Positions 1-64,000 of a stretch of 64,000 bases of DNA are shown here, piece after piece. The notes under the pieces were generated by a model. That model had not been told where the DNA came from. It was given only the letters and a program-made list of their open reading frames with translations, and searched no databases. Both the position numbers and the translations under genes were made by a program. Within the stretch, counting starts at the first letter, position 1. Each line of letters starts with the position of its first letter. The DNA is from Onthophagus taurus (Eukaryota; Arthropoda; Insecta; Coleoptera; Scarabaeidae), in assembly GCF_036711975.1 (NCBI RefSeq), contig NC_091966.1, positions 11,105,501 to 11,169,500 of the forward strand, in the 5' to 3' direction.

Positions 1-1050
1 AAAACCATACGCTCTTGAGGACCAAGAATGGATACTGCTAGAAGACATGCGTAAATTACTAGTCACCTTTCAAATACTTTCCAAGAAACTCGGAGGAGGG
101 AAGTACGTCAAATTGCCTATGGTGGTTGTATGTATCAATATGCTAATAGATAATATTGAGAGCAAAATATTTGCATGGGACCGAAAGGCAGATCAAAACG
201 CTTATTGTTAGTTTTCAGGCTACGAGAGACAAAATATTAAAGCAATATCGTAAAACTAATTAGATTTATGCTGCAGTTTTAATTCTCGATTCTCGGCATA
301 AGATAGAAGTTTTTGATATGACAAGATGGAGCCAAGAATAAAAAGAGACTTCGATTCAGAAATTTGAAGATGTATACAAAGCCTATTTCCATCAATCAGA
401 AGGCCAACGTTCGAAAGTAACAGCATTGGAGGAACTAGAAGATTCTAGAGCAAAAAAGGCGGATTTTGTAATTGATTTTGATGTTTTGTATGCAGTAAAT
501 CCTACGCCTTCCGATGGAGAATAGATGCAGGAGCTTCAAAAATATTATTCTATGCCTCGGTGTAATAAAGACACAGATATATTACAATGGTGGAAAATTC
601 ATGCTTCTGAATTTCCTATTTTAAGTTTAATGGCACGACATCTCTTAAACATACCGGCTACTTCAGTCCCGGCGGAAAGATTATTCTCACGTGCTGCATC
701 AACTATAAGAAAAAATCGAAATCGCCTTAATAATAAATCTGCACGATGTTTGTTATGCCTAAACGATTGGGTGAAAACAAAATCATTTGCGGCCGACAGG
801 GCTGAGGGCTGTAATTCTCTCTTCCGACTCTTACATTATAGCAAGTATTTAAGTATTCCTTATTGCACTGAAACAATAAGATTATGCATGACGAGATTTC
901 GATACTTTTATGAGACTCTTGTACGAGAAACGAGACGAAACGAGAGTGAAGGTTGCGAGACGAGACTTGACACAAGACTTATTAGTTCATCGGCGAGACG
1001 AGACAAGACTTTATGAAAATCTCGTCTCGTTGGTCTCGTACGAAACACTA
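1..1050 (+). mobile_element. hAT transposon relic, 3' part of transposase
   Basis: The window opens inside a decayed hAT transposase. The best-preserved part is the C-terminal dimerisation region (about 630-770), with the family signature IPATSVPAERLFS followed by KNRNRLN and ending LLCLNDWVK. Upstream (about 25-190) another frame reads like the helical region of the same protein (KLLVTFQILSKKLGGGKY), and frames are broken between the two. The 3' end dissolves into CGAGACGAGA-type repeats. The 5' half lies outside the window. This is a dead DNA transposon copy; the family call is firm, the exact end is not. Confidence 0.75.
890..1045. repeat. Degenerate CGAGACGAGA subterminal repeats
   Basis: At least eight copies of a GAGACGAGA/GAAACGAGA-like motif occur here, and the reverse orientation (CTCGTCTCG) follows at 1020-1040. 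Short subterminal repeats like these are typical binding sites of hAT transposases, and their position next to the transposase end fits. Confidence 0.55.
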
Positions 1051-1635
1051 GTCAGGAATTGTAACACCAATTGTATTTGTAGAAAATTCTAGATATTCTA
1101 GAAGAATGTTGTCAAAGTGTGCCCGTTACTAATGTTCGCTATGAGCGATTCTGAAAATGATACGTATTTACACTCACAATCAGTGAATTGGGAAAATCAG
1201 AAAAAGTGTTTTCAGTTGCAGTTAATTTAGTACCAGAACTCGATGGTAAAAGATACAATTATCGAGGTAAGTATATAGGTGTTTATGAATAATCAAAGGA
1301 GAAAATTCATTTGTAAGCTATTTGGTTCTGATGTGTCATTGATGCAGTTTCACTTTTTCTTTTCAGAGTAACACCAACGTTACATCATTTTTAGATGCTT
1401 CGAAAGAAAATTGATTTTATACAGTAATTCTGCTGTGTACATCACAGAAATATAGATAGAATGAAATGTCAAAAATCTTGGAATGGGAAATAAATACAGC
1501 AAGATTAAACAACTTTTGTACAACAGCTTTTTCAATGTATCAAATTTTTTGTTACTTTTAATTTTAATATACAGTGTCCATCAAAAAGTCAGCAAGATCC
1601 TGGTTTATTGTTCCATTAGACTTACGTTTCTGAAA
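1051..1635. other. Intergenic, nothing recognised
   Basis: AT-rich sequence with short random open frames only. I see no coding similarity or repeat structure. Confidence 0.5.
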
Positions 1636-1750
1636 TTTTGTTTATGTGGGATGTTCATCTCAATCTTTTGTTCTAAAATATTTTCAAGATGGCCAACATT
1701 TCCAGTCCGCCGAAAATAGACCACAAAATTTTAAATGGAATATTAATTAA
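1636..1750 (+). repeat. Fragment related to the 57.7-kb transposon interior
   Basis: About 100 bases (GGGATGTTCATCTCAATC ... TTTCAAGATGGC ... TTTTAAATGGAAT) resemble 57725-57830 in the same orientation, inside the long-TIR transposon described below. It is probably a decayed fragment of the same or a sister family. Confidence 0.4.
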
Positions 1751-2254
1751 TTGTTTCGTCTACAGAATGGTTAAAAATTGAAGTAGTTATATAATATTAA
1801 TCACTGAACCTCGGCCGCAAGCAACCTCGGTTTAATTAATCAAAATATCTTCAACTTTATTTGATAAAGCCGAGCCGCCAAAATATGATGAACAGCTTCA
1901 TCATATTGTAATAATGTATATAATATTGTAGTATTTAATTAGTCGAAGAACTGCATCTTCAATTGAAAAAGCCGAGGCCGTGGCCCCACAATTTGATGTC
2001 CAGTTTTAGGTAGATATAATATTCAACACTGGAAACGACCATTTTGGGGAACATTAGTTTAGAAAATTTTGTTAAGTTAAAAAATTGGGGAACGAAAACA
2101 AGCTTGAACAGCTTTAAAATACTTGTTGTAATTTTTTTAAGTAACGCCAATTTGGAAAAAGTTTTAACTGTATACGAGGTCATCTGCACTTCCACCGCCA
2201 AAAATTGCAATAAACGATGAAACTATACGGTATCTACACTAATCTACATTGCAT
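1751..2254. other. Intergenic with scattered GCCGAG motifs
   Basis: AT-rich, with three GC-rich islands of similar wording (CCTCGGCCGCAAG near 1812, AAGCCGAGCCGCC near 1867, AAGCCGAGGCCGTGG near 1969). They may be degenerate copies of one repeat unit. No gene is visible. Confidence 0.35.
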
Positions 2255-2860
2255 ATGTCTTAAAGTAAGTGACTTCTTCTTCCTCAGCCTGCAATCACCT
2301 ACTGCTGGACACAAGCCTCTTTCAAATATCGCCATTTATTTTTGTCTTGTGCTGTTCTTATCTACTCTTACCCCGCCACACCCTTTACATCGATCCACCT
2401 CTTTTGCAGTCGTCCTGCACCTCTTCCACTTTCTTCTGGTCTCCACAAGCTTATTCTTTGTGTCCTTTTTTCTGTGTTTTCTCTTGTCACATGCTTGACC
2501 CATTGCCACTTAAGCCTCGCTATTCGACGCCTACATCTATCACTTGTGTTCTTTTGTAAATGTCGTTATTTCGTATTTTGTCTCAGACTAACTCCCTGCA
2601 TTGCTCGTTTCATCACTCTTTGGGTTACACTAAGTTGTTCTACAGTTTTCCTTGTCAAGGCTATTGTTTCAAGTCCGTATGTAGTTACTGGCAGTATGCA
2701 GCTATCATATATCTTTTGTCTTAGCCTTCTCGGTATTTTTTTGTTTTTCAGTATAAATATGAGCTTTCCAAATGCTGCCCATAATAGTTGAATCCGTCGT
2801 TTTATATCGCCTATTTGATTTTCTTTGCCAATTTTAATAGTGTGACCAAGATATATGTAT
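2255..2860 (-). mobile_element. LINE 3' end, RTE-like ORF2 C-terminus
   Basis: On the minus strand, 2730-2560 reads KIYDSCILPVTTYGLET...RAMQGVSLR and 2560-2370 reads RIARLKWQWVKHVTREN...GAGRLQKRWIDVKGVAG. This is the stereotyped C-terminal region after the reverse transcriptase of RTE/BovB-like LINEs. The tail (AGAGGCTTGTGTCCAGCAGT on the minus strand) matches the usual end of such proteins (GLCPAV-type). The copy is 5'-truncated, as is typical for LINE insertions, and has broken frames. Confidence 0.65.
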
Positions 2861-3561
2861 TTCTCTAAGGAGACGTTAAATTAGTGACTATCCTAGCAGA
2901 ATCGAACTTGTAGCTGGACAACAGACTTACAAGGTCCATATAACCTTGAGCGACAACAAAAACCAAAGTCTAGTACTGCCTAACAATCTTCACAATCAAG
3001 TAGAGTACCAGACATTGATATCCAACAAACCTACAAATATAATATTATGTCTACCTAAAATAGAAATCTGTAAATTAGGTTTTCTATCTGGACGGAATCA
3101 TAATTAATCTGTTTTTTTTTTTTAATTTTTGTTAATCTTTATTTATTGTACAACAACATTACAAAAAAATGTGTTAACTAATCATTATATCTAAATATAT
3201 TATAAAAATATACATTATGTTGTACATAGATGGATGGCAAAATATTGTGCAAGTGTAAAAATAATATCTCAAAAAAAAAGTTATTAGTAAAAAGTATATT
3301 AAGAAATAAAAGGGAATGTAAAAAAGCAAATAATAAATATGTTATCCAACATAATCTGTACACGTAAAGAAAAATAATAGTAAAGAATATCTTTCTATTT
3401 AATATCTTTTTATCAAATTCATCAAATCAATTCAAAAATTCATCTAAAATTTTTTGAAAGAGATTGTTAAGATTTAATTAAGGCAAAATGTCTTAAACGA
3501 TTTACGTAAATTTCTCTACGCAAAAGAGACATAAAAGTTAAGCTTTTAAAAGAATTATTTA
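2861..3561. other. AT-rich spacer downstream of tsg
   Basis: Includes a 12-T run near 3113 and A-rich stretches. It probably holds the 3' UTR and polyadenylation region of tsg. Nothing else is recognised. Confidence 0.45.
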
Positions 3562-4436
3562 CTATTCCATGTTATCATCTGCACCCTCTCCATAAGAATA
3601 ATCATCGTAATTTTCTTCGTCTATTGTATTTAGTTCAATTGAAGAACATTTTAAACACCTAAATAAACAACACAAATTTAATAAATACTGCGTGAAAATG
3701 AAATAATAAATTACTTAGATTCTCCAATTCCATAGTTGATACAACTATCTCCAACGCATTCACAGCATCCATTATGAAACCATCGAACGCTACTCGCCCC
3801 CATAGATTGACAATGTGCTCTACATTTTGAATGACTCAAACAATTGGTCATAAAAGCAACTGTGCAATTTGGAGTGGGTAACGGTTTTCCGTTTGGATCT
3901 GAGCTTTCTAAACAATATTAAAACATTCAATTTAATCGAAAACAAATAAATAATGGTAACTTACGTAATTGTAGTTTATAATCTTTTGTGCTTGGTGCAA
4001 ATTGTAAAGGATCAAATTGAATAGCAAAAGTATAACTTATCCATCGATCTTCCGGGTCTGGTTGTTCGGTGAGTGCTGTAAATAATCCTGGGACTTTTTC
4101 TTGAAAATCCTCTATGGAAGATTGTTTGCTTAGTGATAAACCCGTATCATTTAATTTAGGGCACATATCTATGTTAAAAAATGATTTAGTTTTAATTAAT
4201 AAAAGAAAACATTTTATCTTACCAACACACGAACAACATTCTGTAAAACTATATCCTAAACAGTGGAAACATTCTTTGCAACATGTACAATTGTTATAAT
4301 CGCATTTACACGATTGAGTTAGCAAGCATTTGCTTACTATACTTCCACAAACTGCTTCATTACATGTACTTGATAGTTGTATAAGAAAGAAAGTGATAAT
4401 TATTGATGCTGTAAGTATTGATACGGATTTCCACAT
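3562..4436 (-). CDS. tsg: Twisted gastrulation, secreted BMP modulator
   Basis: Four coding exons on the minus strand: 4436-4223, 4168-3965, 3907-3715 and 3658-3562. All have GT-AG junctions and splice in frame to 235 aa. Residues 1-24 are a signal peptide (hydrophobic IIITFFLIQL). The mature protein starts CNEAVCGSIVSKCLLTQSC, the hallmark of the Tsg N-terminal cysteine-rich BMP-binding domain. It continues KECFHCLGYSFTECCSCV and MCPKLND, with the conserved N-C-T glycosylation sequon at Asn49. The C-terminal domain has CTVAFMTNCL, SMGASSVRWFHNGCCECVG and CINYGIGESKCLKC. An acidic tail of about 20 residues follows. In animals Tsg works with Chordin/Sog and Tolloid to shuttle or release BMP/Dpp ligands outside the cell. 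Length and cysteine spacing match the family. The start is the only ATG that gives a signal peptide. Confidence 0.95.
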
Positions 4437-5274
4437 TTCTTAACTAAAAAATTAATAAATTAATAATATTCAATATAGTGAAATGATTTTGATGGGAATG
4501 TGATCTTTAATAATTAATTAATTGTTAATGTGTAGTTTAAAAATAACCAAGTTAAAACTAACAATAACAAAACTGCAGTAACAATAATAGACATGTTTTC
4601 ATCGGACGGAAAAAGAATAACAAACTTCGATTCTACGAAGAAAAAAGGTTAAGTGAGAGTCAATAACTTACACACTTTAATAGAATTCAAATAAAAATAG
4701 AATATGACATTAAGGAGGTGTTTAATTTAACACTTATTTTAGTTTTGTTCAAGAAAATTAAAGTTATTTTAAAATTTATTTTAGACACGAAATTTTTCAA
4801 GAACTTATCTTAAAAGCAAACAACATTCCTTAAATTTCTTAAAACGTTACGATATTTCTCAAGAGTTTCCCAAATGTTTTTCAAGAACCTAATTTAATTT
4901 TCTTTTTAATCATTAAATTTTGATTATGACTTTGTTTTCTGATCGTAAGCAAATTCTGGTCATTTCTTTATAATTCTGTGTACGTTATTTACAGGAATGT
5001 TATTAAAGTTTCTCGAAAATCATTAATATTAAATTTTATTTTCCTCAATTGATCTAAATCTTCGAAATGTTTATAGAACCATTATCGTTTATTTCATTTG
5101 AATTCCACGGAACCAAGTTATATACGAATCTCAAGCTTTTGTTTTTGAGTTATTAATTTTTATTATTATTCAATACGATTATTCTACAATTTTGTAACAG
5201 GTTATCTTCTAATTTTCGTAATATATCAAAATGTATACAAAGAGACATAGGGAGAAAAAAATTCATAATTCCCT
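4437..5274. other. tsg upstream region
   Basis: AT-rich and without open frames. It should contain the tsg promoter, but I cannot point to a convincing TATA/Inr/DPE set. Confidence 0.4.
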
Positions 5275-5830
5275 TTATTGAACACTCAGGCAAAACAGTA
5301 AACAAAAAGAAGACCTGAAACAACTCAGTGAAAATCCGTCGATTTGGGACTTCTTTATAGGCAGATAAATTCCATCAAATTTGGTGGACATAACAGAAGC
5401 ATTTGATCTGCATTCTCTGATCTGAAATAGATGAAGAAGTAACGAATAATGAATGGCAAAGAGAAAAACTAATTGTTTAAAATCTAATATAAAACGATTA
5501 AATAGGTATCAATGATTGATTTGAGTTGCTATCTGGCTGAATCATGGATGAGAGAGAGATTAAATAGTAACACTTTAGGTTGCAATATTCGCCAAAATAT
5601 AAATAATATCCTGAAGATTTCGGACAACGATGAAGAATCTGAAAACAACAAACGAAAAATTTGTTTCTTCTGCCCAAGTAGGAAAAGACGTATTGAGTAA
5701 AATTTTTTGTTACCTGGGAATTATTTTGAACCATGTCTAAAACACAATCTTACTATGTGCAATTGTATTGTACCAATGATAACAGAGCATGAATTTAGAC
5801 AAAACCTGTAGTCACAACCACGAAAGAAAA
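5275..5830 (+). mobile_element. piggyBac-like transposase C-terminal relic
   Basis: Frame 5512-5697 ends NNKRKICFFCPSRKRRIE, and the continuing sequence reads YFEPCLKHNLTMCNC. Such spaced cysteines (C-x2-C ... C-x2-H/K-x4-C-x-C) resemble the Cys-rich C-terminal domain of piggyBac transposases. There is a stop between the halves. Upstream sequence from 5275 may belong to it but is too decayed to claim. Confidence 0.45.
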
Positions 5831-6254
5831 ACAATTTGCTAACTTTTAAATCCAAATTACTGCTTTGTAGAGGTAAGGGACTAGGTTCAAAATAATTCAT
5901 TGATACACATTGTACAATTTTTGCACGATATGTAGGTAATACATAATAAATAATGCTCTAAATACTAATTTTTACTTTTTCTTATAATAAATATTTTTCT
6001 GAAAGGTGGTGTTATTTGTTTAAGTCATAAAATTTACGATAGTTCAGTATTAACGTTCGTAGAAAAAAGTCCAGTAATCTAGGATTAGAGAACTGAACTG
6101 AGAATTAGGAAAGTTTCAAAACCGTACAAAAAAATGCCAGCAACTTAAGCGAGAAATCCGAATTAACAGCTAATAATGTCACTACTTCGACTATTCGCTA
6201 TTGACAACGACACGTAAAACAAAAAGAACAGTTACATGAATCCCTCCCATTAAA
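5831..6254. other. Intergenic, nothing recognised
   Basis: AT-rich, without frames or repeats that I can identify. Confidence 0.4.
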
Positions 6255-6605
6255 TTTTGATGGGGCGTGGATAAGATAAAAATAGAAGTATTTGTCAACT
6301 ATCTTGCAGACATCTTCAGACCACATGATAAAGCAAGTACTGACCTTTTAGCTAACATCAAAATAAACGATGAGAGAACTAAACACAATTAGAATAACAA
6401 TCAAACATGTTCCAGATTGCTGAAAAGTTGCAAATGTTAATATGCTGCCGAAAACATGGCATTAGGTAAGTCGCCCAATGATATAAAAGTCATACAAGTC
6501 AATATCATTGCTTCCTATCATGTTGAATGTATTCGAAAAGCTTCTGTTACAGAGATGCAACCACTCATACTTGGAACACCACTGATTCCGGACCATCAGT
6601 GTTGA
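6255..6605 (+). mobile_element. Jockey-type LINE reverse transcriptase fragment
   Basis: Plus-strand frames read MALGKSPNDIK, then LPIMLNVFEKLLLQR, then LILGTPLIPDHQ. In intact Jockey-clade LINEs this is the continuous stretch GKPPxDxxSYRPISLLPxxSKxFEKLLLxR...IPDHQFGFR. Frameshifts separate the pieces. Only this part of the reverse transcriptase survives. Confidence 0.6.
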
Positions 6606-6870
6606 CATCTGTTGATTTTTGCGACGATTCGTAAATACATTATTTTATTCTACATATTTCTGATAATAAAATTAATAGTCAAAAGATTCTATTTCTATCT
6701 TAAAATCGTGATACAAATGTTTTAAATGCAACGTTTTTTACACCATCTGAAACTTATAACCGCTATTCCCACAAATGTCGCGTGTTAGCATCTCACCAGA
6801 AAAACAAGACCATCAGATTTTCAAAATGTTCCGGTCTCTCCTCATTATACCTACTTGCAAACCAAGCATA

Positions 6871-6994
6871 TACAGGGTGATTTATTAGCTCACCATCAAA
6901 CTTTGACATATCATTGCTAATTCAATTACCAAAAAAAATGTTAATGAATGTCCTGTTTCAATTATTTACGAAATTTATAACACTTTAAAGTTTT
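6871..6994 (+). repeat. Left terminal inverted repeat
   Basis: About 124 bases, inverted relative to 8223-8350 with only a few mismatches (for example AGCTCACC versus AGTTCACC, and a 4-base indel near the inner third). Confidence 0.9.
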
Positions 6995-8222
6995 CTGCAG
7001 CAAATTTATTAATAATCAGTATAATCTAACATGCAACAAAAACAATGTTGTCATTGTAATATGTCAGTTTGCTGTAAGGTTTAATTATTACATACAAGAA
7101 GAAACTCATAATGTACGCTTATAGCACTGAAGAGTATGTTGATATAATTTTCGTGTATGGTTTTTGCAATGGAAATGCTCGACAATCAGTACGAGAATAT
7201 CAAGAAAGATTTCCACAGCGTCATTTGCCATATTATTCACTTTTTAGCGATTCTTTCAGAAGACTTCGAGAAACATGTAATCCTGCTCTAGCAAAAACTA
7301 TTCGACCGCATGTAGTTAATCTTCGTCTAGATTAACTAAGATTAACTAATTATAGAAGAAGCTATAATTATTGCTGTTATTAATAATCGGTCCATCAGCA
7401 CTCGAAGAATAGCACACAACATACATGTAAGTCAAATTTTTGCATGGCGCGTATTTAACCGCGAAATCTTTCATCCGTATCGTAAACAGAACGTTCAAGC
7501 TCTACAGCCAGGAGATAATCAGCAACGGTTAGCATTTTGTGAATGGTTATTGCAGCAACATGCCCAAAATAATGACTTCATTTCAAAATTGTTCTCTGGA
7601 GAAATGAATCATGTTTTACACGAGATGGTATAAATAATTACCATAATGAACATATCTGGGCATTACAAAATCCGCATGCGATTTGACCAAGGAAATTTCA
7701 ACAACGTTTCAGCATCAACGATTGGGGTGGAATTTAACAACAATTGACTAGGTTTTCATGTTTGAACGCTGTAAATCACAGATTTTTTTTTGATCAATAC
7801 ACTTTTTCATTTACTTGACAATATACTTCTTAATGTAATTCAAAATATGTGGTACCAGCACGATGGTGCCCTACCTCATCGCGGTCGAGTGGTTAAAACA
7901 ATATTTTCCAAACAAGTGGATTGGTAATAATGTTCCATATGCTTGACCACCCCGACCTTAATCCATTGGATTTCTACTTATGGGGTCAAATGAAACAAAT
8001 TGTGTATCAAGTGGAAATTAAACACACGAGAACAGTTATTAAACAGAATACAAATGGCTGCTACTGAAATAAGAAATCAACCAGACATTTTAATTCGGCT
8101 GAAGAACTCTTTAATTCCTCGTTGTGAAACATGTATTCTATCAGAAGGAGGCTATTTTGAACAATATTTGTAATATTTACGTGTTTTAAATAAATGTTCC
8201 AGTTAATTATGATATGAAAATT

Positions 8223-8350
8223 AAAACTTTAAAGTGTTATAATTTCGTAAATAATTGAAATAGGACATATGTTCATAAACATTTTTTTTTGGTAATTGGA
8301 TTAGCTATCATATGTCAAAGTTTGATGGTGAACTAATAAATCACCCTGTA
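8223..8350 (-). repeat. Right terminal inverted repeat
   Basis: Reverse complement of 6871-6994. It ends TCACCCTGTA next to TA. Confidence 0.9.
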
Positions 8351-9090
8351 TAAATAGATTGGTATACTGAGGCGTCGTTAACTAATTGTATGTAAAGGAT
8401 TCTTTGATACTTAATAAAAAATCCAATATTTTAAAGCCATACATCTAAAGGTTGTATTTGACCTATTATGTCTATGTGATCTTTAATGGTGCTTCTTCAG
8501 TAATATTTTCAACACAGCATCCATTACAAGCAGCCATTAATACCAATGGTGCCAATTTTGCGTATATTCTGACGTCATTTTTCGTGATGCCAAAACAAAT
8601 AAGTCCGATTGACTGTGATGCTGACGTTGTGTTTATTGTCGTCAGTCCAAGTGTCGCAGTGTCTGAGATTTTTTCCGGCACTATTGAGATTGGAGAAGAA
8701 GCCTGTTATCAGCAGAAATGACAATCTTTTACAAAACTGATGGTATTTCTATCTATAGTGGCTCTAATTTAACTAACATGTTTTTTTTTCTTGCTTTTTA
8801 TATCATTTCAGCTTCGTTCACTTTGGCTAAACAAAGTACAATCCTCCAGGTATTTTACCTCCTGCGTGATATCAATAGAAAGCTCTTCAAAAAGTGCTAT
8901 TAGAACATATAACTTTTTACTTGAAAGGTTAGTTACACCATCAGAGATCTATCATGTTTTGTAATTTCGTAGGGGTTTGTCTGATGAATATGGAAAAGTC
9001 ACGTAATTATTTATTATTTTAAATATTTAGGAAGAGCTATATCTGCAAGCTTATTACAGGACCTAAGAAACGATATGACAGATTTTCTAT
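8351..9090. other. Spacer with an orphan open frame on the minus strand
   Basis: The minus-strand frame from about 8720 to 8472 has coding-like codon use and reads PEKISDTATLGLTTINT ... ICFGITKNDVRIYAKLAPL ... VLMAACNGCC. I do not recognise it. The plus strand of the same stretch is also open (8452-8721). It could be a host exon or a piece of a mobile element. No splice pattern settles it. Confidence 0.3.
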
Positions 9091-10389
9091 GATATATTAC
9101 GCCAAAAAACCATGGATATTTCCTTTTCCTTCTAGCGACTCTTGAATGTGACGATATTGGTCCGCTGGAAATGCAGCATTAATACACTCTTTGATATTTG
9201 TCTTTGCTATTGTTATAAGAATAAAATATTTTTTATATCTCCACTTTGTTGACAAATATACTGATGCATGTCGTATACAATAATAAGTCATTAATTTCGT
9301 TAATATATAGCAATGTAAGTTATTTTCGCCTTTAGTAAATGTTGTAAACATAGTGAAAATTGAATTCAATTCATGCTTTCATGTTGAATTTAGATTTCAG
9401 ATGCACGTTACAATTGTTGCACGTCTTGAATTTATTACAGAATCTTTGTACGTTATGTTAATTTTCGCAAAACAAGAAAAAAGTGACGCCACTTTGAATT
9501 TAACCTGCTCATTAAATCTACGTGATCTGCATTAACGATGATTTGACCAAATAGTTAATCGACAAAAATTTTTATTACATTTTTTCTTAAAATATTTACA
9601 AGATTTTTAAACTACACTTTTCGAAAAACTTTAAATTAAGACACATAACAGAGCCATAAAAAGAGTATATTTTTTACAATTAATACTATTGCTGATACTT
9701 GGAACTGAATACTGATGTAGAACATTGGTAAATAAATTTGAAGTTTCAGGAATTTCCTATTCAATAAATAGTGCAGTAAAATGAAAACTAGCAATGATTT
9801 CAATTGAGGGGATTTCAAAGAATTTATTCTAAAATGTTAAGCTTATAATTTTTAGAAATAATGTGTGTATTAATAGAAAAATTTTCTAAAATTTATTATA
9901 GTGTTTATGAACTGAAAATTAATTAACTGATAACTTTCCCGGTTTCATAACCAAGTATAAAATGTGAAGTTCCACTTTAAGTGATGTCATAACATTTTAC
10001 ACCTACAACAACTTTAAATTTATGCTGTAAATATTATAACGTATACTTAATTAATTTAATCATACACATATTACTTGTATAATATAAAATAATAGGTTAA
10101 AAATTCTTGAAGATAACACAACATAACAATAAATAATAATATATCTTGAAAGATAACGCAGATATTTATAATTGTCTTCGGTTTAAAGCCTTCCCACAAT
10201 CAAAAGTTTAATTTTCCAGCGATTTAAAGACAATGCCATACCGCAAAATGCTGATTGATAATAAATAACATTGATTTGATGAAAAAAAATTTCTTATCCA
10301 ACTATTTTCAACCTACAAGATTTGCCTTTACAATACAAAACCGGCTATAATAATAAATTTTAAACACAGACGTAATTTGCAAATTAACC
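9091..10389. other. AT-rich spacer
   Basis: A minus-strand frame 9097-9369 (90 codons) and a plus frame 9353-9535 are open, but they have no recognisable motifs and high AT content, so I treat them as chance. Nothing else is seen. Confidence 0.4.
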
Positions 10390-10800
10390 CCGGGGCGATA
10401 AGAAAACCTCCGTCGTCAGAGTGCTGACTGCGTTCTTGCCTTCTCCGTAGAAAATTCTCTCTCAAACAACACACTTGGAGGAGAACTTATACCACACACT
10501 ATTCTCACCATCCACACAAATCTCTCTCATCTCAATTAACTCGCCGAATCTTACTCACCAATTTATAACGATTTAGAAAAAGTCTAAAAATGTTGTTGGT
10601 AAAAAATTAACCCTTGGATATTGTATGGGACACTATTGGTTGTTGTTCACCGAATCGAAACCTTTAATGAACCTTTGTAGCATGGTGCTTCTCTTCTGGA
10701 ACTTGTTTTGCTACTGATGCCGTTCCCCACCTCCTCTTCTGAAGTCGAGTAGACTGTCTGGCGAGCGCGGCGTGATCGGGTCTTAAAAGAAAAAGATCGT
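10390..10800. other. GC/CT-rich block of unknown origin
   Basis: An island of higher GC (CCCCGGGGCGATAAG ... CTGCGTTCTTGCCTTCTCC ... GGCGAGCGCGGCGTG) in very AT-rich surroundings, without an open frame. It could be an untranslated exon/promoter on either strand or a non-coding end of a retroelement. I see no decisive termini. Confidence 0.3.
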
Positions 10801-11984
10801 AAGATAGATTATATAATGGAATTGAAAGAGATGGAACGCTGGGAATTCAGAATCACTGGTCCAAGCTGGTCATGAACGCAAGTGTCTCTGCGCGGTGCGT
10901 TATTTGAAAATTCTTTATACCGATTTCATAATGATAATAAATACAAAATTCTTATTTTTTGCTTACAGATATTTACATAAATTCTTAAAAGAGAATTATT
11001 TCCAATGAAGTTTTAATATTTTATGAATGAAGAATAATTTGGATAAAATTTAAAGAACTTTTTATTCAAAAAATTGAAATAAAATGAACGAAAACTACTG
11101 CTCAATTGAGACATAATCAGTGAAGAATTTTTATGGGGCCGGCGCGTTGCAAGGTTGGTGGTCAGATCTTGTTAAGGTGGGTATAAATTTGGGAATGCCA
11201 AAAGTAAGTTTTAGACCATAAAATTTTATCGGAATCATTAGAATTCGATTAAATATTATACTGTAAAAGTATACACTCATGTTAACATACATTCAGTAAT
11301 TCGTCTTCTTTATTAACACACAAATTCTGAAGGGAAAGTTAATTTATTTATTTATCTATGTCGCATATGAGTTGCATCAGTGAGAGCATTAATTTCTATC
11401 CTAGTGTCGGAAGTGCATTTTAATATTTATTTGTTAACGAATAATTTTAGCAACGAAGTTAGTTTTAAGTTTATCATTCTAGTGAATCTCATTATAGGCG
11501 TTTGTAAGAAATATTTTCAGTAAAACTAACATGAAGTGACATAATTATGTCATCTTGATCTAAATTTATTATTACTCACTGCCTAGAATAGACTAGAGCT
11601 TAGGCCAGTTAGCAAATGGTATTGCAGAAAATGGTATTCAAGTATAGGATGCTAGGTATATTAAACAAAATCATCTAAATTATTATTTTTCTACAAATTT
11701 TCGAATCACAATAATTTGTTACTATTCAATGTAGTGCAATGAAATCCCTTTAATAACTCAAAAGTCGGTGAAATCAGGTACTTTGGCCACGTCCGAAGGC
11801 CAATACAAAGACTGTTCAACTTAATGTCCAAAAAATCTTTGTAAAGATGGTCTTAATCTCTAGAAATGATGTTTTGATGATTGTAATCGCTGGCAGCTAT
11901 AACTTGACATCCCAGTAATTTGAAAAAATCACTACACTGACTGTCGGTTATACATTTATTCGGAGGAATAAAGCTGTTTTAGGT
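10801..11984. other. AT-rich spacer
   Basis: No frames, repeats or motifs that I can support. Confidence 0.4.
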
Positions 11985-12875
11985 TTTAAAGTAATCTATG
12001 ACAGTTTTCTGGCGTAGTGTAGGAAAGTTTTTCTTGTGAAGTCCTTTATAAACTAGACATCCTCTGTAGATTTGACGTTTTTGCTACGTGCTCGACTACA
12101 ATTTATAGTCAAGTGCTCTCCTACAGACATGACACATCTTGGATACTTATTATAATAATATTATCACATTATGGCAAATTAGAGCTTCGAATGAGCAAAT
12201 GTCGTTGACATTGTAGTAATTCCCTTTTAGGGTGCGGTGGTACAAAATAGATCGTATTCAAAAGGGTTTAATCTAATGTTTTTGTTATTTGGCATGTTCA
12301 TTATTTTAACGTTGAAGAACGGTATTTCTTTGTAGCCCTGTGATTCCAATACATTTTTTAATTCGTACAGCTTTGTAGATGGATGTAAGTTCCGGATAAC
12401 AATTCGAAAAGCACAGTCTTGTTTTAACTGATGTATGTGATATTCAGTTTTCCTTTCAGTAGAAGTTTTAATGATTGCCAAATAATCATTAGCTGTATTT
12501 AATATGTCATGTATCAACACAGATGGAGTTATCTAGTATATCGTACCTATTTTTAGTTAGATTTGGTTTATATAGCCACTATTATTTCAATGTACATTGT
12601 TTATTATGTTTATTATCAGAATTACCACCGTCTCCCTTAGCTGGTTTTTGCCTTCCAGAATTTTCGAACTGCCTAGGATACTTAACATCCCTAGAGTTAT
12701 TTTACCGATATTACTGTTTAGGTCTTCATAACCGGAAAATTACTTCTAGGTCATGTAAGAGATACTTATTCATACGCATGACCTTGGCCTTGTTCTTTAT
12801 AGGGAGTACCAATACCGATTTTATTTATAAAAGAAATAAATCGCGAGACGAGTACGTTTAAGCGAGTGTAAAGAA
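11985..12875 (-). mobile_element. Jockey-type LINE ORF1 relic
   Basis: The minus-strand frame 12520-12227 reads CAFRIVIRNLHPSTKLYELK, then ESQGYKEIPFFNVKI. This is the PRE_C2HC domain of nucleocapsid-like ORF1 proteins in Jockey-clade LINEs. Just downstream (12160-11990) a broken frame (EHLTINCSRARSKN) is what remains of the CCHC zinc knuckles. Upstream (12870-12540) the frame reads ENSGRQKPAKGDGGNSDNK and NRYDILDN, the usual linker before the domain. Several frame changes are present. The plus-strand open frame over 12523-12861 is a shadow of this. Confidence 0.65.
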
Positions 12876-14161
12876 GTTACTTCAGATTGTTCTGTTATTG
12901 TTTATTACCATAATTTGCACTATTTTAACTATTTAGCATGATCGATATCAGCTAGTGTTTACTCATCAGTCACCAGGGCCGGATTGTGGAATGACGTATG
13001 GAACTTAAATCTTCATTCCGATAAGAATAATTGTGGTCTTTTGTAGAATCCATCGAATAATTTGTCTGCATATAGATGCTGCTCCTGCTTAATAGTTGTC
13101 TGCATTAATATTCTTATAAGAACTCATATTTCTTTTGAAGAAATCTGCTTTGTTCATGCTCTAAGATTTGGCAAATCTATGGCAGGCTTGCGACGATTAA
13201 ACTCAACGTTTGTTCACTACACTATTTCATTGATTATGTCATTTGTTATAAACATTTGAAAGCACTGAACTTTTTGTACTATATTTTGACCATAACGGTT
13301 TCTCTCTCTGCACGAATCACTTTCGGTTATTCTTTCCACGCAAAATTGCTTTTCCTAACGATTATATTAGATTTATCCTTTATCTTCTTCGTCTATATCG
13401 ATTGACTCGTTTGATGAACTCGTATCTTTTAGAGACTCATTTTGAACCTCCTCTGAATTAAGTTGTTCATTGTTACAACTCAGCTTATCGCCTTCACACA
13501 TCGATGGAAATGTAGTAGTCCCACACTTCGCTTTCCAACTTTACAAATTAAACATAATAATAAGAAACAACAACACGATTATATAAAAAAACACAATCTC
13601 GAAATTCAAAAGTTACGCAAATGCTTACTTGATACTTAGTTGATGTATTATTAACAGGATGTCTGTGTACGCCAACTACTTAACCACAGATAGTATTAAA
13701 TAGAATCTATTAACATTTTAAAAGATTTATAAAAGCTATAAAAATAAATTAAGTAAAACCACATTTTTACACATAAATTGAACCCAAAGTGTACCCTCGC
13801 CTTAAAACATTCCATTATTTTCAATTCTTGTGAAACTACAGGTAGATATCCGAATTTCTACCTGACCTAAGTCCCATTCAATGACGAACACTCAACAACG
13901 TATTATGTAAAACCTCGTTTTCTGGTTAATGAAACCGGTAGGTCCTTCCATTTAATCATTATATTACTACCATTTCTTATTACTATAAAACACATCCACC
14001 CAAAGATTTTTTTTTATAGAAACCAATCAAATTCGTTTATTATGCAATAGTGTAGGTTTATTGACGTCTTAAATCCTTAAAAAAGTTGGTTCAAAAATGT
14101 GAAATCTCAATAAAAGTCTCCCAATTTTATATATTTTTATATATAATTCTTTATAGTAATT
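12876..14161. other. Spacer with a possible acidic terminal exon (minus strand)
   Basis: Mostly unrecognised. On the minus strand, 13541-13373 is an open frame ending in a Glu/Ser/Asp-rich tail (SSSNESIDIDEEDKG, stop at 13373) and preceded by AAAG, which could serve as a splice acceptor. It looks more like a host C-terminal exon than chance, but no upstream exon was found. The region near 14050 carries an AATAAA-type signal that suits the end of the TPPP-like gene. Confidence 0.3.
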
Positions 14162-14503
14162 TTAATTATTTTCTTTATCTTTATTTTCGCCTTTAGTAGC
14201 ACCAGGCATCCCACACGCCATCAACTTTTCTTTTATTTCTTCTACATCAGTATCAGTAGAAGCAGCAAGATCGTTAAGATACTTTAGAAAATTCTGATAA
14301 TTAATCGCTCGTGTTTTGAATTTATTAAATGCAATTCCTGTATGTGTAGTCGTAATCGTTTTCATATCTAAAACTTTCGCCTGTCTCATCCAACGATCCG
14401 AACAACTTAATGTTATTGTTTTTCCATCCGATTTGTTATCGCCAAATCTTGCGAAATTTGCAAATTGTTGATCTAATGGAGCTGAACCAGCTTCAGTACC
14501 CAT
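14162..14503 (-). CDS. Short, C-terminally truncated TPPP/p25-alpha paralogue
   Basis: An intronless 113-aa frame. Residues 9-104 match the N-terminal EF-hand-like part of the p25-alpha domain: FANFARFGDNKSDGKTITLS, DRWMRQAKVLD, TTTHTGIAF and LMACGMPGA. TPPP proteins bind tubulin and bundle microtubules. This copy lacks the C-terminal part with the conserved GxGxGxxGR motif. It stops with a lysine/asparagine-rich tail (KGENKDKENN) where the complete gene at 47.2 kb has its intron. It also lacks the disordered N-terminal extension. The frame is intact and conserved, so it is probably expressed as a truncated-type TPPP rather than being a pseudogene. It lies 750 bp from SDR1, divergently oriented. 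The start ATG is the only one upstream of the domain. Confidence 0.85.
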   Translation of the reverse strand: MGTEAGSAPLDQQFANFARFGDNKSDGKTITLSCSDRWMRQAKVLDMKTITTTHTGIAFNKFKTRAINYQNFLKYLNDLAASTDTDVEEIKEKLMACGMPGATKGENKDKENN

Positions 14504-15253
14504 TAATTAAATCACGTCTGAATAGATTGTTGTTCTAATACGTGTATAATTTAACAGGAATGAGTTAAGCCGAAAACATGGTTAAATTAAAGTCATTTTT
14601 GAAGTGATTTTTGACAACTTTTGTCAAGATTAACCGATTTTTTTAACAAGCAAGTTCGAGGAACATTCGTTACGAACGATTTCCTCACATTCGCGTATTA
14701 ATTTGTATACAACAACCGAAAATAGCCCGCTAACCGTTTTGACCGATACAATAAACTTGATTCTATAAATAATCGGTCTTGTTACAGTTTCTCGATAATA
14801 TTGCAAAGAAAGAAAGAAAACAAGAAAAAAAAATAGCCGCATCAATAATATTTTTTGGATACCCAAGGTTACAAATATTCAATTAAATTCCAAAGACGTC
14901 ATTATTATTAATGAGAACATCCTAACAAGAACAGAATCGGATTTAAATATTTTGGGAAACTCGTGGAAAATTTTCTTGTTAACTGACACGCCTGCTAACT
15001 TTGTTACTGTTGACTGTCATAACAGTATAAAATAATTTACAGTGTACACGCGTTAATGAAAAAACGAATCTGTTTGTTTTAATACCAAACATTTTAGCTG
15101 TCTTAAATTAAATTATTCAACAAATTACGAAATGTTCTGTTAATGCGTGCCTGACGTTACCACATTTGTTAACACGCAATTGCAATTTATCTTTATTGTT
15201 GTTTTACCGATCTATGATCAGTTTAACTATTTCTTGCAACGTAAGAACACAAA
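14504..15253. promoter_or_regulatory. Divergent spacer between TPPP-like and SDR1
   Basis: Both flanking genes read outward, so their promoters must lie here. TCAGTT at 15218-15223, 31 bases before the SDR1 ATG, matches the insect initiator consensus, but I see no DPE or TATA at the proper distance. The rest is AT-rich without recognised content. Confidence 0.35.
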
Positions 15254-18200
15254 ATGTTCGTTGAGAATAAAGTGGTTTTAGTCACGGGAGGTGCTGCAGG
15301 GATAGGATTGTGTATTGTTAAGGAATTATTAAAAAATAATGCTAAAGTATTAATTTAAAAGAAACAAAAATGTAATTAATTTTAAACTAAATGATTTCTC
15401 TTAAAGGTTTGTATTGCTGACATAAGTATTCAATTTGGACCGCAAGTCTTAAATGATTTAGAAAAAGAATATGGAAGTGGAAGATGTATTTTTTGTAAAG
15501 TGGATGTTAGTGATAAAAATGAATTTGAAGGTGAGATTAAAATTATTTATTAAAAATTAATTTGTCATGACATTTATTTCTCCTTATCTGCTTTGTATTT
15601 GTTATTACAACGTTTTTAACAATAAAGTAGGTTAAATATGGAATGTTTGCTATTTTAATGAAACAGCGTTGTTTTAGATATGAAAAAAAAACATTAATAA
15701 GGACATTCTAAGTTTCCTTTTTTTCGATAATCTTTACACCACTTGTTCGTACTCATATTTTTTGTAAAATAACTTTTTTAAATTATTTAACTATATTTAC
15801 GTTATCATTTGAGCATGTCGCCTTAATTGTTTAGACGATAGGCAACTAAACATGCAAAGCCGATTCATGTGGCACATTGCAAATATTAAATTCAAATAAT
15901 ATAGAAAACACCAAAAAGAATGTCTGAAATGAATATTGCATGTTAATGAGCACGAAACAAAAACTTATTGTTTCAAAAAGATCGCGCCACTTTAGCTGCA
16001 AAATACAAAGCTCCAAAAACATGTAATGTTGTCGATGATCTTATGCAGAATAATATTGAAGTGTTATGATCCGTTCATCATAAACTGCGAGGATTCTGAC
16101 TCGAAAGATGATAAACATGAATTCAGCGATAAACACAAAAATAGAGAAGTCCTAAATTTCGCCATCAGGCAAAATATGATCATCAACTCAGCATTTGTTC
16201 CACATAAAAGAATACATAAGGCAACATGGATTATGCTAGACAGTCAGGCCCGTCCACAATTTTAATTTTCCGAAAAATGCAGAAAAAAGACTTTTTTCTG
16301 CCAATTTTTACAAACGAACTATGAATAATTTAGAACAAGTGCACAGACGTTGGCTAGTTTACAGCAAAAGTACTGATAAAGCATTTTGTTTTTGCTGCAA
16401 ATTGCATGGAAATGACACTGGATCTCAATTAGTTAACGATGGGTATAGTGATTGGGCACACTTGGGCAGAGCTCTTGATAATCACGAAAAATCAGCAATT
16501 CATGGTCAGAATGTTGGAAAGTGGACGGATTGTGAGATACGTTTAGCTGAAGCGTCCACTTGAGCAGTTCGTTACCAGATTAAGGAAGTACACAATGCTT
16601 TAGAAAAAGTAGTAGAAGCGACTGACGACCCTAAAGCAAAAAGTGAAGCTCAATCCCTTGTCAATCAACTAAGGAGTTATGAGTTTTTAGTAGCATTAGC
16701 TATTTGATATGACGTGCTCTTTGCTATAAATAGTGTAAGCAAAAACTTGCAGGCTGAAAAAATGCACTTAGGCATGGCATCGCAGTTGCTTCAAGGACTG
16801 GTACAGTTTTTTGAGCAATTTAGAAATGAACTTTTGGACATAGAGCCAAAGTTTCAAATAGTCAAGCAAAGGAAGAAACGAAAAATGTTTCATTACAAAG
16901 AAGAAGATGAGCATGTTTTAGAATCTGCTGAACAAATGTTCAAGGTTGAGTATTTTTATTATATTGTAGATTGTATATTACAGTCCCTTTCAAGAAGATT
17001 TCAACAAATTGCCAGTTACAACAGTATGTTTGGATTCTTGTACAGTGTAAAAGAATTAAAATCAATTGAACAAGGTCAATTGTTGGAAAAGTGCAAAGCC
17101 CTAGAAGCCTCTTTAAGTTTTGAAGGGCAAAAGGATATCTGTGGAAATGATTTGTTCACAGAACTAAAAGTTCTTCGTGGTCCACTTCCCGCTGAAGTTG
17201 AAACAGCTGCTGGCGTGTTAAGATTTATGAACAGAATACAAAATCCATATCCCAACACGTTCATTGCCTACAGCATTTTACTTACTATTGCAGTGACTGT
17301 TGCTAGCGCAGAAAGGAGTTTTTCTCGGCTAAAGTTAATAAAGACTTACCTAAGATCATCAATGAGCCAAGAAAGGTTAACGTCTTTGGCAACATTATCG
17401 ATAGAAGCAGACACAACGGCCAAAGTCAATTTTGAAGAAATTATTGACGACTTCGCTGGATTAAAAGCAAGAAAAATTAAGTTTAAGTAAGAATATTATT
17501 GTTAAAGCAATACTTTTCAGCGGATTTAAATTTGTTTTAGTTTAGTATTAATAAGAATAAAAAAAAAATTAATGACAAACTATTTAGCTGTTCTTTTTTA
17601 ACTGAGATAAGGCACGATGGAGGTGGGAAAGAACTATGATGGTAGGTAGTTTATGAAAAAGAAGAGTCGAGAGCTATTTACCTACATAAAGGCCCCGCAA
17701 AACTATTTTGCACCAGGCCCCGCATTTGCTAAAGACGGCTCTGTAGACAGTGGCGTGGCACTCGAAAAACAGCATCGAGCACTCTATACGTTAAAAGCAG
17801 AAGGACTCGCATCACCTATTACTTACGTTAAAGAAGATTTAGATTCCGAATTACAAGGAAAACCCCACTCAGACAGAAGAAGGGCTGAACATTGAGAAGA
17901 TAAGGCAGATGGAGGTGAGATGAATTGATACGTTGTTTATTCATTATTGCATAAATGACAACATTAAAATTTTTATAAAATACAACATGTATAGACGTTT
18001 TTTATGAAGTGAATTACACATTTACTATACATTGTTACGTTCTGTACACATAAATTTGCTGTTTATCGCGCATTTAAACCATGCCGAAAGAAATTATTCC
18101 AAGACTGAACACAAACATCTTTTCATGCTATGGGGATTGCAAAAATTGCAAGATGTTATCTAGAAAAAACAACGTATGTTGTAATTACTGATTACCATTC

Positions 18201-19813
18201 ATTAGTATGGCTGAATAATCTTGAAAATCCTCAAGGAAGATTGGATAGGGGGGCTATTTATCTACAACAATTTGATTACGCTTCCATCTGCCGTCATGAT
18301 TGAGATCAGGTACTACTTGATACTGTGTCTTCTTTAAAGTTTCCTAAACGGACACTGAAAATGGTAATCTTGATAAATGTATTCAATCTGATTTTATAGA
18401 TTTTGCACGGCGCCGTTAAAAATTAAACGATATTTTTGTTGTGGTGTTGTCACTATGAACGGCTTAATCTTTTAGGTTACTAATGTTAAAAAAAAATACA
18501 TTAAGATTGATAAGAAAATTTATTTAAGTTTATAAGTGTTGCAAGATATCCCTTATGTTGTCGAAATACAGAATGACATTATAATTTTCGAAAAAGAGAT
18601 GCGCAGCATGTTATTGGAGATTTAGGTAGAATGTATCAAATTAAAAAAGATTAGGAGCAAAAAAAGTACTTCATTCATTACTTTTCAATGGGAGCAGAGC
18701 GGATTTATCCAACCCAACCCTTATTTTATATTACAATATTAAGCGAACGGTGTACATCATAGAGCAAAATTATTCTTTATTTTATTTTCAAGTAACTTTT
18801 GTCGTCCTTTCATTCTTGTTTTTTTTTTTTGAAATTATAGCGTAGCATAACAAAAATTGTGAGTCAATATGAAAATAATGTTTTAAATCTAATTTTGTCA
18901 AAACGTAATAATCAGTTAAAAACCTAAAATTGTTCTATGCTCGTTATTATAGATTGACACTAATTCTTTTGGAATAAATCTTGCTATTTGAGAATAAAAG
19001 TATTAAAAAACATCTTTGTGATAGGATGAAAAACTCTAGTATTTATAATTTTAATATAAAATAAAAATTGTACAATATTGATTTATATGTTATTTATAAA
19101 AGATGTTTTGTTTCAATTTTTGTAGCTGCAATGAAGAAGACCGTCGAAGAATTTGGTAATTTCGATATTTTAATAAACAACGCTGGAATTCTTGATGACT
19201 CCATATGGGAAAGAGAAATTGAAATCAATTTGGTAAAAAACAAATAATATTTAAATTCCTAATAAATTTTAAAAAAATTTTAGAAAGGTGCTATAAATGG
19301 TTGTATTTTGGCAATGGAACACTACCTTCCCAAATATAGAAGTACCCAAAAAGCTGTAATAGTTAATTTGGCATCAAATTTGGGAATAGAAAAACCTGGT
19401 GCACTTCCAGTTTATAGCGCGACAAAATCCGCTCTCATTGCATTTAGCAAATCTATATCATCCGATGTTAATTATAATAGTCAAAAAGTCGATGTAATTA
19501 CTTTATGTCCCGGACCAACGGAAACTATGCTATTAGCAAATTTTACCCGAAAAGGTTTAAATGAAAGATTTAATAATTTGTTGGTTCGTTTTTTGAATGA
19601 AAGAGTTACTACGTTACCACAAAAGTATGTATTTAATATTTATTAATTTCACATAATTTACTATTTAATAATAATCGAAACATTTTTAGACCTGAATGTG
19701 TTGCTAAGAATCTTATGGAAATCTTAAACGATTGTAAAAATGGGGAGTTTTGGGAAATCGAAGATGGGATGCGAAAAGAAGTGATTATAAGAAATCAACC
19801 TGAATATAAGTGA
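15254..19813 (+). CDS. SDR1: 15-PGDH-like short-chain dehydrogenase/reductase
   Basis: Five exons: 15254-15346, 15407-15530, 19126-19232, 19284-19624 and 19690-19813. All have GT-AG junctions, together encoding 262 aa. It is a classical NAD-type SDR. It has TGGAAGIG (residues 11-18) for dinucleotide binding and Asp36 at the end of the second strand (CIADIS), which favours NAD over NADP. It also has NNAG, catalytic Ser139, and Tyr152/Lys156 in YSATK, then CPGP. The closest known type is 15-hydroxyprostaglandin dehydrogenase, a cytosolic enzyme oxidising secondary alcohols; the real substrate cannot be read from sequence. It keeps a phase-1 intron after codon 72 that most neighbours lack. That intron is 3.6 kb and stuffed with LINE, hAT and gypsy debris, while all other introns are 50-70 bases. 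The C-terminus is short (ends NQPEYK). Confidence 0.9.
15980..16264 (+). mobile_element. LINE endonuclease fragment inside SDR1 intron 2
   Basis: The plus-strand frame reads FAIRQNMIINSAFVPHKRIH, then KATWIML. In intact LINEs this is the endonuclease stretch NMVIxSTFFPHKxIHKATWxSPDG. Only about 40 residues survive. It lies directly against the hAT relic. Confidence 0.6.
16265..17900 (+). mobile_element. hAT transposon (TTF/ZMYM1-like) inside SDR1 intron 2
   Basis: Frame 16321-16563 carries the TTF-type zinc finger (HRRWLVYSKSTDKAFCFCC, then a CKLHGN context and DNHEKSAIH). Frame 16714-17490 (258 codons) is the C-terminal half: VLRFMNRIQNPYPNTFIAYS, then VTVASAERSFSRLKLIKTYL and the hAT dimerisation core ending ERLTSLATLSIE. 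The catalytic middle (DUF4371/RNase-H-like region) is largely deleted between 16563 and 16714, so it is non-autonomous. The downstream non-coding tail (to about 17900) contains GGCCCCGCAAAAC twice in variant form, as at the ends of these elements. The long clean frame suggests a fairly recent insertion. Confidence 0.8.
18060..18365 (+). mobile_element. Ty3/gypsy-type LTR-retroelement fossil, RNase H part
   Basis: A broken remnant of about 300 bases in SDR1 intron 2. Short stretches (SLVWLNNLENPQGRLDR, YLQQFDYASI) match the RNase H/connection region of gypsy-type pol proteins. No LTRs, gag or integrase were seen. It is a small, old, inactive piece. Confidence 0.6.
18366..19125. other. Remainder of SDR1 intron 2
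   Basis: AT-rich intron sequence without recognised content. It ends in a normal TTTTTGTAG acceptor. Confidence 0.5.
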
Positions 19814-19876
19814 AATTAACAATATATTTTGGTGATTTAATCACTAATTATAAATCATTATAAACTTAATCTTCTT

Positions 19877-20844
19877 TTAACATTTTTTTAAAAGACCTTC
19901 CTTGTCCGGAATAATAACCTCATTTATTTCATTATTTTCTATAACCCAAATTGTTCCATTTTTTGCATCTCCAATTAATTTAATAACATATTCGGCTACC
20001 GCAGGTGCTCTAAAATAAATAGATTAAGTGGTTAAAATATTTAATAATCACAATTACTTACTCTTGCATTCCTTTTATTGAAGCCAATTGTTGTTTTATA
20101 ACATTAGAATACTTTTCAAGTGAAGTATTTGGTGTTTTATTAAATAGATCATCAAGTAATGCTGTTGCAGTGGGTCCAGGACAAATTGTAAGTATCTTAA
20201 CGTTTTTGTTGTTTAATTGTGCTAAAGATCTACTTAATCCAATTATTGCATGTTTAGTTGCTGTATAGGCAGGTAATCCTCCACAAGGTTCTATACCTAA
20301 AGTTGAAGAAATATTAACAATTACTCCCTCTGATGATGATTTATATTTTGGAATGTATTCATCCATTCCTAATAAACAACCATGTATGGACCCTTTCTAT
20401 AAAAATAAATTTAATAATAATTATATAAAATAAACTTAATAAATTTAAGTATTTACAATGTTAATATCAATTTCTTTTTCCCAAATAGCATCATTCATTA
20501 TTCCAGCATTATTTATAATTATGTCTAAATTTTTGAAAGTTTCCACGGTTTTTTTCATTCCATCATTGAGTTCTTTTTTGTTGGTAACATCAACTTTAAC
20601 AAAAATAACTCTGTTTTTACCATATTCTTTTGATAATTCCTCAACAATTTTGTGTCCCTGCTTCGCATCTAAATCAGCAATTGTAACACCCTAGAAATAA
20701 AAAATAAAATACAACAAATTAAATTCAAAATCAACTTTAAAATTTAATTACCTTTGCAGAATTTTTTAATAACTCTTTTACATAACATAAACCAATTCCA
20801 TTTGCTCCACCAGTCACAAAAGCCACTTTACCACTGATAAACAT
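19877..20844 (-). CDS. SDR2: 15-PGDH-like short-chain dehydrogenase
   Basis: Four exons on the minus strand: 20844-20752, 20690-20457, 20396-20062 and 20009-19877, encoding 264 aa. It starts MFISGKVAFVTGGANGIG (TGxxxGxG at 11-18). Asp37 in TIADLD indicates NAD use. NNAG is present. The active-site residues are Ser140 (NISST), Tyr153 and Lys157 (YTATK), followed by CPGPT. Exons 2 and 3 of SDR1/SDR9 are fused here into one 234-base exon. The tail ends EGLLKKC. It converges tail-to-tail with SDR1, with stop codons only 64 bases apart. It is closest in wording to SDR3 and SDR4 (exon 3 identical over most of IPKYKSSSEGVIVN). The substrate is unknown. Confidence 0.92.
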
Positions 20845-22479
20845 TTTTGCTTAAGAATTTTGTGCAATAACTTGAAATAAATGTGTATTTAAATGTATAC
20901 TACTTTATTTCACTTTGGTTGTTGTAGCAAGACTGTTACCTTGCTTTAAAAGTAATCGTCCATTATATAGTTTTTATAATTTGCAAGTAATTACTTTTAA
21001 GTACAACTTTCGTTCTTAGTTATTTTATTATCATTTGTTTATCTAACGCAAATTGCCAAGCTATCGTGATTTGATATTTTTTGATGAATGATGTAATAAA
21101 TGAAATACATGCATGTTTTAGTTGTGAATTGAAATAATGTTTATTATAAGTAGGTCAGTTGTTATAAACAAGAATAATCTTATAACATCTCGTATCATCC
21201 ATACTTATGCATAAAATATAAAACTTGTATCACAGTTTTTAATTAAAAAAAAGTGTTCTACGAAAAATACTAAGGCTGATGATACGTTATAGGATTTAAC
21301 GCATAATTTTAGTAATTACATAACTAAATCATTAATTAAAAACAGTACATGAGATTAAGATAAGAAACAGTTTTGAAATTTTCTTTTTAATAATGCTTAT
21401 TACAATTTGGTCAAATTGCACTAATGAGCAACTTAGATCTAGCTTAATTTACTAAAGGTAACCCATTAACATTCATCAATTTAATTATATGTTTGGTTTA
21501 ATTATTTTAAGTATACTAGCCTTATTATGTACACTCACACGCTCTCTTTTTTACACATATACAAGCTCCGCTTTTTAACAACACTAGCAGCAAGCTCACC
21601 AATTCAAATGGCTTTTGTTTTTACTTAATGTTTTTTTGTAGTTCAGTATTATCAAGCAATTGAATGGCCTCGCAATTGACATGACACTGTAGCCTTTTCT
21701 CATGAATTTTGGAAAGTTTGCTGATAGTTTTGTCGTCGGTTTTCCATTTCTAGGTCCCTATGGGGGTCGCTGTTCCTAATATACTAAGGTGCATTTATCT
21801 AATGAAGCCACACAACTGAATACCATATATCTATATGGGATTTAATATCTGCTTATATGGCAAAATCTTGCTATGAAATCTGAAAATTATAAACATGAAA
21901 TTTTAAGAACATTCAAGATCCAATACCTCAAGTTTGTGCTTCTAATATATCAGCTATTCTTAACTTTTAAGTCCTTGTACAAACTCAAGTTTGTTTACGT
22001 ATGCCAAACTGAAAACAACAGCTGTTTTCAAGCTTTTTTGTTATATTAAACTTAGTCTTACTAGTGTTATATCATACTTTTATTATGATGATTATATACT
22101 TTTCTTATTACTTTTTCTTACATGCTGAAGTTTTATTAGACTCATTCAAGACTATTCCTAGAATATGATGTCTTTCTCGCGTAATTTGAGACTTCTTCTT
22201 GTGATCTTGAATCTTGTCAATAATTACAGATTTTTTCTTATATTTTAGCATTCGGTCAACTTAACTTCAGTATTATTTTTGAATGTAAACGTCCATTTAG
22301 TAAGGTGCCAGATATTTTCTTCAAGTCTTCAGACTCGCTAGTACAACTGCAGACTTCGTCTTCCTGTTTAATATTCTGTCAGTGTAAATCTTTTTCTTAA
22401 TCTTTCTAAATCCTATTACTTGGATAGCAAAAGTAATGACAGATTAAATTAAAAAATAAAGTCGTTGTAAAGAACATAA
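20845..22479. other. SDR2 upstream region and AT-rich spacer
   Basis: Contains the TTGCAAGTAAT box shared with SDR3 and SDR4 (20981-20991). The remainder is AT-rich, with no supportable frames. Confidence 0.4.
20981..20991. promoter_or_regulatory. TTGCAAGTAAT box upstream of SDR2
   Basis: 137 bases upstream of the SDR2 start. The same 11 bases occur upstream of SDR3 (24192) and SDR4 (25451) in the same orientation. It is a candidate shared cis element, or a relic of the duplicated upstream region. Confidence 0.4.
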
Positions 22480-23060
22480 AGAACCCATAAAGAACACAAT
22501 TATTAAATTTAGATCATATTTAAGAGAAACCATATCAAACTCAGCATCAATTCTTCTATATATTTTGATATCATCAGTGTGTGCCAAAACGTGATAAGTA
22601 CACTCAGTAGATTACAAATCGTTTTTGAATAAAGTAAACAGAAGTGAACTTTGGTTAGCCCCTTATGCATACGTAAGGTCATACCATAACCTATTTCATC
22701 GAAGAAAAATCATTGCAGAGGACGTATATAATTACAGCGAATCACCAAGCCATAAACCAAAGTAAAACAGCAACTTAATAAGCATAATGTCATGATACAT
22801 TTTATAAAATGCCCTTGCAATACGGCATAAATGGCATCATATTAATTCCTGCTATCAACATAAACCTCATAAACCCATATTGCAGGGGAGATATCAACAA
22901 ACCAACCGATCGAAATATCCGACCATATAGATATATATGATACATGTTCAAAATCCTTACTGATGTTGGAGAAACAATCGCGCAATATTTGTTTATATCA
23001 TTTCTTTCTCTTCCTCAAAACAAGAATGATGGGTGCACGTTTCAATAGTCTCAAAGCTTA
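22480..23060 (-). mobile_element. LINE reverse transcriptase fragment (Jockey/CR1-like)
   Basis: Minus-strand frames read QYGF...YDAIYAVLQGHF (about 22890-22820), then GANQSSLLFTLFKNDL and HTDDIKIYRRIDAEFD (about 22660-22530). They correspond to QxGFRxxxSTxDAI, GVPQGSxLSPLLFxLFINDL and the YADD active-site block of a LINE reverse transcriptase. The second residue group reads HTDD instead of YADD, and there are stops, so it is inactive. Confidence 0.55.
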
Positions 23061-23171
23061 CTAATGACAATAATACAATAACATAAATTGACTTGAATCC
23101 GGAAAATTAAAAAAAAATCTAAAATGTTTAGACAAAAAGATTTTTATTACATATCATTGATTTTATTTTTA

Positions 23172-24136
23172 TCATTTTTTTAAAAGGCCTTCCTTATCCG
23201 GAATAATAACCTCATACTTTTCGTTATTTTCTAAATTCCAAATTGTTCCATTTTTTGCATCACCAATTAATTTAACAACATTTTCAGCTACAAATGGCGC
23301 TCTAAAAAAAATCATTATATATAATTTAAAAACATTTAAACCAAGTCTTACTCTTGCATTCCTTTCATTACAGCCATATAACCTTTCATAGCATCTGAAT
23401 ACTTTTCAACTGAATTATTTGGTGTTTTATCAAATAAATCTTGTAATAAAGCTGTTGCGGTTGGTCCAGGGCAAATCGTAAGTATTTTAATATTTTCGTT
23501 ATTTAATTGTGATAAAGATCTACTCAATCCTATTATTGCGTGTTTAGTAGCGGTATAAATTGGTAATCCTCCGAATGGTTCTATACCGAAAATTGATGAG
23601 ACATTAACAATTACTCCCTCTGATGATGATTTATATTTTGGAATGTATTCATCCATTGCTAATAAACAACCATGTATCGTACCTTTCTACAAAATAATAA
23701 TTATTTTAGTGTATTATAATTAAACGATTTATGTGTTTACAATGTTAATATCAATTTCTTTTTCCCAAATCGCATCATTCATTATTCCAGCATTATTTAT
23801 CAGTATATCAAAACTTTTAAAAGTTTCCACAGTTTTCTTCATTCCATTTTCGAGTTCATTTTTGTTAGTAACATCGACTTGAACAAAAATAACCTTATTA
23901 TCTCCATATTCTTTAGATAATTCCTCAACAACTTTCTCTCCACGTTTTGGATCTAAATCAGCGATTGTGACACCCTAATATGTATATAAAATAAAGATAA
24001 TTAATTATAACAAATTAAATATTCTTCATTAATATTTCCTTACCTTTGCAGAGTTTTTTAATAACTCTTTTACATAACATAATCCAATTCCATTTGCACC
24101 CCCTGTTACAAACGCCACTTTATCTTTCACAAACAT
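23172..24136 (-). CDS. SDR3: 15-PGDH-like short-chain dehydrogenase
   Basis: Four exons: 24136-24044, 23974-23741, 23686-23352 and 23301-23172, encoding 263 aa. It begins MFVKDKVAFVTGGANGIG. Asp37 (IADLD) points to NAD. NNAG, Ser140 (NVSSIFG), Tyr153/Lys157 (YTATK) and CPGPT are all present. Exon sizes 93/234/335 match SDR2 exactly. It is very close to SDR2 and SDR4, and all three lack the internal phase-1 intron of SDR1/SDR9. The tail ends EGLLKK. A TCAGTT initiator-like site lies on the minus strand about 40 bases before the ATG. Confidence 0.92.
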
Positions 24137-24191
24137 TTTAATACAATTGAATCTAATTGTAAATGTGTTCTAACTGAATTTGATTTTAAAT

Positions 24192-24202
24192 TTGCAAGTA
24201 AT
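24192..24202. promoter_or_regulatory. TTGCAAGTAAT box upstream of SDR3
   Basis: 56 bases upstream of the SDR3 start. It continues GAAAGTTAA and is followed by TACGATTAGTTGTTAAATA near 24227, which is also present upstream of SDR4. The conserved flank therefore spans about 60 bases between these two genes. Confidence 0.4.
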
Positions 24203-24394
24203 GAAAGTTAAGGTCGAGATATTCTGCTACGATTAGTTGTTAAATAAAATTGTAGTAACAAAATCAACAGTGTTATCACTCTTTCTCTTATCTGACATAA
24301 ATAACGAAGTTATCACATTCTAAAATATAATTTTGCTTTATTCAAACATTGATTAAAGGACATAAATTATTATGTTTTATAAATTTATTATAAA

Positions 24395-25362
24395 TTATTT
24401 TTTTAAGAGATCTTCTTTATCCGGAATAATAACTTCAAACACTTTGTTTTCCTCAATATTCCAAATTGTTCCAGTTTTTGCTACTTCCATCAAACGTATT
24501 ACATTTTCAGCTACAAATGATGGCCTAAAAATTATTATAGTTAATTGATCAAAATTTTACCACATAAATTTATTTTATTTACTCTTGAAATCCTTTCATT
24601 ACTTTTCTATAATGATCAATAGCATGAACATATTTCTCCAAGGAATTGTTTGGCGTTTTAAAAATTAAATCTTTTAATAAAGCCGTTGTAGTTGGACCAG
24701 GACAAATTGTAATTATTTTTATATTCTCTTTATCTAAAGGTGGTTGTGTCAACGATCTGCTCAATCCTATTACTGCATGTTTAGTTGCTGTATATATAGG
24801 TAACCCTCCGAAAGGTTCTATACCAAAAATTGATGAGATATTAATGATTACTCCTTCTGAGGATGTTTTATATTTTGGAATGAATTCATCCATTGCTAAT
24901 AAACAACCATATATGGTTCCTTTCTATAAGAAATTAAATATATTTTACTTTAATAAAGAAAAATATTTTATATTTACGATGTTAATATCAATTTGTTTTT
25001 CCCAAATCGCATCATTCATTACTCCAGCGTTATTTATCATTATATCAAAATTTTTGAAAATTTCCACTGTTTTTTTCATTCCATCTTCAACTTCTTTTTT
25101 ATTAGTAACATCTAATTTAACAAAAATGACCCTATTATTCCCATATTCTTTAGATAATTCATCAACAACTTCCTCTCCTCGTTTTGGATCTAAATCACCT
25201 ATTGTAACACCCTAAAATTTACAAAGAAGAAATCAAATACAATAAATTAACTAAATCCTTTAAAATTACCTTTGCAGAGTTTTTTAATAACTCTTTTACA
25301 TAACATAAACCAATTCCATTCGCGCCACCAGTCACCATAGCCACTTTACCTTTAACATACAT
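24395..25362 (-). CDS. SDR4: 15-PGDH-like short-chain dehydrogenase
   Basis: Four exons: 25362-25270, 25211-24978, 24923-24583 and 24524-24395, encoding 265 aa. It starts MYVKGKVAMVTGGA and keeps TGxxxGxG, Asp37, NNAG, Ser140 (NISSIFG), Tyr153/Lys157 (YTATK) and CPGPT. Exon 3 is 341 bases, because two codons are inserted in SLTQPPLDKENIK, an indel shared with the SDR5 pseudogene and not with SDR2/3. It lies tandem to SDR3 with about 260 bases between stop and upstream start. It probably oxidises a small hydrophobic alcohol with NAD; the substrate is not predictable. Confidence 0.92.
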
Positions 25363-25450
25363 TTTCACTAAAGTATTGTTGTGTTAAGGAAAATTAATGT
25401 TTATAAAGTGTATTTTAATTAAATTTTGCTATCCTTAAATAGGTTTAAAG

Positions 25451-25461
25451 TTGCAAGTAAT
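25451..25461. promoter_or_regulatory. TTGCAAGTAAT box upstream of SDR4
   Basis: 89 bases upstream of the SDR4 start. It continues GAAGGTTAA, and TTACGATTAGTTGTTAAATA follows near 25487, as in SDR3. Confidence 0.4.
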
Positions 25462-25639
25462 GAAGGTTAAACTAAAGTCATTTTATTACGATTAGTTGTT
25501 AAATATAAACGAACTAGTAAAGTCGACACTCTTATATACACAACATATCAGATAAGGAAAAAATGCTTTTATCTGTGTATAATAACATAGTTAACTAACA
25601 TGTTAGATTTATGTTTACATAAATTATTGCAAATTATTA

Positions 25640-26325
25640 TTATCTTTTCAAGAGTTTCAAAAACTTTGCTTTCCTCTATACTCCAAATTGTTCCAGATTT
25701 TGCTACGTATCACTTTTCAGCTACAAATGAGTCTCTACATATATTTTTATAGAATAAGTACATAAATTTAAGTTTAAAATTAAGTTTCATTAAGTCACTT
25801 AAGTTTTCTTTATCTAAAGGTGGTTGTGTTAAAAATATAAAAATCTACTCAATCGTATTATTGCGTGTTTAGTTGCTAGATTCTACACCAAGAAGTGATG
25901 ACATATTAATAATTACTGCTTCTGAAGATGATTTATATTTTGGAATGAATTCATCCATAAAATAAACAACATACACGGTACCTTTTTATAAAAATAATTT
26001 TATAACACCTTAATAAAACAAATTTTTGTTTTTATTTACAATGTTAATATCAATTTTATTTTCCCAAATAAAATCATTCATTATTCCTGCGTTATTTATC
26101 ATTATGTCGAAATTCTTGAAAGTTTCCACTGTTTTTTTCATTCCATCTAACAAAAAAAATTATTCGTTGAAGTTTATATAAAGTGGTATTTACCTTCGAG
26201 TTCCTTTTTATTTGTAACATCAACCTTAACAGAAATAACTTTATTCATTCCATATTCCTTAGATAATTCTCTTACAACCTCTTCTCCGCGTTTTGTTCCA
26301 AATCAGCAATCCTAGAAATTAGCAA
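25640..26325 (-). pseudogene. SDR5 pseudogene, sister of SDR4
   Basis: Recognisable blocks on the minus strand. An exon-2-like block (about 26315-26194 and 26146-26037) reads IADL...GEEVVRELSKEYG...VTNKKELE and MKKTVETFKNFDI. An exon-3-like block (about 25990-25800) follows, then an exon-4-like block (about 25735-25648). The first exon with the NAD-binding TGxxxGxG is missing, and one base is lost early in exon 2. Exon 3 lacks the segment with the catalytic Tyr neighbourhood and the CPGPT end. The exon-2 block is interrupted by a 48-base insert with perfect GT...TTAG ends in phase 1. It sits exactly where SDR1 and SDR9 have their extra intron. The two-codon insertion of SDR4 is also present. 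It is a decayed host gene, not a transposon. Confidence 0.8.
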
Positions 26326-29114
26326 TCTAAATAAATTAAATTGGTAACGTTTTTATACTTGTAATTTTATTATACCATGAATATATTTTTGTTCATTTAC
26401 TAAACTTAGTTTCTGTGTCGTCAATAATTATAATTATGAATAATTAACTTATGAAGTTAAATACGTTATCGATAAACCTATAAATAAGATATCTTATAAA
26501 GTTTTTGAAAAGTAAACTATTGAAAGATATGACAAAAAAGGAAGAATATGATAATAAAAGATACGTTAGAACGTTTCAACATTTTCTCATGTTGCGTTTT
26601 CAACGATTATGTAGCAAAATCTCTAGCTTCCAGATTTTTTTTGTGAAAAAACATAAATAGTAGTGGTTATTTACCGATACAAGAATCTCCTCCTGTAACC
26701 CCAAGATCAAAGTGACACATCGTAAACATTAGGCAGCAAATAGAAGTGAAGATTAACTTGTATGCATTGATTCTAACATGACCTTGACTTTGAAACCTTA
26801 AAATCATTCCAGGTCAAGATCATACCACATAACATCCACCTTAAGATTCCAGAAGATGGATCGTCCATCGGTAAATAGAAGTTAAGATCTCACATCAGTT
26901 GTAGTAAATGATCTTCAAATCAAGGATTTTACCTGCGTATTAGAATATATAGAATATATATTATTATGAGAATATTGCTTTGCATTTCTGGTTACAAAAG
27001 TATTATCAGATAAAATAACTCTTACCACCAGGCTCTATCGGCATATCTTTCAATAATAACAACGACTTCACACCTTTTGCTGGATATCTGGTTATTATTC
27101 AGGTTACCAAACCCGGGTATTAATGAATATCACTATGAAGTAGAATGCTATGTTCTTTATATCCCTTATTAGAAAAGTTATGATACGATATGTGCAAAGA
27201 CAGGTAGAACAGCTAGAAGACTGATGCACTGCAAGTTTCACGTAGATTTAGATTTCTGTAATCCACAGTGTCTGGCTGGAGAATGACAAGCCTCAAATTC
27301 TCTTTTGGCCGGTTCTGGAGCTATGCAGACTGCTTCCGGTTTGAGTGACGCAAAGTTTCCTAAACAAAGAAACCTACTGTCACATCACATTTATCGCAAA
27401 AATCACGATGTGAGGTGGATTAAAACGACTACAATATTATTTTGAACGTTGCTGCCACATTTTTTCGTTTTATGTGCACATGATTGTAGCCCTTATTCGC
27501 GATATGACTTTTAATCCTTATGGTTATGAAGTTTAGGCTCTTCAAGTGGTTTTGAATTCAATTGCCTTTATTAGAACCGTTTATTGTAGTAGTCGCAAAG
27601 TTTATTGGAACGTGAATTAAATACCAGCATCAACTCAACATCAACTCAATGATCAAACTCAGCACCCAATAAGCAGAACAGTTTCGAATCCCATGACTTA
27701 TCATAGCCAGCATATTTTCTATCGCCATTAAGGATGTCCATCATATGACTTCTACTATCACCATCCCATTATTGCATTTCATGTAATAGCCAAGCCGTAG
27801 ACTCGTAATTTATCACCAAGCACCAAATAATAAGTCATTGGAGCTGACATTGATTTAATTATACTTCATTCGATCCACATTGTAGTCTTAGGTTGTCGTC
27901 TAAACTGCGTTCTAGTATTAACTGGTTAGAGTTTATAATATTTACATCAGAATAACAGATTTCTAGTACTAGGTATTGAGTTCTGTAATTTTATTTCTGA
28001 TGCTAAAATTGATTTACTGCTTACAATATCCGCCCAAACATTTATTTATAGTTTTTATAACATCATGGGTGTCTCTCCATATTAGCGTACCTGCTCAATC
28101 CTCTATTCTTAAGGTGTATATACCGTGTGTGTGTGATCGTGAAAGTATTGATTAGGAAATCAGACATGTTGAAGAAAATGTTGTGTCCAAAGATTATGAT
28201 TTTACATATTTAGCAACCTTTATCTGACTCGCTTCTGTTGTATAAACACAAAGTTCAGCACATTTCAGTGAAAGCTATTCGAACATTTATGTATTCCACA
28301 TTAGACAACGTTCAAATTCTGAATCCCACGCTTGTTAGCGATCATCAAAGGATTCGTTAAGTTGTCCCGAGTCACTTGTTGCAACGAACTTGCTGGTAAT
28401 GATGAAAAAATACACTTGACCCCCTAAAGCTATGCCATTGAAGCTTAAAACGAATGAAACTTTAAAATATGGATATCGTCTGTGTTCAAATCTATATTTA
28501 TTTCGATTATTACAATGTCCCTCACACAGAACGTCCCGCTTTTTAGAAATTTTCACCGAACTATAATAAACTTTTGTTTTCAGCATTTCTATGTCAATTA
28601 CTGTTACTGTGGTGCAACTTTATTTTACATTATTTTAATAAATATATTTAATCCAAGGAGATCGATTGTATTTAATAAACCTGTAAATAACAGATTGTAG
28701 TAAATTTTACACTTTGCAAAAATATGGTCTTATCTTAGCTCTGCTTTTCTATAAATAAAAAAGATCAAAATCTTGCGATTATTTAAAACCGTATATTTTT
28801 CCATTCAATTTAAGAATTAATATAATTGTTGCCTTACAATTTATCATAATTTTTAACGTCTACTTAATTTATTATTTAGGTATAGCAATAACGACTTTAT
28901 AAAATTTTACATTAATCAATCGTTTTGTGTTCTACGTCGCTTCCTTAAAGTTCAATTACGAAAGTGTCACCCACCATATTTAAATAAAAAAGAATCTCTT
29001 TGAAAGATAACAGCAAAAGAGTCGTCCTTGAAGTGATAAAACAAAACTGATTGTAATTTAATATAACTACACAGTTTACGACTTTCAGTATATGTTTGAA
29101 CTGTAGTTAACAGA
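26326..29114. other. Long spacer between SDR5 pseudogene and SDR6
   Basis: 2.8 kb without a convincing gene. Around 26770-26825 there are TGACCTTGAC and GGTCAAGATCAT, inverted AGGTCA-like half-sites. Open frames near 28335-28700 on both strands carry no recognisable motif and I do not support them. Scattered moderately GC-rich stretches (27240-27440) may be old repeats. Confidence 0.4.
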
Positions 29115-30135
29115 ATGTCTATCGAAAATAAGGTTGCTCTTATCACCGGAGGTGCTTCTGGAATTGGATTAGAAATTACAAAAGCATTATTGAAGCATAA
29201 TGCAAAAGTAACGTTTTTATACAATTTGAAAGATATTGAAAGTTATCAACGGTACAAGTTTTTAGGGTGTGGTTATTGCTGATATCAACGATAAAAGTGG
29301 GGAAGCAATTACTAAACAATTAAATGAAGAATTCGGATTGGGAAAAATAATTTTTGTGAAAACAAACGTTGCCGATAAAGATCAATTTGAAAATGCAATG
29401 AAAAAAACTGTTGATTTTTTTAAACAGTTTGATATTTTAGTAAATAATGCTGGAATATTCAATGATAACTTATACGAAAAGGAAATTTCAATTAACTTGG
29501 TTAAGATTGTATAATTATGTAAATAATAAATGAATTTATAAGTATTTTTTAGATTGGAGTAATCCATGGGTGTCGATTAGCAATGGATACATACTTAAAA
29601 AAGTATAAATCCTCTCCAGAAGGATTAATTATTAACATTGCGTCAATACTTGGTTTGGAACATTCAGAAATGACACCCATTTACACAGCAACTAAACATG
29701 CTATAGTTGGTTTGAGCAAATCCCTTGCAACACCAATGCATTACGAAGCGACAAAAATTAAGATAATAACAATATGTCCAGGATATACGAACACATCTAT
29801 GATGATAACAACGGATGATCTCTTTTTTAATACCCGATGTTGTAGTGTTGGACGCACGTTTAGTCAAAACCTCGTCGTACAAACGTAAGAATGATACGAA
29901 TCAGTTACATAAAACTTTTAGGTAATTCCCTAATTTAGTTTTTAACATTAACATTAATTGTTGTAGTGTAGATAATATGGGTAAAGTAATAGCTCCAATT
30001 ATCAACGAAAGTGAAAATGGATCTATTTGGATTGTTGATGGTGATAATGTTTCATCAGTTTATATACCGGAAATTAAGGAATTAAAGAAAATGAAAGTAT
30101 TTTGCAATGAAATTGGTGGATTCAAAAATAACTGA
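29115..30135 (+). CDS. SDR6: 15-PGDH-like short-chain dehydrogenase
   Basis: Four exons: 29115-29207, 29266-29499, 29553-29884 and 29967-30135, encoding 275 aa. It begins MSIENKVALITGGASGIG. Asp37 (IADIND) points to NAD. NNAG (91-94), Ser140 (NIASILG), Tyr153/Lys157 (YTATK) and CPGYT are present. It belongs with SDR7 and SDR8 (shared NVADKDxFENAMKKTV, AMDTYLK and SENGSIWIVDGDNVSSVYIP). It differs at the end of exon 3 (shorter, QNLVVQT) and has an extended C-terminus (KVFCNEIGGFKNN) about ten residues beyond its sisters. It lacks the internal phase-1 intron. Confidence 0.92.
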
Positions 30136-30339
30136 TATCGATATTCTTTAAAATATTATATAATTGTGTTTAAATAACAAAGCTGTAAGTTTTGTGATTA
30201 AAAGATTATTTTAAATTTAATTAATATGTTTAAATTTTATTTTGTCTAAGTATTGACTTTTTTACAAGGGATGTGTGATTTTAAAACATTAGTAGACACA
30301 AATCGTATCAGCCTGAAATAATGCCAAATCCATAATTTA

Positions 30340-31640
30340 TTGCTGGAACTTATTTGTTTCCCGGAGATATTTTGAATATAATTGTTGAAAATACAAACAG
30401 AAGTACAACTCAAATGAAGGAAAAGTGTCTGTTCTGTTCCTATAGCTCTTTAGATGTAGATGTCCAACATTCTCTTCAGCGTTTTGGCGACCTGCCTTGA
30501 TTTCGTTTTCCAACAGGGTTATTTGTTTTGGGAATTTTTGCAAGTATACCTTCGTCCATTCTGTCAATGTGTCTTTAATATGTTACTTTATTGTCGTAAG
30601 TCATTGGTGTTTTCCATTGTACATCCACGCTGTCTTCTATGTTGATTCGGTTCTGCTTTATTTTTTCTGTTAATCAATTTTCATATAACTGTTTCAGCTT
30701 TCATCTTCCACTCTTGTCTTCAGAGACTCAATATTGAGTTTGTGTATATATTGTGGTTTTGGTTTTGATGTACGGGGATGTTTATTTTTATTTTGCAAAG
30801 TATCAATTTATGATTATGAGTATCATCTATGCTTGTGATGATATAATTTGACACACATTGTTGCTCCCTTGTATTTTACCACGGAATAAACAAAATAAGA
30901 ATATTTTGTTTGTCGCGGAGAACATTTTTAGCAAATCTCCATTGTCATTACCAGTGTCTTAGTCAATCTTTGGGTTGTATATTTTACGCTGCATTCTCAA
31001 TTCTGTCGTTTTATTACAATTTTATCATGTGTTCTGATCTTGTCGACGACTTTTTCTGCTTATAAAACTGCTTCGTCTTTACTTAGGTCTGGTGGAGTCA
31101 TCACAAGTGATGAGGAATGCTGCCAATTATTATAACTTCTTGGAGGTTTTTATTCTCATTGATTTGAATGGAATTAAGACATAGAATACCCAAACTTGCC
31201 TCAAAAAGTCATTTTTTTTTCTGCGAAAGCTCGTTATCTAGAATCTAATATCAGTAATTTTCCTCCCAAACTTTTGCAAGTGTCAGAATCTTGCTATCAG
31301 GGTTCGATAAGGTTTCCAAAAGTTAACATACTTTTTCCAAAAGGAAATTTAGCGCCGAACTTTACGAAATTGGATTCAATTCTTTTCTATAATTTATCCA
31401 TACCTATAACTAAGATGCATTATCTTCTTTTTAGACCTCTCTTTTGTTGTTCTCGGCTTTATACTCATTAAAAAGGATATGAGACGGTCAAATATCTGAA
31501 TTTCTTTCCACCTTCCTAGAATTTGATTTGTCGGATTCCAAAGTTCTGCAGATAGTTCATATTGCTCCATGAAAAGCATCTTATTTGTCATCACGGGAAC
31601 CAACACTATTTCCATTAATTTTATTTTCACTAGTTACTTT
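30340..31640 (-). mobile_element. RTE-like LINE relic, endonuclease to RT linker
   Basis: Minus-strand frames read NHKLILCKIKINIP near 30830 (compare SDHxLVxxKIxI at the end of the endonuclease), LNIESLKTRVEDES near 30730, and TEWTKVYLQKFPKQITLLEN near 30560. This order resembles the region between endonuclease and reverse transcriptase in RTE-type LINEs. Sequence up to 31640 on the same strand is weakly similar and may be the endonuclease. Many frame breaks are present, so the assignment is moderate. Confidence 0.4.
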
Positions 31641-32178
31641 TTCACCGACGCATAACATATATTTTTCCATTGTATTAATTGACAAGTTTTATTATTGTTG
31701 GTGTATCTTTACATATCTTAATAGAGTATTTCGAGCTATATAGATAACGTCATTAACAGAATGTTTATGTACTTTTAGACTTCAATTATTAATTAATTAG
31801 TACGATTACTTTGCACTAATCAACAAGTACCCAGTAATTAGCAGATCTAATTAAATTGTATTTTCAAATATTGTAATAAAATGGTTATTTCATTACGTAA
31901 TAATTGGATCAATAACTAATACAAATAATTTATCAGGAAACGATATTTTTACTTTTTATCTTTTATTACTAAGTATCTATATAACATAAATAATATACAT
32001 TTTTATTGCTATAAATTTTTTGATAAAGTAAAAATTATTTTATAAACAAAATTAAGTGATCAATTTAAATGATATAACCACTTAATACGAATGAAAAACG
32101 AATTAAAACAATTCAAATTACTACACCTAAATACATTTACTCTTTAGATTCTAAATGACGAGTCTAAATGATTTCTTC
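31641..32178. other. AT-rich spacer
   Basis: Downstream region of SDR7; nothing recognised. Confidence 0.45.
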
Positions 32179-33187
32179 TCAAATCGTTTTAATTTTCTTT
32201 AATTCTTGAATTGGTGGAATAAAAACTGATGCAACATTATCGCCATCAACAACCCAAATAGATCCATTTTCACCTTCAGTGATAATCGAAATCAATGCTT
32301 TACCTACATCATCCACACTAAAAGAAGTCAAAAATAAAACAACTAACTTAATCGGTGAAGTTTCTCTTTCGAATTTTGTAGAATTTTCTTTCTTTACCTT
32401 TGTAATTTTAATGAAGGCTGATCAATATATGCACGTAAAGCCTTATAACATCGATCATTAAAAAAATGTTCTTCTGGTAACGTTAAAATTGGGGTATTCG
32501 TAAATCCGGGACATATTGTAATTATTTTAACTTTTGTTGTTTCATAATGGAGTTGTGTTGAAAGTGATTTGGACAAACCAATGACTGCATGTTTAGTTGC
32601 GGTGTAAACTGGTAATGCTGGAGAACTTTGTAACCCCAGAACGGATGCAATGTTAATAATGATGCCTTCGGAAGAGGATTTATAGTCTTTTAAATATGTA
32701 TCCATAGCTAATCGACAACCATGAATTACACCGATCTAAAAAATATTAATTAATAATTGTATTATCAACGTGTTTATTCTTAATTATAAATATTAACCAA
32801 ATTAATTGAAATTTCCTTTTCGTATAAATTATCATGAAATATACCAGCGTTATTTACTAAAATATCAAAATGTTTAAAAGTTTCAACCGTCTTTTTCATT
32901 GCATTCTCAAATTGATCTTTATCAGCAACATTTGTTTTAATAAACATAACTTTTCCCTTTCCAAATTCTTCATTTAATTGTCTGGAAAGTTCTTCGCCTG
33001 TTTTGTCGTTTATGTCAGCAATGACCACACCCTATAGAATCAAAATTTAATTCAAAAATCTTTTAAATACCATAGTTTATTGTATTTTACTTACTTTAGC
33101 ATTATTCTTTAATAACGCTTTTGTAATCCCTAATCCAATCCCTGAAGCACCCCCGGTTACAAGAACAACTTTCTTTTCGACAGACAT
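32179..33187 (-). CDS. SDR7: 15-PGDH-like short-chain dehydrogenase
   Basis: Four exons on the minus strand: 33187-33095, 33031-32798, 32735-32398 and 32317-32179, encoding 267 aa. It starts MSVEKKVVLVTGGASGIG. Asp37 (VIADIND), NNAG, Ser140 (NIASVLG), Tyr153/Lys157 (YTATK) and CPGFT are present. The C-terminal part reads ENGSIWVVDGDNVASVFIPP and ends KIKTI. Exon sizes 93/234/338/139 are identical to SDR8, although the gene is inverted relative to it. Like SDR6 and SDR8, it lacks the internal phase-1 intron. Confidence 0.92.
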
Positions 33188-33499
33188 TCTGTTAGCAACA
33201 CATCAACTTGGTAACGTAAATCGTAATGTACACCAAGTTATAATCGGGCTTATTTTATCGCGTACTCAATTAATCATAAATCAGCTATGGAGACATTTGT
33301 TTATTAAAAAAATGAGACAAGACACTTATGTGAGATAAAATTACATAACATTATAAATGAAGGTTATTTAACCATTGCGAATTTTAAAATGCAATCGTTT
33401 AAATAATGTACAATTTCGGTTAATAGTGACTAAAATCCATGAAAATGCATTTAAAAAAAGGATAGTTACAAATTGGGGTAGGAAGTGTAAGTTCCCTAA
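33188..33499. other. SDR7 upstream spacer
   Basis: AT-rich. It should hold the SDR7 promoter; no core motif set is identified. Confidence 0.4.
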
Positions 33500-34070
33500 T
33501 AATAATTAAATAATTATCTAGGTCTATGGTTACTTCACTATACCTATTTGGTTCAACAAGGTCATCGTGCAGTTCTTGATTGGTTACATAACGATAAGCA
33601 TTGGTAATCTAAGAAATTTCTCTATTTATTTAATTAGTCTAAGAAATGCGTTGTTTTAACTACGTTGGATTAATTCATAGGATGGCTTAGAACTGATAAA
33701 CTAGCCTCTTTAATCACAGATTAAATTGGGAGCATCTACCAACTAAGTATGTTTGTCTACTTTTGAGTCTAACCTGCGAAACTTTGTGTCTAACATGATG
33801 CCTCCAGTTTAATATGCTATCAAGGTAAAGGCCGATATATTTTGTTGATTCTGCTTCAGGGTCATCCTGAAGTCAAAATTGATGTAGACCAATTTCTAGC
33901 TGTTAACCTAATTTTTCTTCTCCCTAGTCCATCTATGAATTTTGTTACTGCTACTTGTTGTTTTTCCATAGCTTTCATTTGAGTTGAGACTTTTACCAAG
34001 TATTTAAAATCCGTAGAAGGTATTCTTGAAAAATTGTTCCGTCGCATCCGTCTTCTGGTCGCTTATTAAA
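33500..34070 (-). mobile_element. Jockey-type LINE, C-terminal RT region
   Basis: The minus strand near 33840-33790 reads TKYIGLYLDSILNWRHHVRH, then VSQVRLKSRQTYLVGR, which corresponds to VKYLGxxLDSxLTWKxHI...KLRxxxMYWLxGR of Jockey LINEs. Further along it reads NQELHDDLVEPNRYSEVTI, the usual C-terminal end. Frames shift between blocks. Confidence 0.6.
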
Positions 34071-34589
34071 TAAGCTGGAATCCACCACCCCCGTGTTTTC
34101 TTGTCTACTTCCTCGTTGAGAATAACGGCTTTGGCACTACATGAAGTAGGATCGCCGCTGTTAGTTAACATGTGATGCCAAGATGGACAGAACGTGTTAG
34201 CTAATATTTGTGATGATACATATTTGTGATAATGCTTTGAGAATGCAAACCCAATCTGCCAAACAATTTTATTCTATGCAAAACCTTTATGAAGAACATG
34301 ACACATAATATAAGTTTTGAACTTTTCCGCCAAACAGTTGTTGGGTTGAAAAAAGATTTGGCTGAGTCGGCTATTTATACCAAGTGTTCATCGATAAAAG
34401 GTAAAGGACAATGATCAATTTATTAATGAGTGAAACTCCGCAGAAATTATTTCTTGCTGTTTCTAATAAGTGAAAATAATAAAAACGTTTTCAAAATTAC
34501 GTATCTACTCCTTCCATTCTTTAGACGTCCGGCGTCCTTGCAACTAACTGTTAATTGCAAGAACATAAGTTTATTACTTAAGACATGCA
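34071..34589. other. Intergenic, nothing recognised
   Basis: No frames or repeats that I can support. Confidence 0.4.
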
Positions 34590-35750
34590 CAAGACAAATT
34601 CAAACACAGAATCTCAAAAAACAACACTAAGCATCAGAGCCCTAAACGAATATACGTTAATAATCTTAGAAACCAGGAAATGAGGGAAAGCTTTGAATAA
34701 AAACTGGTGCCTACTGATACCCGTCAATTGAAGAACAAAAGAATAGCATTAGAAGAACAATAATAGAAGCAGCAAATGCAAAATCTAGGACAACAACCTG
34801 CAAAAAGAAAAATAAGTATCTGGTTTGACGTCTCCTGCAACCAAGCGATAGAATACAGGAATAAAATACATAGAAAATCATGACAGGAAAGAGCTGAGAA
34901 AGAAGCAGAGATTTTGAGAATGCACGAAGTAAAGCAAATAAGGCATACAGATAGAAAGAGAGAGAATTTGACAATCAATTATTACAAACAATGGAAAAGA
35001 ATTTCAAAGAATACGATATAACAGAAACATATGACTATCTGCAAAACAAAGAAAGCCAAATACAACATGCAGAGCATAAAGAATACCTACATTTCATTTT
35101 TAATATATTCCTAGGTATTCCCTAAGAAGGAGAAAGGACAGAAGAAACAGATCAAGGCCAAATGAATAGTTCCAGAAATGGAGACACAAAAAACATCCAT
35201 CGACAAAATTGAAAATGTTATCATTTCACTGTAAAACATCAACGCTCCAGTAGTAGACGAAACACCCCCAGAAGTGTAAAGGTAGTGAACAACTGCTGAA
35301 ATGTATCTACACATCAATGCTAAATATATAGAAGATAGAAGATATATAGAGAGAAAAAAGAATACACAATAATAATAATTATATTATTATTATATATATA
35401 TTTATATTTATTATTATTATTATAATAATAATAAATAATATAATTTTAGGCATAGGAATCTGACAGATGGGCATAACATATGCGGAGATGACTCCATCAA
35501 CAGGGATAAACTATACTTTATACTGCACGAATTAGGAATCCCACTAAAACTAACAAGGCTAATAAAATCGACTATGAAATATACGAAGGCGGTCGTAGGG
35601 GTTGAAAACACTATTACTAAGGACATATCTTAAGGGCATATGGAAGATATCTGGACATATCCAGACAAAAGAACATGGAGACAAAAATTGAAGGACATCA
35701 AGGCTCAATATGGGCCGTAGAACCATTGAAGAAGAAGACATGTACAAAGA
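34590..35750 (+). mobile_element. RTE/BovB-like LINE reverse transcriptase relic
   Basis: In order on the plus strand: a basic linker (KRKISIWFDVSCNQAIEYRN near 34810), then NVIISL...NINAPVVDETPPEV near 35210-35270 (compare the RT start AIxxLKNNKAPGxDxIPxE). Then SINRDKLYFILHELGIPLKL and TRLIKSTMKYTKAVV follow near 35490-35600 (the FD-SIxRDKL palm block). An AT microsatellite interrupts it (35330-35450). The copy is fragmentary and dead. Confidence 0.6.
35330..35450. repeat. AT-rich microsatellite (AAT/ATT)n
   Basis: Alternating AATAAT and ATTATT runs with a TATATATATA core, so the tract is self-complementary and could fold back. It lies inside the LINE relic. Confidence 0.7.
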
Positions 35751-35988
35751 ATAATAAAACGTAATATCGCTAAATTATTATGATATTTTGAGTAAAGTAT
35801 TTAACACTGTTGTGTATTATGTTTTGACGCCCAATGCACTTTAATTTACCGTGTTCTAATTAATCATATTTATAAATAAATAGTGTCAAAGTGATAACAT
35901 TTGAACGCATTGATAAAATAATGCTGTGTACAAGTTACAGATGGTGTAATAATACATTAAGTTCAACGCTTGAAGTGTAATTAACAAG

Positions 35989-37000
35989 ATGTCTATAGAA
36001 AATAAAGTTGCTCTTGTAACCGGTGGTGCTTCTGGAATTGGACTAGAAATTACCAAAGCATTATTGAAAAATAATGCAAAAGTAACTTGGAAAGTCTATT
36101 TTAAATATTGAATTAATATTCCGTTGTTTAGGGTGTGGTTATTGCTGACGTCAATGATAAGCGAGGAGAGGAAATTACTAAACGATTAAATGAAGAGTTT
36201 GGAGCAGGAAAAATCGTTTTTGTTAAAACTAACGTCGCTGATAAAGACGAATTTGAGAACGCAATGAAGAAAACCGTTGAAACTTTTAAACACTTTGATA
36301 TTTTAGTGAATAACGCTGGTATAATAAATGATAACTTATATGAAAAAGAAGTTTCAATTAATCTGGTTAATATTTAAAATTAGGAATAAAAATATAATTA
36401 TTAATATTTTTTTTTAGATTGGTGTTATACACGGTTGCCGATTAGCAATGGACACATATTTAAAAAATTTTAAATCGTCTCCTGAAGGATTAATTATTAA
36501 CATTGCATCCATTCTAGGTTTAGAAGGTTCTTCAACACTACCTTTTTATAGCGCAACAAAACATGCAGTGATTGGTTTAAGCAAATCCCTTTCAACGCAA
36601 CTACATTATGAAACAACCAAGGTTAAAATAATTACAATATGTCCCGGATTTACGAATACACCACTTTTAACATTATCAGATGAACATTTATTAAATTATC
36701 AATGTTATAGTGCTTTATGCACATTTATTAAAGATCCCTCGCTAGTACTACAAAGGTAATGTTTGATATATTTTCATTAAAAACAAATTATTTTCTACAA
36801 ACTTGAAGATAAAGTTGTCCATCACCTTAATGACAACTAATCAATTCTTATTTTGTTTTAGTGTGGCAAATATAAGTAAAGCCATCATCCCTATTATTAA
36901 TGAAGGTGAAAATGGATCTTTTTGGGTTATCGATGGTGATAATGTCTCGTCGGTATATATTCCAGAAATAAAAGAATTAAAGAAACTTAAAATAAATTAA
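35989..37000 (+). CDS. SDR8: 15-PGDH-like short-chain dehydrogenase
   Basis: Four exons: 35989-36081, 36132-36365, 36418-36755 and 36862-37000, encoding 267 aa. It starts MSIENKVALVTGGASGIG. Asp37 (VIADVND), NNAG 91-94, Ser140 (NIASILG), Tyr153/Lys157 (YSATK) and CPGFT are present. It ends KELKKLKIN. Splice sites are clean and introns are 50-106 bases. It is nearest to SDR6 and SDR7. SDR9 follows in the same direction 150 bases after the stop, an unusually tight spacing. Confidence 0.93.
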
Positions 37001-37149
37001 GAATAAATGTCTCGAATATTTTAATATTAATAATTGATGTCAATTATTGTCACAATAAATGTCATTATAATTGAGATGAATATAAATCCATTTTAAAGAA
37101 TAATTTTTGTTTAAAAATAAGGGGAAAAAAATTATAGAAATTTATATAA

Positions 37150-38322
37150 ATGGCTCTTCCATTGAGTACCTTATTATTAAAACAATATTCTCTCCTAAAA
37201 CCTTTAATAATAACAACTAAACGTAAAAATTCTCAGGGTTGTAATCGTGTAATGACTCCACCAGATGATACTTTAGCCGATAAAGTTGCTCATATAACAG
37301 GAGCAGCTTCCGGTATTGGACTCGTTATTGCTCGAGAATTTCTAAAGCACGGAATAAAAGTTAATAATTATCAAAAATAATCTTATTTCAAGATCTGTAA
37401 ATTGGAATTTTTAAACCTTTTAAATTTTTCCAGGGAGTAGCAATTTCTGATATAGACGGAGCCCAAGGTGGTGCTACATTATTACAATTACAAAAGGAAT
37501 TTGGAGCAAATAGAGTGATTTTTACTCAAACTGATGTATCTTGCATGAGTGAATTTGATGGTAAATAAATTTTCTTCTCAATTATTATTAACAGTAATAA
37601 ATATAATTTGTAGACGCTTTACAAGTCACAGTAGATAAATTTGAAGGTTTTGATATTCTCGTAAATAACGCTGGAATGTTAGATGATAAACAATGGGAAA
37701 GAACAATTCAAGTCAACTTGGTAACATTTTTATTAAGTAATTGAAATACTTCTAAATTTTTTAAAATTTAGGTCGGTGTTATTAACGGTTGTATTTTGGC
37801 AATGGAAAAATATATTCCAAAATATAAATGTGGCGATGAAGGAATCGTAATGAATATTGCATCTATAGCTGGATTACAAAAAATTCCAACCATACCAGTA
37901 TACGTATCAACGAAACATGCTTTGATTGGTTTAGGAAAATGTCTTTCAGCTGATTTTCACTATGCAGAAACCAAATCTAAAATAATCACAATTTGTCCTG
38001 GTTATTATGCCACCCCATTAACATCAGATTATTTCCGTGGTAGAACATTGTATAAACGATCCGAACAAGTTATTTATGATACTATGTCAAAACCTGATTT
38101 TCCAATGCAAAAGTAAAGCAATTATATAAATAATATGAACCAAAAATTGATTAATGAATTTTTAGGGTTGATATTTTTGGTAAATCGATCGTTACTATTA
38201 TAGAAAGAAGTAAAAATGGTTCTTTTTGGGTTATTGATAAAGATAATGTATCTGAAGTGTATTTACCAGTAATTAAAGATTTGAAGAAATTACAAAAAAT
38301 TGATGTATGTGAGATGAATTAA
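37150..38322 (+). CDS. SDR9: 15-PGDH-like dehydrogenase with N-terminal extension
   Basis: Five exons: 37150-37359, 37434-37560, 37614-37720, 37772-38112 and 38166-38322, encoding 313 aa. The first exon is 210 bases instead of 93. It adds about 39 residues rich in Leu, Lys, Arg and Thr without acidic residues until DD (MALPLSTLLLKQYSLLKP, ITTKRKNSQG), which resembles a mitochondrial presequence. A second in-frame Met (residue 36, MTPPDD) would give a normal-length enzyme. The core has TGAASGIG, Asp76 (ISDID), NNAG, Ser179, Tyr192/Lys196 (YVSTK) and CPGYY. It keeps the same phase-1 internal intron as SDR1. It is the most divergent member together with SDR1. Confidence 0.9.
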
Positions 38323-38339
38323 AATGAAGAGAAAATTAA

Positions 38340-38885
38340 GTCTTTTATTAGTGAACAAAAACATGTTCAATATCTTTCTGTCGTATTAACATGAATGACA
38401 GAGAAGATTGCGTTTACCTGACAACGATGACATCGCTAAAACAACAGAAACTAATTCACCCTTTTTAAACTTTTTGTTTGGGGTTTGTTTCTGGTTGTAT
38501 TTAGTATGCCTGTGCAGTACATCTTACTAATTACTTAAGAGTGTCCTATATCTAAATAATTGTTGTTCTAAATAGTCTAGACGTCGAAAACCATGTTTGT
38601 TGGACTACTTCCAATCGGATCATCTAATTATTTCTATTATTTCAAAATCACACCACCATTATTTATATTTATGTACTTGATGTTCTGCTGAAAGAGTAAA
38701 CGTGCCATCCACCTTGATTCATCATTTGACAGCAACTTTCCAGAATGGTAAAGTTGTACCATCTTGTTATTGAGAAAATGTATAATCCGTTTTATTTTAA
38801 AGAAACTATTTGTGGAGACCTCAATCAGCGCATTTCTTGCAAAATGACAGTTTGGCATAAGGATTAAAAAACGACCAGTAAATTA
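38340..38885 (-). mobile_element. piggyBac-like transposase relic
   Basis: The minus-strand frame 38858-38637 reads KIKRIIHFLNNKMVQLYHSG, then LLSNDESRWMARLLFQQNIK. This corresponds to the piggyBac region KVRPxxxHxNxxFxxxYxPGxxLSxDExMxxxKGRLxFRQYIxxK around the first catalytic Asp (here in NDES). A second stretch near 38500-38380 reads CTGILNTTRNKP, then LKKGELVSVVLA, matching the later TGTLRxNRKxxP...LKKGE block. The part between is deleted. Confidence 0.65.
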
Positions 38886-38939
38886 TATAGCAAAGCAGTG
38901 AAACTGTTTATTCTTCTTTCTTATGGCACGTTTATGGCA

Positions 38940-40070
38940 CTACAGTAATTAATGAGCCCTGACCTCCCTTATCTTCTGCCTCCATTCCCCTCTGTCTGTT
39001 ACTTCTTTTTGCCACATTTTCACCACCAGCAGCTCAAGTGCCTTCCCAGTGTTTTCGTAGCAGACCACCGGTCTTTTTTGCATGCACTTTAGCATCCTGC
39101 TTAAATGTCCTGCCCATAGCAGCGTTTGAAGTCTGATGAAGTGTGCCAGGAAGTTCTTTTCCGAGGAGTTGATATAATACGTTGTTATCTCCAACCTTCT
39201 ACGTATTGTGTTGCACACGTTTTTATTACTATGTTTTCCCTGCCAATGTTCATCTGTGTTATTACATATTCTAATGCCAACTTGCACAAAGAGAGCGGCA
39301 ATCCATCTTCCTATTTCAGTCCTCTTGATATGTTGAAAATCTCGGACTGTTAGTTTTCTATCCATACAATCGGCGTTGTATCACCCATACTCATTTTTAT
39401 CAATCGTATCATGGTACTGTTAATTCGTCCAATATTTGATATTGTTTATTTCGATCTATAAAGTCATAAGCCTGTTTAACGGCAATGAATACGTTGTATA
39501 CGTCGGTTTCGTATTCTCACGCTTTAGATATATTTTTTCGACTGTTGATATTTTACTTATAGTGGACTAATATAGTCTGATATTTACCAATAATTTCTTT
39601 AGCTGATTAAGATGTTTGTTGATACTATATGTCAATATTTGATGAGCAGTGCAGAGAAGATATTCCGCGATAACTTGTAAGCCTATGTTTGCTTCCTATT
39701 TTTGTACATCGGGTAGTTGATGTTCTTTTCCAATCGGTAGAGCTTGTTTCATTCTGCAATATCTTTGTTGTGAGTATGTGTAAATGTTCTTTTAAGTGAT
39801 TGTAGTTTATATATTTCTGGAGGAATTTCATCAATGCTGCGCTTTATCATTTTTTTGAACATTTATTGCTTCTCTACCTTCTTATAATGTCGGGGGTACA
39901 GTATTTTCTTTCTCCTGGTTGACTGCCTTTATCGTGTAGTGTTTTGTTTCCCAGTTCTCTCCCCAATAATGTTTGAAAGTAATAGATTTCATTTCTTGGG
40001 GATTGCTGACATCCTCCTCTTGCTCTTCTGTAGGGCAGTGGACATTTATTAGTGTTATATTAAACAAACT
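38940..40070 (-). mobile_element. LINE relic with endonuclease, RT and C-terminal blocks
   Basis: In minus-strand order: FNITLINVHCPTEE (40067-40025, endonuclease), SSTDWKRTSTT then LTSYRGISSLHC (about 39740-39650, start of the reverse transcriptase), and FIRLQTLLWAGHLSRMLKC with EVTDRGEWRQKIREV (39185-38955, C-terminal region). The order and wording fit an RTE-like or related LINE with large internal deletions. It ends about 60 bases from the piggyBac relic. Confidence 0.6.
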
Positions 40071-40320
40071 AGAAGAAACTTTCTTCTTTTTTTCAATGAG
40101 TCATCTCCTAGGGTTCCAGTCCTAGGCATTACTTTAGGTTCTATAACTATATTTTTTTACGGTAATAGATTGTCAAGATCTAGTTGTCCTAGCTGCAAAA
40201 ATTCTTCAAAATGTCTCAAATAATTGCAATTGTCGAATCCCGTTATTTGTTTATCAAAGATATGTCTCTCTAATTTTTTTAGAGCGATTTGCGCGAATTA
40301 TAAATTAAAAAGAAACAGAA

Positions 40321-40499
40321 ATAAGCCATGCCGGGAGAGTGGAGTTTCGTTCAATCAGAAAATATAGTGTGTTCCAGACAGGACGTCGCGCCTTTATTTT
40401 ATCTACATAATGAAATAAAGGCGCTCGTCCTGCCTGGAACACACCAACACATAGCATCATTCCGATTAGATGGAAGCCAGCTCTCCCCGCACGTCTTAT
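40321..40499. repeat. 180-bp imperfect palindrome (foldback/MITE or hairpin RNA candidate)
   Basis: The left arm runs from ATAAGCCATGCCGGGAGAG through GTGTGTTCCAGACAGGACG to GCGCCTTTATTT. The right arm (GAAATAAAGGCGC, CGTCCTGCCTGGAACACAC, CTCTCCCCGCACGTCTTAT) is its reverse complement with few mismatches in the inner 35 bases and more outside. The loop is only about 10 bases (ATCTACATAA, 40401-40410). It is GC-rich compared with its surroundings. Confidence 0.85.
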
Positions 40500-41859
40500 G
40501 ATTTCTTGAAATGTTCAGTGATTACTACAAACTTTACCGCAATTTTGTTGTTTCAAGATATTGATCTCTAAAATAAGGGGTCTTGACTTTTGGCACGAAT
40601 CACTAGCAATCAGCCAACCGGACTTCATGGCAAGAAAGTCTTTGTTTGTTACGGTTTCACAGCAAGTAATTTTTCATGATCGTATTATAAGCAAACATTT
40701 TATAAATTCTTGACAACCAAGATAACTTGATCTTATTACAACGAATTACTGAGGGGTTATTAAGAAAAATGTAGTGTTTAGAACGTGACTAATAACGCTA
40801 TTTAAGCAATTACATTTGAAAGAACAGTCAAAACCAACATTTATTTCCTTTGGGGTTTCTTCTTTAACTGAGGTTAATTTAGCTGTCTTTGAAATCTTTT
40901 CTTTTTCTGTGTCTGGTTCTTGTATATGACTATATCAAGATTCTGTTTTTTCACTAGTTGCAAAATGTGCTGACAATGACCTGTCAAATGCTAGTTTTCC
41001 ATTGGTCGTTTGCCACATAAAGAGTTTACTCACCAGAAAATCTCATTACTCTTGAAGAACAATATGAGCCAAAAATATTTAACGGCAGGTTGTCTATAAA
41101 AACAATACACCAACTGTTTTTAGATCTACACCCAAATGCTAACGACATAAATCTTGATATCACCCTCGTTTAACTCAAGGCTGACACGTACCAGACTTGT
41201 GACTTGTTCGCCAAAGAAGACGGTTACTGAAGTAAAGATAAAGCAACACTCGAGACACTACAACGAGATAAACTTTACCAAACTAAAACAAAAACAACTT
41301 TAATTATTAAACTTTAATTACATAAAGGACAACTCGCTAAGTCATTATACTCAGAAGCCCCTTTATTTGAAAGCTTCTTTCATCATTATTGAGAACAGTA
41401 AAAGAAAAGATAAATTCTTAATTACGAAGCACAATGTATGTGTGATACAAAATAGATAAATAAAGGGAATATTGAACCGTTTCCAAGTCACGTAATTTAT
41501 GCTTTTCTTGATATAACCTAATTTAGTTGACCTAGTCTTCTTTTTGCTAATGATACAAACTATTTTATGATTTTAAATTCTTATACCAACAATTTCTTAC
41601 AACTGTTACCTATAGTTTATTTATTTTTTTAAGTTTTAACTATTCCAATCGCTTTTTAATAGTACAAAATTGATGAAATCTTAAATTCTCTTGAACTAAA
41701 CAATCAGATAAAGAAAGTAATTTAACTTTTCCCAAACCATCATTGACCTAATTTACTACTGCAATATAACGTTTTATAAATTTCATGTTAAACCGCAATT
41801 AACGTTATCACGTAATAAACGGAACTATCCAACACCCTCAATCTGTCAAAGTTAATAGA
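40500..41859. other. Intergenic, nothing recognised
   Basis: AT-rich, with no frames or repeats that I can support. Confidence 0.4.
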
Positions 41860-42056
41860 GTCTAGAAACGCCTCCGGATCGCTATCCTATCAGATGCGCC
41901 GCGACGCTTGAAAACGACGACGCCGCGAAAACGCGTGTTGTTGATCGCATTCAGTTTACCGTGTGACTCGCAACGAAACCGAAACGTTTTTGAAACCACG
42001 TATAAGCAATCCTGTTGAATCATTTTGGATAGTTTATTTTATTATATTAAAAAAAC
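41860..42056 (+). promoter_or_regulatory. CpG-rich promoter and probable 5' UTR exon of TPPP
   Basis: A sharply GC/CpG-rich patch (GATGCGCCGCGACGCTTG, ACGACGCCGCGAAAACGCG) is followed by TCAGTT at 41951, an initiator-like site. About 100 bases later comes a strong donor (AAAAAAC|GTAAGTTTT, exon end 42056). No ATG frame is needed. The next suitable acceptor on the plus strand is TTTTTCAG at 47194-47201, six bases before the TPPP start. The link is inferred from position and splice-site quality. Confidence 0.45.
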
Positions 42057-45000
42057 GTAAGTTTTTCTACTAATTTTTATCTAAGGGGTTTTAAGAATTT
42101 TTTTAAATTATTTTCTAATTTTGGAAACAAAAAAGTATATTTAGCTTTTTAAATGTTAACGACTAATGGGAAAATACAGAGAGGGAGTAAAATCTCGTGA
42201 AACATCTAAAAATCGATAAAATAGGGGTTTGCGCATGCATTCATCCTCAGTATAACACAAAGGGCTTTAATAAAAAGTACAGTTTTCGATGTGTTTAATC
42301 TTTCATATATTATTCATTGGCCTTTGTGTTTAAAATTTTGTGATTGTTTCAAATTTGTTTTTGGTGATGATATAATACTACGTTTATATATATTTTTTTC
42401 TATAAATAGAAATGACCACTTACGGCGACAATTATTACCTTGTTGTTAATTATTCCGTCATAAGTTAAAGGGATATGCCACATTCTTGTCTTATTTCATG
42501 TTATCTATAGCGATATTATCTTTTATCAGTGTATAAAATGTTATGGAGACGATATAATATTTGCTCTACTCTCAATCTCTCAATACGAAAATTAAACATT
42601 GTAAAGTAATTAAATTTTTTTTGAGTACTTAAAAATTTTTCTTTCTTTTATCTTGACACAAATTTTGCGTTCTTCAAAATTACATAACATCATTAATTTT
42701 AAAGAACTTACATAATGTTGTACTGTAAATAGTGACATCATTGTTTAAAATAGTAAAATCGATAATTAAACAAACGTTTTTAATTTTTTATTTTTGTTTA
42801 TCTAATCATTACTGTTTTTTAATATAAATTAAGTATGTTTTTGATTTTGTTATTTTATATGTTTGTTTCGATTATATACTTTTTATTATACACACATATT
42901 TAAAACAAACTCAATTTTGATTAACATTTAGACGAATCATAATAACACATTTTAATAACAATAGAATACAGGTAAACAGTGAAAGTTGAAAAGCGGAATG
43001 GAATTACAGATGTGTAGATTTCCGACACTTTCATCTATGTTCTTGAATAGTATCGCGTATTAATCGTCACATGTAGTACCACATACCATATAAATACCAT
43101 CATACCATCGTTATACTAACCAGCATATGCAATCTTGGCATTTATACTTTTTCAGATTTACTAAAAGCTCCCATTTTGGTCCAATGATAAAATTCCTGCA
43201 CTTTAACCACTTTTTCTTTTTTTGTTCAAAACCCTTTTGTGTTATAACTTATAACATTATAAATTTCGGTAGAAATGATTTGAAAAATGAGTGGAGTGAT
43301 TGATCGAGAAGCCACATCAATAAGTCAACTGTTAAATAGTTAATTGCAAAATTTGAAGAAACTGATTCATTGTCGAATCCAAAACTTCTAGTGTGGGTCG
43401 TATGATTAGTGAAACTACTGTTAAAAACCCGACAATTTACAGCACCGTTTTAGTAATTGGATATTTCGAGAAGCAAAATAGCAAGAAGCACAAAGCAATC
43501 TATACAAAATTCAATTTATACGATAATTAAAACCACGTGGGTGTCTCCAACGTTGACTATTCATAAGTCAATATTTGGAACAAAATAAAGTCGACGTTGA
43601 CTTTTAATCTTTTCAAATGGCGTGGTTCGCAAACAAATATAAGAAAGCCGAATACACTTCACTATATTAATTGTCCACTCAGTACATAAATAGTGTGAAC
43701 GCCGTCATAAATCCAAATCCACACTTGAGTATTGCTATCCCAATGTAACACAGGAGTTCTATAGCAATAATTTGATCGGGCGAATCTTCTGCATGCGTGG
43801 TTCCAGCAAAAACAATCACATCGTATATTCTATGTTTATTGATTAGCTAGATCTTGTGATTTGTGATATTATGACAAAATATGATTAATTCTGCTATGGT
43901 TTCCTAAATCTACGGTCTACGTCAACACTCCAGAAATAGTTACCGATCTGAAGTTAAAATTCAGCATGTTATTGATAACCTTGATCAGCTCAACTGTGAA
44001 TCACTTATAAGTTTGGAAATCACTTATCAGCTATGATTTTTCATATTTAAGGGGATTTTTTTCTTAATAGCATAATGATGCCAGCAATTAAAGCTAGTGT
44101 TATAAATTATAAATGACCATTAATTTTTATGTCAACTTTTAAAACTTTATTCTTATTACAAGCATCCATTGATTGCTTTTTGTTCTCATGGATTGTGGTC
44201 TGCACTTACACACCATACACTATACAAGATCATATGCATTTCACCCAAGCTGGCATTCTTCTGTAAAATCTGATTGTATGGCCATGTTGCTTCTATCTTC
44301 ACTTTCTTGTGCTTGATGTTTGATATACAATAGCATGTTAATATGCTACATATTGTAATTAGAGACAGTTTTCTTGAGTTTTTGAGTTATTTAATTTGAT
44401 TGTTATTCATCATGCACATCTTATAGTGGAATTTACCTTTTTTGTACTTCATTTGTATTTCATCGTCGGCTTACCACGGTGGTGGCTAGGCGATTTCTTT
44501 TTCTTATTCTGATTTTTAGGCTTTTTTTATTCAGCTAGAGACCAAGTGTCTCTCGCAATAAGTTAGTTTTCCTCATTGGAGTAACTGGGCTATAAGAGTT
44601 CTTTTCTGATTTCATTTTTCTTGTACTTATTTGCAAGAATTCCTTGTTCTGTACCTAAAAATGAGTTTACTCGCCTTTTTATTCGATTGATTTCATTCAA
44701 AGCCTAATATAGCTACACTTGCAGATTATTGATAATAATTCCATTATCTGTTATCAGTTCCACAGTAGAATTGTAGACGTTATAATAATACCGCTATTCT
44801 GATTAATATCCTAATTCGATTAAGTTACGATTCGTATTGTTGTCGTTAACCTTATCGGACGTGTGCAATAGCGTAGGAACAATTTTATCAATAATCTCGA
44901 ACAGCGATGAGCGTACACTTTGAAACATATGTCTTGTAAAATTGTTTTTTACATTGTAACGACTTCAAAGTTAATAAATTTGTTACAGATGTCAACTACA

Positions 45001-47201
45001 GTTTTATGTAATACAGCACTTATGAGTCCATACTCTTAAGCATTCCGAAGATTCAGCTTTACCAGCACAGTTTTCCAATAAGCAGGAAGATGTGTCATAA
45101 GTCTTCATTTATAAAATGTGTAATATGTGGCCACTCAAATGGGGCGCAAACTTTTTGGGATTCAGTATAGTTCGCTGTAATTTTATGTGATTGTTACTAA
45201 AAAGTGTTCTTTCCTATTTGTTCAAAAGCAAACTTAATAATGAACCACACTTCTCATAAGTTAATTAAACATCAGCATCCCACTTCTCTAACCTTTTATC
45301 AAATCAGTTGTCAAATTGTATTTAATAATTCTCAATGTATATTTTATACTTTAGTATTAGATTAATAGTAATATAGAATAAAACTTTGAAAGCCCTGAAG
45401 AGTCCTGTCACTACAATTACCATACATCGCTAAACAGTATACTTTTCTGATATGGCAAAGTATTTTTCTTATAAAAAAGAACCAAATGAGACAAGTGTTT
45501 GAAGACATTTGCAATGTTCGCTCTGTTGAATACTTAGGTAATGGTGACATAGAATAGATTGAGTGTGTTAGTCGTATTCAGAACAGGATGGAATTGAGGA
45601 AGCTCAAATAAAACATAAAAACCGCTACCAAATAACATTACGTTGCATAAATGATTTTACTCTTACTTTTATCTCTTCTGTAGAAAAGATGAGCAAGAGG
45701 CATTTTTCTTTGCCTGCAAACTTTATGATTATAATCATAGCAATCTCACCGATTTATCCTAGCCAGACTTGTTGGAAAAGTGTTTGAAAGGCAGTTCTCA
45801 TTATGTCAATGAGTTGTTCAATAATGTAGTTTCAACATACGTTCCAAGAAAGGTTTCAATAATTTTGTAAGAAGACAGTTTGAAGAGAAGTATAAAGATG
45901 AAAAGACATACCCTCCAAGAGTTTGTGAAAAATATCATCTATCTGCAATAAGAGATGATAAACACTTTTTGTTGAAACGGTTTGTTTACCGAAAAACTAC
46001 GTTTTTAGTGTACATGAGTAATATTTCCACCAAAAACATTTTATGCATTCACGCAATATCTCTTATAGAAAAGTTGCAGTGGCGAATGTAAGAAAACGAG
46101 GCCTCCTTAAAAACGAATTAAAAAATAGGCCAGGAATGCTGTTAGAAATAAAAATAAACTGGAGTAGCCTGCAGTCATTTCACTCAGATTTTTATACTCT
46201 TGGCAGAAAATGAATTTGACATTAATTTAATATCATAATTTGAAATTTGTAATTAAAAAAGATACTCCAACCTCAACATATTTTGAGGTATCAAAACATC
46301 TACTTTTGTGTAAAACTTAGATAAAACATATCTGTGTAATTTTCATATAAATATCTTAAAAAATGATGATATTATTATTAAAAGAGGACAAAATTTTCAA
46401 AAATCGAAATATTAAAAAGAAAAAAGTGTTTTATGACTTTAATTTTTTTAAAGATGTTTAATAAAAAATTTCATTTAACGTCCATACACATAACAATAAA
46501 CCATAAAACTTTATGTTGTTATTTATCACGCATAATATATCATTCTCTCAATAACAATCATTTATTCTTATCACATCCGCATTCAAACACATTTTCAATT
46601 TGATGGTTTGCTTTCTATCATTCACCAAAAATAAATTTAGAAATTTAACTCGTCGGTTCTATTTTGATCACTTCCCGTAACACGGTGAAAATCGCACGCA
46701 CACATGACGCAATACACCAAAAATAGTCTGAAATTTCATTTATGCAGTAAAAAATTGCGAAAGAAACATTTTTTTCACGAAAATACTTCCCTGATTACAA
46801 ATAATTTAAATCATTTGGATTAAATAATCAAAATGAATTTTATCATTAATTTAAAATCTTAATAAATGTATTACTTCCGGTTAGTAACCATTTAATCCCT
46901 TTAAGACCTCGTTAGTCACACCCTTCCCATTTTATGAGTCTACGAGGGAGTAATTTCCTTCACAAAGTGTAATAAAACTAGGTCAAGAGTGTCCTGTCTG
47001 CAATGCTGACGGAATTGAAAGTTTGGTAAACAATAACGAACGTAAAAAAATTAAAAATTGTCGGTTGTAAAGTTTTCTGTATAGAGGGTTGTTTGAGCAA
47101 CTAAACCAGTTTTCTGAAATTTTAAACCAGTTCAGAACGAAAACTTTATTGTAACCAAAAAGTTGACCACGTGTTAAATAATAATAACTATTATTTTTCA
47201 G
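42057..47201 (+). other. Probable TPPP 5' intron, mostly unrecognised
   Basis: 5.1 kb of AT-rich sequence. Around 45690-46000 a plus-strand frame (LLEKCLKGSSHYVNELFNNV, then VVSTYVPRKVS) vaguely resembles the linker between endonuclease and RT of a CR1/Jockey LINE. Elsewhere I see nothing. The last 200 bases (46900-47201) are less AT-rich and could hold an alternative promoter. Confidence 0.35.
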
Positions 47202-47207
47202 GTTAAA

Positions 47208-47826
47208 ATGTCTGAGGAATCAAAACCCGAACCACCAACTACAGAAGTAGAAAATTTAAAAATCGAAAATGGTGATCGTGCTTCAACACCAACAGCATCT
47301 TTCGAAGACCAATTTAAATCGTTTTCGAAATTTGGCGATCCGAAATCGGATGGTAAACAAATTACTTTATCCCAAAGCGATAAATGGATGAAACAAGCCA
47401 AGGTTATCGATGGTAAAAAAATAACAACTACCGATACAGGAATTTACTTTAAAAAATTAAAATCAATGAAGCTGGGTATTGTTGATTACGTAAAATTTTT
47501 GGAAGATTTAGCTAAAGCTAAGAAGGTTGAATTAGTTGATATAAAATCGAAATTAGCTGGATGTGGATTACCCGGTGTTTCCACGGTTGGGGTAAATTTC
47601 TTTTTCTTCTAAGTATTTAGAGTAGTTTTAATATTGGTTCTATTTTAAGGTTGGAAAAGCTACTGAAACAGTAAACAGACTTACAGACACCTCAAAATAT
47701 ACTGGAACGCATAAACAACGTTTCGATGATGCTGGAAAAGGAAAAGGAATAGCTGGTCGTAAAGAAATGGTGGATGGTTCTGGTTACGTATCTGGTTATC
47801 AAAACAAAGACACATATAAAAACTAA
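47208..47826 (+). CDS. TPPP: Tubulin polymerization-promoting protein (TPPP/p25-alpha, ringer orthologue)
   Basis: Two coding exons, 47208-47591 and 47650-47826, encoding 186 aa. The N-terminal 30 residues are disordered and acidic/Pro-rich. The p25-alpha domain follows: [31 protein letters not shown] and TTTDTGIYF, then [13 protein letters not shown] at the splice junction. Exon 2 brings [20 protein letters not shown], containing the diagnostic GxGxGxxGR (157-165), and a Gly/Tyr-rich end. TPPPs are cytosolic tubulin-binding proteins that bundle and stabilise microtubules; the Drosophila homologue ringmaker acts in axons. It is full length for an invertebrate TPPP. An acceptor TTTTTCAG directly before the ATG implies a spliced 5' UTR. 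AATAAA follows the stop at about 47830. Confidence 0.93.
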
Positions 47827-49929
47827 GAAATAAAAATAATATTAAAAGTAATACTCATATTATATTCTATGCATAGATATATATCTAAAGAAAAAATAAT
47901 TTATGCAATATACTCTAAAATTTAATACCACTTATTAAAAAAAAATAATTTTTATGTAAACCAACAACTATTTATAACTAAATGGTTGTGAAACCTGTGA
48001 GATTTTGGTACAAAATGAAGAAATAAAAATTTTAAAGCTTCTGAAGTGGTATTGATTTTAGAAATGTTTTGAAGCAGCTTTGGATTCTCGTGGAACTTGC
48101 GCAAAAACAAAATAAAAGATTTAAAAATAATATTTAATGCCCAAGTGACAGTTTTATTCACGAGATTTAAAACTACTCCACCAGTTTAAAATGTCTAAAC
48201 ATAGTTGATGATTATAATGTTGTAAAATTTTATTATCTATCGCGCCTAGCCTCGATAAATTGTAGAAGAGTACATAAATGTTATGTATAATTACATAAAG
48301 ATATGATTACAATTTATTTATTTTATACAAATGTAATATAAGAAAATCTAGAGCTTCGTATAAGTTTTTTGCTAAAAATTTATTAGTTTTTTTACCTCCA
48401 ATATTGCATTTTTTATTAAATACATTAATTTCATAATTATAATTTGTTTTAATAGTTACTATAACTTGAAAATTATATACAGGGTGTTTTAGACGGTGAC
48501 AAATAAAAAAGTACGTAGAACGCGGATTATACAGAAAATAAATGTACTTATTTATCAGATATTTTCTTTTATTTAAAACGTTAAGACTTTAATTCAAAAT
48601 CTAAAAACAAGTTTTAAACACTTGATAGAAATTTTGAATGAAAAGAAACATGAATAGAAAAAAAAATATTAAAATCTGTTTGAATATGAATATTCAGGTT
48701 TATTTTGTTGTCCAAAATCATATCTAAACAATGTATGTGTTTTGGTCGGGACTCATCGTATTGATAAAATTTATCCATACCTAAGAATAAACGGCTTGTT
48801 TTTGAAATTTAAACTGACGCATATGTAGACAAGAGTAAAGGATTTTTGCTCATGAAGATTTTGGTTTTGTGTTTGCAGTGGAGATATTAGAATTAACTTC
48901 CCAGATAGAAATATGCGTTTTTAAAAACAGTTTTTTTATTATTGCAAATACACTGTATGAAGATTTTGTGATACAACACTTAATATTCTGTTTATACTAC
49001 AAGTAAGCATTTATGCCACCAACATTTATTTAGTATTGTTTTAATGAACATCATAAATTAGGATTTGTTGATGGCTGATATGAGAGTAACTGGAGGCATT
49101 TCAAACAGAAGGATGTTTTGAAATACGTATAAATATGTTTTTTTGGAACGAAAAACTTACCATCAACCAATATCAAAACAAATCTTTCTGTAATAAAACA
49201 AGTTAGCAAGAGAAATCTCGCCAAGGAAGAAAACGTTTATAACCGCCGTAACACTATTGAAAATGCATGTCTTATTTTTCCACTTTTAGGCTTCCTGCGA
49301 TCTTGACGTCCAACTTTCATACCATCTTCCAGAGTGGTGTCTGGTTCAAAAATATCTGAACAAGCTATCAATTTTTCAGTAACTGTTTAATGTTTAATAA
49401 AATATCATATCTTTTGGTATTGTTCTAACATATAACGATTTGTTTTCGCTTTTTCAAATTTGCAGTATGTATGTATGTATGTATTTATTTTGACTAAAAT
49501 GAAAAAATAAATACTCTCAGAAAATATAATTCCTCAAAGCACCATAAGCTTGGTTCGTAAATAATTTCAAATTCATTGTAACATTGATTTTCTTTCTATG
49601 TCTTTATCGGCATTAGGTTCAATCTCCTTCAGCTTTTGAAATAGTTTTTCATATACTACCTTTTTAACTTTCTATTCTTGTATATATCGTTTCTTACTTT
49701 CCATGCATCCAATAACCGGTGAATCCGATGATATAGACCAAAAAGTCACCACTTTCTACTAACATCTGTGAAAAGAATCTGTCCTTATTACACTACGTGT
49801 CAATCAGACTCATGATGTTCTAGTTGCACATCTCCCTCCGTAGTGTAATTAATTTCAAATAATTTTGAATTTTTTCAAATGGTTATTACACCATACACTA
49901 TACGATTTCCGCATATTTTATACTATGCG
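47827..49929. other. Spacer with an isolated mariner-type end
   Basis: AT-rich 3' flank of TPPP. At 48479 ACAGGGTGTTTTAGACGGTG resembles the terminal repeat of mariner-like elements, but no partner was found. A (TATG)n microsatellite of about 20 bases lies at 49464. ATTACACTACG (49788) and CGTAGTGTAAT (about 49841) form a perfect 11-base inverted pair 42 bases apart. Nothing else is seen. Confidence 0.4.
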
Positions 49930-50415
49930 ATTTCCCAAATCATTCTTGATTCTTGATTGATTCTGGTTTTGTTGCATACACTCTACTTTTCAGAAATCCC
50001 CAAAAGAAAAAATCGAGTGGTGTTAGCTCAGGATATCGTGGTGGCCACTCAATGTCACCTCTACTACCAATCCAACGGTTTGGAAACGTACGGCTTAAAA
50101 AGTCTGGGACTGCGCGACTAAAATGTGGAGGACTACCATCTTGTGGGAACCACTTATTGTCAACACCATTAGGGCATACGGCACGTACACTTGGAACCAC
50201 TAGATTTTCTAACAGATGCAGATATCTCTCTTCGTTTAAATTTCCATTAATAAAAAATGGACCAATTACATTCTCTCTTATAATACCAGCCCATACATTA
50301 ATTTTCTGTGGTCTCTGAGTATGACCTTCTCTTATTAAACGTACATTTTTTTCAAATTTTTTTCTTGACTCATTCAAAACTTATAGCTCCGTCCCGGGAG
50401 TTTTGGGAAACCCTG
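49930..50415 (-). mobile_element. Tc1/mariner-type element, deleted copy with DDE domain part
   Basis: A 145-codon open minus-strand frame (50377-49940) carries the DDE_3 endonuclease core: INVWAGIIRENVIGPFFING, RYLHLLENLVVPSV, KWFPQDGSPPHFSRAVPDFL and RWIGSRGDIEWPPRYPELTP, then LDFFFWGFLKSRVYA. The second catalytic Asp (QDG) is present. At the third acidic position the usual PDL reads PEL. The terminal repeat (TACAGGGTTTCCCAAAACTC on the minus strand, ending 50415) abuts the frame directly, so the N-terminal half of the transposase was deleted. The other end is not identified. It is a different family from the 6.9-kb element. Confidence 0.75.
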
Positions 50416-50589
50416 TATATTGATATGCATTTCTTGTGTTGTTATTTTTAAGCTCTATCTCCATTTCCATATTGTATTTTATTTCTTCTACAAATTTTGT
50501 CTCTTTCGCGTGTTCGTCGTTTCACATATTTTATATAAGTTTTAACTCTTTGTACTACGTTGTCTCTGCATTGTTTGTTTAATCATGAT
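50416..50589. other. Short spacer
   Basis: Nothing recognised. Confidence 0.4.
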
Positions 50590-51245
50590 TTTGTTTTCTT
50601 TTTTTTCAGTCACTCCTAAGACTTTTTTGACAGTAATGATCGTAACTGTTTTAATTCAATTTCATTGGTACTGTTGCTGTTCGAAACTGTTTTCAGTAGG
50701 TACTTCATCTAATAATTGTTGTTATCCACCTATATTCAGTTTATCTTATTTCAGACTATCGTGTATCTATTAGGTCGTTTACTAATTCAATATCATCAAG
50801 AGATGTTCTGATCTATGAAGAGGTGGTCTAGTTGGTTATTTGTAGTTCCATCTGATAATATCCAGGTATTTTTATGTATGTTGTTATATGGGAATAGTGT
50901 TGAAATGATAACCATAATATTGGTTGTAGCTATAGTTATTAAGAACTCAACGTTTTCACTGGCATTGTCATGAAGGCTGTTTTCCTATTGTTCCTAAATG
51001 TTTACCTTCTTTCCCGATTTTTGCATTTATGTCCCCAATAATTATTTTTGTCATTTCAATTTATTTGTATGTTTTTTTATATCACCGACGCTTTTTCCTA
51101 TCTAATTTATTTTCTCATCTGCTCTTATTGCTATATTATACCTTTTCAGAGCTTTAAGCAATGCCATTTTTGCTCCCGGTTTATTCTATGTACGCAACAC
51201 TTTATGTTCTTACCTCATATTCCTTATATTATTTTATCTTTGGCG
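50590..51245 (-). mobile_element. LINE endonuclease fragment
   Basis: The minus strand near 51055-50995 reads MTKIIIGDINAKIGKEGKHL, the phosphate-binding GDxNA block of the LINE apurinic-like endonuclease. It continues with FPYNNIHKNTWILSDGTTNN and QLDHLFIDQNIS, which is the endonuclease TWxSPDGxxxNQIDHxxID block. Frames shift between them. The same domain type, in another copy, is at 16.1 kb. Confidence 0.65.
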
Positions 51246-51284
51246 CAATGGTAACCTCCTTTGGAGATTTGGTAACGTCTTTCT

Positions 51285-51400
51285 TTCTGGTGAACGGTTC
51301 TTAGCCCATTGACCAATTTATTCGGGCTTCGAACCATCACTGCCAGTCACTAAGCTACTTAATCCACCCAGTAATTGCCCAAGCAGAATTGTCTGTCATA
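51285..51400 (-). repeat. tRNA-like sequence, possible SINE head
   Basis: The minus strand carries TAGCTTAGTGACTGG (box-A-like) and, 23 bases from its start, GGTTCGAAGCCC (a perfect box-B core). The A-to-B spacing is too short for a tRNA, so it is not a functional tRNA gene. It fits a decayed tRNA-derived SINE or tRNA pseudogene. Confidence 0.35.
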
Positions 51401-51959
51401 AGTGTAAGTAAATAATGCCTATGCAAAGAAAGATGAAAAAGGGCATAATGCCAAAGTTATGATAAATGTGGTAAGTAGATGGTTTAAACGCATGAGTGAA
51501 TGTTAGCGTTGATAGTTTATTAAGTTGTCAGTTTGTGTCAATTAAAGTGTCAGTGTCAATGTCAAATTTATGTTACTTATTATGATTATAGTGTATTATT
51601 GATTAAAATTGAACTGTATGGGTAATTTAAGATATGATTATCGAAATTAGTCACGTTAACAATTGTTAATTTAATTCAAAACATATATGAACAACAAAGA
51701 GCAAAAAACTAATTAAATAAACCATCTTTCTACGATTAAATATGTAGAAAAGATGACTCATCGAAATACTCATTTTATTAACTCACATAACACCATAATT
51801 TTAAATAATTAACATTTACTTCGCATTTATTTACGTTTGAAATCTAATTATGGATGTTTTACGATTAAAACGTAAAAGCGCGTCCTGTATTACCGACTAT
51901 TTTTATAGGTTAGTTCGCCGAAATGTAAACGTCAAATGTGTCATGTTTGTTTATGAAAT
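51401..51959. other. Upstream region of the phosducin-like gene
   Basis: AT-rich, nothing recognised until the promoter. Confidence 0.4.
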
Positions 51960-51993
51960 TCAGTTCGATTCGGTACGATTTCGTTGTCGGTCA
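51960..51993 (+). promoter_or_regulatory. Inr + DPE core promoter of PDCL
   Basis: TCAGTT (51960-51965) matches the insect initiator. If its A (51962) is +1, GGTCA falls exactly at +28 to +32, a full match to the downstream promoter element RGWYV. The resulting 5' UTR would be 84 bases. There is no TATA box 30 bases upstream, as expected for DPE promoters. Confidence 0.6.
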
Positions 51994-52045
51994 CGTTTAC
52001 TTCGTCTGTTATATAAAATTTAAGTTCGATTGAATTAAGTTTGAA

Positions 52046-52879
52046 ATGGCGACGTTAGAAGATAAGATTCTGGGTGAAAAACTTCATAATTATTGTAGTA
52101 GTAGTGAAGAAAGTGACGGTGAAGATTCAGATTCAAGTGGACCCAAACAATTAAAAGAAAATGTAGGTTCGTTACCGGAACCGAATAAATGGGAAGGAAC
52201 CTCGACGAATACGGGACCAAAGGGTGTTATTAAAGATTGGCAACGTTTTAAACAATTAGAAACGGAAAAACGTGTCGATGATGAAAAAGAAAGATTAGAA
52301 TTGATGAAAAAATTAACATTAACTGTTCAATCAGCTTTGGATGAAGAAAAAGAAAAGGCTGAAAACGATCCGGATTTAATGGAATTATTAAATGATGACT
52401 TTTTATTAAATTATCAAAAACAAAGAATGGTTGAGATGTTAAAACAGAACCAACATAATTTAAAATTCGGTAAAGTTATTTATTTAAGTAATGGTCAAGA
52501 ATATTTAGATGCCATTGATAAAGAAAATAAAAATGTTACTGTTATTGTACACGTATATGAAGAAAGTGTTACAGCTTGTCGAGTTATGAACGAATGTTTA
52601 AACGAATTATCAAAAATGTATGAAGAAGTGAAATTTTGTGCCATTATTGGTTCACATGCTGGTGTCAGCCAAGATTTCAAAGTTAATGGAGTTCCTGCTT
52701 TACTTATTTATAAAGCAGGACAAGTTGTTGGTAATTTCGTTCGTTTATCTGATGATTTGGGTGATGATTTCTGTTCTGAGGATCTCCAAGGTTTTCTTAT
52801 TGAGCATGGTATGATTGAAGATAAATCATGTACACCGTTAATTATTAAAAATGGAAATAATCCAGAGGATAGTGACTAG
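52046..52879 (+). CDS. PDCL: Phosducin-like protein 1 (G-beta-gamma assembly co-chaperone)
   Basis: An intronless frame of 277 aa. It starts MATLEDKILGEKLHNYCSSS; the SSS at 18-20 followed by acidic residues coincides with the casein-kinase-2 sites of human PhLP1. The conserved G-beta-binding helix reads TGPKGVIKDWQRFKQLE (56-72). A charged helical linker follows, then a thioredoxin-like domain from about 140 to 255 (FGKVIYLSNGQEYLDAI, TVIVHVYEESVTACRVMN and FKVNGVPALLIYKAGQVVGN). In this family the fold has no redox CxxC, as here. PhLP1 works in the cytosol with the CCT chaperonin to fold G-beta and join it to G-gamma. Its length and all blocks are normal. The ATG follows an 84-base leader. 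AATAAA signals lie near 52964. Confidence 0.95.
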   Translation: MATLEDKILGEKLHNYCSSSEESDGEDSDSSGPKQLKENVGSLPEPNKWEGTSTNTGPKGVIKDWQRFKQLETEKRVDDEKERLELMKKLTLTVQSALDEEKEKAENDPDLMELLNDDFLLNYQKQRMVEMLKQNQHNLKFGKVIYLSNGQEYLDAIDKENKNVTVIVHVYEESVTACRVMNECLNELSKMYEEVKFCAIIGSHAGVSQDFKVNGVPALLIYKAGQVVGNFVRLSDDLGDDFCSEDLQGFLIEHGMIEDKSCTPLIIKNGNNPEDSD

Positions 52880-54562
52880 CAATAATATTTGTACATATTT
52901 TTCTATTAAACTTAATAATAAGGAAGAACATTATTTAAATAATTAAAATATATATCTTATAATAAATAAAATAGTATACTAAGTTTTTTTTTCTTAAAAA
53001 CTTTTCATACATTACTACTTTTTGATGTTGTATTAAAAATAATAATAATAAAGTAATCAATAAATAAACATTTAAGAAAAAAAACACTTTTGATTTTTAT
53101 TTACTTTAGAAGTAAGTAAATAATTCGATTAGATAACATTTCCTGGGGAATATTAAATTCAATTGAAGGATGGAATTGCTTTTGAGTTGATTGGATAAAT
53201 GAAAAGCAGGATGTGAACAACTTGGCATCTCAATAGAATGTTAAATAGTTAAGAAAATATGAACTTTTACGCTTTAACAACAAAAGAATTTAGATGCTAA
53301 AAATATTTTTGAAACAATTTATTGAGTCATAAATCGACAGAAATAGAATGAAAAATTTATATATTTTTAAAGACACGTCTCAGAAATAAAATAGTGATAT
53401 AAAAACGACCCCACACGTTTACATAGACTAAGGAATAGAATTCTAATGTATATGCCAAATCGTTAAATTTAATAGGTCGTAACATTGTAAAACGTTTTTG
53501 GTTAAGCGATGTAAAAAATTTTTAACTCGCCGAGTTAGGAGCGTCAGGTTTCGTGAAAAACCTATTGTTATGTCGTCAAACGTTATTATTATTGGACTTA
53601 ATTGAAAGAACAGGCCAAGAATTTAATTCCGCCGGCCTAAAAATATGCTTTGCGTTTGCGTCATTTGATACAAAAAAAAGATAAATAAAAATAAAGATAG
53701 AAACGGGAAAAAATGTGGTCTACAGATGATAATAAAACTATCTAAATCTGGATTACTACATAATAACGTTCAAAAAAGATCTTTATATAAATTTATATTT
53801 TATTTTTTCTACATTTTATAAGAATACAAATATATGTATTATTGTTATTAGAATGGAAGTTATTTATAAGTTAATGATAATCATTTTTATTTAGACTCTT
53901 ATCACCCACTGCACCTCTGTCATTGCATCATTTTATTGATTAAATCCTGTTTGGAATATAAATATTATCGCAAAATCGGAAAATTTATATTTTCATGGTA
54001 TTGAGAAACGTCGCTTAATAACATTTATCAGATTAGTTTAATCAATATACATAAAGATTAATATGAAGTAAAGAAAAATGTTTTATATTTATTTAAATCT
54101 GTTGCTACTGGTAAAATTTAATTACGTTTTTAAAATACAATAAGTGCAATAAATATTATATGTATTACGTAGTTAATTTTCAATGTAATTAAAAAGTTAC
54201 ATTTATTAAATTAATTACTTAATTTTTATACAAACTGCTGCAGTATTTGATGTATTATAATTATAATATAAAATCGATCATTATTTCAGTCTATTAATTA
54301 TTTAATTTAGTAATTATGTTCTAATTATTCGGTATTACGTCTTTTGCGCAAAATAAATTAGCTGCAATTCACTTATTAAATCAAATGATGACTTATAGAC
54401 AACTATATATACTACACATTTGGTTGTCTATACTTCGTTAAAAGAGCTAAATTCTATAATAAATAAAGCGTTTTTCAACTAAACTCCATTAAATAATACT
54501 GAAATATAATAATATGTATTATATTTCAGTATTAATTGTAATTTGTATCCATAGGGTATGTA
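52880..54562. other. PDCL downstream AT-rich spacer
   Basis: Includes the 3' UTR with AATAAATAAAATAG near 52963 and a short AAT microsatellite at about 53038. Apart from the hairpin at 54494, nothing is recognised. Confidence 0.45.
54494..54534. repeat. Perfect 17-bp inverted repeat with 7-base loop
   Basis: TAATACTGAAATATAAT, then AATATGT, then ATTATATTTCAGTATTA. The arms match without mismatch. It could be the core of a small foldback element. Confidence 0.75.
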
Positions 54563-54989
54563 CATATACAGGGTGTTTGATTTTAATCGTCACCACAGAT
54601 ATCTCGACTGTTGGTGGAGATATGACAAAATGTTATAGAAGGAAAGTTGGTTCACATTTAATATTCTATTATCTATAATATTCAAAAAAACAATTAAGCA
54701 TCAAATGAGTTAAATACAGTGAATACATTTGAAATGGAACGTGCCAATTTTATTAGGACTCACACTGGGCTGAATCCCGATTCTAACTGGACAAAATTAT
54801 TTTATGGACTTAACAAGGGCTAAAAGCCTAAAGTAACTTAAAAAAATAATAAGAAAAATACACCTACGAAGGAAAAAGTAGGTGTTTTAGTTCTCAGAAC
54901 AAAATTTGGAATGAATTTTGAGGTTTTTGACATTTTTTATGGAAAAATTGGTGTAAAATAAAATAGGTGCTAATTTATTTTCTAGTAAA
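54563..54989. other. Spacer starting with a mariner-like end
   Basis: TATACAGGGTGTTTGATTTT at 54563 is like the end of a mariner-type element; no matching partner was found. A short hairpin (CACCTAC...GTAGGTG) lies near 54865-54890. Confidence 0.35.
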
Positions 54990-55420
54990 ATTAAGAATTA
55001 TTTTTTCAAAATTTCACAATCAGAATCATCTTCCGATTAGCTCGGAGAATTCTTCTTCGCTTCTGCTCATCAACCATATCCTCTTCCACTGAATCCGTGA
55101 TCAGCTCCCTTTCCTCAGGACTCAGCTCCTTCAATGGGACTTTCTGGAACGTTCTAAGGCCTGTAATAACAGGATCCTCGAGTCACTTTTTGATTTTCCC
55201 AAGAACTGAGTAGATCTCTTCTAGTCAGAGGAGAGCAGAGTTTTCTTTACAAAGACACGTACTGCCTCCTACCCTTATTCCTTGCCTCCAGGGCCCCTTC
55301 TGAAAGCTGCCCTATTGGAACAAGGGCATGTTTGATGGCTAAAGAGCCATGTAAAATGATTTTATGCACACTGGGAGGCATCCTGTACCAGTCATCAAAA
55401 ACCCCCCGGATATCAAGCTT
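54990..55420 (-). mobile_element. Fragment of an uncharacterised transposon-encoded protein
   Basis: The minus strand near 55415-55300 reads FDDWYRMPPSVHKIILHGSL, then AIKHALVPIGQLSEGALEAR and NKG, followed by broken frames toward ELIGR. I recall a recurrent insect/cnidarian repeat-associated protein with VHKILIHG...ALLPIGQLSEEAxEARNK, but I cannot name its element class. It is higher in GC than its surroundings. Stops are present. Confidence 0.4.
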
Positions 55421-55439
55421 TGCGTAAATTATCCTTTTT

Positions 55440-55920
55440 CTTGTAATTTAAGTTTTCTATATTGTATCCACCATTTTTATTTTTGAAAAGTTTATAATTC
55501 TGACCCCAAGCACTTCATATCTCTGTCATCCAGAGGTCGCGGAATTTCCACAAAATGTGCCTCCCACATTTACAAATCCATATGCAGGCCAATTATAGAA
55601 TATGGTTCTAAAGATCGGCATACACAAATAAGGAATCCCCAAGATCTTCTTTTCAACCCTAGCAATGATCTCCTTTATAACCTCACGAATATCCTTCCCA
55701 TTATCTTCCGTCTACAATCTTTATCTCATAAAACTACCCTAAATTTCCCTACCAATCTTCTCCACCATATGCTCATTATCCCTAGAGTAAACCACCCATC
55801 TGATCACCCATCACTCCTTCAAAAAATGTTGATGAACAGAGAAGACTGAAGCTGCCGCTAACTAGAACTGGCATGGGCAGAAAGACTCCGGTCGATAGCC
55901 CGGAGTCTTGCTGAATTTTA
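55440..55920 (+). mobile_element. LINE 3'-end fragment
   Basis: The plus-strand frame reads SHIYKSICRPIIEYGS near 55565-55610 (compare the post-RT block YKTxIRPIxEYG), then NPSNDLLYNLTNILPIIFRL, then SCR..LELAWAERLRS near the end. The tail around 55850-55910 contains the short inverted GACTCCGG...CCGGAGTC. It is degraded. Confidence 0.4.
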
Positions 55921-57260
55921 ATTTATAACTTTTTTTGTGCTTATAGAATTTGGTTTACTGCAGCTTCGAGAAAAATATTCTATACCGTAGAGTTAGTTGA
56001 CTTGACTGCAATTTTAACATCAATTCAGTAATATCTGCCATAACAACACATCATAAAACAAAAAATATGGCGCTATGCCATTTTTTGCAAAGAACAGAAC
56101 CCGTATAAAACGTACAAAAAACATAAAAACTGTTTCTCAAGTCACCCTACATGTTGGGTTACTTGAAAATGTAAGCATAAATCAGTTTAAAGGTCAAGTA
56201 AAGCTATCCTACAGGCGACTTGACATAAAATAAAAAAGTATGGGTCCATTGTATAGGGTGAGAAAGACCTACCATAAGTTTTCATATTTTTATTTTTCAG
56301 TTTTCGATGTAATGTCGATTTTGATATCCCGCTAATATTTGAAGCCTCCACCAATATCCATCTACCAGTACGTACATTGATATATCACATGCCATAGATG
56401 TCCAATCAATTAAAAACACAAATTGATAAGTAACAAACACACGCATACTTAGATCAATGCTTTATAAGCATAATAATAATTAGCAATTTAATAATCATTT
56501 ATAATTATTAGAACTGGTATTGATTAAATGTAGATAATTCTTAGAAATCGTATTTGTAAGAATTATGGCCAAATAATACAACACATGTTGCAAAAAATAA
56601 GAAGAAATTTACGAAAGAGTTCAAAGTTGCACTGGAGATTGATAAAGAGAGAACTTTTCTAAATTTTATGTGTAGTAGTAATCTCTGAGACTTTTTGTCC
56701 ATATTGGACATTAGTTGCATAAATAATATCTAAAGGAGTCGAAGAGAATTTTGGACTAATTTTAATGAAGAACTATATTACCATAATTATTAACACAATA
56801 ATATTTCAGTTATTTGAAAAAAATCAAATATTTTTTCTCTATATGATGCAATCCTGAAAGATATATCGTACATGTATAGAAAATAATTTAATTATACTTA
56901 AAAATTGGGTAAAACGGCACAATCGAAAAAATATTTTTTTAGATAAATGGCATTAACATTTAGTAATAATCTTTTTAATTTGCACTATCGGTTTTTCTAA
57001 TTTAACGTCTAAATATTTCGCAGTGTAGCACGCGTGTTAAGCACGCAGTGTACGAATGGTGGGTTGAGGTAGATTAAAACGAAGCTTTCATCGGATACCT
57101 ACTTTAGACAATTATCACATACATAGAAACAGAATAACAATAAAGTCTGCCTATTTATTTAAAAATTCCTATTTACTCTTTTATAGATATGGTAACCAAA
57201 TTACATGCAATGTTTCAGTTATCAACAATTCCTATTAAGATAATAAACTTAAAAGTATTA
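55921..57260. other. AT-rich spacer
   Basis: No frames or elements that I can support. Confidence 0.4.
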
Positions 57261-57381
57261 AAATAAATTTTTTCTATGGATACGTTTTGAAGCTATGTTT
57301 TTTTTATGGGTAATTTGACTATTTGCAGCATATCTCGAGTTAGAGATGACCGATCTGGTCGTGCTATTCATCAAATTAATG
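57261..57381 (+). repeat. Left TIR of the 57-kb transposon
   Basis: Contains CTATGGATACGTTTTGAAGC and GAGATGACCGATCTGGTCGT. It is the inverted counterpart of 59441-59558 with a handful of differences. Confidence 0.85.
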
Positions 57382-57478
57382 AATAGTTAATAAATGGTAT
57401 TAATACTTATTCCAATCGGTTCGGTAGTTTTAAAACAATGGCCCATAATATGTGAAAAAGGGGTTTTTTTAGACAAAA

Positions 57479-57975
57479 TGAGAACCAAAAATTCATTCAA
57501 TATCGGTGGAGAGTCGCAGAAAAATTCTTTTTTACCTTCTACGTAAAGTTTGCTCTTTTTAGAAGATAACAAAGTACGCAGTATGAGAATCGGTGGAGAA
57601 ATTATCAAAAATTATGATCTTCTATATGTGAGAGCACAGTTTTTTCTTGTACATGAATTTCCGTGCAACTAGACCGTTAGAAATTTTTAGGTTTCATGTT
57701 TCGTACGTTTCTGACATTTTACGTGTAGGAGCTATTCATCCCAATCTTTCAATTTAAAATAATTTCAAGATGGCTATCACATCCAGTGTACCGGAAGTAG
57801 CCTACAACTTCGTTATTTTAAACGGAATGCTGCAATTTTTATTTTATATTTGAATTGAAAAACAGTTTTTTTAATCAAAAATCACAATACAAAATTCACT
57901 CAAACGCCTTGGAGAGCCGCAAAAATTCCGTCTTATTTTTTACATAGGGTTCGTACTTTTACAATAGAAAGATGT
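57479..57975. repeat. Two direct subterminal repeats (~87 bases each)
   Basis: 57479-57565 (AAAAATTCATTCAATATCGG ... GGAGAGTCGCAGAAAAATTC) is repeated with divergence at 57885-57975 (CAAAATTCACTCAAACGC ... GGAGAGCCGCAAAAATTCC). Their position next to the left TIR suggests transposase-binding repeats. Confidence 0.5.
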
Positions 57976-59440
57976 CCAGGTTTTTCCTGTTTCTATATTT
58001 TGCGGTATTCCTAACGTATATTGCCGTTTTACTCGGTGAATTAAGTTTACCTGAAAAAGGATATTTGAGGTACCAGTGCATTTTATTATTCTTGGAAAAC
58101 TATCGGTTTTAGAACAAAGGATCTTCGCATACAGGTTTGTCCCACCTTTTTTTACCTACTTCAACAATATTAAAATAAATACATTTCTCGTGGAGAAATG
58201 AAAAGATTTTTTCACGGAATGTTAAGAAAAAAGTGAGCATCATAAAAACCCCCACTGTATCGTAAGGGAAGGTTTCGTGGAGAGTAAGATTGCTAAAGTT
58301 ATTCATTCGAGTTCCATATTCAGCGTTAAATAGTTGTTCACAAATTGTATCGTGTAATATAGTTTAATTGTATACTTGATTATAAAATGAGTAAAAGACA
58401 ACGAATTTTTGAGTGTGAAAACGACCCCCTTAATTTCTGTTATGTGTGTGGTGAATATGTCGTCAAGAAAAACATGCGTAAATTTACTAATTCAGTACAA
58501 GAAAATTATCTCCAATATTTTGGAATAGCGGCTGAGAATCTTCAAGAACAATGGACACCAAGTTTTTTATGTCTTAATTGCCATATAAATCTTAGTGGAT
58601 AGGCTTCCGGCGCGCCAGGGTATGTGTTTCATGTTAAAAATACTACATGAAATTTGGCGTACCAATGATTTGGAGAGGACCACTTTATCATACAACCGAC
58701 TGCTACTTTTGCCTAAGTAAACAAACCGGAATTGGAAAAAATATGCGATGGGTTTATGCAAATGTACCATCTGTCACGTTTCCAGTTCCGCATTCAGATA
58801 CACTTCCCATCCCCAACTGCCCTGATTTATCTCAGTCCCAAACTTCCATTATATCTCAGTCCTCAAGTACTGATACGTCAGATTTCCAAAGTGATTTAAC
58901 TAAATGTCAAGGACAGCATGAACAGCATCTTCTAACACAGGAAGAACTGAATGATTGGGTGAGAGACTTGGAGCTTTCAAAGGAGAAAGCAGAATTACAT
59001 GAATCTCGTATGAAGCAATATCACTTTTTGGATACGAGTGTTAAAGTAACATATTATAGAGACCGTGACAGGCCTTACACAAAGTATTATACGTCAACTG
59101 ATAACATATGCTTTTGCAAAGACATTCCCGGTTTTTTCGAGGAGCTTGGCCAGCCTTATAATGCACACAAATGGCGGTTGTTTATTGATAACAATAAAAG
59201 TAGATTGAAAGCAGTTCTCTTGCATAATGGAAATGAGAAACCATCAATTCCGATCGCGCATGCTGTAAATACCAAAGAAACCAAAAAATCTCTTAATTAC
59301 GAAGACCATGAATGGAAAGTTTATGCCGATTTAAAAGTCACAGGCATGTTGTGCCGTTGGTTTACAAAGCGGCTACACGGAATATTGTTGTTTCCTTTGT
59401 CTTTGGGATAGCCGCGCAAGGGAACACCATTGGCTATAGT

Positions 59441-59558
59441 TTAATGTGATGAATAGCACGACCAGATCGGTCATCTCTAATTCGAGGTATGCTACAAATA
59501 GTCAAATTATCCCTAAAAAAATCATAGCTCCAAAACGTATCCATAGAAAAAATTTTAA
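59441..59558 (-). repeat. Right TIR of the 57-kb transposon
   Basis: Contains ACGACCAGATCGGTCATCTC and AAAACGTATCCATAG, the reverse complement of the left TIR. Confidence 0.85.
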
Positions 59559-59639
59559 ATGTCATTTTTGGATTTAGGGGACCAAACTACATAAGAAAAA
59601 TACAGTGGCGTCAAATGTACTTTTTATCAATTTTTTTTT

Positions 59640-60680
59640 GTAGACAAGTGTTATAGGGCAAAGACTTCAACAGCTTCCAAGAGAGGGAATAGTTATGTTG
59701 AATTACTTATTCAACAAGCTATATGACGTCAAATCATATAGGCCCATAGCGCAAAACTATTTCAAAAGCTGTTGCTAAAACGAAGTAAACTATTCATTCA
59801 ACGTAAACAAATTTAATTCCTGACCATCAGTTTAAGCAATCGAACAAGTACATTGTATTACAGACGTTATAAATAGAGCAGTCGAAGTTCAACAAATTTG
59901 CTCTGCACTGTTCCTGGATACAGAATAGGTGTTTGATAAAGTTGGGCGGCAAGATTTAGAAATATTTAAATAGTACATAATTAACTGACTGTTTAGGGTT
60001 AAACACGAGGATGCATATTCAGACATAAACGAAGTGGAAGCAGAGGGGAAGAGTCCTTGGTCCTCTACTGTATGTCCTGTATACCAGCGATCTACCAGAT
60101 CTACGAAACATAACACTGGCTACGTTCGCAAACGAGATAGCATTGCTCACAGTGAAACCAAACGTGACCGTTTCCAGTCAAATATTGCAGACAATCAGTG
60201 TTATTATATGTAAGTAGACCAAAAGATGGAACATAAAATTACAGCTTTGACTCTTAATGGAACAAAACTTCTGTATAAAAACAGTGCAAAATACTTAAGG
60301 ATGATACTTGACAACAAGTTGAGGTGGATGATTCATATTAAGTAGATCATATGAAGGGCTAATAGGAGGAAATTCTTACCTATCATTGCATAACAAAACA
60401 CACAATCAGATTTTAAAACCTATATGGTTATTTGGTACACAACTCTGAGAGAGAACCATATCCAAGTAATATAGATTGATTAGTTATAATTCCTTTCTTA
60501 ATATTAAATAGATTATGAAGTATGGACCAGCAACTATGTACCAAATGTGTATAAAACGTTAATATAGATAAATAATAAGTAAACTATTATGATATGATGA
60601 TATTAAATTAAACTATAAGTATGTGATATAGGCAACCAACCAACCAATATCATACAAATAAAATTGTTTTTACCAACTTT
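59640..60680 (+). mobile_element. Jockey-clade LINE reverse transcriptase relic with 3' end
   Basis: Ordered Jockey RT blocks: LPREGIVMLNYLFNKL, SYRPIAQN, IEQVHCITDVINRAVEVQQI, CSALFLDTE.VFDKVG (palm, first catalytic Asp), FRVKHEDAYSDINEVEAEGK, then TKHNTGYVRKRDSIAHSE (the FADDTA block lost), and YLRMILDNKLRWMIHI. It ends in a short CAACCAACCAAC repeat near 60640, where LINE tails usually are. Many stops and shifts are present. Confidence 0.7.
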
Positions 60681-60980
60681 TTACAATTAAATTATTTATT
60701 GATTATCATTTTTTTAAAGTATTTTGAATATTAATCAGTTTAATTGCATTATTGTGTGGATTTAAAAGAATTAATAAATATTGTCAGTATATGCAACCAA
60801 ACATACTCCGCTGATGATGACTATCACTTTAAATATTTTTTAAACCAATTTCAAATTTAGTATAATTTACAAATATTAAAAAAAAAGTAAATTTTAAAAT
60901 ACATTTTAAAATTTAGAAATACGATTAAATATTGTCAGATAGATAACTTAGTTTACACAGATCAATATCGAAGTAGAATT

Positions 60981-61462
60981 TTCATGGTAGATGGCGTAAC
61001 GATCGGACGCTAGGCCAGTGTAGTAGAGTACGAACAAAAAAAAACTACACGAAACCCGTCGGTCGAGATTCCCCGCGGAGTTAGTATACAAAAATCGAGT
61101 AGTACGCCCAATACCGTAGCGAAGATTGTGCGTTTGTGTGTGCGCGAGGAGCTCGTTCGCCGGTTTAAAACAACTCTACACGGTTCGCCATTAAAAATTT
61201 TACTCAAATACACGATCTCAACAGCGCACGATTCATCGTATCCAAAAGACATTTTACCGGAGGAGCGTTTTCTAAATTTACCACTTAGAACCATAGAAGA
61301 GAGGATCGAGACTGTACTCTGTTTAAAGATGTCAAACCGGTAGTGGTGTTGTTGTGCTATTTCCTAACGTTTTAGACTATATCACCAAGAAGACTGGAAA
61401 AGGGGGATTGCCCACTGTTAGAATTAGAAGTGAAGAAGTAGGAAAAGAATAATAAAAAGAAG
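60981..61462 (+). promoter_or_regulatory. GC-rich promoter and probable first exon of a gene leaving the window
   Basis: CpG-rich sequence (CGTAACGATCGGACGC, GTCGGTCGAGATTCCCCGCG, GCGCGAGGAGCTCGTTCGCC) in AT-rich surroundings. It ends in a consensus donor (AAGAAG|GTAAGCG, exon end 61462). It contains a 71-codon ATG frame (61128-61343) that stops before the donor, so the exon is either mostly 5' UTR with an upstream ORF or encodes a short peptide. No protein similarity is recognised. The downstream coding exons are not in the window. Confidence 0.5.
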
Positions 61463-62179
61463 GTAAGCGTTTATATTATTATTTTTTCTTTGCTGTAGTT
61501 TTAAAGATTCGTTTTGGAGTCGCTTGGAAGTGTCTTTAAGTGGGTATTAAATGGGAACAAACGGTGCACCTGCGGTTTTTTGCCTACCTCGCCTCTTCGG
61601 TACGTTCTTGTTGTATGTTATGTCAAAACGGCAGGTAGTAGATCGATTTTGGTTAACTAAAAACAATTACTCAATGACAGGTGTGTTTTTCGTGTTGGTA
61701 AAAGAGGTTAGGATTTTTAAATTACAAATGTCAAAGTGACGTTTAACTGTCAATAAAAATTAAGTAATTTTTTTCAATCATAGTAAATCGTTAAATTTTT
61801 CGATAAAAATCTATTTTTAAATTATAAAATGTTCTAAATTTATCGTTTTTATTTTAAATATAATTCTAGGTGAATAGCTTTGGATTAACAAAATTATAAA
61901 ATGGTATGTGTTGATAAAATTAGGTTAGGATTTAAAAATTAATAAACGTCAAAATTAACGTTTAAATATTAACAATTTAATGCCAGAATATTTTAATATA
62001 TAGGTACATAAATAAAATTTATCGACATCCTTTGCGGGAAGAAAAATTACAGTTCACAAAAGTCTTCATACATTCTACAAAATTTTGAGTTTGACATAAC
62101 GTTATCATGATATTGAAAAAATTCTAAGGAAAATTCAATTAACAATCAAAACAAATCGAAATTTACATACCAAAATTAA
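61463..62179. other. Probable intron, nothing recognised
   Basis: AT-rich. A 62-codon frame at 61551-61739 is not supported by any motif. Confidence 0.4.
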
Positions 62180-62815
62180 TATTTGGTAGGTGCTCCCTTG
62201 GCAGCAACAATTGCCGCTAATCGTCAAGGCATGGAATCAACTAAATTAACTACAATTTCTGGTGAAATATTCTGCCATTCCCGTAATACTGCAGCTTTCA
62301 AGTCGTTTTTATTTTTAATATGTAACTTCCGAATTTTGCGGTCAAGAAGCTCCCATACGTGCTTTATGGGGTTAAGGTCTGGTGCCTGCGGTGGTGAGTG
62401 TATCTGATAATTATCGTGTTGGAATATCCACTATGATCCCAATCCTAATTTATTGACCGATTCCTTTAAATTAGTTCGCAATCTGTTCAGATATACATGG
62501 CGGTCCATAATTGTCTCTATAAACTCAACCCCATACCAGCACGTTTCCTCCGCCATGCTTTACTGTGGCTTTCAAGTTTTTCTTATTCATCTCTTCGTTT
62601 TTCTTTCTCCATACTTTTGTTGTGCCATCATAACCGAAAATATTAGATTTACTTTCATCCAAAAATACAATTGTATGCCAGAAGGTCCTTTTGCTCATGT
62701 AATTTAGCAAAATCGACTCTTTTTTTCGCATTTGTTTCCTATATAAATGGCTTTTTTCTGGGAACTCTACTGCTGTAGCCTTTACTTCGTAGCACAAGTC
62801 GAACTGTTTCGGTAT
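62180..62815 (-). mobile_element. Tc1-like transposon relic
   Basis: The minus-strand frame 62797-62525 reads HTIVFLDESKSNIFGYDG, then TTKVWRKKNEEMNKKNLKAT and VKHGGGNVLVWG (first catalytic Asp in DES). A deletion follows, then FIETIMDRHVYLNRLRTNLK, WIFQHDN (second Asp) and PPQAPDLNPIKHVWELLDRK, ending SMPRRLAAIVAAKGAPTKY, the usual Tc1 C-terminus. The third catalytic residue, Glu in PIE, is Lys here (PIK), so the enzyme is inactive even apart from frame breaks. No clear TIR was seen. Confidence 0.8.
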
Positions 62816-62817
62816 TT

Positions 62818-63012
62818 ATGGTCATACATTTTGATGCCGCGATCACATTTATTGAAGGTATGGATCATAGGAAATGTATCGCTATTTTACGCGATAGTTT
62901 GCAGCTAATGATCCGAAACACACTGCTACACATGCTCTGCGGTGAAATAAGCGGAAACAGCTTGACTATCCACCCCAATCATTGGACCTTAATCCTATAG
63001 AGCATGGGTAAG
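62818..63012 (+). mobile_element. Second Tc1-like relic, opposite strand
   Basis: The plus strand reads FIEGMDHRKCIAILRDSLQL and, in a shifted frame near 62980, QSLDLNPIEHG, the third catalytic Glu block of a Tc1 transposase. It is a different subfamily from the adjoining copy and meets it head to head. Confidence 0.55.
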
Positions 63013-63059
63013 TTCCAAGGGCCAAAACCGTTTTATGAAACGAAACATTTTCAAAATTA

Positions 63060-63300
63060 CTCAAAATATACAGGATGATTGGGGACAGAAAAATATAAAC
63101 CTTTGAAGCGCGGATTGAAAGCGCAGCAAAGTTCGTTTACTGGAAACTCAATACTGAACAAGAGGCTGCAACTCGTGCCAGCTTTCGTGTGATGGAGATC
63201 AAAGCATGCGTAATTGGAGTAGTCAAAGAAAAGTGCTCCGAAAAAATCTGTAAACGTTGAGCATCCATGCATGCATGATTTATTCTGTTATAACGGGTTC
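63060..63300 (+). mobile_element. Possible hAT (ZBED5/GTF2IRD2-like) N-terminal relic
   Basis: Plus-strand frames read RGLKAQQSSFTGNS and, shifted by one frame, TEQEAATRASFRVMEIKA. They resemble the LKxQQSxFxxxxxxxEAATxASFxVxxxIAK stretch of ZBED/GTF2IRD2-type hAT proteins. The piece is short and broken. Confidence 0.35.
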
Positions 63301-64000
63301 TAATACTACAGCATCTATCATTAGAACATGGTTTACCCTTGGGACTCAATTCAATCCATTGTTGTCACATTTTTTCTGCATTATATATAACGTATGAGGG
63401 CAATATAATACACCAAAAGCTGACCCAGACATCATTATATTGGTTGCGATTTTATAAAATTGAAGTATAGTAGGGGGTATTCAAGTTACTTAGTGCAATG
63501 ACGAAATTACACTTTTTTTACCTACGTCTTGTAAGTTTATTTTGTCATAGTTGAAAACGTTGTAAGATCGCGTAATGTCTCCCTTAAATTGTTAAAATAA
63601 CTTTCGATACTTTCAATTAAAACATTTACACATCTTTTAATGTTTATGGCGACTTTTTGAAATGCCTCCTTTGGAGCCTAATCTATGTCCCGCAAATTTT
63701 CAACCAAACCCCAATTTCCACATTAAAATGACTACTTTTTGTTTAATACGAATACCATTGTATTTATTACGAAGCGTACTAAATGGTATTTTATAATCCA
63801 AAAATCTTCTGTATTTTTTTACGCAGCTTCAAAGGTTTTTGGTTGATTGATCCCGGCAATCGATGAATCAATGTCACTCCGCGCGCCTGAACAATCTGAC
63901 CACCTGGTTGATTCCCATCGAACACATAAAAATCACAAAATCATTGATATCAAGCAAATAAATAAAGTGTCTGAATGTTGCTTAGATTCTAACTTACCAG
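63301..64000. other. Window end, with a possible minus-strand exon
   Basis: The minus-strand frame from about 63925 to 63787 reads FDGNQPGGQIVQARGVTLIH, then RLPGSINQKPLKLRKKIQKI, and stops. CTG|GTAAGT on the minus strand at the very end (about 63998-63991) looks like a splice donor. Together they could be the last exons of a gene beyond the window, but I cannot identify the product. The rest is unrecognised. Confidence 0.25.

Follow-up and report, generated by a model that had tools for sequence, protein, structure and literature searches.

How does a broken gene come to carry an intron at a site that an intact neighbour, grouped with it in whole-length trees, reads straight through? The question is raised by SDR5 and SDR4, two of the nine short-chain dehydrogenase gene copies that lie at 15.2-38.3 kb of the window (the whole 64-kb stretch of DNA analysed, C1:11105501-11169500 of a searched genome of 290.8 Mb in 33 contigs) and form the tandem array SDR1-SDR9. 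Gene models giving the exon coordinates and intron borders cover eight copies and the SDR5 remains (Table 1). The Pfam adh_short profile (PF00106) matched both of the products scanned, SDR4 at 150.9 bits and SDR1 at 149.2 bits (cut-off 26.6). Sequence matches of SDR9 include chains of 15-hydroxyprostaglandin dehydrogenase [NAD+] (PDB 2gdz, E 1.5e-34; 8cvn, E 1.4e-34), photoreceptor dehydrogenase (5ilg, E 8.5e-32) and alcohol dehydrogenase (1a4u, E 1.8e-24), presumably human and fruit-fly proteins. The array products thus appear to resemble 15-hydroxyprostaglandin dehydrogenase. The likeness to these three known dehydrogenases lies in the sequence of SDR9 and in the adh_short domain of SDR1 and SDR4; unlike them, the array copy SDR5 is a broken gene. 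A tRNA scan of the 64-kb window found none, and a search of a phage sequence collection with the SDR5 stretch gave no match. Among the papers listed by literature searches, none was recognised as dealing with this array or with tandem arrays of 15-PGDH in beetles, which is no proof that such work is absent.

Table 1. Features of the SDR array in window coordinates
Feature	Position	Strand	Remarks
SDR1 intron b	15531..19125	+	3595 bp; site and phase as in SDR5; holds hAT transposase remnants
SDR2	19877..20844	-	gene model; exon 2 fused, 20457-20690
SDR3	23172..24136	-	gene model; exon 2 fused, 23741-23974
Spacer SDR4-SDR3	24137..24394	-	258 bp
SDR4 3' part	24395..24923	-	exon 3 24583-24923, exon 4 24395-24524; nearest copy SDR5
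SDR4 5' part	24978..25362	-	exon 1 25270-25362, intron 1, fused exon 2 24978-25211; without intron b; as near to SDR2 and SDR3 as SDR2 is to SDR3
Spacer SDR5-SDR4	25363..25643	-	281 bp; homologous to SDR4-SDR3 spacer
SDR5 exon 4 remnant	25644..25733	-	deletions and in-frame stop
SDR5 exon 3 remnant	25803..25985	-	several deletions, 3' part missing
SDR5 intron 2	25986..26039	-	54 bp; AA in place of the AG acceptor of other copies
SDR5 exon 2b	26040..26146	-	107 bp, frame open
SDR5 putative retained intron	26147..26193	-	47 bp, GTAAAT...TTTGTTAG, phase 1
SDR5 exon 2a remnant	26194..26311	-	first ~8 bp lost, one 1-bp deletion
SDR6 gene span	29115..30135		
SDR6 exon 2	29266..29499	+	fused, without intron b
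SDR7 gene span	32179..33187		
SDR7 exon 2	32798..33031	-	fused, without intron b
SDR8 gene span	35989..37000		
SDR8 exon 2	36132..36365	+	fused, without intron b
SDR9 intron b	37561..37613	+	53 bp; site and phase as in SDR5

SDR5 is a pseudogene, as a first, sequence-only reading of the locus had stated. Exon 2 has lost its start (~8 bases) and one further base, the exon 3 acceptor reads AA, several deletions follow and exon 4 holds a stop; neither exon 1 nor the upstream region was found in the 2.6 kb upstream, where matches were at chance level only. The remaining exon 2 is split by an insert that starts with GTAAAT and ends with TTTTTTTTGTTAG (window 26193 down to 26147). The insert is real, with a length of 47 bp instead of the 48 first counted, and its GT and TTAG ends and its phase 1 position, one base after the GAA of Glu-Leu-Glu (GAA|G.AT), are as first described. 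It occupies the same alignment column, in the same phase, as the extra introns of SDR1 (exon ends at 15530) and SDR9 (exon ends at 37560), in agreement with the initial claim. The 234-bp exon 2 runs uninterrupted across this site in SDR2, 3, 4, 6, 7 and 8, the intron-less state of SDR4 having been correctly noted. Simple arithmetic puts the chance of an agreeing position (1 of about 234) combined with GT/AG ends (1 of 256) at about 2 in 100,000. The GT...AG ends, the T-rich 3' end and the 47-bp length fit a spliceosomal intron, short introns elsewhere in the intact copies of the array measuring 50-106 bp. The insert is most probably a retained ancestral spliceosomal intron shared with SDR1 and SDR9 (intron b).

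A wider survey of the family supports this identification. Further copies were found by whole-genome search with SDR3 and SDR9, and nine outside the window have readable exons, two of them read in part (L081 apart from exon 4, and the L025 upstream copy apart from exon 1). The family count of 18 thus covers the nine window copies and these nine others, among the best-scoring genome matches; more distant SDR matches (e.g. C2:18997955, C5:1812619, C1:20654155 and C1:9677816) were left out. As read from translations and DNA, intron b is present in five of the nine outside copies (L025 upstream copy, L028, L029, L078 and L081) and absent from four (L025 main copy, L038/L041, L040 and L047), which makes 8 copies with it and 10 lacking it among the 18. 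In a protein tree, which SDR5 entered only where alignable and for which four distant dehydrogenases from this genome formed the outgroup, SDR1 groups with SDR2-5 (support 92) and SDR9 with SDR6-8 (support 90). On this tree, therefore, the loss of intron b in SDR6-8 is separate from that in SDR2-4. A loss-only model gives 5 losses on the consensus tree with SDR4 counted as one, and 4 (28 trees), 5 (769), 6 (202) or 7 (1) over 1000 bootstrap trees.

The insert could also have entered the pseudogene by chance or represent an intron newly gained at this site, an origin regarded as highly improbable. Short AT-rich introns leave no usable match between copies that would prove descent, a general expectation rather than a computation on intron b, and under unweighted parsimony presence and absence at the root are tied on the consensus tree (5 changes each) and in 607 of the 1000 bootstrap trees, with 202 favouring presence and 191 absence. 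However, such an origin has to meet the same column, the same phase and the GT...AG ends, in addition to seven other copies read with an intron there, including SDR1 from the sister lineage of SDR2-5. With gains costed at three times losses, intron b is ancestral in 992 of the 1000 trees and tied in 8. Intron b thus appears to be old and often lost in the family, which bears out the initial view of SDR5 as the keeper of an ancestral intron.

Comparisons of the gene parts showed that the relationship between SDR4 and SDR5 changes along their length. Site counts were taken over columns with a base in every compared copy. The sites of exons 3-4 (259 in all) that are informative for SDR2-5 separate SDR4+SDR5 from SDR2+SDR3 in 19 cases vs. 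1 and 1 for the other splits; exon 2 (225 sites) has 3 such sites vs. 3 and 1. The two sets of split counts differ (Fisher P=0.021), and singletons per site are alike (40/225 in exon 2 and 51/259 in exons 3-4). SDR5 differs from SDR2, 3 and 4 at 40, 40 and 39 of the 225 sites of exon 2, indicating that SDR4 is no closer to SDR5 than SDR2 or SDR3 is there, and at 64/259, 55/259 and 37/265 sites of exons 3-4. In exon 1, the intact copies are about equally far apart (SDR2-SDR3 12, SDR2-SDR4 10 and SDR3-SDR4 12 differences of 93). The description of SDR4 and SDR5 as sisters thus has support from the 3' half only; SDR5 would be the closest relative of SDR4 only in the 3' half. Introns 1, 2 and 3 were also tried as relationship markers and set aside, their pairwise z-scores among SDR2-5 (0.3 to 3.9) not being decisive.

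With kappa set to 3 and alpha to 0.9, maximum likelihood puts the internal branch at 0.012 in exon 2 (upper bound about 0.05 off the profile) vs. 0.125 in exons 3-4, and one common value costs about 5.4 log units (best grid point, simple arithmetic). Most of this difference comes from exon 4, which holds 13 of the 19 SDR4+SDR5 sites; the branch of exon 3 alone is 0.056, a difference from exon 2 that is not significant (about 1.2 log units). None of 2000 alignments simulated on the exon 3-4 tree, its branches rescaled to fit exon 2, had as few as three SDR4+SDR5 sites (mean 15.9), under a null that is strict in keeping the branch proportions fixed.

Synonymous sites should not be driven by selection on the protein. 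The synonymous divergences, all with wide and overlapping intervals, are 0.34 for SDR3-SDR4 and 0.81 for SDR4-SDR5 in exon 2, and 0.50 and 0.30, respectively, in the exon 3-4 codons covered by SDR5; over the full exons 3-4 SDR4 stands at 0.64 from SDR3 and 0.77 from SDR2, and SDR2-SDR3 is steady at 0.49 in exons 1-2 and 0.43 in exons 3-4. The values of 0.34 and 0.30 at the two proposed joins agree, as a single event predicts. Codon permutation of the interaction at synonymous sites gave a one-sided P of 0.0047 (two-sided 0.008) with SDR3 as the partner and 0.015 (0.029) with SDR2. The interaction is weaker on all sites (SDR3, one-sided 0.028 and two-sided 0.048; SDR2, 0.041 and 0.074) and absent on nonsynonymous sites (one-sided 0.33 for SDR3 and 0.26 for SDR2). 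A variant of the interaction test without SDR5 gave a one-sided P of 0.037. Sites unique to SDR4 make up 17/55 in exons 1-2 vs. 65/128 in exons 3-4 (P=0.015); with the other members of the SDR2-4 trio as the odd copy, P is 0.039 for SDR3 and 0.50 for SDR2. A max-chi-square scan of SDR2-4 located the break within exon 3, at alignment columns 264-270 (permutation P=0.025), and not at intron 2.

These patterns are best explained by a mosaic SDR4, which acquired the absence of the intron from the SDR2/3 lineage and its back from the SDR5 lineage; this reading is given somewhat better than an even chance. Counting against it are the concentration of the SDR4+SDR5 sites in exon 4, the wide synonymous intervals, the weaker interaction on all sites and its absence on nonsynonymous sites, the odd-copy result for SDR3, the break in exon 3 and, in exon 1, the slightly greater closeness of SDR4 to SDR2 than to SDR3. 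Of the two origins first proposed for the intron-less exon 2, a separate loss or a replacement from an intron-less neighbour, the site patterns and synonymous distances lean to the latter. The conflict between exon 2 and exons 3-4, for which separate exon trees were suggested at the outset, is seen in these patterns and distances but is no hard topological rejection. Among 15 rooted topologies, each taken with the best of three outgroup backbones, the ten without the SDR4+SDR5 / SDR2+SDR3 split are rejected in exons 3-4 (AU at most 0.0024); of the five with the split, the tree of two sister pairs scores highest. Exon 2 leaves 10 of the 15 unrejected at 0.05, including the exon 3-4 tree, which lies 2.1 log units below the best (AU P=0.39).

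The exon 2 result leaves room for SDR4 and SDR5 as true sisters over their whole length, in which case SDR4 would have lost the intron alone and precisely, apart from SDR2/3, by cDNA-mediated or short-deletion loss. Whole-length trees do join the two (UFBoot 91 for DNA and 97 for protein; 976 of 1000 bootstrap trees), and intron b is prone to loss in the family, SDR4 being one of the 5 losses on the consensus tree. However, the missing SDR4+SDR5 signal of exon 2 and the synonymous flip then need an extra explanation, and one more precise loss is needed. This history is considered unlikely.

Alternatively, SDR5 might have branched before SDR2, 3 and 4, with a single loss in the SDR2-4 ancestor and with the exon 3-4 likeness of SDR4 and SDR5 mostly a retained ancestral state. 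The corresponding tree, with SDR5 outside (SDR4,(SDR2,SDR3)), is not rejected by all exons (dlnL 3.25, AU P=0.17) or by exons 3-4 (dlnL 3.5, AU P=0.19). Sites polarised by at least four of five outgroups also favour it, with 8 SDR2+SDR3-derived and only 3 SDR4+SDR5-derived in exons 3-4 (7 and 4 under a rule of SDR6-8 unanimity); exon 2 has 3 and 0. However, sites derived in SDR2+3+4 number 0 in exons 3-4 and 1 in exon 2 (1 and 1 under the SDR6-8 rule), and this tree is not the best in the whole-length analyses. Unrooted, it shows the split of the sister tree and must therefore also explain the absent internal branch of exon 2. An early SDR5 is improbable on this balance.

A length difference had been offered as further proof of sisterhood, namely a two-codon insertion unique to SDR4 and SDR5. 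The stretch from the codons after the SRS/SKS motif (GKC in SDR9) through CPG, counted on the proteins and the alignment, has 20 codons in SDR1, 6, 7, 8 and 9, 19 in SDR4 and 17 in SDR2/3. The longer form is common to SDR4 and SDR5, and the difference itself is real. However, the outgroup copies are longer still, so that a deletion in SDR2/3 is at least as cheap an explanation as an insertion in SDR4/5; the two-codon difference may be read at least as well as an SDR2/3 deletion. The marker was dropped as proof of sisterhood, its polarity being of equal cost or favouring the deletion, and it is compatible with a retained length if SDR5 branched early.

The SDR6-8 trio, in which there is no intron conflict, served as a control. 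The odd-copy test gave P=0.002 for SDR6, which is odd in exons 3-4 and not in exons 1-2, and 0.103 and 0.108 for the other two. The three two-sided interaction tests on all sites gave P values of 0.92, 0.005 and 0.007; restricted to synonymous sites, they gave 0.79, 0.11 and 0.04. This points either to widespread conversion in the array or to different relative rates of evolution in the gene halves; region-specific rates, if so, would lower the weight of the SDR4 result. The shift in relatedness between the 5' and 3' parts of SDR6-8 may mean that front-half conversion is common in the whole array. Support for a mosaic SDR4 is thus moderate, as exon 2 by itself is compatible with the exon 3-4 tree and the control trio is similarly heterogeneous.

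The layout of the array is consistent with a mosaic SDR4. SDR5, SDR4 and SDR3 follow one another head to tail, all on the minus strand, and the spacers of 281 and 258 bp between them share homology along their length (z=7.0, equalled by none of 400 shuffles). The order SDR5, spacer, hybrid with the front of SDR3 and the back of SDR5, spacer, SDR3 is the one expected from unequal crossing-over between SDR5 and SDR3. Upstream, SDR3 and SDR4 have a 92-bp block in common (76%, E 4e-15), and matches to the SDR2 upstream region are short, one of 20 bp in SDR3 (E 0.003) and two of 29 and 22 bp in SDR4 (E 0.13). Other observations speak against such a crossover. In the 80 bp that precede its start codon, SDR4 resembles SDR2 (z=3.6) more than SDR3 (z=1.1). 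The match between the 3' flanks of SDR4 and SDR5 that a crossover predicts is not above chance over the first 105-115 bp past the coding ends (z=0.7, P=0.245); a shared 12-mer there is at chance level (P=0.26), and the SDR5 3' flank is closer to that of SDR3 (z=1.9, P=0.04). A first local match between these flanks (score 59) was discarded as spurious, because the flanks reach the upstream region of the next gene and the bases are those of the SDR3/SDR4 upstream match.

In the proposed sequence of events, the common ancestor would have carried a short intron in phase 1, interrupting the sequence that forms a single exon 2 in most window copies today, and this intron b would have been lost once in the SDR2/SDR3 lineage. 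SDR4 then presumably arose as, or became, a mosaic, with the upstream region, exon 1 and the intron-less exon 2 derived from the SDR2/3 lineage and exons 3-4 from that of SDR5. A hybrid in this position, flanked by SDR5 and SDR3 on one strand, could be the product of unequal crossing-over between these two copies; gene conversion with a tract covering exons 1-2 would be an alternative route of similar appearance. SDR5 would have kept its own exon 2 with the intron and decayed afterwards. The recombination and its breakpoint between exon 2 and exon 3 are inferred from the patterns above, as is the direction of transfer, which is not proven. The RCCX locus, in the part of its description available (PMC8362596), offers a parallel in its neighbouring copies, a hybrid between the parents and a shift in relatedness between the 5' and 3' parts. 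Unlike that case, as far as this part of the description goes, the marker here is the presence or absence of an intron, and the event is old and deduced from few sites.

The SDR4/SDR5 case is an ordinary kind of event in a tandem array, of well-known processes, and leaves the knowledge of intron loss unchanged. SDR5 serves as a fossil record, showing the past exon-intron structure of one half of a living neighbour's lineage. Where the copies of a tandem array recombine, gene trees can be misled by the presence or absence of an intron.

Repeated precise loss of the intron, initially called unusual, calls for no surprise, given its absence from 10 of the 18 copies, the 5 losses on the consensus tree and the recurrent losses in grasses. 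There, 93 of 883 presence/absence cases were confirmed as recurrent intron losses, with adjacent and small introns preferentially lost, according to the available part of the source (PMC4256211). In both settings one intron position was lost in several lineages; here, unlike in the grass cases of that part, the losses are among paralogues of one insect genome. The other introns also vary in the family, as read from sequence with L081 and the L025 upstream copy partial: intron 1 is missing in L028, L029 and L078, intron 2 in the L025 main copy, L028 and L029, and intron 3 in L029 and L078. A possible, though doubtful, extension is that the intron b site is a hot spot of loss, with ~4-7 losses in one family of one genome and more copies lacking this intron than intron 1, 2 or 3, and that the intron-less state then spread in the array by recombination, so that absence would track conversion tracts and not ancestry.

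Three features of the family may be recorded besides. Within intron b of SDR1, an open reading frame at 16714-17490 matches the hAT C-terminal dimerisation domain (PF05699, E 2.2e-12), and another, at 16321-16563, matches a zinc finger with a score under the curated cut-off. L025 and L028 belong to a second cluster on another contig (G000:C10:4468-4473 kb), with at least three copies of the same dehydrogenase family and mixed intron content. L029 (G000:C1:6391312-6392103) is uninterrupted at the sites of introns 1, 2 and 3 and retains intron b alone, the one lost in most array copies.
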